In this document: piece after piece, positions 1 to 64,000 of the stretch | How the letters are laid out: each line of letters opens with the position of its first letter | Numbering within the stretch: position 1 is the first letter of the stretch | Notes under the pieces: generated by a model | Database searches by the model: none | Told to the model about the DNA's origin: nothing | What the model saw: the letters and a program-made list of their open reading frames with translations, nothing else | Program-made: the position numbers and the translations under genes | DNA from: an uncultured Verrucomicrobiales bacterium | GTDB taxonomy: Bacteria > Verrucomicrobiota > Verrucomicrobiia > Verrucomicrobiales > Akkermansiaceae | Length of the DNA stretch: 64,000 bases | Assembly (NCBI GenBank): GCA_937951675.1 | Contig: CALFBI010000007.1 | Span: 1 to 64,000, forward strand | Direction of reading: 5' to 3'

Positions 1-699
1 TTCTTGATCTTCAGGCCGACTAGGGTCCAGAAGAGAAAAGAACAAAGAATGATTCACCACCACCACTGTCGCTTCCCCTGCTTGCTTACGAGCCAGCTGG
101 AAAAAGCAAGAACTCCCCGCCCCACAAGTTCGTTGAGTGCACACATGGGGCTCACTACAAACCTGCGCCCAAACTGAAGGGCTTGGCTTAAAATCAAGTG
201 AAGCCAAGCTTCCGTCTTGAGTCTTCTTCGCCCAATTCGCAATCGAGCGTAATTCCTCATCTTCAGAACTACTGAAAAGATCCCCGGACTGATTCAAAGC
301 CAGTCGAAGCCGTTTCGGGCAAAGGTAATTTTGACGCCCTTTTAGTAAAGAAACTCCAAAGTCTCTCCCTAATAGCTTTTTCACCAAAGGGAGGTCTTTT
401 CGCACTAATTGCTCCTGCAAATTGATTGTGTGAGTCGAAATCACCGCTTTTTTTCCACACTCGATCGCAAATTTTATGGCCGGAACTAAATAGGCAAGCG
501 ATTTTCCTACCCCGGTCCCCGCTTCTGCTAACAACCCCGAGCCTTCATCGAGAGAACGAGCTACTTCTACTGCAAGTTGTTGCTGCTCTGCTCGGTATTC
601 AAAATCGGGAGAAGCAGAAAGCTCCCCTTTTTCAGAAAAAAATTGGTGGGTCTCATCAGTAAGAGACGGACCAGAAGCAGTATCATGCGGAAGAATCAC
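1..699 (-). CDS. dinG: DinG/XPD-family ATP-dependent helicase, N-terminal part
   Basis: This is the first 233 codons of a superfamily 2 helicase whose 3' end lies outside the window. A Walker A motif (EAGTGVGKS) sits at residues 59-67 and the family motif STHTINLQEQ at about 88-97. An NYLC cysteine near residue 127 and a later cluster (spacing C-x4-C-x5-C followed by FFQLAR) match the cysteines that hold the 4Fe-4S cluster of DinG/XPD helicases. The motif VVVNHSLFF follows. The frame is open upstream to a stop, and the only plausible start in it is GTG at 699. The gene diverges from mutS. DinG relatives unwind R-loops, D-loops and G-quadruplexes; which subgroup this belongs to (DinG or YoaA) cannot be told from the N-terminus. 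Confidence 0.88.
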   Translation of the reverse strand, partial: MILPHDTASGPSLTDETHQFFSEKGELSASPDFEYRAEQQQLAVEVARSLDEGSGLLAEAGTGVGKSLAYLVPAIKFAIECGKKAVISTHTINLQEQLVRKDLPLVKKLLGRDFGVSLLKGRQNYLCPKRLRLALNQSGDLFSSSEDEELRSIANWAKKTQDGSLASLDFKPSPSVWAQVCSEPHVCTQRTCGAGSSCFFQLARKQAGEATVVVVNHSLFFSLLDPSRPEDQE

Positions 700-792
700 C
701 TCGCCAACCTAAGTGCGATTTTTTTTATCCGCAATGCGAATTCAATCTACACTTGCCCAATCCCTAGCTCTTCATGGCATACTCCACCTAGA

Positions 793-3279
793 ATGGCAGC
801 AAAAGCAGGGAAAACCACTCCAATGATGGCGCAGTATCAACAAATGCGGCGCTCTCTGCCTACTGATATTCTGCTCCTCTTCCGGCTAGGAGACTTTTAC
901 GAAATGTTCTTCGATGATGCCAAAGAGGCCGCCAGTATCATCAATATTGCTTTGACGAAGCGAAATGAGATTCCGATGTGCGGCTTCCCGCATCATGCCG
1001 CTCAAGCGTATATTGCGAAACTGGTCCAAGCCGGCAAACGGGTTGCACTTGCCGAGCAGACCTCTGAACCCCAGCCCGGTAAAATTGTCGAACGAGAAAT
1101 CAGCCAAATCATCTCCGCTGGAACCGTCAGTGACATCACACTCCTCGACGACAAACGCCCCAATTATCTCGCCGCAGTCTATCAAACCCGTAAAAAATTC
1201 GGTCTGGCCTGTGTTGACCACAGCACTGGAGAATTCACCCTCACCGAATTTCTCGATCTCGAGCAACTCTCCGATGAGCTCGCTCGGATCAAACCTTCCG
1301 AACTCTTGGTTTCAGACAACCAGGATGAAACTTTTGCTCACCTTACTCAGCATCTTCTTTACGAATCTTACGCTTTTTTAGAAGAACAAGCGACTCAAAC
1401 GCTCCAAGATCACTTCCGAGTGCAATCGTTGGACGGATTTGGATGCGGAGGCCTCTCCCCCAGCATCTCTGCTGCAGGAGCTATTTTTCATTACCTCCAA
1501 CATCAGCTTCATCGACAATGTGATCACTTAAGGAGCCTAAAAGTGCAGCGCCTCGACTCCTGCGTCTTAATTGACGCCGCTTCGCAACAGAATCTTGATT
1601 TGACCGACTCCCTTGGCGGAAGGTCTCACTCTCTCGTTGGTGTGCTTGATCGAACCAAAACTCCGATGGGAGCACGTCGTCTTCGAGATTGGATCCTCCA
1701 CCCCCAACGGGAAATATCTACTCTCCTTGCTCGACAAGCTCTCATCCAAGCTTTTTTAGAGCAACCTTTTCTCCTCTCCAAATGTCAAGAATCACTCAAA
1801 AAAATCCGAGACATTGAGCGAACTACCGGTCGCCTCGCCCAAGGGGGAGGAAATGCCCGTGACCTCCGTTCACTCTGCGCCTCTTTACAACAAATTCCAG
1901 CCCTCAAGGAAGACCTTCACTCTCTTCCGCAGAATGAGTTTACAGAGCTCCGAAGCGAACTCCTCGACAACCTTCTCACCTTCCCCGAGCTTACCGAAAA
2001 ACTTGATGAGGCTCTCGTCGACGAACCGCCAGCGAAACTCCAAGACGGAGGAATCCTCCGTGACGGCTACCTTCCTGAACTAGACGAACTCCGAGCGGCC
2101 TCGCGAGATGGCAAGAAATGGATGGCATCCCTCCAAGAAGAGGAAAGAAAACGCACCGGAATCGAAACCCTTAAAATCAAATTTAACAATGTCTTCGGCT
2201 ACTTCATTGAGGTGACGAAAGCAAAAGTATCTCTCGTTCCTGAGGACTATCAGCGCAAGCAAACCACCGCAAATGCAGAGCGCTTCATTACTCCTGAGCT
2301 CAAGGAAGTCGAAAGCAAAGTTCTTGGTGCTGATGAACGCGCTAAAAAACTAGAACTCTCGGCATTTACCGAACTCCGCGTTCACGTTGCCGAACAACTC
2401 GACGAACTTCAACAAAGCGCTCAAGCTCTTGCCTCCCTCGATACCATTCTCAGCCTCGCCGAAGTCGCGCAGCAATACGGCCATACTCGTCCTACTCTGA
2501 CCGAAGGAAATGAATTAAACATCGAAGATGGCCGCCACCCTGTTTTAGAACAAACCCTCGTCGATGAGCCCTTCGTTCCAAACGATACTTTTCTCAATGG
2601 CGAGGAACGGAAACTAACGATCTTAACGGGACCAAACATGGCCGGGAAGTCAACTTACATACGACAAGTAGCGCTCCTTACCATTATGGCGCAGATCGGA
2701 GCTTTCATCCCAGCCCGAGCCGCTACGATTGGACTAGTTGACCGGATATTCTGCCGAGTCGGGGCCAGTGATGATCTCTCCAAAGGTCAGTCTACCTTCA
2801 TGGTTGAAATGAATGAGACAGCTTTGATCGTAAACAACGCAAGTCAAAACAGCCTCGTCATCTTAGACGAAATCGGACGAGGCACCGCAACCTTTGACGG
2901 GCTTTCCATTGCTTGGTCGGTTGCTGAACACCTCCACGACCAAGTAGGTTGCCGCACCATCTTCGCTACTCATTACCATGAGCTCTGCGATCTCGCACAC
3001 ACTCGGAAAGGGGTTGTTAACTGCAACGTTGCGGTGCGAGAGTGGAATGACGAAATTATTTTCTTACGCAAGATTCAAGAAGGGCAAGCTGACAAATCTT
3101 ACGGGATCCAAGTAGCGAAACTTGCCGGTCTCCCTGACAGCATCCTCTCTCGAGCGAAAGACATTCTAACTCACCTTGAAATGAACTCAAACCGGCCAGA
3201 GGCACAGCACCAGCCCAAGGCTAAAAACACCACCTCCTCCCTCCCGAACTCTCCCTCCCCGCAGATGAATTTATTCTGA
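793..3279 (+). CDS. mutS: DNA mismatch repair protein MutS
   Basis: MutS recognises base mismatches and small loops and recruits MutL. The 828-residue product has the N-terminal mismatch-binding domain with the LFRLGDFYEMF motif (the usual Phe-x-Glu mismatch reader lies here), connector, lever and clamp domains, and an ABC-type ATPase with Walker A TGPNMAGKST, the LDEIGRGT Walker B region and the FATHYHEL switch. The length is normal for bacterial MutS1. I chose ATG 793 because its sequence (MAAKAGKTTPMMAQYQQ) aligns with the usual MutS N-terminus. The frame stays open further upstream, but that part overlaps the divergent helicase gene and does not look like MutS. gmk follows after 13 bases and is probably co-transcribed. 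Confidence 0.97.
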   Translation: MAAKAGKTTPMMAQYQQMRRSLPTDILLLFRLGDFYEMFFDDAKEAASIINIALTKRNEIPMCGFPHHAAQAYIAKLVQAGKRVALAEQTSEPQPGKIVEREISQIISAGTVSDITLLDDKRPNYLAAVYQTRKKFGLACVDHSTGEFTLTEFLDLEQLSDELARIKPSELLVSDNQDETFAHLTQHLLYESYAFLEEQATQTLQDHFRVQSLDGFGCGGLSPSISAAGAIFHYLQHQLHRQCDHLRSLKVQRLDSCVLIDAASQQNLDLTDSLGGRSHSLVGVLDRTKTPMGARRLRDWILHPQREISTLLARQALIQAFLEQPFLLSKCQESLKKIRDIERTTGRLAQGGGNARDLRSLCASLQQIPALKEDLHSLPQNEFTELRSELLDNLLTFPELTEKLDEALVDEPPAKLQDGGILRDGYLPELDELRAASRDGKKWMASLQEEERKRTGIETLKIKFNNVFGYFIEVTKAKVSLVPEDYQRKQTTANAERFITPELKEVESKVLGADERAKKLELSAFTELRVHVAEQLDELQQSAQALASLDTILSLAEVAQQYGHTRPTLTEGNELNIEDGRHPVLEQTLVDEPFVPNDTFLNGEERKLTILTGPNMAGKSTYIRQVALLTIMAQIGAFIPARAATIGLVDRIFCRVGASDDLSKGQSTFMVEMNETALIVNNASQNSLVILDEIGRGTATFDGLSIAWSVAEHLHDQVGCRTIFATHYHELCDLAHTRKGVVNCNVAVREWNDEIIFLRKIQEGQADKSYGIQVAKLAGLPDSILSRAKDILTHLEMNSNRPEAQHQPKAKNTTSSLPNSPSPQMNLF

Positions 3280-3292
3280 CCCTTTTCATGTT

Positions 3293-3901
3293 ATGAATCC
3301 TATCTCACGCCTCGGCATTCTCTATTTAATATCCGGACCTTCTGGGTCAGGGAAAACCACCCTCTGCCGCCGCCTCGCCGGAAATGGCGAAGCGTATTAC
3401 GCCACTTCTTGCACGACCCGACCGGCGCGGGAAGGAGAAAAAGATGGAGTCGATTACCACTTTCTCAGCATTGAATCCTTTCAAGACAAAATGGCTCGTG
3501 GAGAATTCATTGAGCATGCCGAAGTTCACCAGAATTACTACGGAACATTAAAATCCGAAGTTCTCTCCCATTTAGAAGCCGGGCGAGATGTCGTCATGGA
3601 TATCGACGTGCAGGGAGCGGACACTGTCCGTAGCCTTGATGACCCCATTCTCAAAAAGGCGCTCGTGGACCTCTTTGTCATGCCTCATTCAGAAGAAGAG
3701 CTTCATCAACGACTTTCAGGAAGAGGCACCGATAGCGACGAAGTGATCCAGGTGCGCATGAAAAACTCCCTTCAAGAAATGACGAAATGGCCCTCTTACC
3801 AATACCGGCTTCTTTCTACTGATCGCGAAACCGATTACGCTTCATTTACGGCGCTCCTTTTTGCTGAACGCCTCAAAACTTCTCGACTCTTATCTATTTA
3901 A
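3293..3901 (+). CDS. gmk: Guanylate kinase
   Basis: This enzyme phosphorylates GMP to GDP with ATP in the cytoplasm. The 202-residue product has the P-loop SGPSGSGKTT near the N-terminus, the GMP-binding segments TTRPAREGEKDGVDYHF and EFIEHAEVHQNYYGT, and the DIDVQGA motif, all in the usual order. The length is normal. It lies between mutS and coaC with short gaps (13 and 18 bases), so the three are probably one operon. In many bacteria rpoZ sits between gmk and the coaBC gene; there is no room for it here. Confidence 0.95.
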   Translation: MNPISRLGILYLISGPSGSGKTTLCRRLAGNGEAYYATSCTTRPAREGEKDGVDYHFLSIESFQDKMARGEFIEHAEVHQNYYGTLKSEVLSHLEAGRDVVMDIDVQGADTVRSLDDPILKKALVDLFVMPHSEEELHQRLSGRGTDSDEVIQVRMKNSLQEMTKWPSYQYRLLSTDRETDYASFTALLFAERLKTSRLLSI

Positions 3902-3919
3902 ATCTCACCCCTTTCAATT

Positions 3920-4474
3920 ATGGCTTATATCGTTCTCGGCATCACCGGATCTATTGCTGCTTACAAAGCAGCAGACCTCACTTCTCAACTCATGAAACAA
4001 GGCCACGAAGTGCATGTCGTCATGACTCAGACAGCTACTGAATTCATTACCCCTCTGACGCTCCAAGTTCTCTCACAGAACCCGGTCCTTACCTGCCTAG
4101 AAGACGAGAAACAATCTTGGAAACCTGGGCACATACAACTCGCTGATGAAGCTGACCTCTTCATCGTCGCCCCTGCCAGTGCTGACGTGATTGGCCAATA
4201 CGCGAACGGCTTGGCTCCAGACCCTCTTTCCTCCATCTATCTCGCTCTTCCTCCCAAAACCCCAAAAATCATTGCCCCCGCAATGAACGGTAAAATGTGG
4301 AAGCATCCCGCCACGCAACGCAATATTCAACAACTCACTCAAGATGGCTGCCAAATTGTGGGACCTGAAGAGCAAGGAATGTTAGCCTGTGGTTACGAAG
4401 GAGCCGGAAGACTCGTAACCACCGAAGTCCTCCTCGAAGCCATCGAGATCACTTTAAAAAAACCTCTAAAGTAG
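3920..4474 (+). CDS. coaC: Phosphopantothenoylcysteine decarboxylase, stand-alone CoaC
   Basis: This flavoprotein decarboxylates 4'-phospho-N-pantothenoylcysteine to 4'-phosphopantetheine in coenzyme A synthesis. The 184-residue product carries the N-terminal GITGSIAAYKA flavin-binding motif, the active-site His in GHIQLA, the PAMNGKMW substrate-clamp motif and a CGYEGAGRL C-terminal segment. In most bacteria this domain is fused to a CoaB synthetase domain (about 400 residues in total). Here the protein stops after the decarboxylase domain, and no CoaB domain follows in any frame. The cell must therefore encode CoaB elsewhere. It ends the mutS-gmk-coaC group. Confidence 0.92.
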   Translation: MAYIVLGITGSIAAYKAADLTSQLMKQGHEVHVVMTQTATEFITPLTLQVLSQNPVLTCLEDEKQSWKPGHIQLADEADLFIVAPASADVIGQYANGLAPDPLSSIYLALPPKTPKIIAPAMNGKMWKHPATQRNIQQLTQDGCQIVGPEEQGMLACGYEGAGRLVTTEVLLEAIEITLKKPLK

Positions 4475-4543
4475 AAACTCTTTTTTCCCATTCGGCAAAC
4501 ACCCACCTCATTGGAAGGGGTGTTTGAGAAATTCACTTTCTAC

Positions 4544-7159
4544 TCACTCCTTGCCAGGGAACTGAATGAGCACTTGCTCATCACGGCTGATGGCACACTC
4601 CCGGTAACCGTCTTTGTGATCGGTGAAACTTAAGGTGTCGACTTGATCCTTCCAAGCGACTGTAACTTCCGTATGGCTTTCATTCCATTCAAACTTTGGT
4701 GTCTCTTCGCCCACTTTATATGGAAACAGTAACACCGTAAATTTCGGCTCCTTACTGTAACTTGGAATGACCAACCGTTTTGCTAACCCAAAACTGCGAC
4801 CGTTAGGCCATAACCGAGCATCTTTCATCTCAAATGTTTCCAATCGAATCTGAGGGTTATGAAACGAATCTTTGGGAATTGCTCGATGTAACACTTTCAC
4901 AAAAAGAGCTGGCTCGCCTTTTTTCAAAGAACTTCGATAGATTCCTTCTGAGCTTTTCGAAAGATCACACGACGGGCTTAAAATGATTTCATCCAGCTTT
5001 ACTTGGTGCACATTCACCGCCGCATCGACTTGCATCAGCCAATCATAATTCCTCATCACATCATCCTTCTTAATATCATCTACGATTAACGCATAAGGAT
5101 ATTTCCCTCTGACCAAGCCTCCCGAACGAAAAGCCTTCTCAACCTTATTATGAGGGAAAAGAACTGGACGACTATACTCATCCCACATGCGAGGATCTCC
5201 TGATTCATACCCACTATAATAAGCTTCGATATAAGGATCTTTATCAAGATGCTCCTTCCAATTATAGCCTGGATTTTCTTTTAAGAAATCATCAGCTTGC
5301 TCCGTAAAGTTCAGCCACCGCTTAAACTTGCGCCGAGGATCTTTAAGGTCGGTAAACCCCCCAAGATGCCCAGGCCACGCAAAGTCATATGCTTTTTTAG
5401 AATCCACCGACATGAAAGTCGCCGCATCTTTATCTAACATCGAAATCAATTTCCCGTTTGGAGGAAAATACCCTTGCCCCTTCCCGTCGATAATCACCGT
5501 ATTATGGTGCCGGCTCTCTACTGCTCGAAAACGGTCGATAGCCCAAGTTTGCCCTACTCCTGCCAAAGTAAAATGACCTCGATCAGAATGTTGATGATTC
5601 GCCGCCACCCCATCTGGTCGAGATTCCATCTGGAACTGAACTTCATTTTCAGAAAAATCGGTTCTCGTAATTAAAGATTGCCGCTCCGGATCGTAAAACG
5701 TCTTCTCCAAACCTAAGTCTTTAGCGACATCATACTTTTTGTCACTCGGATCATCCGCAAATAGTAACTGATAGAAAATATAACCGCTCCCACCATCAAT
5801 TTTATCACCACCTTGATTAGCGGCCTCAAGAGCGTGCTGGAAAACGTAATCAATATTAGGATCTCCCGGATAAGCCTTTTTGAAAAAGAGCGAGCCTAAA
5901 ACCTCTGGAGCTCCATGCCCTCCGTCCCCACGAGAAATAAATCGGGGCTGCCCTGGCTGCTTCGAATGAGCATACCAATTGTTCTGCTGATACCAACGAT
6001 CGAGGTCCCAAAGGTTATGTCCTCTTCGAGCCATCGCGGCAAGGGCTGGATACCCCCAAATAAAGCCGAATTGGGTATAACCAATCGCTTCACGAGAGCT
6101 TCCTTTTTCAGAAAAACCATACTTCACATAATCCTCTAAAATCTCTGAAGTATGGCGAAAAACTCGCCCATCGTGCCCTTCCTCCCCTTCTGTTGCGAGA
6201 ACGCTAAGAACCATTCCACTTCCCACTGCGATCCAGTTCCAACGACGAAAATGATGTGGCATATGCGATCCCATTACGGTTTTCCCATAAGTGTAAGTAT
6301 TCAGAGTATTGCGACAGACCTTTTGCTGCTCTTCGGTCATGGCACCGTGTAAAAAATCATAAATGAAAGCGAAGTAAGGGTCTCCATCAATCGCGCCTCG
6401 ACGTCCTGAGCGCCAAGCGTCCGAATTCAGCTCCTCATTGGCTTCCATCGCGTTCCCGTCTTTCGCGATCCCTTTTTCTGCCTTGGTCGTCATCTGGTCT
6501 AAAAACGCATTATCCATTCGGTCTAAACGTTTTTGATAAACCTTACCTAAATTTGTTGCCACAATCGCAAGCTCCTCTTGGCGCGCTTTATCTTCAAAAA
6601 TAAGAGAATCAAAAGACTCCAACATCAAAATATAAACAAACTGCGGGCGATGATGCCAAGCTGTGCCGTCACTCGTTCCCGCCTCTTTATAACTTTTAAG
6701 CCTTTTCTCCGCAGCTTCTAAATCTCCTTTCAAAAGAACCTCGTAAACGTTGGAAAAAGCAGTGCCTTTCTTAAAAGCAAGCTGCTGTCTCTTTTTTAAA
6801 TTCTTATGCGCCAACTTCCCCAACTCCGTTTCCGTAATCCGCTTTCGGATAGCAGGAATATCTTCTGGGGAAAATAAAATGCGAGGATGCACTCCTGGAG
6901 CGGGAGCAACCCCAAACGCTTGAGGGTCAAAATGAGCGTTCTCGACACGAGTCATATCCACCTCTGGAGAAGGAGGCCACTGATACTCGCCATTTAAAAT
7001 TTGTTCTGCGGTATACTCCCCCGGAAGAACCGCTGTTTTTTCGAAATCAATGGGCTCATCAGCATAAGTAAATGAAGCCAAGAAAAGACAGGCGCTTGAG
7101 AGCATCATTCTTCGTGCTGACAATTGTTGTTTTAAAAACATAGATAGAATACTCTGCAT
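4544..7159 (-). CDS. Secreted heparinase II/III-like polysaccharide lyase
   Basis: The 871-residue product resembles heparinase II/III-type lyases, which cleave acidic polysaccharides by beta-elimination. It has a helical N-terminal toroid region followed by a beta-sandwich C-terminal half. The segment NQHSDRGHFTLAG with nearby DRFRAVESRHHNTV is the family's His/Tyr active-site and metal region. A signal peptide is predicted (basic RR, a hydrophobic stretch ending in SFTYA), so it is exported. I placed the start at ATG 7159 because an in-frame start at 7216 lies inside the pnp terminator hairpin; the first residues remain uncertain. The substrate cannot be read from sequence; alginate-, heparin- or other uronate-type glycans are possible. 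Confidence 0.8.
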   Translation of the reverse strand: MQSILSMFLKQQLSARRMMLSSACLFLASFTYADEPIDFEKTAVLPGEYTAEQILNGEYQWPPSPEVDMTRVENAHFDPQAFGVAPAPGVHPRILFSPEDIPAIRKRITETELGKLAHKNLKKRQQLAFKKGTAFSNVYEVLLKGDLEAAEKRLKSYKEAGTSDGTAWHHRPQFVYILMLESFDSLIFEDKARQEELAIVATNLGKVYQKRLDRMDNAFLDQMTTKAEKGIAKDGNAMEANEELNSDAWRSGRRGAIDGDPYFAFIYDFLHGAMTEEQQKVCRNTLNTYTYGKTVMGSHMPHHFRRWNWIAVGSGMVLSVLATEGEEGHDGRVFRHTSEILEDYVKYGFSEKGSSREAIGYTQFGFIWGYPALAAMARRGHNLWDLDRWYQQNNWYAHSKQPGQPRFISRGDGGHGAPEVLGSLFFKKAYPGDPNIDYVFQHALEAANQGGDKIDGGSGYIFYQLLFADDPSDKKYDVAKDLGLEKTFYDPERQSLITRTDFSENEVQFQMESRPDGVAANHQHSDRGHFTLAGVGQTWAIDRFRAVESRHHNTVIIDGKGQGYFPPNGKLISMLDKDAATFMSVDSKKAYDFAWPGHLGGFTDLKDPRRKFKRWLNFTEQADDFLKENPGYNWKEHLDKDPYIEAYYSGYESGDPRMWDEYSRPVLFPHNKVEKAFRSGGLVRGKYPYALIVDDIKKDDVMRNYDWLMQVDAAVNVHQVKLDEIILSPSCDLSKSSEGIYRSSLKKGEPALFVKVLHRAIPKDSFHNPQIRLETFEMKDARLWPNGRSFGLAKRLVIPSYSKEPKFTVLLFPYKVGEETPKFEWNESHTEVTVAWKDQVDTLSFTDHKDGYRECAISRDEQVLIQFPGKE

Positions 7160-7192
7160 GCTGAGCTGATTTATCAAAAGAATTGATTTAAA

Positions 7193-7229
7193 ATAAAAAA
7201 AGCTTTCCTGGTTCACACCAGGAAAGCTT
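7193..7229 (-). terminator. Rho-independent terminator of the rpsO-pnp unit
   Basis: A perfect inverted repeat (arms AAAGCTTTCCTGG and CCAGGAAAGCTTT, 6-base loop) is followed on the minus strand by a T-rich run. It lies 34 bases past the pnp stop codon and separates pnp from the heparinase-like gene. Confidence 0.85.
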
Positions 7230-7262
7230 TGAAATTAAAGAAAAGAACTTCTCCGCTAAGCT

Positions 7263-9413
7263 TTACGCTTCGACTGGAGCTTCTGTAGAAGCTTCTGCCT
7301 CTGCGATTTTCGCATCACGGTTTGCCGCGATGATGCTCATTTTCACGCGACGTTTGTCATCAACACCAATGCATTTTGCGGTGACAACTTCGCCGACTTT
7401 AACGACATCTTCAGTCTTCTCAACACGCCCTTCAGCAAGTTGAGAGATGTGAATGAGACCATCTTTCCCTGGAAGAACTTCCATGAATGCTCCGAAGGAA
7501 GTCGTGCTAACGATTTTCCCGGTATAAATCGCATTCACTTCAACTTCTGCAAACATGCGCTCGATCATTTCACGGCAACGCTCGAGGCTTTCTTGCTTCG
7601 AGGCATAGATGTTCACTGTGCCATCGTCTTCGATGTTGATCTCAGCACCTGACTCGGCTTGGATGCCTTTAATGTGCTTGCCGCCAGGGCCAATGAGTTC
7701 ACCGATACGTTCTGGATCAATCTTGATTGACTCAATACGTGGAGCGTGAGCACTGAGCTCACCTGGAGCCGTGATCGACTCAGCCATGACATTAAGAATG
7801 TCAGTGCGAGCACTTGTTGCCATCTTCACTGCTTCCGCGAGGATTTCGAAAGAAACCCCTGGAAGCTTAAGGTCAAGCTGGTAACCCGTGACTCCTTTAG
7901 ACGTTCCGCAGAGCTTGAAGTCCATGTCACCGTAGAAATCTTCTGAACCGATGATATCAAGAAGAAGCTCTTTACGAGTGATTTCTTGCTGCTCATTCAT
8001 TTCAGTAACGAGACCTACAGAGATCCCTGCTACCGGACGAATAAGAGGCACCCCAGCATGAAGAAGCGCCATTGTTGCCGCACAAGTGGTCGCCATTGAA
8101 GTCGAACCATTTGATTCCATCACTTCTGAGCTCACACGCATCGCGTATGGGAAGTCACTTTCCGCAGGGATAACTGGTGCGATCGAGCGCTCGGCAAGAG
8201 CTCCGTGACCAATCTCGCGACGGTTGATGCCACCCATCCGTCCACATTCACCAACAGAGAAAGGAGGAAAGTTGTAATGAAGGATAAAACGCTTGTTATC
8301 TTCACCACCCGCATAGTTATCGAAATACTGACGTTCTTCGGCAGGAGCTAAAGTAGCGATGCCGAGAGCTTGAGTTTCTCCACGCGAGAAGATCGCAGAA
8401 CCATGAACGCGAGGAAGAGTTCCCACTTCACCATAAAGTTCACGAAGTTGACCGACGGTGCGGCCATCTGCACGAACTCCTTTTTCAAGGATACTAACGC
8501 GGAACGCTTTCTTCTGAAGGTATTCAAAGGCTTGCTCGATTTCAAAATCAGTCACTGATGGGTAAGTTTCCTTAACCTTAGCTTCTACTTCGTCACGAAG
8601 AGCTCCTACTTTCTTGCTGCGCTCAACCTTGCTCGCGGCGTAGATTGCATCTTCGATACGATCACCTGCTACGGCATAAGCAATTTCAAGAATCTCATCT
8701 TTAGCGACGGTTACTGAGTATTCGCGCTTCTCTTTACCACAAACGTTGCGGAGCTCTTCTTGAGCAACCACAAGTTTTGTAACGTTTTCTTGAGCGAACT
8801 GAAGTGCTTTGATGAATTCCTCTTCAGGAATTTCGTCCGCAGCTCCTTCGATCATGATCACGTCGTTCTTGTTCCCAACGTAAACAAGGTCGAGATCAGA
8901 GTCTTCACGTTGTTCGAAAGTAGGGTTAATCAAGAATTGACCATCAACACGACCAACACGCACCGCACCAATTGGGCCCGCGAATGGGATATCGGAAACA
9001 GTTAATGCTGCTGAAGCACCATTCATGCCGAGGATATCTGCATCGTTCACATCATCCGCAGACATCAAGAGAGCAACGATTTGCGTCTCATAAAGGTATC
9101 CTTTTGGGAAAAGAGGACGAAGAGGACGATCTGTCATCCGGCAAGTGAGAATTTCTTTCTCAGTCGGGCGACCTTCACGTTTGAAGTAACCTCCTGGGAA
9201 AACACCTGCCGCAGAGGCTTTTTCTTTATATTCTACGGAAAGAGGGAACCAAGTTTGACCCTCTTTCACTTTTGTTTGTGATACCGCTGTGACAAGGACA
9301 ACGGTGTCTCCGGAACGGACGGTGACAGCACCGTCTGCAAGTTTGGCAAGTTTGCCTGTTTCAATCGTAATTGGGCTTGGGCCTACGTCGATTGTTACTG
9401 AGTTAATATTCAT
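7263..9413 (-). CDS. pnp: Polynucleotide phosphorylase
   Basis: PNPase is a trimeric, phosphate-dependent 3'-5' exoribonuclease of the RNA degradosome. The 716-residue product has two RNase PH domains (about residues 1-210 and 310-540) with an all-helical linker between, a KH domain with the ELIGPGGKHIKGI loop at about 560-615, and an S1 domain starting near TGKIVSTTSFGAF. The length and order are standard. The C-terminal tail is alanine- and glutamate-rich. It follows rpsO, a gene order conserved in many bacteria. A tandem hairpin region between rpsO and pnp may serve in termination and in processing of the pnp leader. ATG 9413 is preceded by a weak purine run (AGAAGA). Confidence 0.97.
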   Translation of the reverse strand: MNINSVTIDVGPSPITIETGKLAKLADGAVTVRSGDTVVLVTAVSQTKVKEGQTWFPLSVEYKEKASAAGVFPGGYFKREGRPTEKEILTCRMTDRPLRPLFPKGYLYETQIVALLMSADDVNDADILGMNGASAALTVSDIPFAGPIGAVRVGRVDGQFLINPTFEQREDSDLDLVYVGNKNDVIMIEGAADEIPEEEFIKALQFAQENVTKLVVAQEELRNVCGKEKREYSVTVAKDEILEIAYAVAGDRIEDAIYAASKVERSKKVGALRDEVEAKVKETYPSVTDFEIEQAFEYLQKKAFRVSILEKGVRADGRTVGQLRELYGEVGTLPRVHGSAIFSRGETQALGIATLAPAEERQYFDNYAGGEDNKRFILHYNFPPFSVGECGRMGGINRREIGHGALAERSIAPVIPAESDFPYAMRVSSEVMESNGSTSMATTCAATMALLHAGVPLIRPVAGISVGLVTEMNEQQEITRKELLLDIIGSEDFYGDMDFKLCGTSKGVTGYQLDLKLPGVSFEILAEAVKMATSARTDILNVMAESITAPGELSAHAPRIESIKIDPERIGELIGPGGKHIKGIQAESGAEINIEDDGTVNIYASKQESLERCREMIERMFAEVEVNAIYTGKIVSTTSFGAFMEVLPGKDGLIHISQLAEGRVEKTEDVVKVGEVVTAKCIGVDDKRRVKMSIIAANRDAKIAEAEASTEAPVEA

Positions 9414-9534
9414 ATTTCTTCTGTATTTAGCATCTTTAGCTGCTCCTCAAGTTTTAGAGAGAGGAGAAGACAAGGAACCCTGCTTTCCTGAATGACCAAT
9501 GTGTCCTTCATGCCGAGGCCCTGAAAATGAGAAA

Positions 9535-9557
9535 GGTTCTCGTTTTCAACGAGAACC
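9535..9557 (-). promoter_or_regulatory. Hairpin in the pnp leader
   Basis: A perfect 10-bp inverted repeat (GGTTCTCGTT / AACGAGAACC) lies between the rpsO terminator and the pnp start. On the minus strand it follows the terminator's T run directly. Double-stranded structures in pnp leaders are known RNase III sites for pnp autoregulation in enterobacteria; that role here is inference only. Confidence 0.4.
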
Positions 9558-9588
9558 AAAAAAACTGCCACCTGAAGTCAGGTGGCAG
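9558..9588 (-). terminator. Terminator downstream of rpsO
   Basis: An 11-bp stem (CTGCCACCTGA / TCAGGTGGCAG) with a two-base loop is followed on the minus strand by seven T. It lies 13 bases beyond the rpsO stop, so part of the rpsO transcription should end here, with some read-through into pnp possible. Confidence 0.85.
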
Positions 9589-9600
9589 TAAAAAGGAAAA

Positions 9601-9852
9601 TTATTTGCGAAGCCCGAGAGCGGCAATTGTCTTGAGGTAACGTTCTTCAGACTCACTGCGAAGATAAGTCAAAAGCTTCCGGCGACGAGCCACCATTTTT
9701 AGAAGGCCGCGACGTGAAGAATGATCTTTCTTATGATCGTCAAGGTGACCTGTGATCTCTTTAATACGCTGAGTAAGAACTGCAACCTGGTAATCAGCGC
9801 TACCTGTGTCTTTATCGTGAAGCTGAAAATCAGCTAAATTAATCGTGCTCAT
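9601..9852 (-). CDS. rpsO: 30S ribosomal protein S15
   Basis: S15 binds 16S rRNA early in assembly of the small subunit. The 83-residue product shows the conserved core ([36 protein letters not shown]) and has the usual length. ATG 9852 gives the usual N-terminus (MSTINL); longer in-frame starts would add a non-homologous extension. No Shine-Dalgarno sequence is visible. It heads the rpsO-pnp unit and has a good promoter upstream. Confidence 0.96.
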
Positions 9853-9925
9853 AATGTTTGGAATCGGGAACAGCCAAGCCTTTATTAGCTGAAACTGCCC
9901 TTCGTGGGATGCATCCAATCACTTT

Positions 9926-9954
9926 AGGATAAGAATACAACTCTCTTTTTTCAA
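9926..9954 (-). promoter_or_regulatory. Sigma-70-like promoter of rpsO
   Basis: On the minus strand TTGAAA and TATCCT are separated by 17 bases, with the -10 box about 75 bases upstream of the rpsO start. The match was found by eye, so it remains a candidate. Confidence 0.5.
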
Positions 9955-10217
9955 AAAAAGGCGCAGAACTTTTCACCCTAAAAGTAGCCCCAACCAAAAA
10001 ACCGTATCAACTTCATTTTCCTGACTGGCTCACCCGGTATTCGACCTGAGTGTTTCACCCTTTCTCGCCTATTGGCTTCTTTCCCAAATAAACCCCTCCA
10101 TGTTAACAAAAGGGCTTCGAAACTATATCGCACATGATAAACCCTTCTTATTTTATCATTGAGTTTTAAGAATAAACCTATAACTCAACATCATCTGACT
10201 AGGTCAGACCATTTCAT
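9955..10217. other. Intergenic region with no recognised gene
   Basis: Between the rpsO promoter and the metalloprotease gene I see no convincing coding sequence, RNA gene or strong hairpin. It probably holds the control region of the rightward protease gene; no clean promoter stood out. Confidence 0.5.
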
Positions 10218-12239
10218 ATGAAAACCCTCTTTTTTTTATTAAATGCCTTATTGCTATTCACCCAGTATTCACAGGCTCGAGTTGACACTGTCTTATTTAT
10301 TCGAAGCCAGTTTTCTGACAAAGCCTTTCCCGCTTCTGATGCGGCGTGGCTAAATCACCTACAAGATATTCATGCTAAAAACCAAGAATACTGGTTCCGA
10401 AATAGCTACCGCACCTTAACAGAACTTGATGTCACCTATACCTCAGTCCTAACATTAGATAAAACTCAAGGGTTCTATCAGGGCATTCGTGACACACAGG
10501 GATCTGACCCTGCTACCTTCGCATTTGGCGATGACGCGAGAGCCGCAGCCCAAAGCGCTGGATACGCCGTCAGTAATTTTGATCACGTGGTGCACAGCTA
10601 CCCTAGCATCGGCATTATTGCCGGAGGCGCCGTTGCAACTCCTGGAAATGTTTGGCTTCCTAACCTCCTTCCTTTCACAGGCCTCATCCATGAATTCGGC
10701 CACAGCCTTGGAGCGGGACACGCCTCCTCCATTGAAGGCTCTCCCGATACCATTACTTACCCAGGAAGCAGCCGAGAAGGCCGCGACGGCCTTTACATGA
10801 TGGGAAGCGAAGGAGGCATATTAACGACCCAACGAGGCCCCATAAATCCTCCGATGCGACAAATCATGGGCTTCTTACCAGCACAATACACCCAAGAGGC
10901 GACCCAATCTGCCGTCTACCGTATCTGGGATCAAGACATCGCAACCCTCCCTTCTGCCCCTTTAAATATTGCGGTCCGAGTCAAGGCCGCTGGTGAAACT
11001 TTCTGGCTAAGCTATAGCCCTCAGATGACTCAAAGGTGGGCGGACTACGATTCAGAAGGATTTGAAACAGGAATCATTGTGCATTTGGTCCCAGCCAATT
11101 CGACAGCCACTCGTATCTTAGATTTCACCCCGGGCTCTTTTGTCACCAATAATGACAATGAGAAAGATTACAAAGACACCCGAGACGGAGCTTTAACGAT
11201 CGGTAACAGCTATCAATTCCCAGGAAGCTCTATCGCCATCGAGCCCCTCGTCACCGGAACCCAAAACGGAATCAAATACATAGACGTCAAAATTAGCGGC
11301 ATCGTTTCTTCCAATTTCGCTTACGAACCTTTTGACTATAATGCAAACGCTCAACTCAATGGGTTGAACGGAGGCTCTGGGTGGCCAGGAGCTTGGAATC
11401 AAACCAGCACGAATGGAGTTGCTCGAATCAATTCCTCTGGCCTTACCTATCCAGGATTAACAACTCAAGGAAGGTCTCTCAACCTCCAAACCTCAACAGA
11501 CACCCCCTCCCTCACCATCGAGCGTAACACAAACGCCACATTTGGAACCACTGGGGAAGAGACTTGGACCAGTTTCCTCTTTCGCGCCAACAAAAGAGAA
11601 AGAGGTCACTTTTTCTTAAATACCAATAATCTCCCGGTAGGTAAGAATTGGCCCACTAGGATCTCCATCAACAACACAACAACATCCACTGATGTGCAAG
11701 AAGGCGTCACTTATCTCATCGTCACCCGATCTGTGAATCAAAACGGCAATGATCGCGTTCACCTCTGGATCAACCCTTCAACCAATACGCAACCTGCTGA
11801 TAGCACAGCGAGCTTATTTGATACCTCAAAAGATATGGGCGAAGGAGGAAAAATCACCATTGATAATAGTGGCTATGGGCAGGGCAATTATGACCTCGAT
11901 GAAATTCGAGTTGGGAAATCATGGCAAGCGGTCTCTGCTTGGACTGAAGATTTATCAAACATCGCTAGCAACCTCGGTTTGGAGCCCCCCTCTATCGACG
12001 CCCTCAATACGGGACCAGGAGGAAGCCCTCAACCCAAAGTCTCTTTCCGCCTTTCGCCCAACTTTATTTATAGCATCGAACGGTCTTCTAATATGGAAGC
12101 ATGGTTCCCGGTCCCAAACCAAACTCACATCGAGACCTCTTCCGAAAGAATCTTCACCTACACGCCTCCTCTAGGCCCTGGTGATCTCCGTCGGTTCTGG
12201 AGAATCAACCGCCAGGCCTTGATTAGCCGCTCGGAGTGA
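10218..12239 (+). CDS. Secreted metzincin-type metalloprotease
   Basis: The 673-residue product starts with a clear signal peptide (MKTLFFLLNALLLFTQYSQA). Near residue 158 it has the zinc-binding motif HEFGHSLGAGH, the extended HExxHxxGxxH form of metzincins, and a Met-turn candidate (YMMGS) about 35 residues later. It is therefore likely an extracellular or periplasmic zinc endopeptidase, in the M6/M11 gametolysin-like range. The middle part (about 370-575) looks like a jelly-roll, LamG-type module. The C-terminus has a module with a YSIERSSNMEAW-type motif that I associate with surface and secreted proteins of Verrucomicrobia. No sorting tail is seen. Substrate unknown; the precise peptidase family is uncertain. 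Confidence 0.75.
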   Translation: MKTLFFLLNALLLFTQYSQARVDTVLFIRSQFSDKAFPASDAAWLNHLQDIHAKNQEYWFRNSYRTLTELDVTYTSVLTLDKTQGFYQGIRDTQGSDPATFAFGDDARAAAQSAGYAVSNFDHVVHSYPSIGIIAGGAVATPGNVWLPNLLPFTGLIHEFGHSLGAGHASSIEGSPDTITYPGSSREGRDGLYMMGSEGGILTTQRGPINPPMRQIMGFLPAQYTQEATQSAVYRIWDQDIATLPSAPLNIAVRVKAAGETFWLSYSPQMTQRWADYDSEGFETGIIVHLVPANSTATRILDFTPGSFVTNNDNEKDYKDTRDGALTIGNSYQFPGSSIAIEPLVTGTQNGIKYIDVKISGIVSSNFAYEPFDYNANAQLNGLNGGSGWPGAWNQTSTNGVARINSSGLTYPGLTTQGRSLNLQTSTDTPSLTIERNTNATFGTTGEETWTSFLFRANKRERGHFFLNTNNLPVGKNWPTRISINNTTTSTDVQEGVTYLIVTRSVNQNGNDRVHLWINPSTNTQPADSTASLFDTSKDMGEGGKITIDNSGYGQGNYDLDEIRVGKSWQAVSAWTEDLSNIASNLGLEPPSIDALNTGPGGSPQPKVSFRLSPNFIYSIERSSNMEAWFPVPNQTHIETSSERIFTYTPPLGPGDLRRFWRINRQALISRSE

Positions 12240-12265
12240 TTGAAAATAAATCCCCTCTGCTTAAG

Positions 12266-12353
12266 AAAAAGGGGCAGGCTTTTGAAAAGATTTAGGCCTA
12301 CTCTCTCAGTAGGTCCTATATGCTGCTCCTACTTAAGGACAGAGCCCCTTTTT
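12266..12353 (+). ncRNA. Multi-hairpin structured element, possibly a complex terminator
   Basis: AAAAAGGGGC at 12266-12275 pairs perfectly with GCCCCTTTTT at 12344-12353. The enclosed 68 bases fold into at least two further hairpins: AGGCCTACT with AGTAGG(T)CCT near 12294-12318, and TCCT/AGGA near 12328-12340. A terminator-like T run closes the 3' side. It lies just after the protease stop and about 185 bases before the next gene. It may be a branched terminator or a small structured RNA; no known riboswitch family was recognised. Confidence 0.35.
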
Positions 12354-12476
12354 AGACAAAAAAACACACACAAGCTTCAGCATTCTCTAACGTCAATTTT
12401 AAAATTCAACCTAACTCTTTGATTTTTAAAAGCTTTCTCCACGCATCGAACTCATTGTTTGTTTTAATAATCCTTG

Positions 12477-12505
12477 TTGACTTTTGAAATCAGCCTGCTT
12501 ATGAA
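12477..12505 (+). promoter_or_regulatory. Sigma-70-like promoter of the PEP-CTERM gene
   Basis: TTGACT (12477-12482) and TATGAA (12500-12505) have the ideal 17-base spacing. The -10 box overlaps an in-frame ATG at 12501. If this is the promoter, transcription starts near 12512 and translation must begin at the later ATG 12537. Confidence 0.45.
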
Positions 12506-12536
12506 TCCTTTCAGAAACACCAACTTACTCACTGTA

Positions 12537-13436
12537 ATGAAATCTATTACTCTTTCTTTTTTCTTTGCTGCCCATTGTTACGGCGCCACTTCATTCACCC
12601 ATTTCTCGGGAGATAACGCTTTAGCCTCAGGAGGCGTCACTGGCTCTAACCTCAGCCAAGTTATCGAAGCTCAGGGAGGAGCAATTAACTCCGCTTACTC
12701 GGGGACCAACCAAGCTACCCGTGACAACACCAATGCCTTTTTCAATGCAGATCTCAGCGCAGTTCCAGCAAGCACTCGCTTCAGAGTAGACATCAGCTCC
12801 GTCGGCGGAGACGTCAATGTCACCACCGCAATAAGCAGCGGTGCGACAGGACAAAGTTTATATGAAATCGCCACTGGAGCCAACGTGACGCAAGTAACCT
12901 TTACGCTCACCTATCTTGGTCAATTTGACGGTGCTAATGTCTATAACGAAGGCTTCACTGGTCGCTTCAGCGGTGTTGGCGGCACTCCTGGCACCAATTT
13001 AAGAGGTGCTGCGATCCGGAACTTGAGCGCCACCGAAAGCCTTAATTTTGCACTCAGTTCAAATGAATTTGGAGGCGCTTCAGACTCATTAGTAGCTTCT
13101 GATTTCTACAATGGTGAATTCGCACCAGGACTGGAGTTCGGAGACACATTCGCAACTTCAGGGGTTTCAGGATATGGCACCGGAAATGTTTCTGGTGATT
13201 TTGTCGAAGATGGAGGGTTCTTCTTCCATAATGGTTCTGATCTTGGCGATGTCTCCGAATCACTCACCTATACCGTTACGGCGACTGGTGGTGGCGCAAT
13301 CGACACTGGAACCTTATTCCGATTCACCTTTGATGCGATGACTCTTGCGACTTCTCCAATCCCAGAGCCTTCTTCAGCCTTACTTCTTGGAATGGCTGGT
13401 GCAGCACTCCTTGGGAGACGCCGTCGCTCAAACTAA
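12537..13436 (+). CDS. PEP-CTERM sorting-domain protein
   Basis: The 299-residue product is a secreted protein with an N-terminal signal peptide (MKSITLSFFFAAHCYGA) and a C-terminal sorting tail: the IPEPS motif, a hydrophobic segment (ALLLGMAGAALLG) and an arginine cluster (RRRR). Such tails are recognised by exosortase, which anchors or releases the protein at the outer surface, often with exopolysaccharide. The body is rich in Gly, Ser, Thr and Asn, as expected for a beta-sheet surface protein, and no enzymatic domain was recognised. Start 12537 was preferred over 12501 because of the candidate promoter overlapping 12501. No exosortase gene is in this window. Confidence 0.8.
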   Translation: MKSITLSFFFAAHCYGATSFTHFSGDNALASGGVTGSNLSQVIEAQGGAINSAYSGTNQATRDNTNAFFNADLSAVPASTRFRVDISSVGGDVNVTTAISSGATGQSLYEIATGANVTQVTFTLTYLGQFDGANVYNEGFTGRFSGVGGTPGTNLRGAAIRNLSATESLNFALSSNEFGGASDSLVASDFYNGEFAPGLEFGDTFATSGVSGYGTGNVSGDFVEDGGFFFHNGSDLGDVSESLTYTVTATGGGAIDTGTLFRFTFDAMTLATSPIPEPSSALLLGMAGAALLGRRRRSN

Positions 13437-13494
13437 GAAGGAAAGGGCTTTTTCATTTAAAGCTCCTTCCCCTCCTCTAGATTCTTTTTTCTTC

Positions 13495-13526
13495 AAAGCA
13501 TGCTTTATCATAAAGCATGCTTTTTT
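13495..13526 (+). terminator. Terminator after the PEP-CTERM gene
   Basis: A 14-bp perfect inverted repeat (AAAGCATGCTTTAT / ATAAAGCATGCTTT) with a one-base loop is followed by further T residues, 58 bases past the stop codon. Confidence 0.8.
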
Positions 13527-13715
13527 ATTTTACCTTAGGGCCACTCATTGAGGCTATTTGCTATTCCTTACTCATCCCGCTAAGGGTCAACAATAGCCCC
13601 CTTTTCCGCCAAGAATCTTTCTCGTGCATTTTCCTCACTCCTGCTTTGACTTTCAAACCCTTCCCGTGCATCTTCCGCCTTCCCCGCGGATCAATCGAAC
13701 CCCGCGGTTTGAGAT

Positions 13716-15143
13716 ATGGGTAAGACATTATACGAGAAAGTCTGGAACGCTCACGCTGTGGGCAAGTTAGCTGACGGCCGAACGCAACTTTTTATTGGCA
13801 CTCACCTCATTCATGAAGTGACGAGCCCACAAGCCTTCGGGATGCTTCGCGAGCTTGGATTGAAAGTGAAATATCCACACCGCACCTTTGCGACGATCGA
13901 TCACATCGTTCCGACCGAGAATCAAGATGCTCCTGCTGATGCATTAGCGGCTGAGATGATTAATGCGATTCGTGAGAATGCGGATGAGTTTGGAGTGACC
14001 TACTTCGATCTCAAATCCGGAAAACAAGGAATCGTTCACGTCGTTGGGCCTGAACAAGGGATCACACAACCAGGTAGCACTATTGCTTGTGGTGATTCTC
14101 ACACTGCAACTCATGGGGCTTTCGGTGCGATTGCTTTCGGGATCGGCACGACTCAAGTTCGCGATGTTTTAGCGACTCAGACCATGACGACAGAGAAGTT
14201 GAAAGTTCGCCGGATCGAGGTGAATGGAAAGCTCCGTCCTGGGGTTTACGCAAAGGACGTCACCCTCCACATTATTCGCCTCCTTGGGGCTAAAGGAGGT
14301 ATCGGGTATGCTTACGAATACGCCGGCGACACTCTTGACAACTTCACGATGGAAGAACGCATGACCGTCTGCAACATGGCGATCGAAGGGGGAGCCCGTT
14401 GTGGTTATGTCAATCCTGACCAGACCACTTACGAATTTTTAAAAGGAAAGCCTTACGCACCAAAAGAAGACAAATGGGACGAAGCGGTCGCACGCTGGGA
14501 TTCTTTTGCTTCTGATGCTGATGCCGTTTTTGACGATATCGTTACCATCAATGCTCAAGATATCGAGCCAACGGTCACTTGGGGAATTTCCCCTGATCAC
14601 GGGATTTCGATTTCAGAAAACATTCCTTCTCCTGAAGATGCTGCAACTCCAGAAGAGCAGACTACGATTAAGGAAGCTCTTGATTACATGAAGCTTCCGG
14701 CCGGCACCCCGATCAAAGGGATCGGAATCGATGTTGCCTTCATCGGGTCATGCACCAATGGGCGTCTCTCAGATTTCCGAGAAGTGGCTAAATACCTGAA
14801 AGGGAAAAAAGTCGACCCAAGTATCAAAGCAATCGCTGTTCCTGGTTCTCAGATCACCGCGGTCCTTTGCGAAAAAGAGGGAATCGACAAAATTTTCTCT
14901 GAAGCAGGATTCGAATGGCGGGCCGCAGGGTGCTCGATGTGCCTCGCGATGAATCCCGATAAACTGATTGGAGATCAAATCTGTGCGAGTTCTTCGAACC
15001 GTAACTTCAAAGGCCGTCAAGGAAGCCCGATCGGACGCACCATCCTGATGTCACCTCTCATGGTTGCCGCAGCAGCAGTCGAAGGAAAAGTGGCCGATGC
15101 CCGTGAGGTGTTCGACGTCGAAGCAATTCCAGCAAGCGCCTAA
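13716..15143 (+). CDS. leuC: 3-isopropylmalate dehydratase large subunit
   Basis: LeuC with LeuD isomerises 2-isopropylmalate to 3-isopropylmalate in leucine synthesis. The 475-residue product is an aconitase-superfamily protein. The three cysteines for the 4Fe-4S cluster appear in GSCTNGR and, about 60 residues later, in [12 protein letters not shown]. The N-terminal DHIVPT and [11 protein letters not shown] motifs are also present. Length and order are standard. ATG 13716 gives [10 protein letters not shown], the usual start. leuD follows after 21 bases. The leader is unusual: CCCCGCGG occurs twice, 18 bases apart, just upstream. Confidence 0.97.
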
Positions 15144-15164
15144 ACCTTAAACCGAAAGAATACG

Positions 15165-15770
15165 ATGGCTTTAGAAAAAATCACTCAAGTAAGCGGCAAA
15201 GGGATTCATGTTCCCGGAGCAGATCTCGATACCGACCGGATCATCCCAGCTCGTTTCATGAAGTGCGTCACTTTTGACGGACTTGGTGAGTTTGCGTTCT
15301 ACGACGTCCGCTTTGATCCCGAAACTGGCGAGAAGACAAATCATTCTCTTAATAATGAAGCTTACTCTCAGGCGACGATCATGGTCACTGGGGAAAACTT
15401 CGGATGTGGTTCTTCTCGTGAACACGCTCCTCAGTCTCTGCAGAAATATGGCTTCGACGCAATCATCGCAGAGAGCTTTGCGGAGATTTTCTTTGGGAAC
15501 TCTACGACGCTTGGCCTTCCTTGCGTTACGGGACCAAAAGCAGATCTCGAGCAACTCCGCACGGCGGTTGATGCTGATGCTTCCCTTGAAATCTCAATCA
15601 ACCTGATCGACAAGATTGTCACTTACGGTGAGCAAAGTTTCCCAATTGAAATCCCTGAATCAGCTCGTGAAGCGTTGACTTCTGGCAAGTTTGATCCGAT
15701 TCAGGAACTTCTTGAAAACAGTGCTCAAATCGAAGCCGTAGCAAGCCAGCTGGCTTATATTGCTCAATAA
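15165..15770 (+). CDS. leuD: 3-isopropylmalate dehydratase small subunit
   Basis: This is the swivelling small subunit that completes the LeuCD isomerase. The 201-residue product has the motifs VPGADLDTDRIIPARFMK near the start, NFGCGSSREHAPQSL and ESFAEIFFGN, all typical of LeuD, and a normal length. It lies 21 bases after leuC and ends at a strong terminator, so leuC-leuD form a two-gene operon; leuA and leuB are not in the window. Confidence 0.97.
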   Translation: MALEKITQVSGKGIHVPGADLDTDRIIPARFMKCVTFDGLGEFAFYDVRFDPETGEKTNHSLNNEAYSQATIMVTGENFGCGSSREHAPQSLQKYGFDAIIAESFAEIFFGNSTTLGLPCVTGPKADLEQLRTAVDADASLEISINLIDKIVTYGEQSFPIEIPESAREALTSGKFDPIQELLENSAQIEAVASQLAYIAQ

Positions 15771-15798
15771 GAGAACGAAACATTTCAATTCTCTTCAT

Positions 15799-15831
15799 TA
15801 AAAAACCGCTCCTTTTGAGAGCGGTTTTTTT
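15799..15831. terminator. Bidirectional terminator between leuD and Ni-SOD
   Basis: The stem ACCGCTC/GAGCGGT, extended by A:T pairs, is flanked by an A run on the left and a T run on the right. It can therefore end transcription from leuD rightward and from the convergent sodN gene leftward. Confidence 0.88.
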
Positions 15832-15856
15832 GTGAGCTAATTTCAAAAAAGCAACC

Positions 15857-16303
15857 TTACTTCAAAGTCGCCTTGAATGCGGCAAGGGCCGAGGTGAGCT
15901 CTGTCGATTTTTCAGGGTCACTTGATTGCTTGCACTTCATCGCGGCAACGATCACGGCATGTGCCGCAGTCAGCTGAGCTTGATACCCTTCTGCGGTTGG
16001 CTGATCTTTTTTAATTCGTTGTGCTAAGAAGTAGGAAGCCATTTCGTCTTGGATTTTTTGCGCGTGAGATTCTTTATTCAACACCCAGCGGACAAGCTGC
16101 TGCTGGGATTGAGGGTCTTTCTTTGCCGATAACTCTGCGATCTGAAGAGAAGCTTTCTTTACTGTTTCAGCGTGCTGAGACAGCTCTTCGTGCTTTTCAA
16201 CATCGCCATAGATCCCACAGGGAACTTGGCAATGTGCAGAAAGGGCTAACGGCGCGCAGACCATCAGGCCTGCCGATAACATCATGATTGTTCGATTCAT
16301 CAT
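15857..16303 (-). CDS. sodN: Nickel-type superoxide dismutase with signal peptide
   Basis: Ni-SOD converts superoxide to oxygen and peroxide. The mature protein would begin HCQVPCGIYGD, which is the nickel-hook motif HCxxPCGxY; the N-terminal amine and His1, Cys2 and Cys6 bind nickel in known Ni-SODs. Here the hook follows a 23-residue signal peptide that ends in ALSA, so ordinary signal peptidase cleavage would expose His1. The remaining 120 residues are largely helical, consistent with the four-helix bundle of the family. Streptomyces SodN instead has a short propeptide cut by SodX; no SodX-like gene is present here. The location is therefore predicted to be periplasmic or extracellular. 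Two adjacent ATG codons (16303, 16300) are possible starts. Confidence 0.88.
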   Translation of the reverse strand: MMNRTIMMLSAGLMVCAPLALSAHCQVPCGIYGDVEKHEELSQHAETVKKASLQIAELSAKKDPQSQQQLVRWVLNKESHAQKIQDEMASYFLAQRIKKDQPTAEGYQAQLTAAHAVIVAAMKCKQSSDPEKSTELTSALAAFKATLK

Positions 16304-16358
16304 GCTCTAATATTCACTCTCTTGAAAAAGATTCAATCAGATTTCACCGTCCTTATCG

Positions 16359-18983
16359 TCATTTATCCGAGTCCTCAAGCATCATGAGAACCAGCGCTGT
16401 CCAGCCTGTTTGATGATTCGCTCCGAGGCCCTTTCCTGTTTCGGAATGGAAATACTCATAGAAAAGAATGAGATCTTTCCAGTGCTCTTCCTCATATTGA
16501 GAACGTCCACCATGGCAAGGGCGGCGCCCTTCTTCATCTTCCAGAAAAAGACCCAGCAACCGGCTCTCGATTAACTTTGCGCCTTCTTTTAAAGAAACTG
16601 ATTGTCCGTCTGGAAGGTTCACCTTCAACTCATCACCATAATAAAGGGAATAGTCCTTCAGGGCTTGAATAAGGATGTAATTCACAGGAAACCAAACGGG
16701 CCCCCTCCAATTCGAGTTCCCTCCAAACATATGGCTATCCGAAGCTCCCGGATTAAAAGCCACTTGATGGCTCTTTCCTCCCCAATGGAAAACAAAAGGA
16801 GATGCCTCATGTGTTTTGGAAAGTGACCGCACTCCGAAGGGACTTAAAAACTCTTCTTCTGAAAAGAGCTTTTCCAAGCAACTCGTTAGTCGATTTCGGC
16901 TCGGCAAAGCCAAAAGCCTCAGATGAGACTTATCATCACTCGACTCACAGTAACTCAAATATTTAGACAGGTCCTTCCGGTGTTTTAAAAACCACTCCAT
17001 TCTCTTCTTAAAGCCTGGAAGCTTATCAATCCGACGCTGATCTAAGACCACTACCGCCATGAGAGGTAATAATCCCACCATCGAGCGCACCTTCATCGGA
17101 ATCGGATTCTCTCCTGCCACTACGAACTGATCATAATAAAACCCGTCCTCCTCATTCCAAAGGCCGGTCTCTCCCAACGAATTCATTGCGTCTGCAATAC
17201 GGATGAAATGCTCAAAAAACTTCGAGGCAATATCTTCATAAGCAGGGCGTGTCTGAGCGAGTTCAATCGCAATCTCCAGCATATTGAGACAATAAAAGCC
17301 CATCCACGCCGTTCCATCAGCTTGATTCAAGCTCCCTCCCCCTGGGAGTTCATGAGAGCGATCAAAAACCCCAATATTATCAAGACCCAGAAAGCCGCCC
17401 GAGAAAATATGGTTCCCATTATCATCTTTACGGTTCACCCACCAAGTGAAGTTGATAAGGAGCTTCTGAAAGCACTTCTCTAGGAAATCAAGATCTCCTC
17501 CGTCCGCGGTGCGCGTCTGCTGATACACTTCCCATACAGCCCAGGCATGGACCGGAGGATTTACATCAGAAAAGTTCCACTCATAAGCCGGAAGCTGCCC
17601 GTTGGGGTGAAGATACCATTCTCGCAGTAAAGTCAGAAGCTGCCTCTTCGCGAAATGAGGATCCACCTTGGCAAAAGGGATCATGTGAAAGGCGAGATCC
17701 CAGGCTGCAAACCAAGGGTATTCCCACTTATCTGGCATCGAAATAATTTCCCTAGCATACAAGTGAGACCAATCTTGATTACGAGCATTATGGCGGGCTT
17801 GCGGCCCCTTTTCACCATCTCCTCGGAGCCACTCCTTCACTCCGTAATAATAAAACTGCTTTGTCCAAAGCAGGCCGGCATACCCTTGGCGAGCCACCTT
17901 GAATTCGTCTGGAGAAAGTGCTGAAGGCAAGATTCCCTCATAAAACTCCTCGAGCTCACTTCGACGATTACGAAGAACTTCTTGGAGCCCCCACTCACCC
18001 ACACTTTCCTTCGAACGTAACCGGCAATGAAATTCACGTGTTTCCCCGGGCTCAAGCTGAGCCTGGAACCAAGCCGCGCATTTGGTCCCTTCGTAGCGAG
18101 GGTTCACTGCTTCGAGATCATCTTCTACGACACGACGTTGAATCCCGTCTTTACAATACGGAGAGGCATTCACCCCATTGAAGAGTTTCTCATGGTTGGT
18201 CTCATTCTCCGTGAACAACCAAACTGGAGAATCTCCATTCTCTTCCCGGGCTTCAAAAATATAATCCCCCAAAGTCGAATGAGAAGCATGCACCACTCCA
18301 TCAACCAAGCGAAGTGAAGGACGCCCCCACTCGGCCTCCGCCGAATGCTCTCCCCATGACCATGTATTACGAAACCAAAGAGAAGGAAGAAGATGCACCG
18401 AAGACTTCTCAGGCCCACGGTTCGTAACTCTAAGCACCCAATAAAGGTCCTCCGGACTCTCTTTGGCAACAATCGTTTCTACATCAAAATAACGATTTTC
18501 TTCAAAAATATCCGTATCATCGAGCTCGTATTCCGAATCATTCAACCCCCGGCGTAAATTCGTCGAAATAATATCCAAATAAGGGAACTCCTTCTGAGGG
18601 TATTTATAAAGAGCCTTGGTATAAGAATGAGTGGGAGAACTCTCGAGATAATAATAATGATCCTTCACGTCTTCTCCGTGATTACCCTCCTGCCCAGTGA
18701 GGCCAAAAAGTCGCTCTTTTAAAATAGGGTCTTTTCCATTCCAGAGCACAGGTGAGAAACAAAGCCGACACTGCCGGTCACTCCAGCCTAACAATCCATC
18801 TTCCCCCCATCGATAAGCACGTGAGGGGGCTTGATCGCGAGAGAAGTGCCCCCACGCATTGCCTTCTGGAGAATAATCCTCTCGAACCGTTCCCCATTGC
18901 CTTTCACTGAGGTAAGGCCCCCAACGTTTCCAGTTTTCGAGACGAAGGGAGGCTTGATCGAGACGATGTTTCTCTGGGGTCAT
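16359..18983 (-). CDS. GH63-like glucosidase/mannosylglycerate hydrolase family protein
   Basis: The 874-residue cytoplasmic protein (no signal peptide) resembles glycoside hydrolase family 63, which includes processing glucosidases and bacterial mannosylglycerate/glucosylglycerate hydrolases. The N-terminal SERQWGTVREDYSP, the central YPWFAAWDLAFHMIPFA (with the candidate catalytic Asp), and the C-terminal GANHQTGWTALV fit an (alpha/alpha)6-barrel of this family. ATG 18983 was preferred to the in-frame TTG at 18992. A purine run (GAGGAG) lies only one base before it. The substrate is unknown, but a role in turnover of a compatible solute or glycogen-like glucan is plausible. It lies head-to-tail with the TonB receptor gene. 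Confidence 0.8.
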   Translation of the reverse strand: MTPEKHRLDQASLRLENWKRWGPYLSERQWGTVREDYSPEGNAWGHFSRDQAPSRAYRWGEDGLLGWSDRQCRLCFSPVLWNGKDPILKERLFGLTGQEGNHGEDVKDHYYYLESSPTHSYTKALYKYPQKEFPYLDIISTNLRRGLNDSEYELDDTDIFEENRYFDVETIVAKESPEDLYWVLRVTNRGPEKSSVHLLPSLWFRNTWSWGEHSAEAEWGRPSLRLVDGVVHASHSTLGDYIFEAREENGDSPVWLFTENETNHEKLFNGVNASPYCKDGIQRRVVEDDLEAVNPRYEGTKCAAWFQAQLEPGETREFHCRLRSKESVGEWGLQEVLRNRRSELEEFYEGILPSALSPDEFKVARQGYAGLLWTKQFYYYGVKEWLRGDGEKGPQARHNARNQDWSHLYAREIISMPDKWEYPWFAAWDLAFHMIPFAKVDPHFAKRQLLTLLREWYLHPNGQLPAYEWNFSDVNPPVHAWAVWEVYQQTRTADGGDLDFLEKCFQKLLINFTWWVNRKDDNGNHIFSGGFLGLDNIGVFDRSHELPGGGSLNQADGTAWMGFYCLNMLEIAIELAQTRPAYEDIASKFFEHFIRIADAMNSLGETGLWNEEDGFYYDQFVVAGENPIPMKVRSMVGLLPLMAVVVLDQRRIDKLPGFKKRMEWFLKHRKDLSKYLSYCESSDDKSHLRLLALPSRNRLTSCLEKLFSEEEFLSPFGVRSLSKTHEASPFVFHWGGKSHQVAFNPGASDSHMFGGNSNWRGPVWFPVNYILIQALKDYSLYYGDELKVNLPDGQSVSLKEGAKLIESRLLGLFLEDEEGRRPCHGGRSQYEEEHWKDLILFYEYFHSETGKGLGANHQTGWTALVLMMLEDSDK

Positions 18984-19039
18984 ACTCCTCAAATCTCAAC
19001 GAGATCTCGGTAGAGACCAAGAGAAAAAAGCAGAAGTCT

Positions 19040-21136
19040 TCACCAAGAAAGCTTTGCTCCGAAAATAGCGTTGATTCCGGTCTCATTCTGACCCGAACCA
19101 TGAACGCGATACTCCTCGTCATTAAGGTTCTCGATCGAAAGGTTCAACTGAAGATGATCATTCACTTGATACCCTCCTCGAATCGAAGCGGTAACATAGC
19201 CAGGAGTCCCCCCTGGCGGGATGCGAGAAGTATCGGCTTCATTCAAAGAGCTAAGACGATTCGCTTTATCAGCGCCACGCACAACGGCCTCTGCCCACCA
19301 ACGTTCGTCTACACTCGTATAGCGAAGACCTAAATGAGCGGTGAACGGCATCACCCTACTAAGAGGCTCTTCGACAGGTGTCGCCGAAGCTCCTCCAGGG
19401 AACGCATCTGCATAACCTTCCATCCAAGACGCCCCACCAAAGGCCTTCCATTGATCCGTCAGCGCGTATTCAAAGCCGAATTCAATCCCCCAAACATAGC
19501 CATCACTCGCGTTGGTTTTGGTCAACTCGGTCTCTCCTGAGGCCGTAAGAGCACCCGTCGGACTGCGCACAATAAGATCTCTCATATCCGTATAATAGAC
19601 TGAGGCAAAAGTGGATAGATTCTCAGAATCATAACGCGTGCCTAACTCCAAGCTGAGAAATTTTTCAGGATCTAAATTAGTCGCTGAAGTCTCAAAAGAA
19701 TCGGTTTGCACATCATCATTACGTGACAAGTCAGAAAGGTTAGGAGCACGGAAAGATTGCGACACACTCGCAAAATGAGTCCACTCATCACTGGCCTGGT
19801 AAAGAACCTTCCAAGCAAAAGACACATCATTCCATGAGTCATCCAGCGAAATCCCTAATCCTGTCCCGGGATCTAATACCGTTCCGATATCGGCTCTAGC
19901 ATAAGTGTAACGTCCACCCAAGGACGTCTGCCACTGATCATTGAGTTGATAATTACCCTCAAGGTAAGCTCCAAAAAGCTCATAAACAGCATCATCTCCC
20001 ACCGGCCCTTGCACTGAGACCGCAGGGGAAGAAAACTCACGATTATCATCATCAACTCTAAAAGAATCAACCGAGTCCCGATAGTAATCAGCTCCATAGA
20101 CAAGGCCTAATTTGTCCGTGATTTCTGTCGCAAACTGAATCGCTCCGCCCCAGGTCTCCACATCAAACCCCTGACGATCAAAACGGGAGCCACTTCTTTC
20201 TCTAAAACGACGCTCTACCAACTCTTGGTAAGAAAGAGTAGCGACATAACTCGTTCTCTCGGTGAGATTCCCTTCAAGTTTCGCGTAACTCAATGACCCT
20301 TCTTGATCAAGAATTCGGGCCAATTCATTCCCCACCGTGGTCCCCTCCCAGGATTCCCCAAAAATGGTTCGGTGAGTCCGCCAAATATCATCTTGATCAA
20401 CCCGTTGATGCGAAAGCGTGAGACGAGCCCCCTCGGAAAGCGACACTTCAAATTTCACATCAGCAGACCATTCATCATACCCTGTAAACCGCTGTTCCCC
20501 CAAACCTGCAGCATCAAAGTCTCCAAAATCCTTGAAAGACGCTCCCAATGTTAACCCCCACTGACCACCAACCCCGAACACCTGCTCGACGCGTGTCACG
20601 TGACTCTCACTATTCGTATCAAAGCGCTGATACAGGGAACCATTTTGAAAAAAGGCGCCTTCATCTTCCTCTAAGTATCCAGAACTTTTTGTCAATACAT
20701 TGACCGTCCCTCCGATCGCATCTGAGCCATAGAGAACTGATCCAGGCCCTCGCACGAGCTCTAATTGATCAATCTTATAGCTATCAATCATACTCCAATA
20801 TTGGTTCGGGCCATCGCGAAACACGGAATTATTAAAACGGACCCCGTCCACCATCATGAGATTACGAAACGCGGTAAACCCACGAATAAAGGGAGAGCCG
20901 TGCCCATGAGCGGTTTTTTGCACCATCACACTTGGCACCAGATGAAGAGATTCTGGCAGTGTCCGGGCCGCACTCTCGAGCAATTCATCTTGTCCAATCA
21001 CACTAACGGAGCTCGCGACATCCTTCACTTCTTCTTCGAGCCGCGTTGCGGTAACGACAGTCTCAGACTGCAAAGAAATTTGTGAATAGAGCGCCGAGGT
21101 CGCCAATAATGAAAAGAATAAGAACGATACTTTCAT
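19040..21136 (-). CDS. TonB-dependent outer membrane receptor
   Basis: This 698-residue protein starts with a signal peptide (hydrophobic FLFFSLLATSALYS) and has the plug domain signature: a TonB-box-like SETVVTATR, VPSVMVQK, SPFIRGF, and LVRGPGSVLYGSDAIGGTVNVL. A 22-strand barrel is expected from about residue 170 to the C-terminus, which ends in an aromatic (GAKLSW), as usual for outer membrane proteins. It imports a ligand across the outer membrane using TonB energy. The plug resembles the catecholate-siderophore/cobalamin group, but the ligand cannot be assigned. No tonB, exbBD or ABC importer lies nearby. Confidence 0.92.
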   Translation of the reverse strand: MKVSFLFFSLLATSALYSQISLQSETVVTATRLEEEVKDVASSVSVIGQDELLESAARTLPESLHLVPSVMVQKTAHGHGSPFIRGFTAFRNLMMVDGVRFNNSVFRDGPNQYWSMIDSYKIDQLELVRGPGSVLYGSDAIGGTVNVLTKSSGYLEEDEGAFFQNGSLYQRFDTNSESHVTRVEQVFGVGGQWGLTLGASFKDFGDFDAAGLGEQRFTGYDEWSADVKFEVSLSEGARLTLSHQRVDQDDIWRTHRTIFGESWEGTTVGNELARILDQEGSLSYAKLEGNLTERTSYVATLSYQELVERRFRERSGSRFDRQGFDVETWGGAIQFATEITDKLGLVYGADYYRDSVDSFRVDDDNREFSSPAVSVQGPVGDDAVYELFGAYLEGNYQLNDQWQTSLGGRYTYARADIGTVLDPGTGLGISLDDSWNDVSFAWKVLYQASDEWTHFASVSQSFRAPNLSDLSRNDDVQTDSFETSATNLDPEKFLSLELGTRYDSENLSTFASVYYTDMRDLIVRSPTGALTASGETELTKTNASDGYVWGIEFGFEYALTDQWKAFGGASWMEGYADAFPGGASATPVEEPLSRVMPFTAHLGLRYTSVDERWWAEAVVRGADKANRLSSLNEADTSRIPPGGTPGYVTASIRGGYQVNDHLQLNLSIENLNDEEYRVHGSGQNETGINAIFGAKLSW

Positions 21137-21267
21137 GTGAATATCACAACGTAGGCTCCTTAATTTTTATTAGTAAAAAATAAAAAAAGAGCTCTCTCCT
21201 AAAATTGCTTCCTTCTGATCCATTTCGTCATTGCCTCTAAGGAAGGAATTGCCAAGATGGGGGTCTG

Positions 21268-23589
21268 ATGAGTGAGGCAGAAGATCGTTACGAAATCCGC
21301 AATAAATTACGGCAAGGTGAACTGGGCACGGTCTATCGAGCTCGTGATAATCAGTTCAACAAAGATGTCGCCTTATTCCGCATCCTTCCTGAAGACAGCG
21401 GAGCCCATGAGCAAAATGAAGCCATTTCCGAAATGGAACATTATTGTAAGGTCCTCCATGAAATACAGCATCCGAATATTCTGAATATTTTTGATGCCGG
21501 AGTCGATGCAGACGGACCTTTTATTGTCACCGAGTATTGCAAAGGGCAATCCGTTCGGGACTCGATCAACACCGAGCAGCTTTCTCAGAAAGATTTCATT
21601 GAATTCGCAGAGGATACCCTGCAAGGGCTTCACGCCATTCATAGCGCCAACCTCCTTCATAAGAACTTAAAGCCTACGAATATCATCTTTGCGGAGCTCC
21701 CTTCCGGCACTCTCCAAGCCAAACTCACTGACTTAGGCTTATCCCAATTTCAGATCCACAAACCAGCTTCGAGCTTCGAAGATCGAAGCCCGCGTAGAAT
21801 CCAGCATTTTACCGCTCCTGAAATTTTCGAAGGAAAAGAACACAGCCAAAGCTCTGACCTCTATGCCCTAGGATGTGTGTTTTACTACACCCTCACAGGC
21901 TGGTATCCTTTCCATCACGAGACTGAAGCCGAAATTCAAAAAGCTCATTTAGATAACGACATCCAAAACGTTTCAGAAGCCAGGACAGGGTGCCCGCAAT
22001 GGCTTAATGACTGGGTGATGCAGCACATTAAAGTCAACCCGAGTGACCGCCCCTCAAATGCTCTCCAGTCTCTGGAAAGCCTTGCTAAAGGCCCTTCCCG
22101 CCCTGCCCCAGCAACGGTTTCTTCAAAATTCATCATCCCTCCTGCTTCCAATCCCAACAAGCAAAGCGACACGGAAACTACTTCAGCAGTAGACACTCCA
22201 ACCCGCTCCCCTCAAGCCGTCGTTGTCCCCAGCGCGGAACAAATTGAAAAACCTTCTCCAACCGCAACGCAAGGCCTCTCTTCCGTCGCACCTCTCACTC
22301 CTAAACTTACTTTAGGGGGAAGCATTAACGAAGAAGGAGAACCCTCTTCTGCCCAACCTAACAAGGCTCAACCCAAGAAAACGACCCTTCTCAGTGGTGG
22401 CTCTGCACAAGGAACTCCCACCTCTTCCCTAAGCGCTCCTGAGGAGCCTGCCCCAGAAGAGGCTGCGGAAGAAACTCCCCCTCCGGTCGCCAAGGTCAAA
22501 AAACCGATGAACAAGAGCGCTAAAATCGCTCTCTTCTCGTGCCTCGGAGCTGGAATCATTATTGCAGGAGCGGTTCTAGCAAGTAGCGCGAGTAACAATA
22601 AGTTCCAAAAAGAACTCAATGCGCTCATCATGCAAACTTCAGATCAAGACCCTTCGCACCGCGAACCTACCACCAAAGCTCAGCTCATGACGCTCATGGA
22701 GCGCATGATCACCCTTGGCGCTGATGACCTCCGGGACGCCGTTCAACAGCGAGTCATGCTCGCGGAAGGAACCGACTGCAATGTTGACGACGAAGTCGTC
22801 CAGTTTGCAACAACACAGACCATGCTCCCCTCACTTCAAAAACGCTTCTTTGACATCATAGATAGCCGCAGTGAGCCCAAAGTCGCAGGAGATGTGCTCC
22901 AGTATGTCGCCGCGAATATGGAACATGAAAATGCTCCCTACGCTCTGAACTCGATCCGCAAAAGCGTGAGGGATAAGCACTTCTCTCCAACCCTTCAAAT
23001 TTTGATCGATGCTCCAAATGATGAGATTAAACGTAATGCCGAAAAACTCATCTCGCGCATTGGCAAGAAAACGAAGCGATCTGAGAAACTCAGTAACGAC
23101 ATCATCACCGCCTATCAGCGCACCGATGATGAAAATAAAAAATTGGCTCTTCTTCGCCTCCTCGGCTCGACCGGTGGATCAAACGCGGTCAAAGTCATCA
23201 AAGACGTTCTCAGCACCGGAACTCCTAGTGATCAACTGGCAGCTATTAATGCTCTTAAAAACTGGAAAAACGATGACATGTTCGAAGCCCTTCTCGAATC
23301 AATGGGGCTGAGTATGGATAAACTCATTCGTAAAAAATCATTCGAAGCGGCCCTAAATTTCCTCTCACAAAACAGAGAACGCCCGGATGAAAAAACCAAA
23401 GAAATGTGGGAAAAGCTCAAAAAGCTCGCCGAAAGTCCCGAAGAAAGACTTGGAATCATCAATACTTCTGCGCGTGCCCTTCGTTCCCCTTGGGTCAAAG
23501 AGTTCCTCTCTTCCTACTTAACCGATGATAATGAGCAAGTTAAAGACCGAGCTGATCGAGCTCTTGAATTTATTGCCAATAGAAAATGA
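21268..23589 (+). CDS. Membrane-anchored Ser/Thr pseudokinase with HEAT-like C-terminal domain
   Basis: The 773-residue product has a Hanks-type kinase fold at about residues 8-270, a Pro/Ser/Thr-rich linker, one membrane segment at about 419-440 and a helical, HEAT-like repeat region to the end. Key catalytic residues are missing: the ATP-binding lysine of VAIK is Phe37 (VALFRIL), and the catalytic Asp of the HRD loop is Asn133 (LLHKNLKPTN). The glycine loop is partly kept (GELGTV) and DFG reads DLG at 155-157. It is thus probably a pseudokinase that senses or scaffolds. The kinase part would be cytoplasmic and the repeats on the other side, assuming a single crossing. It diverges from the TonB receptor gene. 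No phosphatase or regulator gene is adjacent. Confidence 0.85.
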   Translation: MSEAEDRYEIRNKLRQGELGTVYRARDNQFNKDVALFRILPEDSGAHEQNEAISEMEHYCKVLHEIQHPNILNIFDAGVDADGPFIVTEYCKGQSVRDSINTEQLSQKDFIEFAEDTLQGLHAIHSANLLHKNLKPTNIIFAELPSGTLQAKLTDLGLSQFQIHKPASSFEDRSPRRIQHFTAPEIFEGKEHSQSSDLYALGCVFYYTLTGWYPFHHETEAEIQKAHLDNDIQNVSEARTGCPQWLNDWVMQHIKVNPSDRPSNALQSLESLAKGPSRPAPATVSSKFIIPPASNPNKQSDTETTSAVDTPTRSPQAVVVPSAEQIEKPSPTATQGLSSVAPLTPKLTLGGSINEEGEPSSAQPNKAQPKKTTLLSGGSAQGTPTSSLSAPEEPAPEEAAEETPPPVAKVKKPMNKSAKIALFSCLGAGIIIAGAVLASSASNNKFQKELNALIMQTSDQDPSHREPTTKAQLMTLMERMITLGADDLRDAVQQRVMLAEGTDCNVDDEVVQFATTQTMLPSLQKRFFDIIDSRSEPKVAGDVLQYVAANMEHENAPYALNSIRKSVRDKHFSPTLQILIDAPNDEIKRNAEKLISRIGKKTKRSEKLSNDIITAYQRTDDENKKLALLRLLGSTGGSNAVKVIKDVLSTGTPSDQLAAINALKNWKNDDMFEALLESMGLSMDKLIRKKSFEAALNFLSQNRERPDEKTKEMWEKLKKLAESPEERLGIINTSARALRSPWVKEFLSSYLTDDNEQVKDRADRALEFIANRK

Positions 23590-23607
23590 AAATTAGTCAT
23601 TTTCCTC

Positions 23608-23636
23608 TTGTCACCTGCTGAAAACACAGCTAGATT
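23608..23636 (+). promoter_or_regulatory. Sigma-70-like promoter of tRNA-Glu
   Basis: TTGTCA and TAGATT are separated by 17 bases and lie about 24 bases before the tRNA, which fits a tRNA promoter with a short leader. Confidence 0.65.
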
Positions 23637-23659
23637 CCGCCTCCTCCGAATGATAAACG

Positions 23660-23733
23660 ACCCGTTCGTCTAATGGTTAGGACTCCGCCCTTTCACGGCG
23701 GCAATAGGGGTTCAAATCCCCTACGGGTTGCCA
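23660..23733 (+). tRNA. tRNA-Glu (anticodon TTC)
   Basis: The sequence folds into a full cloverleaf. The acceptor stem is GACCCGT/ACGGGTT (one G:T pair), and the anticodon stem CCGCC/GGCGG encloses the loop CTTTCAC with TTC at 23693-23695. The T arm is AGGGGTTCAAATCCCCT, and CCA is encoded at 23731-23733. A promoter precedes it and a terminator follows directly. Confidence 0.96.
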
Positions 23734-23738
23734 ATTTT

Positions 23739-23773
23739 AAAAACCTCAGTTTGTTTTCAAACTGAGGTTTTTT
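23739..23773 (+). terminator. Terminator of tRNA-Glu
   Basis: A stem formed by AAACCTCAGTTTG and CAAACTGAGGTTT with a four-T loop is followed by a T run, directly after the tRNA. It also rules out the in-frame TTG at 23772 as the kdsD start. Confidence 0.88.
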
Positions 23774-23813
23774 GTTGCCTAAAATCAACGGAACCCGCGT
23801 AATCAACAAGCGC

Positions 23814-24791
23814 ATGGATTATTTAGCTCAAGCCCGCTCCGTCATCCAAATCGAATTGGAAGAGGTGCAACGTCTCCACGATTCTCTCGGAGAACCTTTC
23901 TGCCAAGCCATCGATCTTTTCAAAGAAACGATTGAGCAAGGGAAAAAGATCGTCTGGCTAGGAGTCGGAAAATCAGGAAATATCGCCCATAAAATCGCAG
24001 CGACTTTTAATTCTACCGGAGCGACCTCCGTGGTGCTCAATTCTCAAAACGCACTTCATGGAGACCTCGGGATCATTAATTCGGGAGATGTGGTCGTCGC
24101 TCTTTCCTACTCTGGAGAAACCGAGGAATTGATTAACCTCCTCCCTTTTATCAAACGGCTAGATACGGCCCTCATCGGCATGACAGGGAAGGCGCAATCA
24201 AGCTTAGGAGAAGAAGCCGATATTACTTTAGAAACTTATGTCAGCCGAGAAGCTTGCCCCTTAAATCTTGCCCCCACCTCTTCTAGCACCAACATGCTTG
24301 TTTTAGGAGATGCCTTGGCCATGGTTTTACTCGAAGCCCGAGGCTTTACCGAATCTGATTTTGCGGCCTACCACCCTGGAGGGTCTTTAGGGAAAGCTCT
24401 TCTGACCCGTGTTCATGATATTATGCGCACTGGAAATGGAATGGCGGCTGTCCCTAGTCATTCTAACATCAAGGACTGCCTCAGCGCGATGAAGGAAGCG
24501 CGGGCTGGCGCATGCATTCTCTCTAGTCCTGATAAGACGCCCGCCTCCTTCTCGATTTTCACACATGGCGATTTCGCTAGAGCATTTGAGCAAGGACAAT
24601 TAACAGGGCTCGAACCAGCGACCGATTTTGCAACTCAATCTCCTATTTCTATTTCCCAAAATGCACTCGCTGTGGAAGCGGTCAACCTTCTCCGAGAGCA
24701 TCTTATTGATGACTTAGTGGTCCTCGATGCCGATGGGAATCCAGTGGGAATGGTCGATTCACAAGACTTATCACGCTTGAAACTCGTTTAA
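23814..24791 (+). CDS. kdsD: Arabinose-5-phosphate isomerase (KdsD/KpsF family)
   Basis: This enzyme converts ribulose-5-phosphate to arabinose-5-phosphate, the first step of Kdo synthesis for lipopolysaccharide. The 325-residue product has an N-terminal SIS sugar-isomerase domain with VGKSGNIAHKIAATF, NALHGDLGI and SYSGETEE, then a pair of CBS domains after LTRVHDIMRTG. The C-terminal part ends VGMVDSQDLSRLKLV. ATG 24791 is not a start; the chosen ATG at 23814 gives the typical N-terminus (MDYLAQARSVIQIELEE). The presence of a Kdo pathway gene implies an LPS-type outer membrane. Confidence 0.93.
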   Translation: MDYLAQARSVIQIELEEVQRLHDSLGEPFCQAIDLFKETIEQGKKIVWLGVGKSGNIAHKIAATFNSTGATSVVLNSQNALHGDLGIINSGDVVVALSYSGETEELINLLPFIKRLDTALIGMTGKAQSSLGEEADITLETYVSREACPLNLAPTSSSTNMLVLGDALAMVLLEARGFTESDFAAYHPGGSLGKALLTRVHDIMRTGNGMAAVPSHSNIKDCLSAMKEARAGACILSSPDKTPASFSIFTHGDFARAFEQGQLTGLEPATDFATQSPISISQNALAVEAVNLLREHLIDDLVVLDADGNPVGMVDSQDLSRLKLV

Positions 24792-24831
24792 AAAAAAGCC
24801 CCGCCATCCAAACGCGGATGGGCGAGGCTTA
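24790..24831 (-). terminator. Terminator of dapL
   Basis: The arms AAGCC..CGCC..ATCC and GGAT..GGGCG..GGCTT form an imperfect GC-rich stem. On the minus strand it is followed by a seven-base T run, so it ends transcription from dapL at the convergent boundary with kdsD. Confidence 0.75.
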
Positions 24832-24869
24832 TTGAAAAAAGAATCGATCAAAAATCGACTTTCATGAGA

Positions 24870-26099
24870 TTAAAGAAGCGCCTTGAGACGGCGGCAAACT
24901 TCTTCCACATTTTCACGAGAATTGAAGGCCGAGATTCGGAAATATCCTTCTCCAGCCGCGCCAAAGCCCGAGCCAGGAGTGATAACAACTTGTGCCTCTT
25001 CTAGCATCTTGTCGAACATCCCCCAACTGTCGATCCCCTCTGGGCACTCAACCCAAACATAAGGAGCATTTACCCCGCCAAAGACCGCGAGACCTAAATC
25101 CTTACAAGCTTGGCGAAGAAGTTTCGCGTTCCCCATGTAATGCTCAATGAGAGCTGCAACTTGCGCTTTCCCTTCTGGTGAAAAGATCGCCTCTGCTCCT
25201 TTTTGAACAGGGTAGGATGCGCCATTAAATTTCGTGCTCGTTCGGCGTGACCAGAGACTGTGGATCGAGACTTCCCCGCCCTGCGCATCGTAACCCACTA
25301 ATCCCTTAGGAATCACCACGTAACCGCAGCGGATTCCAGTAAACCCTCCATTCTTCGAGAACGAACGGAATTCGACGGCACAATCATGCGCGCCTTCGAT
25401 TTCAAAAATCGACCGTGGAACTTCAGGGTCCTGAACGAAGGCTTCATAAGCCGCATCGTAAAGAATAATAGCTTTGTTCTTACGAGCGTAAGCCACCCAA
25501 GCTTCGAGCTGAGCGCGCGTGGCGGAAGCTCCAGTAGGATTATTAGGGTAGCAAAGGTAAATGAGGTCAACCTTCTCTTCTGGAATCGCAGGAACGAACT
25601 GATTTTCTTTATTACAAGGAAGGTATACAAGGCCTTCATAAGCCCCGTTTTCATCCGCTTCGCCCGTGTTCCCAATCATCACATTCGTGTCGACATAAAC
25701 GGGATAAACCGGATCCGTGATCGCGATTTTGTTCCCAGGCCCAAAGATATCAAGCATGTTACCAGTGTCACATTTCGAGCCATCTGAAATGAAGATCTCG
25801 TCTGCTGTAATACCCAAATCAGCATACGCCTCTTTTGCTACGGTTTCACGAAGAAAGGCGTAACCTTGCTCTGGACCGTAACCTTTGAATGTTTCACGGT
25901 GGCCTTGCGCATCTACTGCCGCCTTCATCGCATCGCGAACCGCTTGAGGAAGGGGCTCTGTCACGTCACCAATTCCACAGCGAATGAGCTTCGCTGCTTT
26001 CTCAGAATTCGCTTCAGTGTAAGCACTCACTCGTCGCCCAATTTCAGGAAAAAGGTAGCCCGCTTTTAATTTTAAAAAGTGATCGTTAATTCTCGCCAT
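24870..26099 (-). CDS. dapL: LL-diaminopimelate aminotransferase
   Basis: DapL makes LL-diaminopimelate directly from tetrahydrodipicolinate and glutamate, replacing the DapC/D/E steps, for lysine and peptidoglycan synthesis. The 409-residue PLP enzyme has the motifs [31 protein letters not shown] and the PLP lysine in [11 protein letters not shown]. This route is typical of plants, Chlamydiae, Verrucomicrobia and some others, so it is a lineage clue. ATG 26099 gives the family N-terminus ([20 protein letters not shown]). It diverges from pyk. Confidence 0.95.
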
Positions 26100-26269
26100 A
26101 TCGAAGAAGGGTTTAGCCTCCTGCTCTCCTAAGAACAAGTCTCAATCGGCTGATTACACTTACTCCTTTCCCTAAATCTCTCTCGAAGCATGAGCCTCAA
26201 AAAACAAGGAAGACAATGTTACCCATTTCACTTGATTGAAAGGGGGAAAGCGTCGCATGCTCTTCATTA

Positions 26270-27667
26270 ATGCGTCGCACCCGTCTTATCGCCACCCTTG
26301 GCCCAGCTACCGATAGTTTAGAAAAACTTACTGAACTTGTTGAAGCTGGGGTTGATACCTTCCGACTCAATATGAGCCATGCTTCGCACGAATGGGTGCG
26401 AGATGTCGCTGGAAAGATTCGCTCAATCCCTACTCAACCTGATCGTCCTGTCGGAATCCTCGTTGACTTACAAGGCCCTTCGATTCGGACTGGAGATCTC
26501 GAAAAACCTTACCAACTCAAAGTAGGTGAAAAGGTTGAATTCCGCGCCTCAAGCTCCGAGCCAAGTCTCCCGACTTCCACTACCGTCAATTATGAAGGAC
26601 TCTTCAAAGACGTCATCGCTGGAAATAAGCTCATTGTTGATAATGGAGCGCTCTTAATGACGATTGATAAATGTCTCCCAGACAGAATCATTTGCACCGC
26701 CGATACAGAAGGTCCTCTCGGAAATCGTAGACACATTAACCTTCCAGGCACTCGCCTCAACCTCCCTGCGTTGACCGAAAAAGATCATGCTGACATCCAA
26801 ATCGCTGCAGAAATAGATACTGACTTTGTCGCAGGATCATTCGTGCGAGATGCTGGCCACGTGAGAGAACTTCGCCAAGCACTGCAAGCCGCCGGCTGCT
26901 ACGCTCAGATCATCTCGAAACTCGAAGATCAAGAAGCGATTCGTAACCTCGAAAGCATCGTTACGGAGTCAGACCTTATCATGGTGGCTCGGGGTGACCT
27001 TGGAATTGAGGTTAATATTGAAGAACTTCCGATCATCCAACGTCGCATCATCAAAGAGTGCCTCAAACAAGGGAAGCGCGTCATCGTCGCGACTCACATG
27101 CTGGAGTCCATGATCGAAAATCCGACTCCGACTCGGGCTGAAGTCACTGATGTCTCTAACGCTGTCTTTGAACAAGCCGATGCTATCATGGTTTCCGGTG
27201 AGACATCCGTCGGGAAATACCCTGTCGAGTGCATCGAGATCATGGACCGAGTCTCACGCCGTATCGAACGATCAGGAGGCCTCGGTTACGCTTCTGAAGC
27301 GATCTTAACGACAGATAAGCAGAAAGCTGTTCATGCTGCCAACCAGCTAGCTGACTCAATTGAGAACGCTCTTCTTCTGGTCTTCACTCGTTCTGGCCGC
27401 ACCGCTCACCAGTCTGCTCTGTTACGACCGGATGCGCCTATTTACGCATTCACTCCTGATGAAAAAGTGCGTAGAAGCCTTTCTCTTTCTCGAGGAGTTC
27501 GTCCTTTCGTTCTCGAATTCTCAACGAATCCTAGTGAGACGATTCAAGCCGCGATCAAACACCTCAAAGCGGTTCGCGTCATCGAAGCAGGAACCCCTTT
27601 AATCGTGCTTTCAGATACCTTTATTGACGATCATTCGTTGAATTCGATCCTTCTCGAATACGCTTAA
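26270..27667 (+). CDS. pyk: Pyruvate kinase
   Basis: Pyruvate kinase transfers phosphate from phosphoenolpyruvate to ADP. The 465-residue product has the barrel domain with FRLNMSHASHEW, the B domain inserted after about residue 65, the catalytic lysine region ISKLEDQEAI, the ARGDLGIE motif and MLESMIENPTPTRAEVTDVSNAV. A C-terminal regulatory domain with GRTAHQSALLRPDAPIYAFT follows. The segment LQGPSIRTG has Ser where Lys or Glu is usual. The length is normal. It is preceded by the divergent dapL and ends at its own terminator, so it is probably monocistronic. Confidence 0.95.
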   Translation: MRRTRLIATLGPATDSLEKLTELVEAGVDTFRLNMSHASHEWVRDVAGKIRSIPTQPDRPVGILVDLQGPSIRTGDLEKPYQLKVGEKVEFRASSSEPSLPTSTTVNYEGLFKDVIAGNKLIVDNGALLMTIDKCLPDRIICTADTEGPLGNRRHINLPGTRLNLPALTEKDHADIQIAAEIDTDFVAGSFVRDAGHVRELRQALQAAGCYAQIISKLEDQEAIRNLESIVTESDLIMVARGDLGIEVNIEELPIIQRRIIKECLKQGKRVIVATHMLESMIENPTPTRAEVTDVSNAVFEQADAIMVSGETSVGKYPVECIEIMDRVSRRIERSGGLGYASEAILTTDKQKAVHAANQLADSIENALLLVFTRSGRTAHQSALLRPDAPIYAFTPDEKVRRSLSLSRGVRPFVLEFSTNPSETIQAAIKHLKAVRVIEAGTPLIVLSDTFIDDHSLNSILLEYA

Positions 27668-27690
27668 AAGAGCCTTCCGATTCTTTACAT

Positions 27691-27734
27691 ATGAGAAAGC
27701 CTGCACAACGAGTGCGCGCTTTCTCATTTTTTTT
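27691..27734 (+). terminator. Terminator of pyk
   Basis: GAGAAAGC pairs with GCTTTCTC, with an inner GCAC/GTGC pairing, and eight T follow. It lies 23 bases past the pyk stop and touches the end of the convergent fmdB gene. Confidence 0.85.
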
Positions 27735-27984
27735 AGAGTTTTTCGTAAACTCCTTCGTCTCTCTTTTCGAGAATCGTAAACCCGGCTTTTTTCGCATCAA
27801 CGACGGAGAGCGGCTTTGCGACCTTGGGAGTATTCACCTGGCTGATGACTTTTCTAATCGGCTTCTTGCAGATTAAGCAATTCTCTAAAGGAGCACGGTC
27901 CACTGGGCGGCGTAATTCGAAGCCTTGCGAACAGACCCGACACCCTTGCTCTGGATCAGAAGCAATATATTCATAAATAGGCAT
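27733..27984 (-). CDS. FmdB-family zinc ribbon protein
   Basis: This 83-residue protein begins with the family signature MPIYEYIA and has two CxxC pairs (CRVC and CLIC) about 18 residues apart, as in FmdB/CxxC_CXXC_SSSS putative regulatory proteins. The function of this widespread family is unclear. It lies downstream of rpsN with a hairpin between them. ATG 27984 was chosen over an upstream in-frame start because it gives the signature N-terminus. Confidence 0.85.
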   Translation of the reverse strand: MPIYEYIASDPEQGCRVCSQGFELRRPVDRAPLENCLICKKPIRKVISQVNTPKVAKPLSVVDAKKAGFTILEKRDEGVYEKL

Positions 27985-27993
27985 ATAGAAAGA

Positions 27994-28022
27994 GCTCAAG
28001 GAAACTAATCCTTGAGCTTTTT
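27994..28022 (-). terminator. Hairpin between rpsN and fmdB
   Basis: A perfect 8-bp stem (GCTCAAGG / CCTTGAGC) with an 8-base loop lies 28 bases past the rpsN stop. On the minus strand it is followed by TCTTTCT, a weak U tract, so it may be a partial terminator or attenuator before fmdB. On the plus strand it has five T. Confidence 0.5.
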
Positions 28023-28045
28023 AAATTAAATCAGCGGAACAGATG

Positions 28046-28315
28046 TTACCAGCTTGATTTCGTCACGCCCGGAATTAAGCCGTGTGAAGCAAATTCACGA
28101 AAAGCGATCCGAGAAAGTTTAAAGCGACGAATGTAACCGCGACGACGTCCGGTAGCTTCGCAGCGATTAACCAAACGAGTCGGGCTCGCGTCACGAGGAA
28201 GCATTGAAAGACCAATATAGTCTTTCTCTTTCTTCAGCTGGTGCCGGAGTTCTGAGTATTTTGCGACCGTGCGCTTTTTACGTTCGTTACGTGCAATCCA
28301 AGATTTTCTTGCCAT
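28046..28315 (-). CDS. rpsN: 30S ribosomal protein S14
   Basis: S14 is a small-subunit protein of the 3' major domain. The 89-residue product starts [14 protein letters not shown] and ends GHLIPGV-like with the conserved [17 protein letters not shown] segment. It is the longer form without the zinc-binding CxxC pairs (a single Cys remains), as in zinc-independent S14. It is located away from the large ribosomal operons. Confidence 0.95.
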
Positions 28316-28437
28316 GGGGCGGAAATCTCTACGTATTTATCGAAAGTAATCAAGATGATTTTCACTTTAAACGTGAAAAAACTCACTTTACCCATTCAAA
28401 CTCACCCGACACTCTCTTTCCAACCACTTTTCTGACC

Positions 28438-29232
28438 ATGTCACCTCACCTCATTTCCTTAAGCCAAAAGCATCTTTCTGAGCAAACAGCGCTCCCCTTT
28501 GCAGAGGCTTCGAAGCTTAAACTGCCTGAACTTCAACCCGTCTTAGAGGATCTTATCCCGGCCGTGATTTCTTCATGGCACCTGATTTGCACTTCATCGG
28601 ACAAGGCCTCCTCTCTTTTTGACGCCCTCTCAAGCCCGGAAAGCGACCCTCAAGCGTCCAAAGACCTTGTCGCATACTCTTTTACTAAAGAGAACTTAAC
28701 CAAGCTGAACGCTCAGCTCAGAGCTCATGACTCCATTCCTTCTACTCATATCGCGCAAGAAGTGCTACAAGCCGCGACGACGCTCTGCCGAGAGACCGTA
28801 TTGAAGCAAATAAAAAGAGGTGGCTTAAATGCCGCAGGGTTCGCTTCGCTCATCAATGATCAAGCCTCTTACCTTGAGCAAACTAGCTCTCCTTACCTCG
28901 CTCAACCCACTCCTCAGGAAATCGAGACCACTCGTTCACCGGAAGAAGAAACCGAAGTGAAAGCGCCCTCCAAATACCGAATCGATCCCTCTCGTCAAAA
29001 GGCCTCTTCCAAAATGTCCCCAGCAAAGAAGTTCCTCTCATTGAGCCTTCTCGTCATCATCACCCTACTTGGTTGGAAGATGTGTCGCACTCAAGTCGCT
29101 CCGATCCCTCAAGCTCCTCCGATCCCTGCTGCTATCATCGTAGACGAAGAGCCTGACGCCGAAGAACTTCTCAATGAGACTCCGGAAAACGATAAGCCTG
29201 CTGAAGGTGAGTCGACAGAACCACTCGACTGA
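28438..29232 (+). CDS. Membrane protein of unknown function, DUF937-like N-terminus
   Basis: The 264-residue product has a helical N-terminal region (about 1-145) that vaguely resembles DUF937 domains, a charged linker, one membrane segment near residues 198-216 (FLSLSLLVIITLLGWKM) and a proline- and acid-rich tail. I do not recognise a specific function. ATG 28438 gives a sensible protein; the frame is open further left but runs through rpsN on the other strand. Its 3' end overlaps the end of the convergent addA gene by 62 bases. Confidence 0.6.
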   Translation: MSPHLISLSQKHLSEQTALPFAEASKLKLPELQPVLEDLIPAVISSWHLICTSSDKASSLFDALSSPESDPQASKDLVAYSFTKENLTKLNAQLRAHDSIPSTHIAQEVLQAATTLCRETVLKQIKRGGLNAAGFASLINDQASYLEQTSSPYLAQPTPQEIETTRSPEEETEVKAPSKYRIDPSRQKASSKMSPAKKFLSLSLLVIITLLGWKMCRTQVAPIPQAPPIPAAIIVDEEPDAEELLNETPENDKPAEGESTEPLD

Positions 29233-32200
29233 CCTTCTCTGGGGCGCATCCTGTGAGGACCGAAGCTGCCGCGGCGTAAAGACGGGTTTGCTTTTCGTAA
29301 GAGGCCACTAATTCCCCCATCTCCGAAACACGATCCGTCTTATACTCAATAATTTCGCAAGACCCCTTGCGTAAATGAATACGATCAATCACTCCGCTGA
29401 CCCACTCCCCTTCCATTTCTAAATCAAAGGAAACTTCCCTCAGGACCTTTTCACCGGAAGAAAACTGCTGCCGATCGAAATAAGGCCAAATCTCCTTCGC
29501 GGAGATCAATTTTCTCAAGGTTGGAGAAAGAAGTAAAAGCTCATCCTCATTAAGGCACTCCACTTGTGCTAACTCCTCGTGTAGAGACTGCCCATACCGT
29601 CGCCCTGCAGCTTGCTCTGGATCTAGTTGAGGCTTTTCATGACGACTTGGCAAAAGAGCCTGTCTCCGGATCATCACCGGAGGAGGTAACTTCAACGACC
29701 CCTCATCTTGCTCCTCTTCGGCCGGCTTCTCTCTTTCAAATGGCTCTGGCCAGACCCCTTCCTTCCATTCTCCTAAAATAGGCGCGCCAAAGAAATCTTC
29801 CTTAGCAGAACCCTCCGGAGAGGCCACTAAATGCGCTAAAGAGGCTTCCGAAAGGCGCTCCGAAACCTTTTCTGGGACCATCACCCAGAGTGAATGCTTG
29901 GCTCGCGTGAGCGCGACATAGTAACGACAAAGGCCTTCTATACATTGCGCTTCTTTCCACTTCGCCAAAGGCTCTCGAGTTGAAGGCAGCGCCTCAAGCA
30001 CCTCTTTTTTTGTTTTCAGCATGGTTTGTAAAACCTCCCCTTGAGCATCTTTCCATTCTAATGTCTCAAAATGAGACAAGGTGTCGAAAGCCTCCTTACT
30101 GAGATAAGGGAGCACGACAAGATCAAACCCAAGCCCCTTGGACTGGTGAATCGACATGACCTGAATCTCACCTTTTCCTCCAACTTGCTTCCGAGTCACC
30201 CCTTCCAACATCCGAAGTAGTTTCTCTCCAGAAGCCTCTCCTTTCTCCTCAAAATCAGAAAGTAAAACCTCTAAGTAGTCGAACCGCTCATGCACAAAAT
30301 GACTAGACTCTTTTAGCAAGCGAAAAACCATCATCACTTCGCGTAGCACCCCAGCCCAGCCTTGCTCCACTCGCGCTTCACGCAGAGCCTCCCACTGCTC
30401 ACTTCGTTCACTTCCTTTGGAGGCTAGCCAGGCGCTTAAGGGACTCTGCATACACCGCTGATAAGCGAACTGATCCGCGGGTGTCAGCATCCACTTGATA
30501 ATCTCAAGCAGCACTTCTCCTGCCGGAAAATCTTCTACCACTTTTTCATTCACGACAGGAGAAACGCGATACCCAAACTCTCGCAAGGCCTGAGTCACCT
30601 TAGAGACTTGCGGATTGGTCCTAACAATCACAGCGCAAGTAAGCCCTCGTTCTAGTGGGGCCTCTTCTTTAAGTAAATGATCTAACAGATTTAGGCGCTG
30701 TGCCTCCTCTTCTGGCCCTGACCCATTCAACTGAAGAACTCTGGCCCGGCCTGCTTGCTTCTTCGCTGCATCATGTTCTCCGAAATTCCAATGCGACAGG
30801 ACTCCCTTAGGTAAAGTCAACTGAGCAAGCGCTTCATGCGAGCAAGTCGCATTGACAAGATCTAAAATAGCCTGACTCGAACGATAAGACCGATTCATAG
30901 GCACCACGCTCAAGCTCTCGGAATAACGCTCTTTCAGCTCCCCAAATAAACGCGGCTCTCCACCACGCCAACCGTAAATACTTTGTTTCTGGTCCCCGAC
31001 CACAAAAAGGCTTCGCACTTCTTCTGGATCGAAAACGGCTTCATCAATAGAGCTCTCTAAGGCCTTCCATTGCCCCCGACTCGTATCTTGAAACTCATCT
31101 AGCATCCAATGCTCATGCGAGACATCCATTCGGTAGGCCATCTGGCGGCGCCAATGCTCAGAAGACTCCGTCAATAACCGAGTCAAATCTGAATGAACAA
31201 GTCTCCCCTGCTGACGGATTTTTTCATGATACTGCTTCTCGTAAAGGGCAAGTAAAGCCCAGACCCCTTTGGTTTGCTGAGCCCGGTTCTGAATCTCTCC
31301 TCGCACATAAGATCCTACGATTCGCCAAAGGGCCTCTTGAAAAGGAGCTGGAAATTGATACTCATTTCGATAGTAATCCCAGCTAAACTCTTTTTCCCGA
31401 ATTGTTCCTAATTGTGCCAATAAAGCCTCCAGTAAAGGAGGAGGGGTTTGCCCTGATCCAGGCTGATAATTCTCAAAAAAAGTAATGAGCTTCAACCAAG
31501 GCTGATCCCAATTCTTGCGAAGCTTCCCCGATCCGGTTGAGACACCGGCTAATCCTTCTTTCAAAATCATCGCCTCCTGCGGGAAAGAAAGTGATTCTGG
31601 TAGAGTCGACAAGAAATCGTCCTTTTCTAAAATCGCGACCTCATCTCCCCATCTAGAAGGAGAAGGAGCCATTAAAAATCGGCCATGCCATTCGGAGAGG
31701 TATTGCTCGATCTTTTGATGAACTCGGTTTTCCTCCTCCCCGATCGTTGCCATTTTAAAAGCACTCGTGAAGGCAGACAGAGACTCACCCGCCACAAAAA
31801 TATCTGCTAACAAATCTTCCTGCGACTCACGGTGCTCGAAATCATCCATCACCTGAAACCCAACCATCCCCAGATCCATCGAAAAATGACTGATAATCTT
31901 AGCAAAAAAACCATCTAAAGTTCCCAGCGAAAGACGGCTCATCTCATGAACAAGCCTCCCTAGTAAAAATTGATACTTCTGCTGAGAAAAGGAAAGTTTG
32001 GCAAAGGTCTCCCCAGAAACAATCCCCTTCTGCTCGCGACTTCCTTTTAATAAAATCTTAAGCTCCGCTGACAACTCATCAGCCTCTGAGACAGAGGACG
32101 CCGCTCGGCTAAGACGCAATAGAATCTCTTCTACAAACTCCCCTGCCGCTTTCCGAGTAAAGGTCAGCGCAATGATTTTCTGCGAATCAACACCTAGAAC

Positions 32201-32302
32201 TAGTAACGCAATAAATCGACTCGTTAATTGATACGTCTTCCCAGACCCTGCCGAAGCTTCAATAAAAACGTTTTGAACTCCATGTAAAGCATCGTCCTTC
32301 AT
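29171..32302 (-). CDS. addA: AddA/RecB-like helicase-nuclease subunit
   Basis: The 1043-residue product is a UvrD-type superfamily 1A helicase. It has Walker A EASAGSGKTYQL near the N-terminus, the LTFTRKAAGEF motif, Walker B MLDEFQDTSRGQW, KQSIYGWRGGEPRLF, MSIHQSKGLGFDLV and RYYVALTRAK. A C-terminal RecB-type nuclease domain follows with VIDRIHL and IIEYKTDR, the PD-(D/E)xK catalytic core. With the adjacent addB it should process double-strand breaks for recombination. The start overlaps the addB stop by 4 bases (ATGA), indicating translational coupling. The 3' end overlaps the convergent membrane-protein gene. Confidence 0.9.
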   Translation of the reverse strand: MKDDALHGVQNVFIEASAGSGKTYQLTSRFIALLVLGVDSQKIIALTFTRKAAGEFVEEILLRLSRAASSVSEADELSAELKILLKGSREQKGIVSGETFAKLSFSQQKYQFLLGRLVHEMSRLSLGTLDGFFAKIISHFSMDLGMVGFQVMDDFEHRESQEDLLADIFVAGESLSAFTSAFKMATIGEEENRVHQKIEQYLSEWHGRFLMAPSPSRWGDEVAILEKDDFLSTLPESLSFPQEAMILKEGLAGVSTGSGKLRKNWDQPWLKLITFFENYQPGSGQTPPPLLEALLAQLGTIREKEFSWDYYRNEYQFPAPFQEALWRIVGSYVRGEIQNRAQQTKGVWALLALYEKQYHEKIRQQGRLVHSDLTRLLTESSEHWRRQMAYRMDVSHEHWMLDEFQDTSRGQWKALESSIDEAVFDPEEVRSLFVVGDQKQSIYGWRGGEPRLFGELKERYSESLSVVPMNRSYRSSQAILDLVNATCSHEALAQLTLPKGVLSHWNFGEHDAAKKQAGRARVLQLNGSGPEEEAQRLNLLDHLLKEEAPLERGLTCAVIVRTNPQVSKVTQALREFGYRVSPVVNEKVVEDFPAGEVLLEIIKWMLTPADQFAYQRCMQSPLSAWLASKGSERSEQWEALREARVEQGWAGVLREVMMVFRLLKESSHFVHERFDYLEVLLSDFEEKGEASGEKLLRMLEGVTRKQVGGKGEIQVMSIHQSKGLGFDLVVLPYLSKEAFDTLSHFETLEWKDAQGEVLQTMLKTKKEVLEALPSTREPLAKWKEAQCIEGLCRYYVALTRAKHSLWVMVPEKVSERLSEASLAHLVASPEGSAKEDFFGAPILGEWKEGVWPEPFEREKPAEEEQDEGSLKLPPPVMIRRQALLPSRHEKPQLDPEQAAGRRYGQSLHEELAQVECLNEDELLLLSPTLRKLISAKEIWPYFDRQQFSSGEKVLREVSFDLEMEGEWVSGVIDRIHLRKGSCEIIEYKTDRVSEMGELVASYEKQTRLYAAAASVLTGCAPEKVSRVVLSTHLQQAYRFPESH

Positions 32303-34962
32303 CGGTCACTCCCTCCTACAACAAGCTCTTGATACTCTCCCTCTTCTATCTCTTGTGATCTAGGAGGCCAGAAAACTTGCCCATTAATGGCTTGAATCAC
32401 GGCCTGCGCCCACTCCAAGGCTGAGTCAAAATGAGACTCGTCAAATCCTGACCAAGGATCAACTTTCACCTCACTCAAAGCACGGGGAAGCTGAAAATAA
32501 GCAAGCGCTGGCATCTCACCAAAAACCTCTCGCACCACGGCCGCATACAACGGAAGCTGCAGGTTTTGCCATGCCTGAGCTCCACGCCGGCCTTCCTTTG
32601 GAATAGCCGCAGCGAGCAAGCCTTCTTCCTCTCTCGCCGAAGTCCAATGAGATTTTTGAGGAGAGACTGCTTTTCCTCGAGTCTTATAGTCGATCACCCG
32701 TAAGCCCATCGAATCATGTTGATCAATCCGGTCCACCGATACTGAAATCTTGCGCCCTTCTGACCAAGGAAGCTCTCTTCGAAAGCTCCATTCTACTTCT
32801 TTAATCTTCCAGCCCGCTTCACGCTCCCGCGCTTGAACGATCGAGAACTGCCGTAACCGCTCCCGCATCGAGTCCTCCTGTAACAAAAGAGGTAGCGGCC
32901 AATCCTGACCATAAAGACCATGCATCACTCGACCTAATCGAGATTCTAAAAATTCCATAATCTCATCGGCGTTTGAAGAATCCCGCACCGACTCCTCTCT
33001 CCCAAAGTCTTCTAACACCCGGTGCATCACAGACCCAAAATCTGTTGCCTCGAGTTCCCTCTTTTCTTGTGGGTGACGCTCCATTCCCTCTACTCGCCTC
33101 AAGTAGAACTGAAAAGGACAGCGCAGATAATCATTCAAAGCACTCGGGCTCAAACTCCAATCCGATGGGAAAGGCTCCCCCGAAGCCTTAAACTCCCAGT
33201 CCCGTGACCATGGCGCTGCAGAAACCGTTTTCGCACTCATCGGCAAATGAAAGCACTTCTCGACCCGGGTTGATAAAACGGAAGGGTCGCAGCGAAAAAG
33301 TAATGGCGACGGAATCTGAGGATCCGCCTGTCGATTAACCTTTGAGAGAAAAAACTCCACCCTTCCTTCGCGACTCTGTAAGAGAGACTCCAAAAGATAC
33401 GAGTCACGAGCGATTCGGCTTCGGCGGCATTGCATCCCTAGTTTTTCCCGTAAATGATCTGGTAAAAAGCCGTCCTCTACATTCACATCCGGAAGATTCC
33501 CTTCATGACAATCAAAAACCTTCACCTGAGGAGCCGGATCATACAAGACCTCTAACCAACTTTGTAAATCAAGCACCGAACCTGCAGGATCTGCAATCAA
33601 ACGCTGAGAACGAAGTGACTCTAGCAAAAGGTCTATGATCAGTAAAACTTCTCCTTTAGCGTCGAGCCCTTTAAGTTTCAACTGTTGAATCACTTTTTCA
33701 AGAGCCGCGAACTCTTCGCGTAAAGCTGACTGGGGAGGAAGAACCTTCTCTAGAAAAAATTTGAAATTTTGAAATCGAGCCAAATCCCCCCATTCTTCAA
33801 AAAGAGTCAATGCTTTTTGGATCGATTCCGCATCTTCCCGGCGCCTTTCATTTCGACCTATTCCTTCAAGACCTGAATCGTAGTTGCTGATCCGCTTAAG
33901 GTCTTTTAAATGTTGCGGTAAATACTCGGCTTGAACACGGTCCAAAGCAGAGGCAAGGTCATAAGAAGATTCCGCCAAATGCGGCAAAACCCACTCATTC
34001 TTCAGTAGCTTCCGAAAACTTCTAAAATCTCCTTTCGCCACCCATCCTCGGGCCTGCTCTAAGAAACTTCCTTCCACCCCTGCCGAGCGACGCTTTCCCT
34101 GAGGAGAAAAAGTGGTCCACCCCGCTCGCTGAAAAGCCCCTGACAGCTCAGACGTTTCGCCACAAGCCACCACTGCCAGATCCTCATTAGAAATCTGAGC
34201 TCGCGCAATAGAATTTACCACCGCCTGAGCGGCCTCCTGAGAACTCTGCCGTAAAGTGATTTGCTCCTGAGAAACAGAAAGATTCCTCCCTCCCCAATCC
34301 TCCTCGAGAGGTCTTCCATGGGCATCAAAAGTTTCGGCGAAAGATTCTGGGGCATGAACTAAGATCGTAGGTTCATCACCCCAAGCTCTCACCGTCAAAG
34401 GATCCGCATCTGTCACGCCAGCAACGACCACTTTTTGCCCCTCTAAAAAAGCACGGTGAGTCCGCTTCGAAGCAATTATATCAACGAAATGACGCTCTCT
34501 CAGGTAAGAAACCACCCGCCCTTCTAATAAAGATAGCTCCCGCCACCTTTCCGGGTCTTCGACTTGATCAACAACCTCTGCAAAACCTAAATCCGCTTCC
34601 ATCAAGGCGTATCGAGTCCGATCAATCTCACGCGCAATTGCCAAACTCCACCCTCGCGACCTCTTCTCAGGCATCACAGGAATCAAAGTGCGAATCTCTT
34701 CCCGGCTGGCCTCTAGCAAAATCTCTGACCAAGCCAGCACATGCTCCAGTCGCCCTCCTTCGACTTGCCCCAGGAACCAGCCCGGTGTCACCACCTGAGG
34801 AGACCAACAGCCACCTTTTGCTGCCAAGGCCTGCCGAACCCGACGCCCGCTCTGCGCGGTAGGCACGACTAAAATCATCTCAGACAACTCTTCTCGACGC
34901 TCCCATAACCAATCCACTAACTGAGGTAAAAAAGGACGGTCCCAAGGAAAAAAATAGCGCAT
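32299..34962 (-). CDS. addB: AddB-like nuclease subunit lacking iron-sulfur cysteines
   Basis: The 887-residue product is the partner of AddA: an inactivated helicase-like N-terminal part (start PWDRPFLPQLVDWL, VPTAQSGRRVRQAL) followed by a RecB-type nuclease domain with LNDYLRCPFQFYLRR, SVDRIDQ and RVIDYKTRG. In Bacillus AddB one cysteine before the nuclease domain and three at the C-terminus bind a 4Fe-4S cluster. Here the first is kept (RCPFQFYL) but the C-terminal end (FWPPRSQEIEEGEYQELV) has no cysteine, so no cluster is expected. It is transcribed with addA, overlapping by 4 bases. Confidence 0.85.
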   Translation of the reverse strand: MRYFFPWDRPFLPQLVDWLWERREELSEMILVVPTAQSGRRVRQALAAKGGCWSPQVVTPGWFLGQVEGGRLEHVLAWSEILLEASREEIRTLIPVMPEKRSRGWSLAIAREIDRTRYALMEADLGFAEVVDQVEDPERWRELSLLEGRVVSYLRERHFVDIIASKRTHRAFLEGQKVVVAGVTDADPLTVRAWGDEPTILVHAPESFAETFDAHGRPLEEDWGGRNLSVSQEQITLRQSSQEAAQAVVNSIARAQISNEDLAVVACGETSELSGAFQRAGWTTFSPQGKRRSAGVEGSFLEQARGWVAKGDFRSFRKLLKNEWVLPHLAESSYDLASALDRVQAEYLPQHLKDLKRISNYDSGLEGIGRNERRREDAESIQKALTLFEEWGDLARFQNFKFFLEKVLPPQSALREEFAALEKVIQQLKLKGLDAKGEVLLIIDLLLESLRSQRLIADPAGSVLDLQSWLEVLYDPAPQVKVFDCHEGNLPDVNVEDGFLPDHLREKLGMQCRRSRIARDSYLLESLLQSREGRVEFFLSKVNRQADPQIPSPLLFRCDPSVLSTRVEKCFHLPMSAKTVSAAPWSRDWEFKASGEPFPSDWSLSPSALNDYLRCPFQFYLRRVEGMERHPQEKRELEATDFGSVMHRVLEDFGREESVRDSSNADEIMEFLESRLGRVMHGLYGQDWPLPLLLQEDSMRERLRQFSIVQAREREAGWKIKEVEWSFRRELPWSEGRKISVSVDRIDQHDSMGLRVIDYKTRGKAVSPQKSHWTSAREEEGLLAAAIPKEGRRGAQAWQNLQLPLYAAVVREVFGEMPALAYFQLPRALSEVKVDPWSGFDESHFDSALEWAQAVIQAINGQVFWPPRSQEIEEGEYQELVVGGSDR

Positions 34963-35129
34963 TTGAATACGCCCAACCTACCGCGTCTCAAAAGACTTGA
35001 GAAGAACAGATCTCTCATCCTTCCATTATTTCTTGGAATAGTTGTAACAACGGGGATTCCTTGGTTTTTTGAGGCGCTGGCTTTGTTTCTTTTACTTTTT
35101 CCGCACAAGAGTCGATAGTGAGAGCTAAG

Positions 35130-35687
35130 ATGATCAAAATTAAAAAGACCTCACGCCCTGTCCTCTTTGGCTTATTTTTAATCACCTTCGGACTCATTTC
35201 CTGCACACAACACTCGCCGCTGAGCACAGTCCAAAGCTTTTCCCCAGCTCGTTACTCCGGTGTCTGGCACGAGATCGGCAGACTCCCCAATCCGTTTGAG
35301 CGTAACATCATCGCCGCACGAGCCACTTACCAGTTACGACAAGATGGCTCCATCAGTGTTCTGAATGAAGGAATCAAAGCGGATGGCAAAAAAAACTCTA
35401 TCACAGGGCGCGCGACCCCAGTCGGAGACGTAAAAGAAGGGAAGCTCAAAGTTCGTTTTGATCCCTTTCCTGCCTCTCTTTTTGCCGGGGACTACTGGGT
35501 TCTTTTCGTCGATACCTCTTATCAGAATGCGATCGTAGGATCCCCCAATCGCAAGCTTCTCTGGCTCCTGTCCAAGAATCCAAAAGCTTCTTTAAAAACA
35601 TTCCAGTCTCCGCTGGAAAAACTTTCTAAAAAAGGGTTTCCAACGGAAAAAATCATCCTTAATCCCAAGCGAATTTTAAGCCATTAA
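35130..35687 (+). CDS. blc: Lipocalin family lipoprotein (Blc-like)
   Basis: The 185-residue protein begins with a lipoprotein signal whose lipobox is GLISC, so it is likely anchored in a membrane. The lipocalin motif YSGVWHEIGRLPNPFE matches the GxW signature at the start of the beta-barrel; DYWVLFVD and the late LWLLSKNP match conserved strands of bacterial Blc. Such proteins bind hydrophobic lipids and are tied to membrane stress. ATG 35130 was preferred over an in-frame GTG at 35118. It diverges from addB. Confidence 0.88.
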   Translation: MIKIKKTSRPVLFGLFLITFGLISCTQHSPLSTVQSFSPARYSGVWHEIGRLPNPFERNIIAARATYQLRQDGSISVLNEGIKADGKKNSITGRATPVGDVKEGKLKVRFDPFPASLFAGDYWVLFVDTSYQNAIVGSPNRKLLWLLSKNPKASLKTFQSPLEKLSKKGFPTEKIILNPKRILSH

Positions 35688-35761
35688 GATCTAAAATCAT
35701 TTGAGAGTAAGGTAAATCACAGCCTCACTCCCAAAAAATGACTAGAGAAAAGGCCCCTCCC

Positions 35762-37315
35762 TTACGCCCCTAAAAGGGCTTCAAACCCTTTCTTCATCGC
35801 TATCATTGCTTCGGCGGTCTGGGGCTCTGGTTTGATTTCGCCTCCTTCTTCAGGGCGGCAAAACTTCGCTTCAAGCTCTGCTAAGTCCGCCCAGCATACT
35901 GTGACTGCCGCGCGGATCCCTGCTCCTAATGCCGCGGAGCCTGAAACAGCAAGACGTTGCACAGGCACTTGAAAAACGTTCGCTACAATCTGAGCGATCC
36001 CATTATTTTTAGAAGCACCTCCTGTCAAAAGAACGACTTCTGGCTGCACTCCTAACCATTCTGACTGAATCCTCATATTGGTGAACTGACCTTCTAATAG
36101 AGCACGGACAATGGCAGGGTGCGATTTCTCGCCTTCCTCCCATCCCGAGAACGTAATTCCGGCTGAATCCCGAAGAGGGGTAATCTCTGGTTTCACAAAC
36201 GGAAGCATGAGGCGACCAGCATTCCCGGCGGGTTCACTCGCGAGAGCTTCTGTTTCGAAATCGTCCCAGCTAAGGCCGTATTCTTCCTTCACCGCTTCAC
36301 GGGCAAGAGACCCATTCATGAAGCAAATGAGGCTCATGTAACCTCCCATTGGGTTTCCAAAAACATGCCCATAACCGTTCGGGTCTGTAACCGCATTTGG
36401 CATCGCGGCAAACATCGTATCACTCGTCCCGAGGCTAATGACGACTTTACCAGGAGTTGCGGCCCCCATCCCGACAAGGCTGCAGGGATTATCTCCAGAC
36501 CAAACCGTCACAATCGCATCGGCATTGAGCCCATATTTTTCTGTGAAATAAACCGAAACATTTCCGACTAAAGTATCACTACTTACCAGTGCGGGGAGCT
36601 TTTCAGCAAGCCCCTCAGCGGTAGCATTTACGAGATCTTCGTCCCAAGCCTCGTCTGCAAGGTTCATCAAATTCATCCCAGCACCATCGCCGAAATCAAT
36701 TCCGGCTTCCGCTCCCGCAAGAACTGAGGCGAGATAAGAGCTAACGAGATGAACGCTCCCTGTTTCGGCCCACGCCGTAGGATCTTTCTTTGCAAAACGA
36801 CGAATCTGGGGTCCTGAAAAACGCTCAATCGCAATCGAACCACTTTTAGCACAAACCACTTCATTCCCCCCAACTGCGGTCGCGATCTCGGCACACTCTT
36901 CCGAGGTTGAACCATCCATCCAGATCGGTGAAGTAGAACGGGTGAGGCAACCTTCGAGTTGCGACTTCAAATCAGAATCCGCCGAGAGTCCCGAGAGCTT
37001 TTCTGGAAAGCACGAGCGGAGATAAACACTCCCATGCTGTTGACCGGAGCCAGAAACAGCTTCTACTTTAGAGAGATCGACTCCCTGCTCCTTGAGGCGA
37101 GTGAATAAAAGATCTAACGCTTCTAACCACATCCGAGGATCGGCATGGACTTCTCCGTCTTTCCCTCCAGGAATGTAGCCTGATGGCGCCCCATATTGAG
37201 GAAGGTCTTTCCCGAAATTAACGCTTTCTTCGTGAAGGATAGTTCCCGCCTCCGTATCCATGAGGAGAGCAGAAAGACTTTGAGTAGAGGAGTCGAGTCC
37301 GATGACAGTAGGCAT
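35762..37315 (-). CDS. xylB: Xylulokinase
   Basis: XylB phosphorylates D-xylulose to xylulose-5-phosphate for the pentose phosphate pathway. The 517-residue FGGY-family kinase has the N-terminal GLDSSTQSLSALL phosphate motif, the catalytic Asp in DFGDGAGMNLM, the ATP-binding ISLGTSDTMFA, and the C-terminal LLTGGASKNNGIAQIVA. It lies downstream of xylA (111-base gap with a hairpin), which supports xylulose as substrate. ATG 37315 gives a typical N-terminus (MPTVIGLDSSTQ); an in-frame TTG lies at 37321. Confidence 0.93.
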   Translation of the reverse strand: MPTVIGLDSSTQSLSALLMDTEAGTILHEESVNFGKDLPQYGAPSGYIPGGKDGEVHADPRMWLEALDLLFTRLKEQGVDLSKVEAVSGSGQQHGSVYLRSCFPEKLSGLSADSDLKSQLEGCLTRSTSPIWMDGSTSEECAEIATAVGGNEVVCAKSGSIAIERFSGPQIRRFAKKDPTAWAETGSVHLVSSYLASVLAGAEAGIDFGDGAGMNLMNLADEAWDEDLVNATAEGLAEKLPALVSSDTLVGNVSVYFTEKYGLNADAIVTVWSGDNPCSLVGMGAATPGKVVISLGTSDTMFAAMPNAVTDPNGYGHVFGNPMGGYMSLICFMNGSLAREAVKEEYGLSWDDFETEALASEPAGNAGRLMLPFVKPEITPLRDSAGITFSGWEEGEKSHPAIVRALLEGQFTNMRIQSEWLGVQPEVVLLTGGASKNNGIAQIVANVFQVPVQRLAVSGSAALGAGIRAAVTVCWADLAELEAKFCRPEEGGEIKPEPQTAEAMIAMKKGFEALLGA

Positions 37316-37368
37316 AATCAATAAAAGTAGAGCGGGAATTTATCGAATGAGGAGAGGGTGAAAAGAGA

Positions 37369-37402
37369 AAACGCGAAGGAAGTGAACTCCCTTCGCGTTT
37401 TT
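37369..37402 (-). terminator. Hairpin between xylA and xylB
   Basis: An 11-bp perfect stem (AAACGCGAAGG / CCTTCGCGTTT) with a 10-base loop lies 25 bases past the xylA stop. The bases after it on the minus strand (TCTCTTTTC) are a moderate U tract. It may reduce expression of xylB relative to xylA. Confidence 0.6.
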
Positions 37403-37426
37403 AAAAAAGAAAAAGCAGAAAAGTGC

Positions 37427-38740
37427 TTAAACGATGTAATCGTTGAGGAGGTTCTCAAGCATCTCTTGGCGTCCGCTTTCAAGAAGAGGAGAATCGATGC
37501 CGAGAGCATACTCATGAAGCTTATCGAAGTCGCAAGTGCCGGCTTCAATCGACTTCCCAAGTTCCACATTGAAGCTTGAGTAACGATTGCCAACAAATTC
37601 ATCGAAACGACCGTCTTCTAAAATCTTCGCTGCGATCTTAAGACCACGAGCAAAGACATCCATCCCACCGACATGTGCGTGGAAGAGATCCGATGGGTCA
37701 TGTGACTCGCGACGACGTTTGGCATCGAAATTCAAGCCTCCTGTCGTGAAACCACCCATTTTAAGCACCAGCACCATGATGTGTGTTGCGAGATAAATGT
37801 CGGTAGGGAACTGATCCGTGTCCCAACCGATAAGCTCATCACCTTGGTTCGCATCGATCGAACCGAGTGCATCCGAACCAAGAGCTACTTCCATCTCATG
37901 CTGCATGGTGTGCCCTGCAAGAGTCGCGTGGTTCGTTTCGAGGTTCAATTTGAAATGCTCCAGAAGATCGTATTCACGAAGGAAGTTCAAGCAAGCTGCC
38001 GAATCCGAATCGTATTGGTGCGTGGAAGGTTCACGTGGCTTCGGCTCAATGTAGAATTGACCTTTAAACCCAATCTTTTTGGCGTGATCAACAGCCATGT
38101 GAAGGAAGGCAGCAAGGTGATCCAGCTCCCGCTTCATGTCGGTATTAAGAAGAGTTGAGTAACCTTCACGGCCACCCCAGAAGGTGTAACCTTCCCCGCC
38201 GAGGCGGTGAGTCGCTTCGAGGGCTTTTTTCACCTGACTCGCAGCATAGGAATAAACATCCAAGCTCGGAGTGGTAGCTCCACCCTGCGCGTAACGTGGG
38301 TGAGCGAAGAGGCACGCCGTCCCCCAGAGGAGTTTGCGACCTGTTTCTTTTTGTGCTTTCTCAAGAGCGTCAACCACAGCATCGAAGTTATCGTGTGTTT
38401 CTTGAAGAGTAGCTCCTTCAGGAGAAATGTCACGATCGTGCCAGCAATAGTAATCGATATCCATTTTTTCGAGGAACTCGAAGAAAACAGGAATCCGGTT
38501 CAAGGCATTCTGAAGACTATCGCTCTTATCATCCCAAGGCATCACCGCGGTGCCTGCTCCAAATGGATCGGAAAGCTCGTTACGCATCACATGCCAATAA
38601 GGAGCTGCGAAGCGGAGATGCTCACGCATCGTCTTACCTGCTACAACTTCGTCTGGATTGTAATGGCGGAAGGCAAATGGAGAAGACGCATTAGGGCCTT
38701 CATACTTAATCTTTGGAATGTTCGGAAAATATTCAGACAT
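37427..38740 (-). CDS. xylA: Xylose isomerase
   Basis: XylA converts D-xylose to D-xylulose with two divalent metal ions. The 437-residue product has the motifs FCWHDRD-like [68 protein letters not shown] and [11 protein letters not shown] in the family order; length fits class II enzymes. ATG 38740 gives the usual start ([15 protein letters not shown]). It heads a xylA-xylB operon. No xylose transporter or XylR gene lies beside it. The 246 bases upstream hold a possible small rightward gene. Confidence 0.96.
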
Positions 38741-38869
38741 CGGATATGACGTATTTAGTTTATAGTTAAAAGGTATTAACGAAATTATGATAATCTCGTG
38801 ACTGTTTACGCCGGTAATGAGGAGGGAAAACAAGATGATCAGCAAGAATATTTTTTGGGATTTGCCTAA

Positions 38870-39048
38870 ATGTCTCCCTATCGTAAAGGTCACAACTCTC
38901 GCGAACTGACACAAAAGACCTTAAAAAAGGCAGCTTGTTCATCCTCGAAGAGCAGATCCGCGAGCTTGCCCCCGACCCTTCTTTACTCAAACAAATAAAC
39001 GCGACCGTAATCCCGAAGCCCAATCAGACTGACTTGATTTCTGCGTAA
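38870..39048 (+). other. Possible small gene with a -1 frameshift site
   Basis: An ATG at 38870 opens a reading frame ([20 protein letters not shown]) that reaches the heptamer A AAA AAG (about 38922-38930) in the correct phase. A -1 slip would continue GSLFILEEQIRELAPDPSLL and on to a TAA at 39046-39048, giving about 59 residues. The heptamer is the classic bacterial slippery site (as in dnaX). Both segments have genome-like codon use, but the 3' part overlaps the end of the convergent lyase gene, and no relative is known to me. It could also be a decayed gene or chance. Confidence 0.2.
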
Positions 39049-39781
39049 TTGGGTTTTCAGAAAGCGGCACCACCCCTAAAATAGAATTCGTAATGAAAAC
39101 CTCATCAGCCTCACTTAAACGACCTAAAGAAAGATCCTCTTCTTTGGTTGCCTGTAGCTTCATCACCTTCTCCCGAGTCACCCCTGGCAGACACCCTGAG
39201 CTGAGGGGTGGGGTGTAAAGCTCTCCTTTTTCGACCCAGAATAAATTCGACGTCGCCCCTTCTGCGACAAGCTCTTTGTTATTGAGTAGGATCGCTTCAT
39301 CAAAGCCCTTCTCTTTCGCCTCCTTCAGCGCGATCATATTATCTGCATAAGAAAGTGCTTTCACCTTCACCAAAGCCCCCCCTTCGTTGCGCCGAATCGG
39401 GGATAAAGTCGCTCTCATGGTCTCCGGAACAGCCTTCCCTGGAATGGCAGAGATCATCACATCGAGAGCCTTGGCGGACTCGCCTAGATTCGCCACTCCA
39501 CCCCAGGCCGTCAGACGGATTCGAGCACGACCAGACTGACAGGCGTTCAGCTCCAATAGCTTTCTAATGACTTCCTCAATCTCGGTCACATCTCCCCAAT
39601 CCGGCAAGCCCAAGACCCTTAAAGAACCTTTCAACCGCGCGAGATGCTCCTCAACCCAAATGACACGCGCATCCAGCGATAACAGCGTTTCAAAAGCGCC
39701 ATAACCTAACATCGCTCCCTGCGACACCGCATTCAACCGAGGCTCTTCGCTATATTGGCCGTTGATCCAATACGTCGTCAT
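38987..39781 (-). CDS. pabC: Class IV PLP enzyme: aminodeoxychorismate lyase or branched-chain aminotransferase-like
   Basis: The 264-residue product is a fold-type IV PLP enzyme. The start MTTYWINGQYSEEPRLNAVSQ, GYGAFETLL, the PLP lysine in VKVKALSYADNMIALKEA, GATSNLFWV and GVTREKVM are characteristic. Size and motifs favour 4-amino-4-deoxychorismate lyase (PabC, p-aminobenzoate for folate), which fits with folP nearby, but D-amino acid or branched-chain aminotransferases share the fold. Its start codon overlaps the recN stop by one base (TAATG), so it is translationally coupled to recN. Confidence 0.75.
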   Translation of the reverse strand: MTTYWINGQYSEEPRLNAVSQGAMLGYGAFETLLSLDARVIWVEEHLARLKGSLRVLGLPDWGDVTEIEEVIRKLLELNACQSGRARIRLTAWGGVANLGESAKALDVMISAIPGKAVPETMRATLSPIRRNEGGALVKVKALSYADNMIALKEAKEKGFDEAILLNNKELVAEGATSNLFWVEKGELYTPPLSSGCLPGVTREKVMKLQATKEEDLSLGRLSEADEVFITNSILGVVPLSENPITQKSSQSDWASGLRSRLFV

Positions 39782-41436
39782 TATTTCACTCCTCCCAGTA
39801 AACTTTCCGCCATCGCACGAACCTCTGGCCCTCCGCCTCCTAACATCCGAACGAGTTCAGCCACCCGGTCTTCTCCATCGACCTCCATGAGCGAGGAAAC
39901 TGTTCGGCCCTCCTCGACATGTTTTGCGACCAAGAAATGCTGCTTCGCGCTGGCCGCTACTTGTGGGAAATGCGTGATCGCGACCACTTGGTGCCTTTCT
40001 CCTAAATGCGCCATTTTCTCCCCTACAGCCCGTGCAATCTCGCCACCCACATTAGCGTCGATCTCATCGAAAACCATCAGAGGAGTCGCGTCCTGATCAG
40101 CTAAAGCACTTTTCACCGCGAGCATGACTCGCGACATTTCACCACTAGACGCAATTTGTCGAAGCGGCTTGAGAGGCTCGCCTGGATTAGGCCCAAAGAA
40201 ATATTCCACAGTCTCGAGTCCTTGAGACTCAGGGTCAGAAATCCGCTCTAACTGGATCTCAAAGGCCGCCTGATGAAACCCTAAATCCGCTAAATGTAAG
40301 CGAATCAATTTCGCAAGCTTCGGGGCCGAGGCCCTTCTTTTCTTACTTAATCGCGTCCCCACTTCTCGGAGTTCTTTCATGGCTTTCTCCACTTCCTTTT
40401 CTAAACGGTCAATGAGCTCATCCCGATTTTGATAAGTCTCTAGCTTCGCCCCAATTTGTTGCTGATAAGCCAGAACCTCTTCTAAAGTCCCTCCATACTT
40501 CCGCTTGAGAGATTCCAGCGTATTCACCCGATCCTCCATTCCGACAAGAGCCTCGGGGTCGAGATCCACCTTTTCCGCATATTGAAGAAGCTCCCCTTCG
40601 AGCTCTTGCAGCTCCACAACAGCCGTATCGAGTCCACTCGTCCATTGATGAGAAGCTGGGTCACTCTCCGACAGCTCCCGAATCGCCTTCTGCATCTCCG
40701 CGAGTTGATCTAAAACCCCATTCTCGTTCGTTAAAATAGAATGAGCCTGTAAAGTCGCACTCACGAGCTTGCCCGCATTTTGGGCACGACCACAGCGCTC
40801 TTGTAAATCATCTTCGGAGGCCGGGTCAACTTGGGCCCTTTCTATTTCATCATGCTGATATTGTAATAAATCGAGTTCTTGCGAACCCGCCTGCTCTGAC
40901 TTCACCAAGGTTTGTAATTCGGAGGATTTTCTCTTCCACGCCACATAGCCTTTTTCATAGAGCGCTTTTTCATCTCCTGAACCAGCGAACCCATCCAGCA
41001 TCGAAAGCTGCCGATCGAGGTCTAGGAGTGACTGGTGATCATGCGGACCATGTAAATCAACCAAGCATTTCCCCAGTGTTTTTAAGACCGCAAGAGTCGC
41101 TGGACTGTGGTTCACAAATTGTTTGGTCCCGGTTGGGGTAATGACTCGGCGGATAAAAAGCTCCCGATCTTCACAAGGATCGATTCCAAAGGTCTGCAAG
41201 ACCTCATTAATATCACTGGGGTCAGCCATTTCAAAAACAGCTTCGACGGAACATTTCGACTCACCCGTCCGGATCAACGACTTATCGGCCCTCTCTCCCA
41301 AAACAAGCTTCAAAGCTCCCACGATCACAGACTTCCCCGCCCCGGTCTCACCGGTAACCCCGATTAACCCCGAATCAAGCTCCCAATGCAGAGAATCAAC
41401 GAGCGCTAGGTTTTGAATACGGAGTAAGGAGAGCAT
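39781..41436 (-). CDS. recN: DNA repair protein RecN
   Basis: RecN is an SMC-like ATPase that acts early in double-strand break repair. The 551-residue product has LLRIQNLALVDSLHWE and the Walker A GETGAGKSVIVGAL at the N-terminus, a coiled-coil middle (about 150-360), and the signature and Walker B segments SSGEMSRVMLAVK and MVFDEIDANVGGEIA at the C-terminus, followed by HFPQVAASAKQHF. The length is normal. It forms a two-gene unit with the pabC-like gene. Confidence 0.96.
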   Translation of the reverse strand: MLSLLRIQNLALVDSLHWELDSGLIGVTGETGAGKSVIVGALKLVLGERADKSLIRTGESKCSVEAVFEMADPSDINEVLQTFGIDPCEDRELFIRRVITPTGTKQFVNHSPATLAVLKTLGKCLVDLHGPHDHQSLLDLDRQLSMLDGFAGSGDEKALYEKGYVAWKRKSSELQTLVKSEQAGSQELDLLQYQHDEIERAQVDPASEDDLQERCGRAQNAGKLVSATLQAHSILTNENGVLDQLAEMQKAIRELSESDPASHQWTSGLDTAVVELQELEGELLQYAEKVDLDPEALVGMEDRVNTLESLKRKYGGTLEEVLAYQQQIGAKLETYQNRDELIDRLEKEVEKAMKELREVGTRLSKKRRASAPKLAKLIRLHLADLGFHQAAFEIQLERISDPESQGLETVEYFFGPNPGEPLKPLRQIASSGEMSRVMLAVKSALADQDATPLMVFDEIDANVGGEIARAVGEKMAHLGERHQVVAITHFPQVAASAKQHFLVAKHVEEGRTVSSLMEVDGEDRVAELVRMLGGGGPEVRAMAESLLGGVK

Positions 41437-41504
41437 AAAAGGGATCGCAAATTGAAGATTGGAATCATCATGGCACTTTCTTAGCCTTTGGCAATCTCTT
41501 GCTC

Positions 41505-41963
41505 ATGACCGATCCGGCTCTTTCCCCTTACCACCAAAAAATGCCTCGCACTTTGGTGCAACTTTTGAAATATGGGTTTTTCGGAGGCCTCTCTTTTCTC
41601 ATCTTTATCATCGTCAGCGAAGGGATCGAGCTCCTCTTGCCCGAATGGGTCTCCGAAAGCCTCCCTGATGCAGTCCGATCGACTAGACTCAACTTCATCC
41701 AAACCGCCGCCTTCATTCCAGCGAATCTTTTTGCCTTCTGGTCTAACCGAAACTTTGTATTCCAAAAAGGCAGACATCGCCCCGGAACTGAATTCACTCT
41801 CTTCATGGTCTGCGTCACCCTCAGCTACATTGGTGGCATCTTAGCGAGTCGCTACCTCGTCGAAATCTATGGCTGGCCAAACTTCCTCGCTTCGGTGGGG
41901 TTTGCCTTTAGCTCCGCCTTAGTCAACTTTATTGCTCGTAAGTTTTTAGTCTTTAAGGCATGA
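41505..41963 (+). CDS. GtrA-like membrane protein
   Basis: The 152-residue product has four predicted membrane segments and the GtrA family features LLKYGFFGGLSFLIFI at the start, FWSNRNFVF in the middle and the C-terminal NFIARKFLVF. GtrA proteins are thought to help move lipid-linked sugars across the inner membrane for surface glycan modification. ATG 41505 was preferred over the in-frame TTG 41499. The stop overlaps the next gene's start (ATGA), suggesting coupling. Confidence 0.88.
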   Translation: MTDPALSPYHQKMPRTLVQLLKYGFFGGLSFLIFIIVSEGIELLLPEWVSESLPDAVRSTRLNFIQTAAFIPANLFAFWSNRNFVFQKGRHRPGTEFTLFMVCVTLSYIGGILASRYLVEIYGWPNFLASVGFAFSSALVNFIARKFLVFKA

Positions 41964-42733
41964 TCCAAGCCTCTATGAGAGTCTTTTTGATTTCACTTCT
42001 CTTCGCCTCTTTTTCATTCGCTGATAAGCCTTTAGGCCATCGCATCGTCGAGCATGAAGGCGCACAATATCACATTTATGAAGTGCCTTCTCATCAGCTG
42101 AAACTTCGCTGGAAAAATCCAAAAGGGCAACCTTTCCGAACTTTCGCCTTTCTGCAATCTCAGTTGCAACAAGAAGGTAAACGCCCCCTCCTTCTCATGA
42201 ACGCAGGAATTTTTGAGCCCCAAGGCATCCCAAGCGGGCTCCACCTTGAAAACAAAAAAACGTTACTCCCTCTTAACCCCCGAAAAGGGCATGGCAATTT
42301 CTACCTAAAGCCCAATGGAGTGCTCCTCTGGAATCAAATCGGAGCCCATATTTACAGCACCGCCGAACATGATGTTGAGCACACTCGGTTCATCGCTGAT
42401 ACAAAAGAAGAAGCGCATTTTGGCCTCCAATCCGGCCCTCTCCTCCTCCGAGAAGGAAAGGTTCACCACGCTTTCCGAGAAAAATCTGAATCAAAAAAAT
42501 ACCGGAACGGAGTCGGGGTTAAAGATGGCAAAACTCTCATCTTTGCAATTAACACCAAAGATTCACGAACAAATCTTTATCATTTTTCAACCCTCTTTCG
42601 GTCCCTGGGGTGCTCTGATGCTCTCTTTCTAGATGGAGACATTTCCAGCCATACCTACCAACCGACAAAAGCAGCGCACTCAAGCGCACTGGCCGCCATC
42701 TTTGTTGTCTTAGAAGAGTCTCAAACCCCTTGA
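41960..42733 (+). CDS. Secreted phosphodiester glycosidase-like protein (DUF2233/YigE-type)
   Basis: The 257-residue product has a signal peptide (VFLISLLFASFSFA). It shows the family motifs MNAGIFEPQGIPSGLHLENK, GNFYLKPNGV, LQSGPLLL, NGVGVKDG and CSDALFLDGDISS, as in the NAGPA/DUF2233 domain that cleaves sugar phosphodiesters. The substrate is unknown. It is coupled to the GtrA-like gene by a 4-base overlap, hinting at a shared role in surface glycans. Its 3' end overlaps the end of the convergent folP gene by 13 bases. Confidence 0.82.
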   Translation: MIQASMRVFLISLLFASFSFADKPLGHRIVEHEGAQYHIYEVPSHQLKLRWKNPKGQPFRTFAFLQSQLQQEGKRPLLLMNAGIFEPQGIPSGLHLENKKTLLPLNPRKGHGNFYLKPNGVLLWNQIGAHIYSTAEHDVEHTRFIADTKEEAHFGLQSGPLLLREGKVHHAFREKSESKKYRNGVGVKDGKTLIFAINTKDSRTNLYHFSTLFRSLGCSDALFLDGDISSHTYQPTKAAHSSALAAIFVVLEESQTP

Positions 42734-43587
42734 ATCGCTTCCACCATCCGGAGCGCCTCGAGGTTGTGGCGCACGGCATGCACCCGGTGTAAGGGAACTC
42801 CCTTTGCGGCCGCGTAAGCCGTCATCGCCACGGTCGGCCAATCTCTTAGGGAAAGGTCCTTTTCCCCAAGGCAGCGCCCAATAACGGACTTCCGAGAAAC
42901 CCCCAACAGGAGGGGCCGGTCATCGATTTGCAGCTCCTCTAAACCAGAGAGCAGTGCCAGATTATGGTCATGAGCCTTTCCAAACCCAATCCCTGGGTCA
43001 AAGACGATCGCTTCAGGATCAATTCCCGCTTTCTGCAACATCTCATACCGCTCTAGAAAATAACGTCTCACCTCCGCTACCACATTTTGATAGCTCGGGC
43101 AATCTTGCATCGACTCGGGTAAGCCTTGACGGTGCATGACCACCAACCCGCAGGCCGCTTTTTGACACACTTCGATCATTCTGGGATCCGCTTCCAGGCC
43201 GCTCACATCATTCACAATATCGGCCCCCGCCGCCAAGGCCTGCTGAGCTACTTCCGCCTTTGAAGTATCGATCGAGATCAATCCCGCCCATTCGGCTCTC
43301 AGTGCCTTAATGACAGGTAATGTTCGGCGGATTTCTTCCTCTTCTGATACTGGCTTCGCCCCTGGCCGGGTGGACTCTCCTCCTACATCAAGAATCGATG
43401 CACCTTCTGCAATCAGAGCCTGCGCTTGCTCTAAGGCGGCTTCGAGGTGATCAAACCGCCCCCCATCTGAAAAAGAATCGGGGGTCGTGTTGAGAATCCC
43501 CATGACAACTCCACCTCTTGAAAATTCAAGAGTTTGCCGTTTCGTTTTCCAGGACCCAGCTCGATATAGCATTGATTCGGAAGACAT
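42721..43587 (-). CDS. folP: Dihydropteroate synthase
   Basis: FolP joins p-aminobenzoate with the pterin pyrophosphate in folate synthesis and is the target of sulfonamides. The 288-residue product is a TIM barrel with GILNTTPDSFSDGG, DVGGESTRPGA, SIDTSK, DIVNDVSG, FDPGIGFGK and GVSRKSVIG, all in order. The start is uncertain: ATG 43587 and ATG 43572 are both possible, and further in-frame codons upstream look non-coding because they run into the divergent gene. It diverges from a secreted-protein gene with only 10 bases between starts. Confidence 0.93.
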   Translation of the reverse strand: MSSESMLYRAGSWKTKRQTLEFSRGGVVMGILNTTPDSFSDGGRFDHLEAALEQAQALIAEGASILDVGGESTRPGAKPVSEEEEIRRTLPVIKALRAEWAGLISIDTSKAEVAQQALAAGADIVNDVSGLEADPRMIEVCQKAACGLVVMHRQGLPESMQDCPSYQNVVAEVRRYFLERYEMLQKAGIDPEAIVFDPGIGFGKAHDHNLALLSGLEELQIDDRPLLLGVSRKSVIGRCLGEKDLSLRDWPTVAMTAYAAAKGVPLHRVHAVRHNLEALRMVEAIQGV

Positions 43588-43597
43588 CTTACACATA

Positions 43598-44188
43598 ATG
43601 ACACGCATGCAAGGACTCTCATTGGCTAAATTGCTCACTTTTTTTTACGTTTTAGGGCTCTCTCTCTCTGGGCTCCACGCAGAAAAGCCTGACTGGGAAA
43701 GTCCCGACATGTTTACCCGAATCAAACGGCATGATGATGGGTCACGCACCGTCTTTCGGAGAAGCGCCAACAGCAAAGAGCTGACCAAAATCAATTATTC
43801 AGCAGCCGGGAAAGTGAACATCAAGTCGATCTATAAAATGGGCCGACACGGAAACCCTCGTCACTGCCGAATCGTGCGAGGTAATGGAACCACTCTCTTC
43901 AAAGTTCGCTACGGATACGATCAAAATACGGGGAGACTTGTCGCCGAAGACATGTTTGATGCCCGAGTCAAACGGATCGACCCGAAATCAGGGAAGGAAA
44001 TGCCAGTCCGTCGTATTTATTACACTTACGACGCGCATGGAAATCAATCCAAGCCCATGTCATTCGTCTTTATAAAAGGAAAAACTGCGGAGGAAGTCTT
44101 CGGGCATGACAAAGAGCATACGACTTACCCTCACGAAAACCCTTTCAAAACAGCCAATCCCCGCTCGAAGCCTGTCGGCGAAAGATGA
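43598..44188 (+). CDS. Secreted protein of unknown function
   Basis: The 196-residue product has a signal peptide ([20 protein letters not shown]). The mature part is basic and contains repeated tyrosine-rich strands ([29 protein letters not shown]) that faintly recall YD/RHS-like repeats. No family was recognised. It overlaps the following acylphosphatase gene by 4 bases (ATGA) and diverges from folP. ATG 43598 was chosen because it gives the signal peptide directly. Confidence 0.7.
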
Positions 44189-44460
44189 AAGCGGTGCATG
44201 TCATCTATGAAGGCCGCGTTCAAGGCGTCGGATTTCGCTATACTTTAAGAGAGCTTGCTAAGGGATTCGACGTGACCGGATCTGTCGAAAACCTTCCAGA
44301 TGGCACTGTTAAACTCATTGCAGAAAGTGAAGACCCCGACGAACTAGAAGAGTTCCTCAATGAGATTGAAGAAGAAAGCGCGGTCGCGCACTTCATCAAA
44401 AAAACGCTTAAAACCGAAGCCGAGCCCTCACTCGGATCTGGCTTCCGTATTGTGACTTAA
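44185..44460 (+). CDS. acyP: Acylphosphatase
   Basis: Acylphosphatase hydrolyses acyl phosphates. The 91-residue product has the [10 protein letters not shown] active-site loop (the Arg holds phosphate) and the [16 protein letters not shown] segment with the catalytic Asn. Length and fold are standard. It is coupled to the secreted-protein gene before it. A weak hairpin with a T run (about 44459-44483) follows. Confidence 0.95.
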
Positions 44461-44599
44461 GCTCCTAAAAGGCGGCTTTTTTTGTCTCGTCAGATCTCAG
44501 GAAGCTCCGCCTCTTTGGGCAAGCGACTAAGGGCTACTACACACGCAGCCTGTTCTCACCTCAACTTCTCATTGCCTGACTTTCAATAGAAAAAGTTTC

Positions 44600-44629
44600 T
44601 TAACAAGCACAATTATATTTACTTATAAA
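44600..44629 (+). promoter_or_regulatory. Sigma-70-like promoter of the first tandem PEP-CTERM gene
   Basis: TTAACA and TATAAA are separated by 18 bases in an AT-rich stretch about 60 bases before the start codon. Confidence 0.45.
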
Positions 44630-44689
44630 AATAAATACTATATTCTTCCTCGTTCATGAATCATCCCCCATGATTAATTGAAATTAATA

Positions 44690-45385
44690 ATGCCCCCCCT
44701 TTTTATCAAAAAACTTCTCTATGGCTTCGTAGCTGGAATCGTTTTCTCCTCCCCCCTTTACAGCCAAAATTATTTTAATTGGGGCTCTTTGTTGGATACT
44801 TCCAATAACACCCTCCTAGCAGGAGGAACTTCGACCGCAGGCAGTCAAATCTTCGATATCGGAACACCGAGCGCCCCCTGCCTTCTTACCGTTTCTTGGA
44901 GCGGCGACTTCGATATTGGCCCTGGATCCAATGGCCAAAACATTAGGAATAGAGCCGATGGGGGAGATTCAAACACTGTCACGTTCACCCTTCAAAGTGG
45001 AGTCTCTGCCAATTGGAACTTTATTTCTCAGGGTAATGATAATACAGGAAGTAGCAATGAGTTTGGAACTTTGACCTCGGACGGAACGATCGACTACACG
45101 CTCATTTCCGGAGGACTTTCTACTCTCTCTGGGGACAATACCAGCCTTGTCACTTATGGAACTAGTAATGGCGGTGATGGCGGCCAATTTTCAGCGACTA
45201 TCATAGGGGCTAATACCTTTTCTTATACTTATGACACCACTGGCCGAAATCCGACAAGGACGTCCCAAGATCCTTTCCGAATTGGATTTGACCCCGCTAC
45301 CGCTAAAATGGTGCCTGAACCCTCACTGCTTTTCTCATTTGCCCTCACAGGCCTTCTCTTCTTAATTCGACGAAAGCGCCATTGA
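44690..45385 (+). CDS. PEP-CTERM sorting-domain protein, first tandem copy
   Basis: The 231-residue product has a signal peptide (VAGIVFSSPLYS), a Gly/Ser/Thr/Asn-rich beta-type body and a sorting tail of VPEPS, a hydrophobic segment and RRKRH. It is likely exported and handled by an exosortase. It is highly similar to the next gene, so the two are tandem duplicates. ATG 44690 was preferred over the in-frame TTG 44678. The function is unknown; one Cys pair position (PCLL) is kept in both copies. Confidence 0.82.
   Translation: MPPLFIKKLLYGFVAGIVFSSPLYSQNYFNWGSLLDTSNNTLLAGGTSTAGSQIFDIGTPSAPCLLTVSWSGDFDIGPGSNGQNIRNRADGGDSNTVTFTLQSGVSANWNFISQGNDNTGSSNEFGTLTSDGTIDYTLISGGLSTLSGDNTSLVTYGTSNGGDGGQFSATIIGANTFSYTYDTTGRNPTRTSQDPFRIGFDPATAKMVPEPSLLFSFALTGLLFLIRRKRH
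44748..44853 (+). repeat. Direct repeat, copy 1 (within PEP-CTERM gene)
   Basis: This 106-base block matches 45598-45703 at all but one position (44812). The spacing is exactly 850 bases. It encodes the end of the signal peptide and the first part of the mature protein. Confidence 0.9.
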
Positions 45386-45539
45386 CGCTAACTTCTTAGG
45401 AGCTGGTCCTCTTTTTTCACAGAAACAGGAGCCCTCCCTACCCCTTGATATTCTAATATCTACATCAATAATCCTCTTGCCTTCTTCCCCCTTTTTATGT
45501 TAAGGAGTAAGGCTGAATTTCCATCTCTGCATTAAAATA

Positions 45540-46238
45540 ATGCTCCCTCTTTTCATCAAAAAACTTCTCTCTAGCTTCGTAGCCGGAATTGTTTTTACCT
45601 CCCCCCTTTACAGCCAAAATTATTTTAATTGGGGCTCTTTGTTGGATACTTCCAATAACACTCTCCTAGCAGGAGGAACTTCGACCGCAGGCAGTCAAAT
45701 CTTTGATATTGGAACCCCAGGAGTTCCTTGCCTCCTTACCGTTTCCTGGAGTGGGGACTTCGATAATGGCCCGGGCTCGAGCGGCCAAGACCTTGAGAAT
45801 GGAACAGACGGAGGAAATTCTAACACGATTACTTTTACCCTTCAAAATGGAGCTACTGCAGATTGGGACTTTCTTTCTGAGGGTGGTAATAACACAGGAA
45901 GAAGACATGAATTTGGAACTTTAACCTCCGATGGAATCATCGATTACACGATCATCTCTGGTGGGCTATCCACCCTTTCTGGAGACAATACCGGACTAGT
46001 GACCTATGGAACAAGTAGCTCTAATAATGACAGAGGGAGCTTTTCAGCCACGATCGCAGGAGCTAATACGTTTTCATACACCTATAATCTCTCCAGTCTT
46101 AGTTCTAACAGATCAGCCCAAGACCCTTTCCAAATTGGGTTTGATCCAGCTACCGTTAAAACGATTCCTGAGCCATCACTTTTCTTTTCATTCTCCCTCA
46201 CTAGCTTTCTCTTGTTAACTCGCCGGAAGCGCCATTGA
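45540..46238 (+). CDS. PEP-CTERM sorting-domain protein, second tandem copy
   Basis: The 232-residue product has the same layout as the preceding gene: signal peptide, Gly/Asn-rich body, IPEPS motif, membrane segment and RRKRH. The proteins align along the full length with most substitutions in the middle. The DNA of the first part is almost identical (45598-45703 against 44748-44853), while the rest has diverged. The 154-base gap between the copies contains no gene. Function unknown; likely a surface or biofilm protein. Confidence 0.82.
   Translation: MLPLFIKKLLSSFVAGIVFTSPLYSQNYFNWGSLLDTSNNTLLAGGTSTAGSQIFDIGTPGVPCLLTVSWSGDFDNGPGSSGQDLENGTDGGNSNTITFTLQNGATADWDFLSEGGNNTGRRHEFGTLTSDGIIDYTIISGGLSTLSGDNTGLVTYGTSSSNNDRGSFSATIAGANTFSYTYNLSSLSSNRSAQDPFQIGFDPATVKTIPEPSLFFSFSLTSFLLLTRRKRH
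45598..45703 (+). repeat. Direct repeat, copy 2 (within PEP-CTERM gene)
   Basis: Partner of the repeat at 44748-44853, with one mismatch. The flanking coding sequence is clearly less similar, which points to recent gene conversion or strong selection on this part. Confidence 0.9.
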
Positions 46239-46379
46239 ATGATGATATTACCATTTAAATATTGAGTTAATAAATCTCTTTTGAGACCACCAAAAAATAG
46301 AATTTACAGTGCTTTCTTTTCCTCATTGAAGACTCAAAACATCTGCTCTTCTTTGAGATGTTTCCACAAAATAAAAAAA

Positions 46380-46469
46380 TGGCGGACCGGGAGGGATTCG
46401 AACCCTCGATACCCGCAAGGGTATACTCCCTTAGCAGGGGAGCGCTTTCGACCACTCAGCCACCGATCC
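46380..46469 (-). tRNA. tRNA-Ser (anticodon GCT)
   Basis: On the minus strand the sequence folds as a class II tRNA with a long variable arm (TATACCC / GGGTATA-type). The acceptor stem is GGATCGG/CCGGTCC, the anticodon loop contains CTGCTAA with anticodon GCT, and the T arm is GAGGGTTCGAATCCCTC. CCA is encoded at the 3' end (46382-46380). Together these identify tRNA-Ser(GCT). Confidence 0.96.
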
Positions 46470-46489
46470 GTGTTTTGTGGGAAGAAGGA

Positions 46490-46519
46490 ATTAGAGCCAT
46501 ATTGGTTGTGATTCGTCAA
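46490..46519 (-). promoter_or_regulatory. Sigma-70-like promoter of tRNA-Ser
   Basis: On the minus strand TTGACG and TCTAAT are separated by 18 bases, with the -10 box about 21 bases before the tRNA. Confidence 0.6.
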
Positions 46520-46565
46520 CCTTTTGCATGAAGTTTTCACCAGGAAATGTTAAGGTGTCTTTCAG

Positions 46566-47006
46566 ATGCGCTGCTTACCCTTTTCTTCAATCTTGCTCAG
46601 TTTCCTGTTTTTTGGATTAACGCAGTGCCAAACCTCTCCATTAAAAGAGAGCCCAAACCCCACTCAAACCCTTGAGAACAAGGAGCCTAAAAAAAGAAAA
46701 ATAGGAGCCATCACCGCCGTTTATCTCAGTCAACAGCTCGCCTTAGTGAAACAAATTCCGCACTCCGGAGAGCTCGAGGACCACTTTCTCAGTGCGCAAG
46801 GAGCCAGCGGATCCGCTGCCCTTTCCTGGAAAGGTGAAAAAAAAGGCCGTTATTTAGCGGTCGACATCTTATCCGGAAACCCAACGGTAGGAGATATCGT
46901 GCTCGCTCGCCCAATGAACAAAACGGAGAGCGACCCCATGCCCTTGTTCAAGAAAGAAGAAGCGCCTCAAGAGCCCCTCTCTCCTTCATCCCCGTCCTTT
47001 TTATAA
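46566..47006 (+). CDS. Small lipoprotein of unknown function
   Basis: The 146-residue product has a lipoprotein signal with lipobox GLTQC and is probably membrane-anchored. The mature part has a compact region (GAITAVYLSQQLALVKQIP to GDIVLARPM) that could be a small beta domain, and a Pro/Glu-rich tail. No family was recognised. It stands alone between tRNA-Ser and the TetR-like gene. Confidence 0.6.
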   Translation: MRCLPFSSILLSFLFFGLTQCQTSPLKESPNPTQTLENKEPKKRKIGAITAVYLSQQLALVKQIPHSGELEDHFLSAQGASGSAALSWKGEKKGRYLAVDILSGNPTVGDIVLARPMNKTESDPMPLFKKEEAPQEPLSPSSPSFL

Positions 47007-47085
47007 AAAAGGGCCTTCTCTGATTTGACCTTCTCCCAAGCTGGGCCAGATTAAAGTTGAGCATGAGGCTCAGCACAGCACTTTT

Positions 47086-47706
47086 ATGAGTAAACAAATT
47101 CAAGAGAAGTATTGGGAATTCGTTCTCGAAAACGGAAAGCCCCCTGCTTCCGTCTTTAAATTCTGTCGAGAGCTTGGCATCAAAGAGTCTGAGTTTTTCA
47201 ATGAGTTTTCTCATTTCGACGCGGTCGAAGGAGTCTTCTGGAAAGAACTTATCACTTCAACTGTTACCGTTCTTGAAAGTGACGAAGACTATCAAAATTA
47301 TGATGGGAGACAGAGACTCTTGGCTTTTTATTATACCTTTTTTGAGCTCCTTTTAGATAACCGCTCCCGCTTCTTGGCTCGGTTCCCTAAGCATGCTCTC
47401 TGCTCTGAATCTCTTAGTGGGATGAAGAAAGCCTTCCAAGAGCACGCCGAAGGCCTCATCCAGCACTCCCTTAACACTGGCGAACTCACCGGAAACAGTA
47501 AACAAGCCCCTTTCCTCGTTAATTTACTGAGTGGGCAGTTTCTTTTCTTACTCGATTTCAACCGTAAAGACCAAAGCCACGGCTTCGAGGACACGGACGC
47601 TTTAATTGAAAAGTCTGTCCGCTTCTTTTATGAATCTTTGCATTTACCAGGTATCGAAGCTGGTTTCGATCTCGTTAAATTCCTTCTCCCTCGATTCCGC
47701 AGCTAA
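47086..47706 (+). CDS. TetR-like transcriptional regulator
   Basis: The 206-residue product has a TetR-like layout: an N-terminal region (KYWEFVLENGKPPASVFKFCRELGIKESEFF, within residues 1-45) that fits a helix-turn-helix, and an all-helical C-terminal ligand/dimer domain. It lies 6 bases before the ABC1-kinase gene, and the two are clearly co-transcribed. It could control that operon or a lipid-related pathway. The DNA-binding motif is weak, so the call is tentative. Confidence 0.6.
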   Translation: MSKQIQEKYWEFVLENGKPPASVFKFCRELGIKESEFFNEFSHFDAVEGVFWKELITSTVTVLESDEDYQNYDGRQRLLAFYYTFFELLLDNRSRFLARFPKHALCSESLSGMKKAFQEHAEGLIQHSLNTGELTGNSKQAPFLVNLLSGQFLFLLDFNRKDQSHGFEDTDALIEKSVRFFYESLHLPGIEAGFDLVKFLLPRFRS

Positions 47707-47712
47707 AACCTG

Positions 47713-49056
47713 ATGAGTTCACAAAAATCTATCCCCAAGCATAAAATCACTCGGGCGGCATCATTGGCGACAACCGGCGCTAAAATTGGCATGCATTATC
47801 TCAAATATAGTGCAAAGCAAAAGCTCGGAAAAGCTGGCGCCAAAGAAAGCTTCCACGAAGAAACTGCTGAAGACACCTACGCTGTCTTTAGTAAACTTAA
47901 AGGGGGCCCACTCAAAGTGGCTCAAATGTTGAGTTTGGATCAAAATCTACTACCAGCTCCTTACATCGAGCAATTTAAAAAAGCTCAATATACGGCCCCT
48001 CCATTATCATACCCTTTGGTCGTGCGGAGCTTTAAAAAAGAATTCGGGAAAGCTCCAAATGAGATATTCGACACTTTTTCAAAAGAAGCGGTTGCAGGGG
48101 CTTCCATCGGACAGGTTCACAAGGCCACTATTGGTGACCGAACCTATGCCGTAAAAGTTCAGTATCCAGGAGTTGCTGATAGCTTGGAATCTGATTTGAA
48201 GATGGTAAAGCCTTTCGCAATGCGTCTTTTCAACCTCAGTGCTGAAACACTCGATCATTATCTAGTAGAGGTCGAGGCGCGCCTCGTGGAAGAAACTGAT
48301 TACTTGCTAGAGCTTAAGCGTTCCCAAGAACTCGCAAATCTCACCAAAGATATTGAAGGGGTTTACTTCCCTGAATACTACCCTGAGCTCAGCAGTAAAA
48401 AAATCATTACAATGGACTGGGTAGAGGGAATGCATCTTGACGAATTTGCTCAATCTTCACCTACTCAAGAAGAACGGAACCAAGTAGGGCAAGCTCTATG
48501 GGACTTTTACCACTATCAAGTTCATGAGCTGCGAATCTTCCATGCTGACCCTCATGCTGGAAACTTCAAAGTCCACGACGGGAAGCTCTGGGTCTTTGAC
48601 TTCGGCTGCGTTAAAGATCTTAATGCCACTTTTTACCGTAAGTATTTTGCCCTCATGGCTAATTCCGACCTTTCTCGTGCAGAGCGATTCAAAGAGCTTC
48701 TCTATGAACTACAGCTCTTAAGGGAAGATGATGGCGACTTTCAAAAAAGGAAACTCATTCCCCTTTTCCGGGATTCGGTTGAGCTTCTTTCTCGCCCATT
48801 TAAAACGGAATTTTTTGATTTTGGAAATAAACGATACTCCGAAGAGCTTTTCGAATTCGGAGACCGAATGAAGGAAGATCAAGACCTCCAACAAATGCAA
48901 AGTGGCCGTGGAGATGCTGAAGCGCTTTACCTCAACCGCACTTACTTTGGCCTCTACAATTTAGAGGCGCAACTCAAAGCGAAGATCTCAGCAAACATGC
49001 CTCAAGTTCATCGTGATGAACTTGCCCTCCCCCAAGGAGCAAGTCTTGGTGGATGA
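47713..49056 (+). CDS. ABC1/UbiB-family atypical kinase
   Basis: The 447-residue product is an ABC1 (AarF/UbiB/COQ8) protein. It has the KxGQ-type region (GGPLKVAQMLSLDQN), the A-rich loop (EAVAGASIGQVHKA) that replaces the glycine loop, the lysine in TYAVKVQYPGV, the ETDYLLEL segment, the catalytic HADPHAGNFKV and DFGCVKDL. This family supports quinone or lipid metabolism through ATPase activity. In KxGQ the Gln is kept but the Gly is Ala (KVAQ). It forms an operon with the TetR-like gene. Confidence 0.88.
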   Translation: MSSQKSIPKHKITRAASLATTGAKIGMHYLKYSAKQKLGKAGAKESFHEETAEDTYAVFSKLKGGPLKVAQMLSLDQNLLPAPYIEQFKKAQYTAPPLSYPLVVRSFKKEFGKAPNEIFDTFSKEAVAGASIGQVHKATIGDRTYAVKVQYPGVADSLESDLKMVKPFAMRLFNLSAETLDHYLVEVEARLVEETDYLLELKRSQELANLTKDIEGVYFPEYYPELSSKKIITMDWVEGMHLDEFAQSSPTQEERNQVGQALWDFYHYQVHELRIFHADPHAGNFKVHDGKLWVFDFGCVKDLNATFYRKYFALMANSDLSRAERFKELLYELQLLREDDGDFQKRKLIPLFRDSVELLSRPFKTEFFDFGNKRYSEELFEFGDRMKEDQDLQQMQSGRGDAEALYLNRTYFGLYNLEAQLKAKISANMPQVHRDELALPQGASLGG

Positions 49057-49092
49057 AAATCAATCCCTCCTCCTTTAACCCATTCCGGTTTA

Positions 49093-49830
49093 TCATCTTT
49101 CCCAAGGGTCACCTACCACGAGTTCCTTAAGTTTCTCGCGGGAAGACCAGGCCAGCTCATTAACGAGGTGAGCCTGCTCCTTTTGTTCTGCCCCTTCTGG
49201 TAAAATCCGATATTCCGTCAAGTTGACTTCGACCAGCCGGGCGCGAATCGACCAGCCTTGTTTATTTTTCCATTCCACGATTTGATCCGCGGCTCCATCT
49301 TCGAGTTCAATCGCATGCTTGAGTTTCTTTTCATTTTCCTCGTCGCCACCAAAACCTTTTCCTAAAACGTTTACTTTTTTCAAAGAAGAACGAAGCTTGC
49401 TATAGGTCTCTTTCCCTTTCCAACGCAATTTCCAGAACTCAATAAATTTAAGCGCTTCTTGCCCATCAGCACTGACGATTGCGGCACCCATTCCCCCGTC
49501 AGCCTTACGGCGCCATTCAATTAATTGACGGGCTCCTTTCGGCAAGCGCTTGAAGTCATCTGTTCCTTTTCTAAAAGCAAAGGTCACCGAAAATTTAGGA
49601 AAGGTTCTTAACATCCCTTTCAAGACCTTCTCATCATCTTTATTCTCAATGATTTCATCTATGAGGATGAAGCTCAATGGCTTCATTTCTTCCACCGCTT
49701 GCTGTTTTCCCTCTTCAAGCTGATCCAAAGTCAACACTTTTGACGGCAGGCGGATTTCCCCCAACACGAGGCTCATGCTTAATCCTAACCATACTCCTAA
49801 CGCCCTATTAATGATCTTCACAGCGATCAA
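49093..49830 (-). CDS. Secreted protein of unknown function
   Basis: The 245-residue product has an N-terminal hydrophobic segment (ALGVWLGLSMSLVLG) consistent with a signal peptide or anchor. The mature part is highly charged, with two WRRK/FWKLRWKGK-like stretches and an ordered C-terminal region (GWSIRARLVEVNLTEYRILPEG). No family was recognised. Upstream in-frame Met codons are limited, so the start is fairly secure. It is convergent with the ABC1-kinase gene. Confidence 0.65.
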   Translation of the reverse strand: MIAVKIINRALGVWLGLSMSLVLGEIRLPSKVLTLDQLEEGKQQAVEEMKPLSFILIDEIIENKDDEKVLKGMLRTFPKFSVTFAFRKGTDDFKRLPKGARQLIEWRRKADGGMGAAIVSADGQEALKFIEFWKLRWKGKETYSKLRSSLKKVNVLGKGFGGDEENEKKLKHAIELEDGAADQIVEWKNKQGWSIRARLVEVNLTEYRILPEGAEQKEQAHLVNELAWSSREKLKELVVGDPWER

Positions 49831-49910
49831 CCTATCAATTCCTCATCACCATGCCAATTCGAAACTGGCTCCCTCTGCTTCCCTTCCTTCCAAAATGCGA
49901 TGAGCCCAAG

Positions 49911-49941
49911 AAAAAACCTGCCTCACCGAAGTGAGACAGGC
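49911..49941 (-). terminator. Terminator of the thioredoxin-like gene
   Basis: On the minus strand a 10-bp stem (CCTGTCTCAC / GTGAGGCAGG, one G:T pair) closed by a TTCG tetraloop is followed by six T. It lies 33 bases past the stop of the thioredoxin-like gene. Confidence 0.88.
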
Positions 49942-49973
49942 TTCATATTCCCCCTTATGAAAAAAGAATGGCC

Positions 49974-50420
49974 TCAGTTAAATTTGAGCTTCTTATGCTC
50001 TTTATCGAGGCGGCCCAAAAAGCTTTTTACGGAAGGGTGTTCGACGGCTGAAAACCGCTCGAATTCCTTACCTGCTGGGTCGAGTAAAATCACTGTTGGC
50101 ACGCCTTGAACTCCATATTTTTCAAGAATCTTAATGTTATTTTTCTTGAGCTCCGGGTCTTTGTTCGGAATATCAATCTCAACGAGGATGTATTTCTCAC
50201 TAGCCTTTGAAATGAACTCTTTCTTGGTGAAAACTTTCTTCCTCATCATAATACAAGGAGGACACCAATCTGAGCCGGTAAACTCGACAAGTAGAGGTTT
50301 TTTCTCTTTTTTAGCCAATTCTAAGGCCTGATCAATGCTCGTTTCCCACCCTTCTCCAGCAGCAACTGCAAAAGTCGCCATCGAAAGCAAAAGTGTAATG
50401 AATGTTGTTATTTTTTTCAT
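49974..50420 (-). CDS. Secreted thioredoxin-fold protein
   Basis: The 148-residue product has a signal peptide (ITTFITLLLSMATFAVA) and a thioredoxin fold with the active-site motif WCPPC in GSDWCPPCIMMRKKVF, plus the cis-proline segment GVQGVPTVIL. It resembles periplasmic DsbD-gamma/thioredoxin-like proteins that reduce disulfides in the cell envelope. ATG 50420 gives a proper signal peptide. Its promoter region overlaps that of the divergent rdgB. Confidence 0.88.
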   Translation of the reverse strand: MKKITTFITLLLSMATFAVAAGEGWETSIDQALELAKKEKKPLLVEFTGSDWCPPCIMMRKKVFTKKEFISKASEKYILVEIDIPNKDPELKKNNIKILEKYGVQGVPTVILLDPAGKEFERFSAVEHPSVKSFLGRLDKEHKKLKFN

Positions 50421-50497
50421 ATCTATTAGTAAGACCCTCATCTAAGGGGTTTTATTCCCTGCTTCTAATACTTTTTTTATTTTTTAATCTTCACCTG

Positions 50498-51076
50498 ATG
50501 AAATTAACCCTCGCTACCAAGAACTCTCATAAGACTCAAGAAATCCGAGAGATGGCCCCAAAAAGCTTCGAGATTCTTGATATCAATGACTTAGGCGATT
50601 TCCCGCAAGCCATCGAAGACGGAACAACCTTTCTTGCCAACGCCACGATCAAAGCGATCGAACTGAGTAAAAAAGTGGATGGCTATGTTCTTTCTGATGA
50701 TTCGGGGCTCGTCGTTGACGCTCTCGGGGGAGCTCCTGGAGTGTATTCTTCTAGATACGCCGGCACTGACGGAGATGACCAAGCCAACAATGCCAAGCTT
50801 CTTCGCGAAATGGAAGGAGTCAAAGAACGCTCCGCCCGCTTTGCCTGTGTGATGGTTATTGCTAGAAAAGGCCTCTTTTTAACGCATTTTGAAGGGATTA
50901 TTGAAGGAAAGATTATTGATACCCTCCTCGGATCAGAAGGGTTCGGTTACGACCCTCTCTTTATTCCAGAAGGGTATGAGCAGTCATTCGGGGAGCTCGC
51001 CGGTGAAATTAAGAATCAACTTAGCCACCGTTCCCGAGCCTTAAGTCAGACACTCGAGTGGCTGGGGCAACAGTGA
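50498..51076 (+). CDS. rdgB: Non-canonical purine NTP pyrophosphatase (RdgB/HAM1)
   Basis: RdgB removes dITP, XTP and ITP from the nucleotide pool. The 192-residue product has TLATKNSHKTQEI at the start, the metal-binding LSDDSGLVVDALGGAPGVYSSRYAG region, EGFGYDPLF-like GFGYDPLFIPEG and the C-terminal NQLSHRSRAL. The length is standard. ATG 50498 gives the conserved N-terminus. Its 3' end overlaps the convergent HAD gene by 36 bases. Confidence 0.95.
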   Translation: MKLTLATKNSHKTQEIREMAPKSFEILDINDLGDFPQAIEDGTTFLANATIKAIELSKKVDGYVLSDDSGLVVDALGGAPGVYSSRYAGTDGDDQANNAKLLREMEGVKERSARFACVMVIARKGLFLTHFEGIIEGKIIDTLLGSEGFGYDPLFIPEGYEQSFGELAGEIKNQLSHRSRALSQTLEWLGQQ

Positions 51077-51697
51077 CTCCATCGAGGGGAGCTGCAAGTC
51101 TGCGGCCTTAAAGTCTAAACAAGAAGTCACTCGGTTGGGAATGATACATGTTTTCATTCCTGCGGCACGAGCTGCGATGAAGCCGTTCATCGAATCCTCA
51201 ATCACCCAACACGATTCAGGAGTAACTCCCAGCCTTCTCGCCGCTTCAAGAAAAAGATCGGGGGCTGGCTTAATGCTCGCGGCATCCCCTCGGCAAACAA
51301 CCTCTTGAAAAAAAGAGGTTAATTCTAATTTTTCAAGCCAGCGGTCGACCCAATGATGGCTAGAAGAGGAAACAACCGCGCAGCGCACAGAAGAAGATTG
51401 GAGCGCTTCTAAAGTCAACCGCACTCCTGGCATTTCTTTTTGACCTTGCAACCTTTTCCTGATCTGAATGTTACGTTTTTCATGAAGATCTTCCCAATCA
51501 TACTTTTTACCGGTCAGAGACTCGAGGTAAAGACTAGGCGACCATTGAGTGTGATCACTTCCTATACATTGAACATAAGTCTCTAATGAAAGATTCTCAC
51601 CCTCTTTTAAAAAAATATTAAGCCATTCTTCATAGATAACCCATTCCGTATCAACGATGATTCCGTCAAAATCAAAAAGCACTGTGGATATTTTCAT
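51041..51697 (-). CDS. HAD-superfamily phosphatase/phosphoglucomutase-like
   Basis: The 218-residue product is a HAD hydrolase with motif I DFDGIIVDTE, motif II VVSSSS, the lysine in KPAPDLF and motif IV VIEDSMNGFIAA. The helical cap between residues about 15 and 90 is typical of beta-phosphoglucomutase-like and sugar-phosphate phosphatases. The substrate cannot be assigned. Its 3' end overlaps the end of rdgB. Confidence 0.85.
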   Translation of the reverse strand: MKISTVLFDFDGIIVDTEWVIYEEWLNIFLKEGENLSLETYVQCIGSDHTQWSPSLYLESLTGKKYDWEDLHEKRNIQIRKRLQGQKEMPGVRLTLEALQSSSVRCAVVSSSSHHWVDRWLEKLELTSFFQEVVCRGDAASIKPAPDLFLEAARRLGVTPESCWVIEDSMNGFIAARAAGMKTCIIPNRVTSCLDFKAADLQLPSMESLLPQPLECLT

Positions 51698-51822
51698 GAT
51701 TAATGTAGATCAAAATGATTCATCGAAACCTCTGATGATAATAGTAGTTTAGCGGCACATTAAAAACGGAGTCGACTCTTAAGTTTATTTAGTGTTTACT
51801 ATGGCGAACACATTGCTTGCTC

Positions 51823-52212
51823 ATGCAGCTTATTTTAAACAACACACTCACACAACACTCTCCTCATTCTGAACCCCCTGAATCAACGGCAGAAGAGGCC
51901 GCTACTCACCATGTTCACGTCAAAGCGAATATTCACTACCGGGATGCCGCCCCGGAAATTCAAAATGCCTGCTCTGCTGAGATGAGGTATCTGGAACATG
52001 CGAGTGCTAAAATTATTCAAATTTTAGGGCTCGGGTGCCTTGAAACCGTTTATTTGAGAGATGAAATCAGCACCTCTGTTTATCGAGCAGATAAGGAGCA
52101 CTCTCTTTCCAGCCGAAACTTTGAAGCCCTTTATGCCTCTGGCACGGTCTGCTTCGATTCTCTGTGTGATCATTTCCTCACACAAAGCGAGACTAACTTA
52201 ACCTCTTTGTAA
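51823..52212 (+). CDS. Hypothetical protein
   Basis: The 129-residue product is acidic, with a His- and Glu-rich N-terminal stretch (HSPHSEPPESTAEEAATHHVHV) and a helical core with scattered cysteines (CSAEM, GCLET, VCFDSLCDHF). I recognise no family. The stop overlaps the next gene's start by one base (TAATG), which strongly suggests a real two-gene unit. The start is ATG 51823; an in-frame TTG lies at 51817. The surrounding DNA is a little more AT-rich than its neighbours. Confidence 0.5.
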   Translation: MQLILNNTLTQHSPHSEPPESTAEEAATHHVHVKANIHYRDAAPEIQNACSAEMRYLEHASAKIIQILGLGCLETVYLRDEISTSVYRADKEHSLSSRNFEALYASGTVCFDSLCDHFLTQSETNLTSL

Positions 52213-52631
52213 TGCCCGCCATACAATCCCCTCTTGTTCATGCTCTTAAAAAAGAGATCAGCACTAAGTATGATTTTGATGACTTCCTAGTTGTTCATCA
52301 CGAACAGCTTCTTACGCATAGTTTCCCTGATGACGCTATCCCACTTCAGTTGGCTTCTGTAGTAGGGGAAACCTTAAACGGGTATCGGAAATCTCAACGA
52401 GAAATTGAATCTCTATTGATAGAAACGATCACCCTAACGATTCTGCTCGTTGCGCAATCAGAGGGCTGGATCGGAGTCCTCTTACCTCATAAACCTAAGC
52501 AACTCGAGGACCTCATTGATCAATTACTTGATACGATGAATCACTACCCTTCTTTCTTTTCAAATAAAAGCCCGCTCTCTTTAGCGGGAGCAACGACTGC
52601 TCCGGCCATTAAACTACGAGTGCAGAGCTAG
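52212..52631 (+). CDS. Hypothetical protein
   Basis: The 139-residue product is predicted to be mostly helical (KYDFDDFLVVHHEQLL, REIESLLIETITLTILLVAQSEG). No membrane segment or signal is clear and no family was recognised. It is coupled to the preceding gene by the TAATG overlap. Its 3' end overlaps the end of the convergent glycerophosphodiesterase gene by 18 bases. Confidence 0.5.
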   Translation: MPAIQSPLVHALKKEISTKYDFDDFLVVHHEQLLTHSFPDDAIPLQLASVVGETLNGYRKSQREIESLLIETITLTILLVAQSEGWIGVLLPHKPKQLEDLIDQLLDTMNHYPSFFSNKSPLSLAGATTAPAIKLRVQS

Positions 52632-53297
52632 ACGAGGATCATTATAAAAAGCCCCGTCTACTTCATGATGAATACAATGAAGGTGATCTGAAACTTGGTC
52701 TACTGTATAGGGATAAATTTCAAAACGGGAACGGTCAAAATAAGGGTGTGATTCCAGTAAATTAAGATGCGGGTGTAAACTTTTCGCTTCCACTCTTTGC
52801 GCAACCTTCAGAGCGGCTGAAGCATTTTCATGGTAGAGGACCCCTATTGGCAAAGATGAGCCGAAGCGGCGTATTTCTTCTAAAAGAAGCGTGTTAAATG
52901 AGGAAAGAATAATGCCCTTTCCCTCACTTGGCAGCTGACTTAAAAAAGAAGCTAACTCTTGAGAAGAAAAATCTCCTTTCAGTTCAAGATTCAGCTCTGC
53001 CTTTCCTAAATAGCGTTCTAAAAATTCTTCAAGAAGGGGGATCTTGTTTTCATGACTACTTCCCATTTTAAGCAATTCCGAAAATCGATAGTCACGAACT
53101 TTCCCGGGATAAGAGGTGGTGCGATCCAAAGTTTCATCATGTAAGAGAACAAAGTGATCTCGGCAAGGTCGCACATCGCACTCAATCGCATCAACCCCCA
53201 TCTCCAGCGCTAGGTCAAAAGAAGCAAAGGTATTTTCAGGCGCCAGAGACATCACCCCACGGTGACCAATGATTTTATAGCTTCCTTTCTTTCTCAC
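52614..53297 (-). CDS. ugpQ: Glycerophosphodiester phosphodiesterase
   Basis: The enzyme splits glycerophosphodiesters to glycerol-3-phosphate and an alcohol. The 227-residue product has IGHRGVMSLAPENTFASF (catalytic His and Glu), GVDAIECDVR and LLHDETLDRTT, then ELNLELKGD, as in the cytoplasmic UgpQ group; no signal peptide. It diverges from glpK with 29 bases between starts, so the glycerophosphodiester route and glycerol use are probably regulated together. Confidence 0.92.
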   Translation of the reverse strand: MRKKGSYKIIGHRGVMSLAPENTFASFDLALEMGVDAIECDVRPCRDHFVLLHDETLDRTTSYPGKVRDYRFSELLKMGSSHENKIPLLEEFLERYLGKAELNLELKGDFSSQELASFLSQLPSEGKGIILSSFNTLLLEEIRRFGSSLPIGVLYHENASAALKVAQRVEAKSLHPHLNLLESHPYFDRSRFEIYPYTVDQVSDHLHCIHHEVDGAFYNDPRLALHS

Positions 53298-53326
53298 TCA
53301 ACTATTATAGAGTAATATCATTCTTA

Positions 53327-54817
53327 ATGGAATATATTCTCTCTCTTGACCAAGGCACAACGAGTTCTCGTGCTGTTTTATTTGATCATGCCGGGGAAAT
53401 AATCTCGACCGGGCAATACGAGTTTCCTCAACATTTCCCTCACCCTGGATGGATCGAACACGACGCAAATGAAATCTGGGAGTCCCAATGGAAAGCCGTT
53501 CAAGATTGCCTTAAAAAAGGCAATATCGCCCCCGCACAAATTAAGGCGATTGGGATTACCAACCAGCGCGAAACAGCCCTCTTATGGGACCGCCGAACGG
53601 GGAAGCCTGTCACCCCGGCCATTGTGTGGCAAGACCGACGCACTGCCACTTTTTGCGAAAAACATTACGATGAATGGAATGATAAAATTCGAGCAAAGAC
53701 CGGCCTTTGCCTCGATCCTTATTTCTCCGGGACTAAAGTAAAATGGCTTTTTGAAAAAAAACCTTCTCTCGTCACTCTCGCTCAAGCAGGGCATCTTGCT
53801 TTTGGAACGATCGAAACATGGCTCATTTGGAAACTTAGCGAAGGCAGTAGCCACCTCACTGATTATTCAAATGCTTCGCGCACCATGTTCTTCAACATCC
53901 ACACTTTGGAATGGGATCAAGAACTTTTATCCTGGTTAGGAATTCCTCCATCTATCCTTCCTCAGCTTGTTCCTAACTCTGAAGTTGTCGCACATACTTC
54001 CCTGCTCGGGCCTAAGATTCCTATCGCGGGCCTGGCCGGAGACCAGCAAGCCGCTTTATTTGGCCAGTTATGCCTTCGTAAAGGAATGATCAAAAACACC
54101 TACGGCACAGGCTGTTTCCTACTCATGCAGCTCGGAGATAAACCCCAAACCTCTTCGAAAGGGCTTCTTACTACTATTGCCTGGAATATTGGAGGAAAAA
54201 CTCACTACGCACTTGAAGGTAGTGTCTTCACGGGAGGATCTGTGATCAACTGGCTGAGAGATGGCTTAGGCATTATCGAGGAATCTCATCATATCGAAGC
54301 CCTTGCTCAAAAGGAAAATGATAATGGAGGGGTTTATTTCATCCCCGCTTTAACTGGTCTCGGAGCCCCTCACTGGGATCCTCACGCTCGCGGAAGCATC
54401 TACGGAATTACACGTGGAACGAATTCTTCTCACCTGGCTCGAGCCTCTCTCGAAAGTATCGCTTGGCAGTGCGAAGACTTAATCAAAACCATGAAAGAGG
54501 ATACTGACATTTGCCTACGTGACATCCGAGTCGACGGCGGAGCCAGTAGAAGTAATCTTTTACTCCAGATTCAAAGTGACTTTTCGCAAGTCACCTTAAC
54601 GCGCCCCACCATTGTGGAAAGCACCGCTCGCGGAGCCGCCTTTCTCGCGGGCCTCGCAACAGGTTTCTGGCAAAGCTTAGAGGAGCTCGAATCTTTATGG
54701 GAAGTGGACCAACAGTTTGCCCCCCTTAAAACGCCAAAAGAAATCGCCCCCGAACGAGCCCATTGGAATGACGCTATTACTCGCTCTTATGGCTGGGCTA
54801 AACCTCCTCGCGATTAA
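53327..54817 (+). CDS. glpK: Glycerol kinase
   Basis: GlpK phosphorylates glycerol. The 496-residue FGGY kinase has SLDQGTTSSRAVLFD, TNQRETALLWDRRTG, VWQDRRTA, GLAGDQQAALFGQ, NTYGTGCFLL and RVDGGASRSN in order. Length and motifs are standard. glpD follows with a one-base overlap (TAATG). No glycerol facilitator gene is next to it. Confidence 0.96.
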   Translation: MEYILSLDQGTTSSRAVLFDHAGEIISTGQYEFPQHFPHPGWIEHDANEIWESQWKAVQDCLKKGNIAPAQIKAIGITNQRETALLWDRRTGKPVTPAIVWQDRRTATFCEKHYDEWNDKIRAKTGLCLDPYFSGTKVKWLFEKKPSLVTLAQAGHLAFGTIETWLIWKLSEGSSHLTDYSNASRTMFFNIHTLEWDQELLSWLGIPPSILPQLVPNSEVVAHTSLLGPKIPIAGLAGDQQAALFGQLCLRKGMIKNTYGTGCFLLMQLGDKPQTSSKGLLTTIAWNIGGKTHYALEGSVFTGGSVINWLRDGLGIIEESHHIEALAQKENDNGGVYFIPALTGLGAPHWDPHARGSIYGITRGTNSSHLARASLESIAWQCEDLIKTMKEDTDICLRDIRVDGGASRSNLLLQIQSDFSQVTLTRPTIVESTARGAAFLAGLATGFWQSLEELESLWEVDQQFAPLKTPKEIAPERAHWNDAITRSYGWAKPPRD

Positions 54818-56202
54818 TGCCCCTCTCCCGAGACAAACGAATCGAACAGCTCGCTCAGAAATCTCAGCAGTGGGAAGCGATTGTGATCGGTGGGGGAGCC
54901 AGCGGAATCGCTAGTGCGCTCGACTTGGCTTCTAGAGGCATTAAAACTCTTCTTCTCGAATCGCATGATTTCACCTCTGAGACATCAAGCCGAAGCACCA
55001 AACTCATTCACGGCGGAGTGCGTTATTTAGAGCAAGGGCATTTCGGCCTCGTCAAAGAAGCCTTACGAGAAAGAAAACTTCTGCTTCTTAATGCGGGAGA
55101 GATCATCACGCCTCTCCCATTTTTCATTCCTACTAAAGGAATGAGAGACTCTTTCTATTATCGAGCCGGCTTAAAAGCGTATGACCTCCTTGCTCGGAAT
55201 GAAACACTCCCGCCTTCCTCCTTTCGCAAGCAATCAGAAATCGAAAAATTTCTTCCTCATCTCTCTCCCGAGCACCAACGGCAAGGAGTCTCGTATTGGG
55301 ACGCTCAGTTTGATGATTGTGAATTAGCGCTTGCGATGGTCCGCACTTTTGAAAGCCTCGGAGGCCTTGCTCTTAACTACAGCCCGGTGACTGAACTCAT
55401 TCATAATTCTCGAGGCCAGCTCACCGGACTAATCACCCAACCAAAAGGGAAAGCTCCTATCAGCCTCGGAAGCCAAACTTTCATCAACGCAACGGGACCT
55501 TTCTCAGACAAACTTCGCCAGCAAGATAACCCCAAAACCTCCCCCCGAATTATAACGAGCCGCGGCTCCCACCTTGTTTTCCCCGCCGCTCTTCTTGGTG
55601 CTCAGCACGCCCTTCTCATTCCTAAAACGAAAGACGGCCGAGTTCTCTTTGCGGTGCCATGGAAGGGAGTCACCCTTCTTGGAACCACTGATATCCCGAT
55701 TGCCGAAGCGACCAGAGACCCTCAACCTTCTGCGCAAGAAGTTGATTTCATTCTGAACGAAGCGAGGCCTTACCTCCCCGTTGATCAGCATGAAATCTTG
55801 GCGTCCTTTGCGGGATTCCGCCCTCTGGTGAAGCGCCACGCTCATCAAAAAAGCGCCCGAATCTCCCGCTCCCACCTCATTGAGAAATCTCCCAGTGGAA
55901 TGATCTCCCTAATGGGAGGGAAATGGACGACGGCGAGACAGATGGGGGAAGAGGTAGGGGACCAAATTAGTGACATGCTTCAATACAAAAAACCTTCTCA
56001 AACCGCGACGCTTCCTCTTCTCACTCACCCCGGCTTCTACCAACAAAAAGCCCTCAGCTGGAGCAAAAAGGCTCGTTGGGCGATCGAAAATGATCACGCC
56101 CTCACGGTTGAGGACTTTATCGCGAGGCGAACTCGCTTGAGCTTTCTCGATAGCCAGCAAGCTCAGCTCGTTCAGAAAGAGGTCTCGTCTTTATTTCTCT
56201 AA
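54817..56202 (+). CDS. glpD: Glycerol-3-phosphate dehydrogenase (FAD)
   Basis: GlpD oxidises glycerol-3-phosphate to dihydroxyacetone phosphate and passes electrons to quinones at the inner membrane. The 461-residue product has the FAD-binding VIGGGASGIASALDLASRG, the SSRSTKLIHGGVRYLE motif, YWDAQFDDCEL, and GTTDIPIAEATRDP. It is shorter than the 500-550 residues usual for GlpD, mainly because the C-terminal helical cap is reduced. It is coupled to glpK. Its end overlaps the convergent TraB-like gene by 12 bases. Confidence 0.93.
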   Translation: MPLSRDKRIEQLAQKSQQWEAIVIGGGASGIASALDLASRGIKTLLLESHDFTSETSSRSTKLIHGGVRYLEQGHFGLVKEALRERKLLLLNAGEIITPLPFFIPTKGMRDSFYYRAGLKAYDLLARNETLPPSSFRKQSEIEKFLPHLSPEHQRQGVSYWDAQFDDCELALAMVRTFESLGGLALNYSPVTELIHNSRGQLTGLITQPKGKAPISLGSQTFINATGPFSDKLRQQDNPKTSPRIITSRGSHLVFPAALLGAQHALLIPKTKDGRVLFAVPWKGVTLLGTTDIPIAEATRDPQPSAQEVDFILNEARPYLPVDQHEILASFAGFRPLVKRHAHQKSARISRSHLIEKSPSGMISLMGGKWTTARQMGEEVGDQISDMLQYKKPSQTATLPLLTHPGFYQQKALSWSKKARWAIENDHALTVEDFIARRTRLSFLDSQQAQLVQKEVSSLFL

Positions 56203-57054
56203 ATCAACCTCCCACGCATTCAGCCAAACCGTCTTTTTCTTCTCATAACCAAGCTCTACGAGTGATTTGGTCATCGCCGGGAAATGAGCCGCTCCATAAA
56301 AAATGCCGAAATGCTTTTTCCCCGCCTTCACTTGCTTCTCCAGAACTTCGAGGCACTTCGCATTTCGGTCGTCAATGATCACAGATTCCCCAGAGAGGTG
56401 CCCCATGTTTTCATCTCCCATCGCAAGGCTCTCCATTAATTCCCTTTTGATGCTATTTGGTTTCTTCGCTAACATTGCGACCATTAACTTCCAGCTACTT
56501 GGCTGTTTCACGTTCCGCTTTTCATTTTCTCGCTGCGCTTTCACCGCATAACCAAAAATCGTTTCGTTCCGCTCATTTTGCATCCGGGTAAACTCCTGGT
56601 GAGTCAAATCGGCATGCACAAAGTGAGGCTTAAAATAATCAATTTCATGATGCTGCAATCCTAGATCGAGCATCTTTGCCATTCCTTCATAAGCAAGGGC
56701 AAGAGCCGAAACATTCTCTTGGCGCTTTTTTTTCGACATTTTAGCCCACTTTTTAATCGATTCTCCTCCCACCATTTCGAAAAGAAGAACTTCATAATCA
56801 TCAAACCTCTTATTAAGCTCTTTATAATATCCCTCATCCGCAATATGCACGGCCCCAATGAGATCCACCTGAACGCCACCTTTTTCGTATTGAATCACCG
56901 CAGTTTGTAAAAATTTCTTTTTTTCCAAACTCTCCACTCTGATAAAGTCTTCCTTTTCTTCCGCAAGAGAAAGTGGCGGTGCATTTTCCGCAAATGCCAT
57001 TCCAGCCATCATTATCACCAGAAGCACATATCGTTCTAAAAACATCCTCTCCAT
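56191..57054 (-). CDS. TraB/GumN-like secreted protein
   Basis: The 287-residue product starts with a signal peptide (YVLLVIMMAGMAFA). It has the TraB-type motifs GAVHIADEGYYKELN, DYEVLLFEMVGG, and the late FYGAAHFPAM, with the two GxxH histidines of the fold. TraB/PrgY proteins are predicted metalloproteases; the substrate is unknown. The start is ATG 57054 or 57045. It diverges from ispG. Confidence 0.78.
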   Translation of the reverse strand: MERMFLERYVLLVIMMAGMAFAENAPPLSLAEEKEDFIRVESLEKKKFLQTAVIQYEKGGVQVDLIGAVHIADEGYYKELNKRFDDYEVLLFEMVGGESIKKWAKMSKKKRQENVSALALAYEGMAKMLDLGLQHHEIDYFKPHFVHADLTHQEFTRMQNERNETIFGYAVKAQRENEKRNVKQPSSWKLMVAMLAKKPNSIKRELMESLAMGDENMGHLSGESVIIDDRNAKCLEVLEKQVKAGKKHFGIFYGAAHFPAMTKSLVELGYEKKKTVWLNAWEVDLEK

Positions 57055-57106
57055 CGTAACGAAGGTAGACGCTCTGGCAATAATGGAGTAACAATCAATC
57101 ATCAAC

Positions 57107-58888
57107 ATGAGCCATTTTTCATCCTATTGTCCTGACCTCTATCGATACCAGCGTCGCCAAAGCCGCGAATGCCGAGTGGGGAACGTAGGGATCGGAGCCG
57201 ACCACCCGATCCGGGTTCAATCCATGATCACATCCGACACCCGTGATACCGACGCTTCGGTTAAACAGGTTCTCGATCTTGCAGACGCAGGGTGTGAAAT
57301 CGTTCGAATCACGGCGCAGACCAAAGTCTACGCTGCAAATCTTGAAAATATTCGAAATGGCGTTCGCAAAGCCGGGTGTGATGTCCCTCTTGTCGCGGAT
57401 ATCCATTTCAAACCTGATGCTGCTTTAGAGGCGGCAAAATGGGTTGAAAAAGTTCGCGTTAACCCTGGAAATTATGTGGATAAGAAAAAATTCGAAATTC
57501 GAGAATATTCAGACCTCCAATACGAAGAAGAACTGACTCGGATCCGAGAAAAATTCACCCCTCTCGTCTCCCTTTGTAAAGAACTAGACCGCGCCATCCG
57601 GATTGGGACTAATCATGGCTCTCTCTCGGACCGTATCATGAACCGATATGGAGACACTCCGCTCGGAATGGTAGAAAGCGCGCTTGAGTTCGCCCGTATC
57701 GCACGCGATTCAGATTACCATAATTTCATCTTCTCAATGAAGGCTTCTAACCCAAAGGTCATGATCGAAGCGTATCGGCTTCTCGTCACCCGCCTCGAAA
57801 AGGAAGGGAGCGACTGGAACTATCCGATTCACCTCGGAGTCACCGAAGCTGGAGATGGCGAAGACGGGCGAATCAAATCTGCCATCGGAATTGGGTCTCT
57901 CCTTGCTGACGGAATTGGAGATACCATTCGCGTCTCTCTCACCGAGGATGCTGTTTATGAAATCCCTGTCGCGGAAGCGATCGTCGCTGATTTCAATAAC
58001 CGGGAAAGCGGAAACTCGATTCAGGAAAGTCCTCAGCCTACCTGGGATCCTTTCCTCTACGATCGACGTCGTTCTCTTACCCAAAAAATTAACGATATCC
58101 CCCTAGGAGGCACCGAACTCATCCGGGTAATTACCACCCAACAAAAATGGGATGCTGTCTCTCACAAGCTTGAGCAAATGGGAGATTTCCAGCCCGAAAT
58201 TGTTTTAGAAAAAAGTGGCGTGATCGAACTAGACCCTCGTGATGATGAAGCTCTGCGCGAAGTCGAAATTCAAAAAGAAGCTCAGCTCGTTACTATCAAG
58301 AACGACATTGACCTCGAAGTCATTCCCGCCTTCCGCCTTCTCGCGGCGAAACTCTCTTCCCGGCACTCGATTTTACTTAAAGACACCTTTCTACCCGGTG
58401 AAAGTGTCGATTTCCTCCCTGCCCTCCTCCGCTCTTCACGTAGAATCGGTTCCTTACTCTGCGATGGAATCGGAGATGCCATCATCATCCAAGGAGAGGC
58501 CGCTCCCGGGCAAAGCTTACGACTCAGTTATAATATCCTCCAAGCCGCCGGATCTCGAATCTTCAAGACCGACTACGTGGCCTGCCCAAGTTGTGGTCGG
58601 ACCCTCTTCAACCTTCAAGAAACGACTCAAAAAATCCGAGCGGCAACAGGCCACCTCAAAGGGGTCCGCATTGCCGTCATGGGCTGTATCGTAAATGGCC
58701 CTGGGGAAATGGCTGATGCAGACTTTGGCTACGTAGGAGGCGCGCCAGGGAAAATTAACCTGTATGTTGGTAAAACTGCCGTGAAATTCAACCTTCCTGA
58801 AGCAGAAGCCGTTGACCGCCTTAAAGATCTTATTGCTGAGCACGGGAAATGGATTGATCCCCCCTCTCCAGCTCATGTATCATCATGA
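57107..58888 (+). CDS. ispG: 4-hydroxy-3-methylbut-2-enyl diphosphate synthase, long form
   Basis: IspG (GcpE) makes HMBPP in the MEP isoprenoid pathway using a 4Fe-4S cluster. The 593-residue product has the TIM barrel start (VGIGADHPIRVQSMITSDT, VADIHFKPDAAL, VRVNPGNYV) and, at the end, the cluster cysteines in CPSCGRTLF and VMGCIVNGPGE. It is about 220 residues longer than the E. coli enzyme because of an insertion (about 265-480) between barrel and reductase-like domain, as in plants, Chlamydiae and Bacteroidetes. It is followed 10 bases later by clpS. Confidence 0.95.
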   Translation: MSHFSSYCPDLYRYQRRQSRECRVGNVGIGADHPIRVQSMITSDTRDTDASVKQVLDLADAGCEIVRITAQTKVYAANLENIRNGVRKAGCDVPLVADIHFKPDAALEAAKWVEKVRVNPGNYVDKKKFEIREYSDLQYEEELTRIREKFTPLVSLCKELDRAIRIGTNHGSLSDRIMNRYGDTPLGMVESALEFARIARDSDYHNFIFSMKASNPKVMIEAYRLLVTRLEKEGSDWNYPIHLGVTEAGDGEDGRIKSAIGIGSLLADGIGDTIRVSLTEDAVYEIPVAEAIVADFNNRESGNSIQESPQPTWDPFLYDRRRSLTQKINDIPLGGTELIRVITTQQKWDAVSHKLEQMGDFQPEIVLEKSGVIELDPRDDEALREVEIQKEAQLVTIKNDIDLEVIPAFRLLAAKLSSRHSILLKDTFLPGESVDFLPALLRSSRRIGSLLCDGIGDAIIIQGEAAPGQSLRLSYNILQAAGSRIFKTDYVACPSCGRTLFNLQETTQKIRAATGHLKGVRIAVMGCIVNGPGEMADADFGYVGGAPGKINLYVGKTAVKFNLPEAEAVDRLKDLIAEHGKWIDPPSPAHVSS

Positions 58889-58898
58889 TTCCTTTTCT

Positions 58899-59180
58899 AT
58901 GGCTGACACGCAAGAAATCACTCTCACGAAGCAAAAAACAAAAAGTAGCACTCCTTGGCAGGTCATCGTCTTTGATGACCCTGTCAACCTCATGCCTTAT
59001 GTAACTCGTGTCTTTCAACGTGTCTTTTCCTACCCCAAAGAAAAAGCCGAATACCATATGACAGAGGTTCACCAACTTGGAAAATCTCTTCTCTGGACAG
59101 GAGACCGTGAACGAGCAGAAGTTTACGTTCAACAGCTTCACACCTATCAACTCAAAGCCTCTCTTCAGAAATCGGAATGA
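58899..59180 (+). CDS. clpS: ATP-dependent Clp protease adaptor ClpS
   Basis: ClpS delivers N-degron substrates to ClpA/ClpC. The 93-residue product has VIVFDDPVNLMPYVTRVFQRVF and the C-terminal HMTEVHQLGKSLLWTGDRERAEVYV, which fits the ClpS fold and especially its actinobacterial-type form. The start was set at ATG 58899; ATG 58875 is also in frame but overlaps the ispG end. It is coupled to the next gene by a 4-base overlap. Confidence 0.9.
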   Translation: MADTQEITLTKQKTKSSTPWQVIVFDDPVNLMPYVTRVFQRVFSYPKEKAEYHMTEVHQLGKSLLWTGDRERAEVYVQQLHTYQLKASLQKSE

Positions 59181-59632
59181 AGGCCGCTCCTACTATTGAT
59201 GGTCGACTTCAGATCATTATCGAAGAAGACCAAGACTGGCTCGCTCTCGATCTTATCATTCACGACTCGGTGACAGGTAATCGAGAAGATCTTTGTGAGC
59301 ACCTCTCTAGTGAACTCAAAGAGCGACAAGATTGGGAAGACTATATTCGCCCGGATCTCGAAACCCACTTTAGTTCTCAAATCAAACAGCTCAAAAAATT
59401 TCTCGACGAATCAAGGGATCAAAAAACCTTCTACATCGACCGACAAGGAGCCGAATACTGGTATGGAGCCCTTAATCAGTCCCGTCTTTCTCTCGAAACA
59501 AAATATCAAACCTCTCACATAGAAAGTCTCGATGAAATTAATGAACTCGAACTTGAAATGAGAAGCGCTTTCCTTCGAAGCCAATTCTACTCCAACCTCC
59601 AAGGACTTCTGTTAGAATATATCATGGCGTGA
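59177..59632 (+). CDS. DUF2017-like protein, clpS partner
   Basis: The 151-residue helical protein overlaps clpS (ATGA). Segments near the end (YWYGALNQSRLSLETKY, QFYSNLQGLLLEYIM) resemble DUF2017, which is found next to clpS in actinobacteria. Its function is unknown; the conserved pairing suggests a role with Clp substrate delivery. The assignment to DUF2017 is by eye and should be tested by a profile search. Confidence 0.65.
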   Translation: MKAAPTIDGRLQIIIEEDQDWLALDLIIHDSVTGNREDLCEHLSSELKERQDWEDYIRPDLETHFSSQIKQLKKFLDESRDQKTFYIDRQGAEYWYGALNQSRLSLETKYQTSHIESLDEINELELEMRSAFLRSQFYSNLQGLLLEYIMA

Positions 59633-59635
59633 TTT

Positions 59636-60499
59636 TTAATCCGCCAACGAATCATAAAGTTCACGATCTAAAAACTCAGCTGCAAGCTCCTCAAAAACAC
59701 GAGGACTCAGTAGAAGCGAAAGCCTGATTTGATACTCCGTCAAAGATTCGTATGCCAAGGCTAAATCGGCAGAAGACATTTCGCCCTCTTCGCCCATTCT
59801 GCTTTCAAAATGATCATACTGTTCCTTAGTAATTCCTAAAAAATAAGCTCCGGGCACGGGAGAGACTTCTAAATCTTCCCTTGGCATTTTCTGACTAGGA
59901 TAAAAATTTAAGACCTCAGGCTTGAGGAACTCCACCCGCGCCTGCTGCTTTTCTGTTAAACCCTCTGGATAAAGAGCGGGAAGATCTGGCACCCACGCGA
60001 GAGGATCTACTAAATGCCTGATGTCCGAAGCTGAAGCCACTTGGTATTGAAACTCTTCATGTTCGAAACGGCGCCTTGGGTCGCCTACCCTTTCTTCTAA
60101 AAGACGGCGTTGTTCTCTTAACTCAGATTTAAGAACTTTCTGCTGAAAAGGCGACAGCTCTAAAAAATCTGTAAATAATTCAAGATACTCTTTTTCTTGG
60201 GCCTTCCTCCAATCAAGCGCCTCCGCAAAGGTCCGACTCTTTCCAGAATGAAGACCTCGCTGAGAGTGCTCTGCCACCACCGCAGAGATCCCTTCCGCTC
60301 CGACTTCTTTCTTCCATTTTTCCTCTAAAACGAATGTCTCCCGATGTGGCCGGGGAAGTTTCATAGAGGCCTTATAACTAAAAGGAGACTCCTTCTTTCC
60401 TAATTCTTCAATCCAACGCCCACCCCCTTTGCTAAAAAGAAAAAACGCTAAAATGCAGAAAAGAACCCCCGCGATGAAACTGACTTTAGAAAGGGTCAT
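59636..60499 (-). CDS. Membrane-anchored protein of unknown function
   Basis: The 287-residue product has one N-terminal membrane segment (VSFIAGVLFCILAFFLF) and a charged, mostly helical, Glu-rich remainder with no recognised domain. It lies behind the DOMON-like gene, overlapping it by 4 bases, so they are translated together. It could be an inner-membrane or periplasmic accessory protein; this is not testable from sequence alone. Confidence 0.6.
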   Translation of the reverse strand: MTLSKVSFIAGVLFCILAFFLFSKGGGRWIEELGKKESPFSYKASMKLPRPHRETFVLEEKWKKEVGAEGISAVVAEHSQRGLHSGKSRTFAEALDWRKAQEKEYLELFTDFLELSPFQQKVLKSELREQRRLLEERVGDPRRRFEHEEFQYQVASASDIRHLVDPLAWVPDLPALYPEGLTEKQQARVEFLKPEVLNFYPSQKMPREDLEVSPVPGAYFLGITKEQYDHFESRMGEEGEMSSADLALAYESLTEYQIRLSLLLSPRVFEELAAEFLDRELYDSLAD

Positions 60500-61098
60500 T
60501 CTCTCACTAAGGGAAGAAATGAATCAGGCTGATGAAAGTCAGGTTTTTCTTTCGGGATTTCAGCAAGAGAAAGATAGCGCGACTCTGGAGACTCGAGAAT
60601 CCATGTCACATTATAGCGTAAGTCAACTAAAGGCCCTAGCACCTTCACGAGAGAAGCCCATTCCACCGAAAAGGAAAGTCCGGCCCCTTTTCCAAAAACT
60701 TCTTGGCAAACCGAAAAGGCCTCTTGCTCAACTTTTTGTTCTGACAGCGCCCTCACCCCGTTAAACCAGCACGCCCACCACGCCCCATTCGGGGCAATAT
60801 TCATTTCTAAATACTGAGAGCTCCCTCTCGATGAAGTTGTAATAAACAATTCTGCGACATCATACTCCCATAACTCTTCCTCAAAAGAGCCATAGGAGCT
60901 TCCTGGCTTCGAGCGAGCTTCTGAAGGAAAACACACCTCGAAAAAAAGCGCTTTTTCCGTGCTCCTTACTCGGAATACCGCAGGTGCTTTAAGTGATTGC
61001 CCCTCCCAATCTTTAGAGAGAGAAATCCAAGACCCTTCTTTGAGGCTTTGCTGATAACGATAAGAACTCAATGGCGGGATTGTGAAGTCATCTCGCAT
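60496..61098 (-). CDS. DOMON-like/CBM9-like domain protein
   Basis: The 200-residue product has the features of the DOMON-like/family 9 carbohydrate-binding fold: ELWEYDVAELFI, YLEMNIAPNGAWWACWFNG and the late FSVEWASL. No signal peptide is seen, so it may be cytoplasmic. Ligands of this group are often sugars or heme. It precedes a membrane-protein gene in an overlapping pair and diverges from the DUF455/ATP-grasp gene. Confidence 0.72.
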   Translation of the reverse strand: MRDDFTIPPLSSYRYQQSLKEGSWISLSKDWEGQSLKAPAVFRVRSTEKALFFEVCFPSEARSKPGSSYGSFEEELWEYDVAELFITTSSRGSSQYLEMNIAPNGAWWACWFNGVRALSEQKVEQEAFSVCQEVFGKGAGLSFSVEWASLVKVLGPLVDLRYNVTWILESPESRYLSLAEIPKEKPDFHQPDSFLPLVRE

Positions 61099-61189
61099 CT
61101 GAAGTAAAACTTAAAAATGACTCTTCCCTCACTGTATCGATCATAAACAATCGGTCGCATTCCACTTCAAGCATGCTAGACTTTTATTT

Positions 61190-63082
61190 ATGACCATGAG
61201 TGAAGCGGCGCACAAGGTGCTCTTTTCTTCGACCTTAGAAGAAAAGCTCCATATTCACGCCCTCGACCTCGCTGATGAAAGCAGAGGCCCCGCTCTCCTC
61301 AAACTCGACCGGCCTACTCGTCCCGACGAGTTACAGATGAGTTCTGCAAAGCAGGTCCCCTTCCCTAAAATCACTCAGATTCACCACGAACGGGAGCGGG
61401 GCGTGATGCTCCACTTCCTCGCGAACCACGAGCTCCTTGCCGCAGAACTCATGGCGCTCGTCCTCCTCAAATTCCCCGATGCACCTAACGCGTATCGAAG
61501 GGGAGTCTATGAGGCGATGCGCGAGGAACAGATGCACACTCGTATGTATCTACGGCGAATGGAAGAATGCGGGGTCCCATTCGGGGAACTCCCTCTCAAT
61601 GATTATTTCTGGAAAATGGTCTCTCCGGTTCAAACCCCGCTCGAATTTGTCACCAAGCTCAACCTCACTTTCGAACAGGCAAACCTCGATTTCTCTTACT
61701 ACTATGCTGAACAATTCAGAGTCGCTGGCGACCTTTCGACCGCGACCGTTCTTGAGAAAATTTACCGTGATGAGATTGGGCATGTTGGCCATGGAGTTCA
61801 TTGGCTCCGGGAATGGAAAAATCCTGCGGAAAGTGACTGGAAGGCTTACCATCAAAATCTTCAATTCCCCCTCTCTCCTTCCCGAGCCAAAGGGTTAACC
61901 CCCTTCAATGCAAAAGGGAGACAATTAGCGGGCCTAGACCAAGACTTCATCGAAACTCTTCAGATCTACGAGCATTCCCGTGGGAGAACGCCCCACCTTC
62001 ACTGGTTCAATCCTCACGCAGAAGAACATGTCGCAGCTCATCTTGAGGGCCGCACCTTTCATCCTAAAAAAATCATGGCAAATCTCGAGAATGATCTCGA
62101 GATGCTCATGCTCCCCTTCTGCCATCCTGATGACATCCTCTTGCTCCGCAACCTTCCTCGCCAAGAGCACCTTAGAAAACTCCGTGAAGGGGGAGTTCCA
62201 CTTTGCCAATTTGAAACCTGTGAAACACTCGACTCTCGCAAGCTAGGAGGGCTATCCCCATGGGCCTGGAGTCCTGATGCCATTAACGACCTGCAGCCTT
62301 TTCAAGAGCAGGTCACTGATAAGAGCGCCACACAAGCACCTCCTACTTACCGCTCCGAATTTTTCTCTAAGCGAATCGCACTCCCTTACCAAAGAGAAAC
62401 TAGTAGCCTCATCCGGACCCTTTCTGAATTCGAAAAACATCTCGCCAACCACCCTCTCCCTCTCCGGGTCAAAGCGCTCTACGCATGCAGTGGTCGCTCG
62501 CAATTCACGATCCTCAACCATGATGAAGCTTCTGCTCTTACCTCCTGGGCCGAGAAACAATGCCAGGCTGGCGGCTTCATCATCGAACCTTATTACAACC
62601 GTCTCATTGACTTCTCCTCCCTTTATCAGAAGCGGGGCTCTGAACTCAAATTCCTAGGATTTACGCGAGGAGAATACACTCCCAAAGGTCAATACCAAGG
62701 CAGCATCGTCGATCTCAAATGGGGAAACCTCTTCCCGCCCGAAGTGTGTTCTTTCCTCGCCCAAAAAACGTCCTTTTTATCCTACTACCAAACAGAGCTT
62801 CCCGCCCAACTTTCGCAACAGCTCTCTGCATACGAAGGTCCTCTCGCGGTCGACGCTTTCCTTTATCGAGAAAACGGCGAAATGCAACTACGCCCCGTCG
62901 TTGAAATAAATCTCCGCTATAGTATGGGAAGAGTTGCTCATGAATTGATGCATAAAACTGGAAAAGCGGGCTCCTTAAAACTTCTTAAAACAAGCGATGC
63001 CATTCCCCTACACGGAATCTGCCTGAATGACCCTGAGACCGCCCGAAGTCACCTTGCGATCTGGACTCCTAAAGTCATTTGA
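61190..63082 (+). CDS. Ferritin-like DUF455 domain fused to an ATP-grasp-like domain
   Basis: The 630-residue product has two parts. Residues about 60-210 look like the ferritin-like DUF455 fold: HFLANHELLAAE (H80, E81, E86), EAMREEQMHTRMYLRRMEECG (E112, H116), LTFEQANLDF (E162) and EKIYRDEIGHVGHG (E190, D194, E195, H198), suited to two metal ions. Residues about 265-600 look like an ATP-grasp enzyme: the pre-grasp region (LPFCHPDDILLLRN), a lysine strand VKALYACSGRSQFTI, the linker GGFIIEPYYNRLIDFS, and the metal/ATP site VDAFLY (D555) with VVEINLRYSMGR (E572, N574). A di-metal oxidase/hydroxylase joined to a ligase is unusual. Substrate unknown. It diverges from the DOMON-like pair; fxsA follows. 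Confidence 0.75.
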   Translation: MTMSEAAHKVLFSSTLEEKLHIHALDLADESRGPALLKLDRPTRPDELQMSSAKQVPFPKITQIHHERERGVMLHFLANHELLAAELMALVLLKFPDAPNAYRRGVYEAMREEQMHTRMYLRRMEECGVPFGELPLNDYFWKMVSPVQTPLEFVTKLNLTFEQANLDFSYYYAEQFRVAGDLSTATVLEKIYRDEIGHVGHGVHWLREWKNPAESDWKAYHQNLQFPLSPSRAKGLTPFNAKGRQLAGLDQDFIETLQIYEHSRGRTPHLHWFNPHAEEHVAAHLEGRTFHPKKIMANLENDLEMLMLPFCHPDDILLLRNLPRQEHLRKLREGGVPLCQFETCETLDSRKLGGLSPWAWSPDAINDLQPFQEQVTDKSATQAPPTYRSEFFSKRIALPYQRETSSLIRTLSEFEKHLANHPLPLRVKALYACSGRSQFTILNHDEASALTSWAEKQCQAGGFIIEPYYNRLIDFSSLYQKRGSELKFLGFTRGEYTPKGQYQGSIVDLKWGNLFPPEVCSFLAQKTSFLSYYQTELPAQLSQQLSAYEGPLAVDAFLYRENGEMQLRPVVEINLRYSMGRVAHELMHKTGKAGSLKLLKTSDAIPLHGICLNDPETARSHLAIWTPKVI

Positions 63083-63145
63083 AGTCAAGAAACAGAATTC
63101 GACTTCCGTGACGTTTCAGGTATAAGAACTCACCTCTCCCACGCC

Positions 63146-63619
63146 ATGTTTGGAAAACTTTTACTTATTTTCATCCTCGTCCCCTTGATCGAACTGGGAA
63201 TTTTTATGCAACTTGGAGGGATCGTAGGTATCCCTGAAACAATCGTCATTATCATCTTCACCGGAGCTCTTGGAGCATGGCTCGCGAAAACGCAGGGAGC
63301 GCTTGCGCTACGCAACTTTAAAGAAACTAGTAATGCCGGAAAAATGCCGCATCGAGAAGTGACCGATGGCCTGCTCATCCTCATCGCTGGAGCAGTGCTC
63401 ATCACACCAGGGTTCCTCACCGATGCGATTGGCTTCTTCTTACTCATCCCCCCTTGTCGCGCTCTAGTGAGAGGGAGACTCGCCTCCTTTCTCAAAAAGA
63501 ACGTCTCAGTCAACACCCCCTTTGGCCCGATCTCCGCCGAAAACTCTCCCGAGACAGGGTCCGAACAAGCACGTCCCGTGAAAGGGCGCGTGATCGAGGC
63601 GGATGTCCTCGACGATTAA
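63146..63619 (+). CDS. fxsA: FxsA family membrane protein
   Basis: The 157-residue product has the conserved FxsA core: three hydrophobic segments, PLIELGIFMQLG, the FTGALGAWLAKTQG segment and DGLLILIAGAVLITPGFLTDAIGF. FxsA is an inner-membrane protein whose overproduction relieves phage F exclusion in E. coli; its normal role is unclear. The cytoplasmic tail is basic and longer than usual. It is convergent with the ABC-F gene. Confidence 0.9.
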   Translation: MFGKLLLIFILVPLIELGIFMQLGGIVGIPETIVIIIFTGALGAWLAKTQGALALRNFKETSNAGKMPHREVTDGLLILIAGAVLITPGFLTDAIGFFLLIPPCRALVRGRLASFLKKNVSVNTPFGPISAENSPETGSEQARPVKGRVIEADVLDD

Positions 63620-63666
63620 ATAATCATCAAGGGAAATCCAAAAAACAAACTCGTTCTTAAACGCAG

Positions 63667-64000
63667 TTAAGAAGCGGTGATCGCCCCCTTCTCATCATCA
63701 AGAAGGCCTGACTTCTCGAGGTAATAGTCATACCCTCCCGCATAACGAGTGTATTTCCCATGGGTAATATGAAGCGTCGTTTCGCCTAGTGACCGGATAA
63801 AGTGCACATCATGCGAAATGAAAACTAAAGTTCCCTCAAAAGCTTTTAGGGCCTGCACAAGAGCTTCAATCGAAATGATATCTAGGTGAGTTGTAGGCTC
63901 ATCCATCAAAAGAAGGTTAGGAGGGTCGACAAGGAACTTCACGAGATTCAGACGACTTTTCTCTCCTCCACTCAAGATTCTTATTTTCTTATGAACATCA
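63667..64000 (-). CDS. ABC-F family ATPase, C-terminal part
   Basis: Only the C-terminal 110 residues lie in the window; the gene continues past the right edge. The signature LSGGEKSRLNLVKFL, Walker B LLLMDEPTTHLD, VFISHDVHFI switch and a C-terminal tail (YTRYAGGYDYYLEK) identify a duplicated-ATPase ABC-F protein (Uup/EttA-type), which acts on ribosomes rather than in transport. The subgroup cannot be set from this fragment. Confidence 0.88.
   Translation of the reverse strand, partial: DVHKKIRILSGGEKSRLNLVKFLVDPPNLLLMDEPTTHLDIISIEALVQALKAFEGTLVFISHDVHFIRSLGETTLHITHGKYTRYAGGYDYYLEKSGLLDDEKGAITAS

Follow-up and report, generated by a model that had tools for sequence, protein, structure and literature searches.

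The window analysed here, a 64,000-nucleotide stretch of DNA from an uncultured member of the Verrucomicrobiales (Akkermansiaceae), carries a forward-strand gene whose product joins a kinase-like domain, by way of a linker and a membrane segment, to a helical-repeat domain. Its 773-residue reading frame is intact and has an ordinary position-specific GC content; a tRNA gene lies directly downstream (window 23659-23730, + strand; Rfam RF00005, 60.9 bits). The genome to which the window belongs (G000) is a 2.05 Mb draft in 28 contigs. Features of the gene are as follows, the five substitutions having been read from an alignment with relatives and from the codons.

21268-23589, + strand: whole gene, kinase domain (very probably a pseudokinase), linker, transmembrane segment (TM) and HEAT ectodomain; ATG start, 773 amino acids
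21289-22056, + strand: Hanks-type kinase domain, residues 8-263 (Pfam PF00069; model aligned to the kinase domains of Stk1, PknA and PknB)
21310-21312, + strand: Arg15 (CGG) in place of the first Gly-loop Gly
21376-21378, + strand: Phe37 (TTC) in place of the VAIK Lys
21442-21444, + strand: Tyr59 (TAT) in place of the alphaC Glu
21664-21666, + strand: Asn133 (AAC) in place of the HRD Asp
21733-21735, + strand: Leu156 (TTA) in place of the DFG Phe, with Asp155 kept
22099-22500, + strand: disordered Pro/Ser/Ala/Thr-rich linker, predicted cytoplasmic, residues about 278-411 (composition; pLDDT under 50 at 278-405 and 407-411)
22126-22143, + strand: linker motif KFIIPP, residues 287-292; kinase-less relatives have PKFIFPG as its equivalent (pattern picked post hoc)
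22381-22398, + strand: linker motif TTLLSG, residues 372-377, resembling STFISG in kinase-less relatives (pattern picked post hoc)
22525-22581, + strand: transmembrane segment, residues 420-438 (hydropathy 2.42; model helix 416-455; Lys-rich N-terminal flank)
22594-23580, + strand: HEAT-like solenoid, predicted ectodomain, residues 443-771 (family profile built without the window protein, E 6.5e-78)

A first-pass annotation of the same letters described a Hanks-type fold followed by a membrane segment and a HEAT-like region, and this layout holds. The Pfam kinase profile matches residues 8-263 at E 2.5e-40 (139 bits against a gathering cut-off of 31.7), and the modelled domain is bilobal, aligning with the solved kinases Stk1, PknA and PknB over 249-261 residues (VIA Z 29.7-30.1, rmsd 2.2-2.4; only residues 1-279 of the whole model enter this comparison). 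In the AlphaFold model of the full protein (mean pLDDT 81.1), kinase and solenoid lie mostly near or above 90, and the activation loop (163-176) and the linker fall below 50. The hydropathy peak at 420-438 sits within a single helix (416-455), which is followed by an alpha-solenoid from 470 to 772 with block-mean pLDDT mostly 95 or more. Structure prediction had been suggested for residues 440-773; modelled separately, residues 442-773 form a solenoid with mean pLDDT 92.8. HEAT_2 passes its whole-protein cut-off (30.1 against 27.7 bits), with its best stretch at 614-693 and no single stretch passing 0.001. Among solved structures, the ectodomain family profile finds the artificial HEAT-like alphaRep proteins (best E 4.3e-37 over 6 stretches), so that HEAT profile, alphaRep match and helical-hairpin model all point to a HEAT repeat protein. 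The fold search with the ectodomain gave 6 matches at E <= 0.001, all of them armadillo, HEAT or alphaRep matches too general to tie it to a named relative. The flank N-terminal to the membrane segment is rich in lysine, which argues, by the positive-inside rule, that the kinase domain would lie in the cytoplasm and the solenoid outside it.

The annotation had also read phenylalanine at the ATP lysine and asparagine at the HRD aspartate; both codons are as described, and the extent of the loss had been understated, as the alphaC glutamate, the first glycine of the Gly loop and the phenylalanine of DFG are gone as well. At positions 15, 37, 59, 133 and 156, where the window protein has R, F, Y, N and L, all 57 relatives obtained as best loci from searches of related genomes carry G, K, E, D and F. 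A wider set of 130 distinct sequences adds to these 57 a further 73 from named records scanned with a pair of patterns for kinase motifs (the 80 best out of 386 taken, 10 duplicates dropped), and is thus a selected one; 78 of its members also span the ectodomain region. A first scan of named contig records for relatives had returned nothing, and the second yielded the Verrucomicrobiales set. Lys37, Glu59 and Asp133 occur in 130/130, Gly15 in 125 and Phe156 in 129. Of the 63 kinase columns that are near-invariant (at least 95% conserved), the window protein retains 45 and loses 18; the other 130 lose no more than 9, with a median of 0. Its losses include Gly-loop positions 15 and 18, the VAIK lysine, the alphaC glutamate, position 88 (Met88, by its position the gatekeeper), the HRD aspartate, the DFG phenylalanine and positions 179, 182 and 186 of the activation segment; His131, Lys135, Asn138, Asp155, Gly157, Pro184, Glu185 of the APE motif, Asp197, Trp249 and Arg261 are among the residues retained.

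An alignment with related verrucomicrobial kinases had been proposed to see whether the two substitutions are conserved; they are not, lysine and aspartate being present in every homologue of the set. Homologues of this kind had been named in advance as the sign of strain-specific change or faulty sequence. Error in sequencing or assembly has in its favour that the genome is a 28-contig draft, but turning the codon of Phe37 into one for lysine takes three base changes and that of Tyr59 into one for glutamate two, and the 18 changes are scattered through ATP site, gatekeeper and activation segment without a break in frame; we therefore regard an error as having a negligible chance, and the claim of a degenerate kinase stands. 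Since K, E and D persist in all 130 homologues, the window protein is best described as a lineage-specific pseudokinase. A conserved pseudokinase family was considered and rejected on the same count.

Of the residues expected in an active Ser/Thr kinase, the VAIK lysine, alphaC glutamate and HRD aspartate are missing, and the DFG aspartate (D155) and catalytic-loop asparagine (N138) are present. From this pattern, catalysis has very probably been lost while the fold was retained, and the view that the protein is incompatible with normal phosphotransfer is upheld in the form that it most likely transfers no phosphate. Nucleotide binding may still be within its reach, the metal-binding Asn138 and Asp155 being kept together with Lys135. 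A non-canonical active kinase, in which another residue does the work of the lost lysine or aspartate, has precedent in WNK, which is active without the canonical lysine (PMC4718504), and could draw on the retained Asn138, Asp155, Lys135, His131, APE Glu185 and Asp197; yet K, E and D have been lost together, along with changes at Met88 and at positions 179, 182 and 186, and we consider such activity improbable.

Bacterial pseudokinases are not without parallel, and PMC12599244 lists seven families. The pseudokinase domain of MviN from Mycobacterium tuberculosis (ActPs3) is there described as a platform for recruitment that PknB phosphorylates and FhaA binds, and like the window protein it is a membrane-linked bacterial pseudokinase; ActPs3 is, however, characterised by degradation of all three catalytic motifs and deletion of the activation loop (PMC12599244), whereas the window protein keeps Asp155 of DFG and the loop. 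GLW pseudokinases share with it a bulky hydrophobic residue at the beta3 lysine and a TM helix C-terminal to the kinase, but have GLW in place of HRD and Leu or Trp at the lysine where the window protein has HKN and Phe, and are reported predominantly from proteobacteria (PMC12599244). The membrane-associated DYD pseudokinases likewise lack the alphaC glutamate, but carry Arg at the beta3 lysine position (PMC12599244) instead of Phe37. The main text of PMC12599244 contains no occurrence of Verrucomicrob, Planctomycet or HEAT, and literature searches, with subscription journals mostly beyond reach, found no paper on a kinase-TM-HEAT receptor. The PASTA kinases PknB and Stk1 offer the closest solved kinase fold and the same kinase-TM-ectodomain layout; the window protein differs from them in its HEAT ectodomain in place of PASTA and in its lost catalytic residues, and scores 171.7 bits where the PASTA kinase model (NCBIfam NF033483) asks for 450.

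Its nearest kin are receptors of the Verrucomicrobiales with the family ectodomain placed after a linker and TM, as at residues 443-771 of the window protein. Kinase-TM-HEAT receptors of Luteolibacter marinus and Persicirhabdus sediminis share its full layout, HEAT ectodomain included, at about 30% whole-protein identity, and Luteolibacter, Persicirhabdus, Rubritalea, Roseibacillus and Akkermansiaceae MAGs appear among the titles of named members. Intact receptors of the family keep K, E and D, and nearly always the Gly-loop glycine and DFG phenylalanine; the window protein has lost all five. Matches to the window protein at E <= 1e-50 occur in 142 of 260 genomes of the bacterial family, and ectodomain matches at E <= 1e-20 in 146 of 254, both counts including G000, which has a single ectodomain match at that threshold. 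No relative of the same genus was found among the 57 other genomes with matches to the window protein or in the wider listings for protein and ectodomain, and comparison of the window with 20 relatives revealed no conserved neighbour of the gene.

Divergence within the protein is uneven. In trees of 48 rows under the same model, its end branch measures 2.47 for the kinase, against a median of 0.084 and a maximum of 0.89 for the others, and 1.30 for the ectodomain, which is within the range of the others (median 0.355, maximum 1.79). Compared with 49 full-length relatives, the window protein has a mean identity of 40% in the kinase (relatives among themselves 66%, minimum 48%) and 24% in the ectodomain (30%, minimum 13%). 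On these branch lengths and identities, the gain in rate is concentrated in the kinase domain. In the ectodomain tree (73 rows) the window protein stands apart and joins at an open fork beside the group of genus g16 and the set of genus g14.

Kinase domains without the HRD aspartate are not confined to this gene. G000 encodes seven Hanks domains, of which three keep K and D (proteins of 869, 543 and 853 aa) and four lack the HRD aspartate, namely the window protein and the following.

L085:5980-7779, - strand: pseudokinase, 599 aa
L086:4836-6167, + strand: pseudokinase, 443 aa
L087:6087-6962, - strand: pseudokinase, 291 aa

The 599- and 291-aa proteins are 57% identical over 280 residues, with HRR and with Arg replacing the DFG aspartate; the 443-aa protein has HRG and no DFG. 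These three join at a support of 92 in a quick tree, where long branches meet, with the window protein apart; in a mixture-model tree the four pseudokinases of G000 need two changes, and we do not claim them as one clade. In eight relatives, 72 kinase matches were reduced to 59 aligned ORFs (the weakest five not fetched, three known family members skipped and five unalignable), of which 11 lack the HRD aspartate and several have an HGx motif, a form on which many pseudokinases have converged (PMC4718504). The share of 4/7 in G000 against 11/59 gives a Fisher p of 0.042, a weak, post hoc result from one genome. The relatives' pseudokinases (L258, L267-L269, L277, L279, L280, L284-L287) are varied, mostly with Arg at the lysine position and HG- or HY-type motifs replacing HRD.

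The kinase of the window protein might have come from this other branch of pseudokinases and been joined to a HEAT domain later, in which case no inactivation took place within the kinase-HEAT family. The best matches of the kinase domain are family members, but approximately unbiased (AU) tests on the kinase tree allow both placements (p-AU 0.44 with the active family, 0.663 with the other pseudokinases, the latter tree being 2.42 log units better); such pseudokinases exist in several relatives, and one of them, L279, shares the Phe at position 37. Against this origin, the HKN of the window protein differs from the HG- and HY-type motifs and Arg37 usual in the other branch, and its domain order and its two linker motifs are those of the kinase-HEAT family. 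The ectodomain profile, built without the window protein, found no match in 18 other ORFs for kinases or pseudokinases of relatives (a longer reading of L279 included), nor in any of the six other G000 kinases. A separate origin is accordingly given little credence, and the window protein is taken, on its ectodomain and layout, as a member of the kinase-HEAT family.

Searching with the ectodomain, not with the kinase, exposed relatives in which the kinase has disappeared. Nine genomes of genus g16 hold a TM-HEAT protein without a kinase match, and in six of them the ORF is complete, with an in-frame stop upstream, related starts, a Pro-rich linker, TM and HEAT.

L338, L340-L343, L347 (genomes G015, G241, G232, G234, G235, G238): kinase-less TM-HEAT receptors

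The G238 ORF begins near its contig start and the other five further inside; those of G229, G230 and G233 run off the contig end, and are named because they fall in the kinase-less g16 clade and their genomes lack a family-kinase match. A search of 13 g16 genomes with the family kinase domain found a 72%-identity kinase in G026 and G240 only; the other 11, most of them 86-96% complete, gave a best match of E 3.4e-32 or weaker. G240 has the kinase at one contig end and the ectodomain at another, both ends falling inside the Pro-rich linker, so that assembly may have cut a single intact gene in two; in G026 the kinase is at a contig end and no ectodomain matches. Short ectodomain ORFs open at a contig end (G222, G227, G230, G233, G240, G251, G256) are not counted as proven kinase loss. 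Two other cases are likewise uncounted: a 585-aa TM-HEAT frame in G254 (L356:141-1895) that matches no kinase and lies close to the start of a contig, with an upstream in-frame stop, which is a loss or an assembly break, other members of its genus (g9) carrying the kinase; and L352 of G265, where the ectodomain is spread over two overlapping frames and a further frame holds a kinase fragment, possibly a broken copy or an assembly fault.

A further form occurs in G207 of genus g14, where the receptor lies between what we take, from reading the sequences by eye, to be SurA-like and TyrS-like genes, as it does in G164, G189 and G211. At this locus the latter three carry kinase and HEAT in one ORF, and G207 (L348 / L380) retains a kinase remnant of about 60 N-terminal residues, with the VAIK lysine changed; its remainder is 65% identical to a kinase-bearing relative over 450 columns, some 300 residues being missing in between, and the best family-kinase match elsewhere in the genome is E 2.8e-27. 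In several g16 genomes the receptor adjoins a presumably DnaK-like gene, with a GroEL-like gene, named in the same way, further on. This hints at a proteostasis theme around the relatives' receptor genes; no such neighbourhood (SurA-, DnaK- or GroEL-like) lies beside the receptor in the window.

The nine kinase-less g16 rows group together in a single clade of the ectodomain tree (SH-aLRT 97), next to G240 (98) and, one step further out, G007 (98), both genomes carrying an intact family kinase, and G207 is nested within the kinase-bearing g14 set (99). Together with the position of the window protein, these placements make three separate events the simplest reading of the tree, that of the window protein being the least sure.

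Without its kinase the rest of the receptor has not drifted. By Nei-Gojobori estimates, the three closest kinase-less pairs have dN/dS of about 0.05-0.09 (G015-G241, dN 0.034 and dS 0.653; G015-G234, 0.060 and 0.662; G241-G234, 0.064 and 1.041), the 12 more distant g16 pairs having dS >1.2 or not computable. G207 against its four kinase-bearing relatives gives dN 0.159-0.198, dS 0.974-1.200 and ratios of 0.16-0.19, and the six pairs among those relatives give about 0.19-0.28. These low ratios indicate that the TM-HEAT module stays constrained in kinase-less relatives, the window protein standing outside these comparisons. The gene in the window might itself be a functionless remnant, decaying under relaxed constraint in a reduced genome: G000 has only 2.05 Mb, the kinase branch is long, and several other small genomes of the family (e.g. 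G003, G004, G005 and G016) have no ectodomain match. Against this, the frame is open over all 773 residues with its ordinary GC pattern, the ectodomain is full length at E 6.5e-78, and retention of 45 of 63 core columns departs from an assumed 50% (binomial p 0.0004). Under simulated neutral decay of the kinase part alone, 2 of 300 domains reached 44% identity without a stop, a control that is not extreme and is no more than suggestive. A remnant is thus unlikely, albeit the strongest of the rival explanations, and a maintained receptor is preferred.

Short motifs recur in the linkers. The pattern K/R-F/L-I/V-F/I-P-G/P, searched with a somewhat wider regular expression, occurs in 48 of 100 linkers (mean 1.5 and maximum 6 in 200 shuffles), among them those of the window protein (KFIIPP) and of 5/6 kinase-less g16 proteins; it is absent from the G207 linker. 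Of the 100 linkers, 8 hold a second pattern that resembles TTLLSG (shuffle mean 0.19, maximum 2), those of the window protein, G007 and six g16 proteins. Both patterns were chosen after the sequences had been seen, and the motifs are candidates for docking sites able to outlast the kinase.

The usual view of a bacterial Hanks-type receptor kinase is that of a device which takes a signal in and gives phosphate out. For the window protein we favour, at a probability of about 0.7, a single-pass envelope receptor of the verrucomicrobial kinase-TM-HEAT family whose kinase has become a pseudokinase, the membrane-solenoid part working without phosphotransfer and the kinase fold serving as a binding or scaffold module. 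The extracytoplasmic solenoid would bind a putative partner, membrane helix and linker would carry the bound state inward, and the kinase fold with the linker motifs would provide a platform for docking or allosteric control, perhaps used by a G000 Hanks kinase from among the three that keep lysine and aspartate. That the protein is a receptor working by binding was already the proposal of the first-pass annotation; it is still inferred, and gains support from relatives with linker, TM and HEAT alone and from the strong purifying selection on their closest pairs. For the family as a whole, it is reasonably probable that linker, TM and HEAT perform the conserved job and that the kinase is a disposable output module, inactivated in the window protein, cut in G207 and removed in the g16 clade on three separate occasions.

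A bacterial pseudokinase alone would hardly surprise a specialist; repeated shedding of the kinase from a constrained receptor module is less expected. Related bacteria here hold one receptor family with the kinase intact, dead (in the window), truncated or absent, and two kinase-bearing members come from strain-named records. If the reading is correct, this is a natural series from active to absent for one bacterial receptor kinase, in which the role of such a kinase without catalysis, and the need for phosphotransfer, could be tested directly.

Residues Leu33 and Asp76 of the PknB dimer would correspond to Phe30 and Asp76 of the window protein; Asp76 is kept in 128 of 130 homologues, and the PknB mutants L33D and D76A exist. 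A back-to-back dimer of the kinase domain is a lead from this correspondence. Two PP2C matches and one FHA match show that G000 has phosphosignalling genes. Two PP2C-type phosphatases, L305 (G000:C6) and L306 (G000:C10), each have an N-terminal stretch that by eye resembles a small kinase fold of Bud32/RIO type (HGD/HDD..N..IDFE), and are possible kinase-phosphatase fusions.
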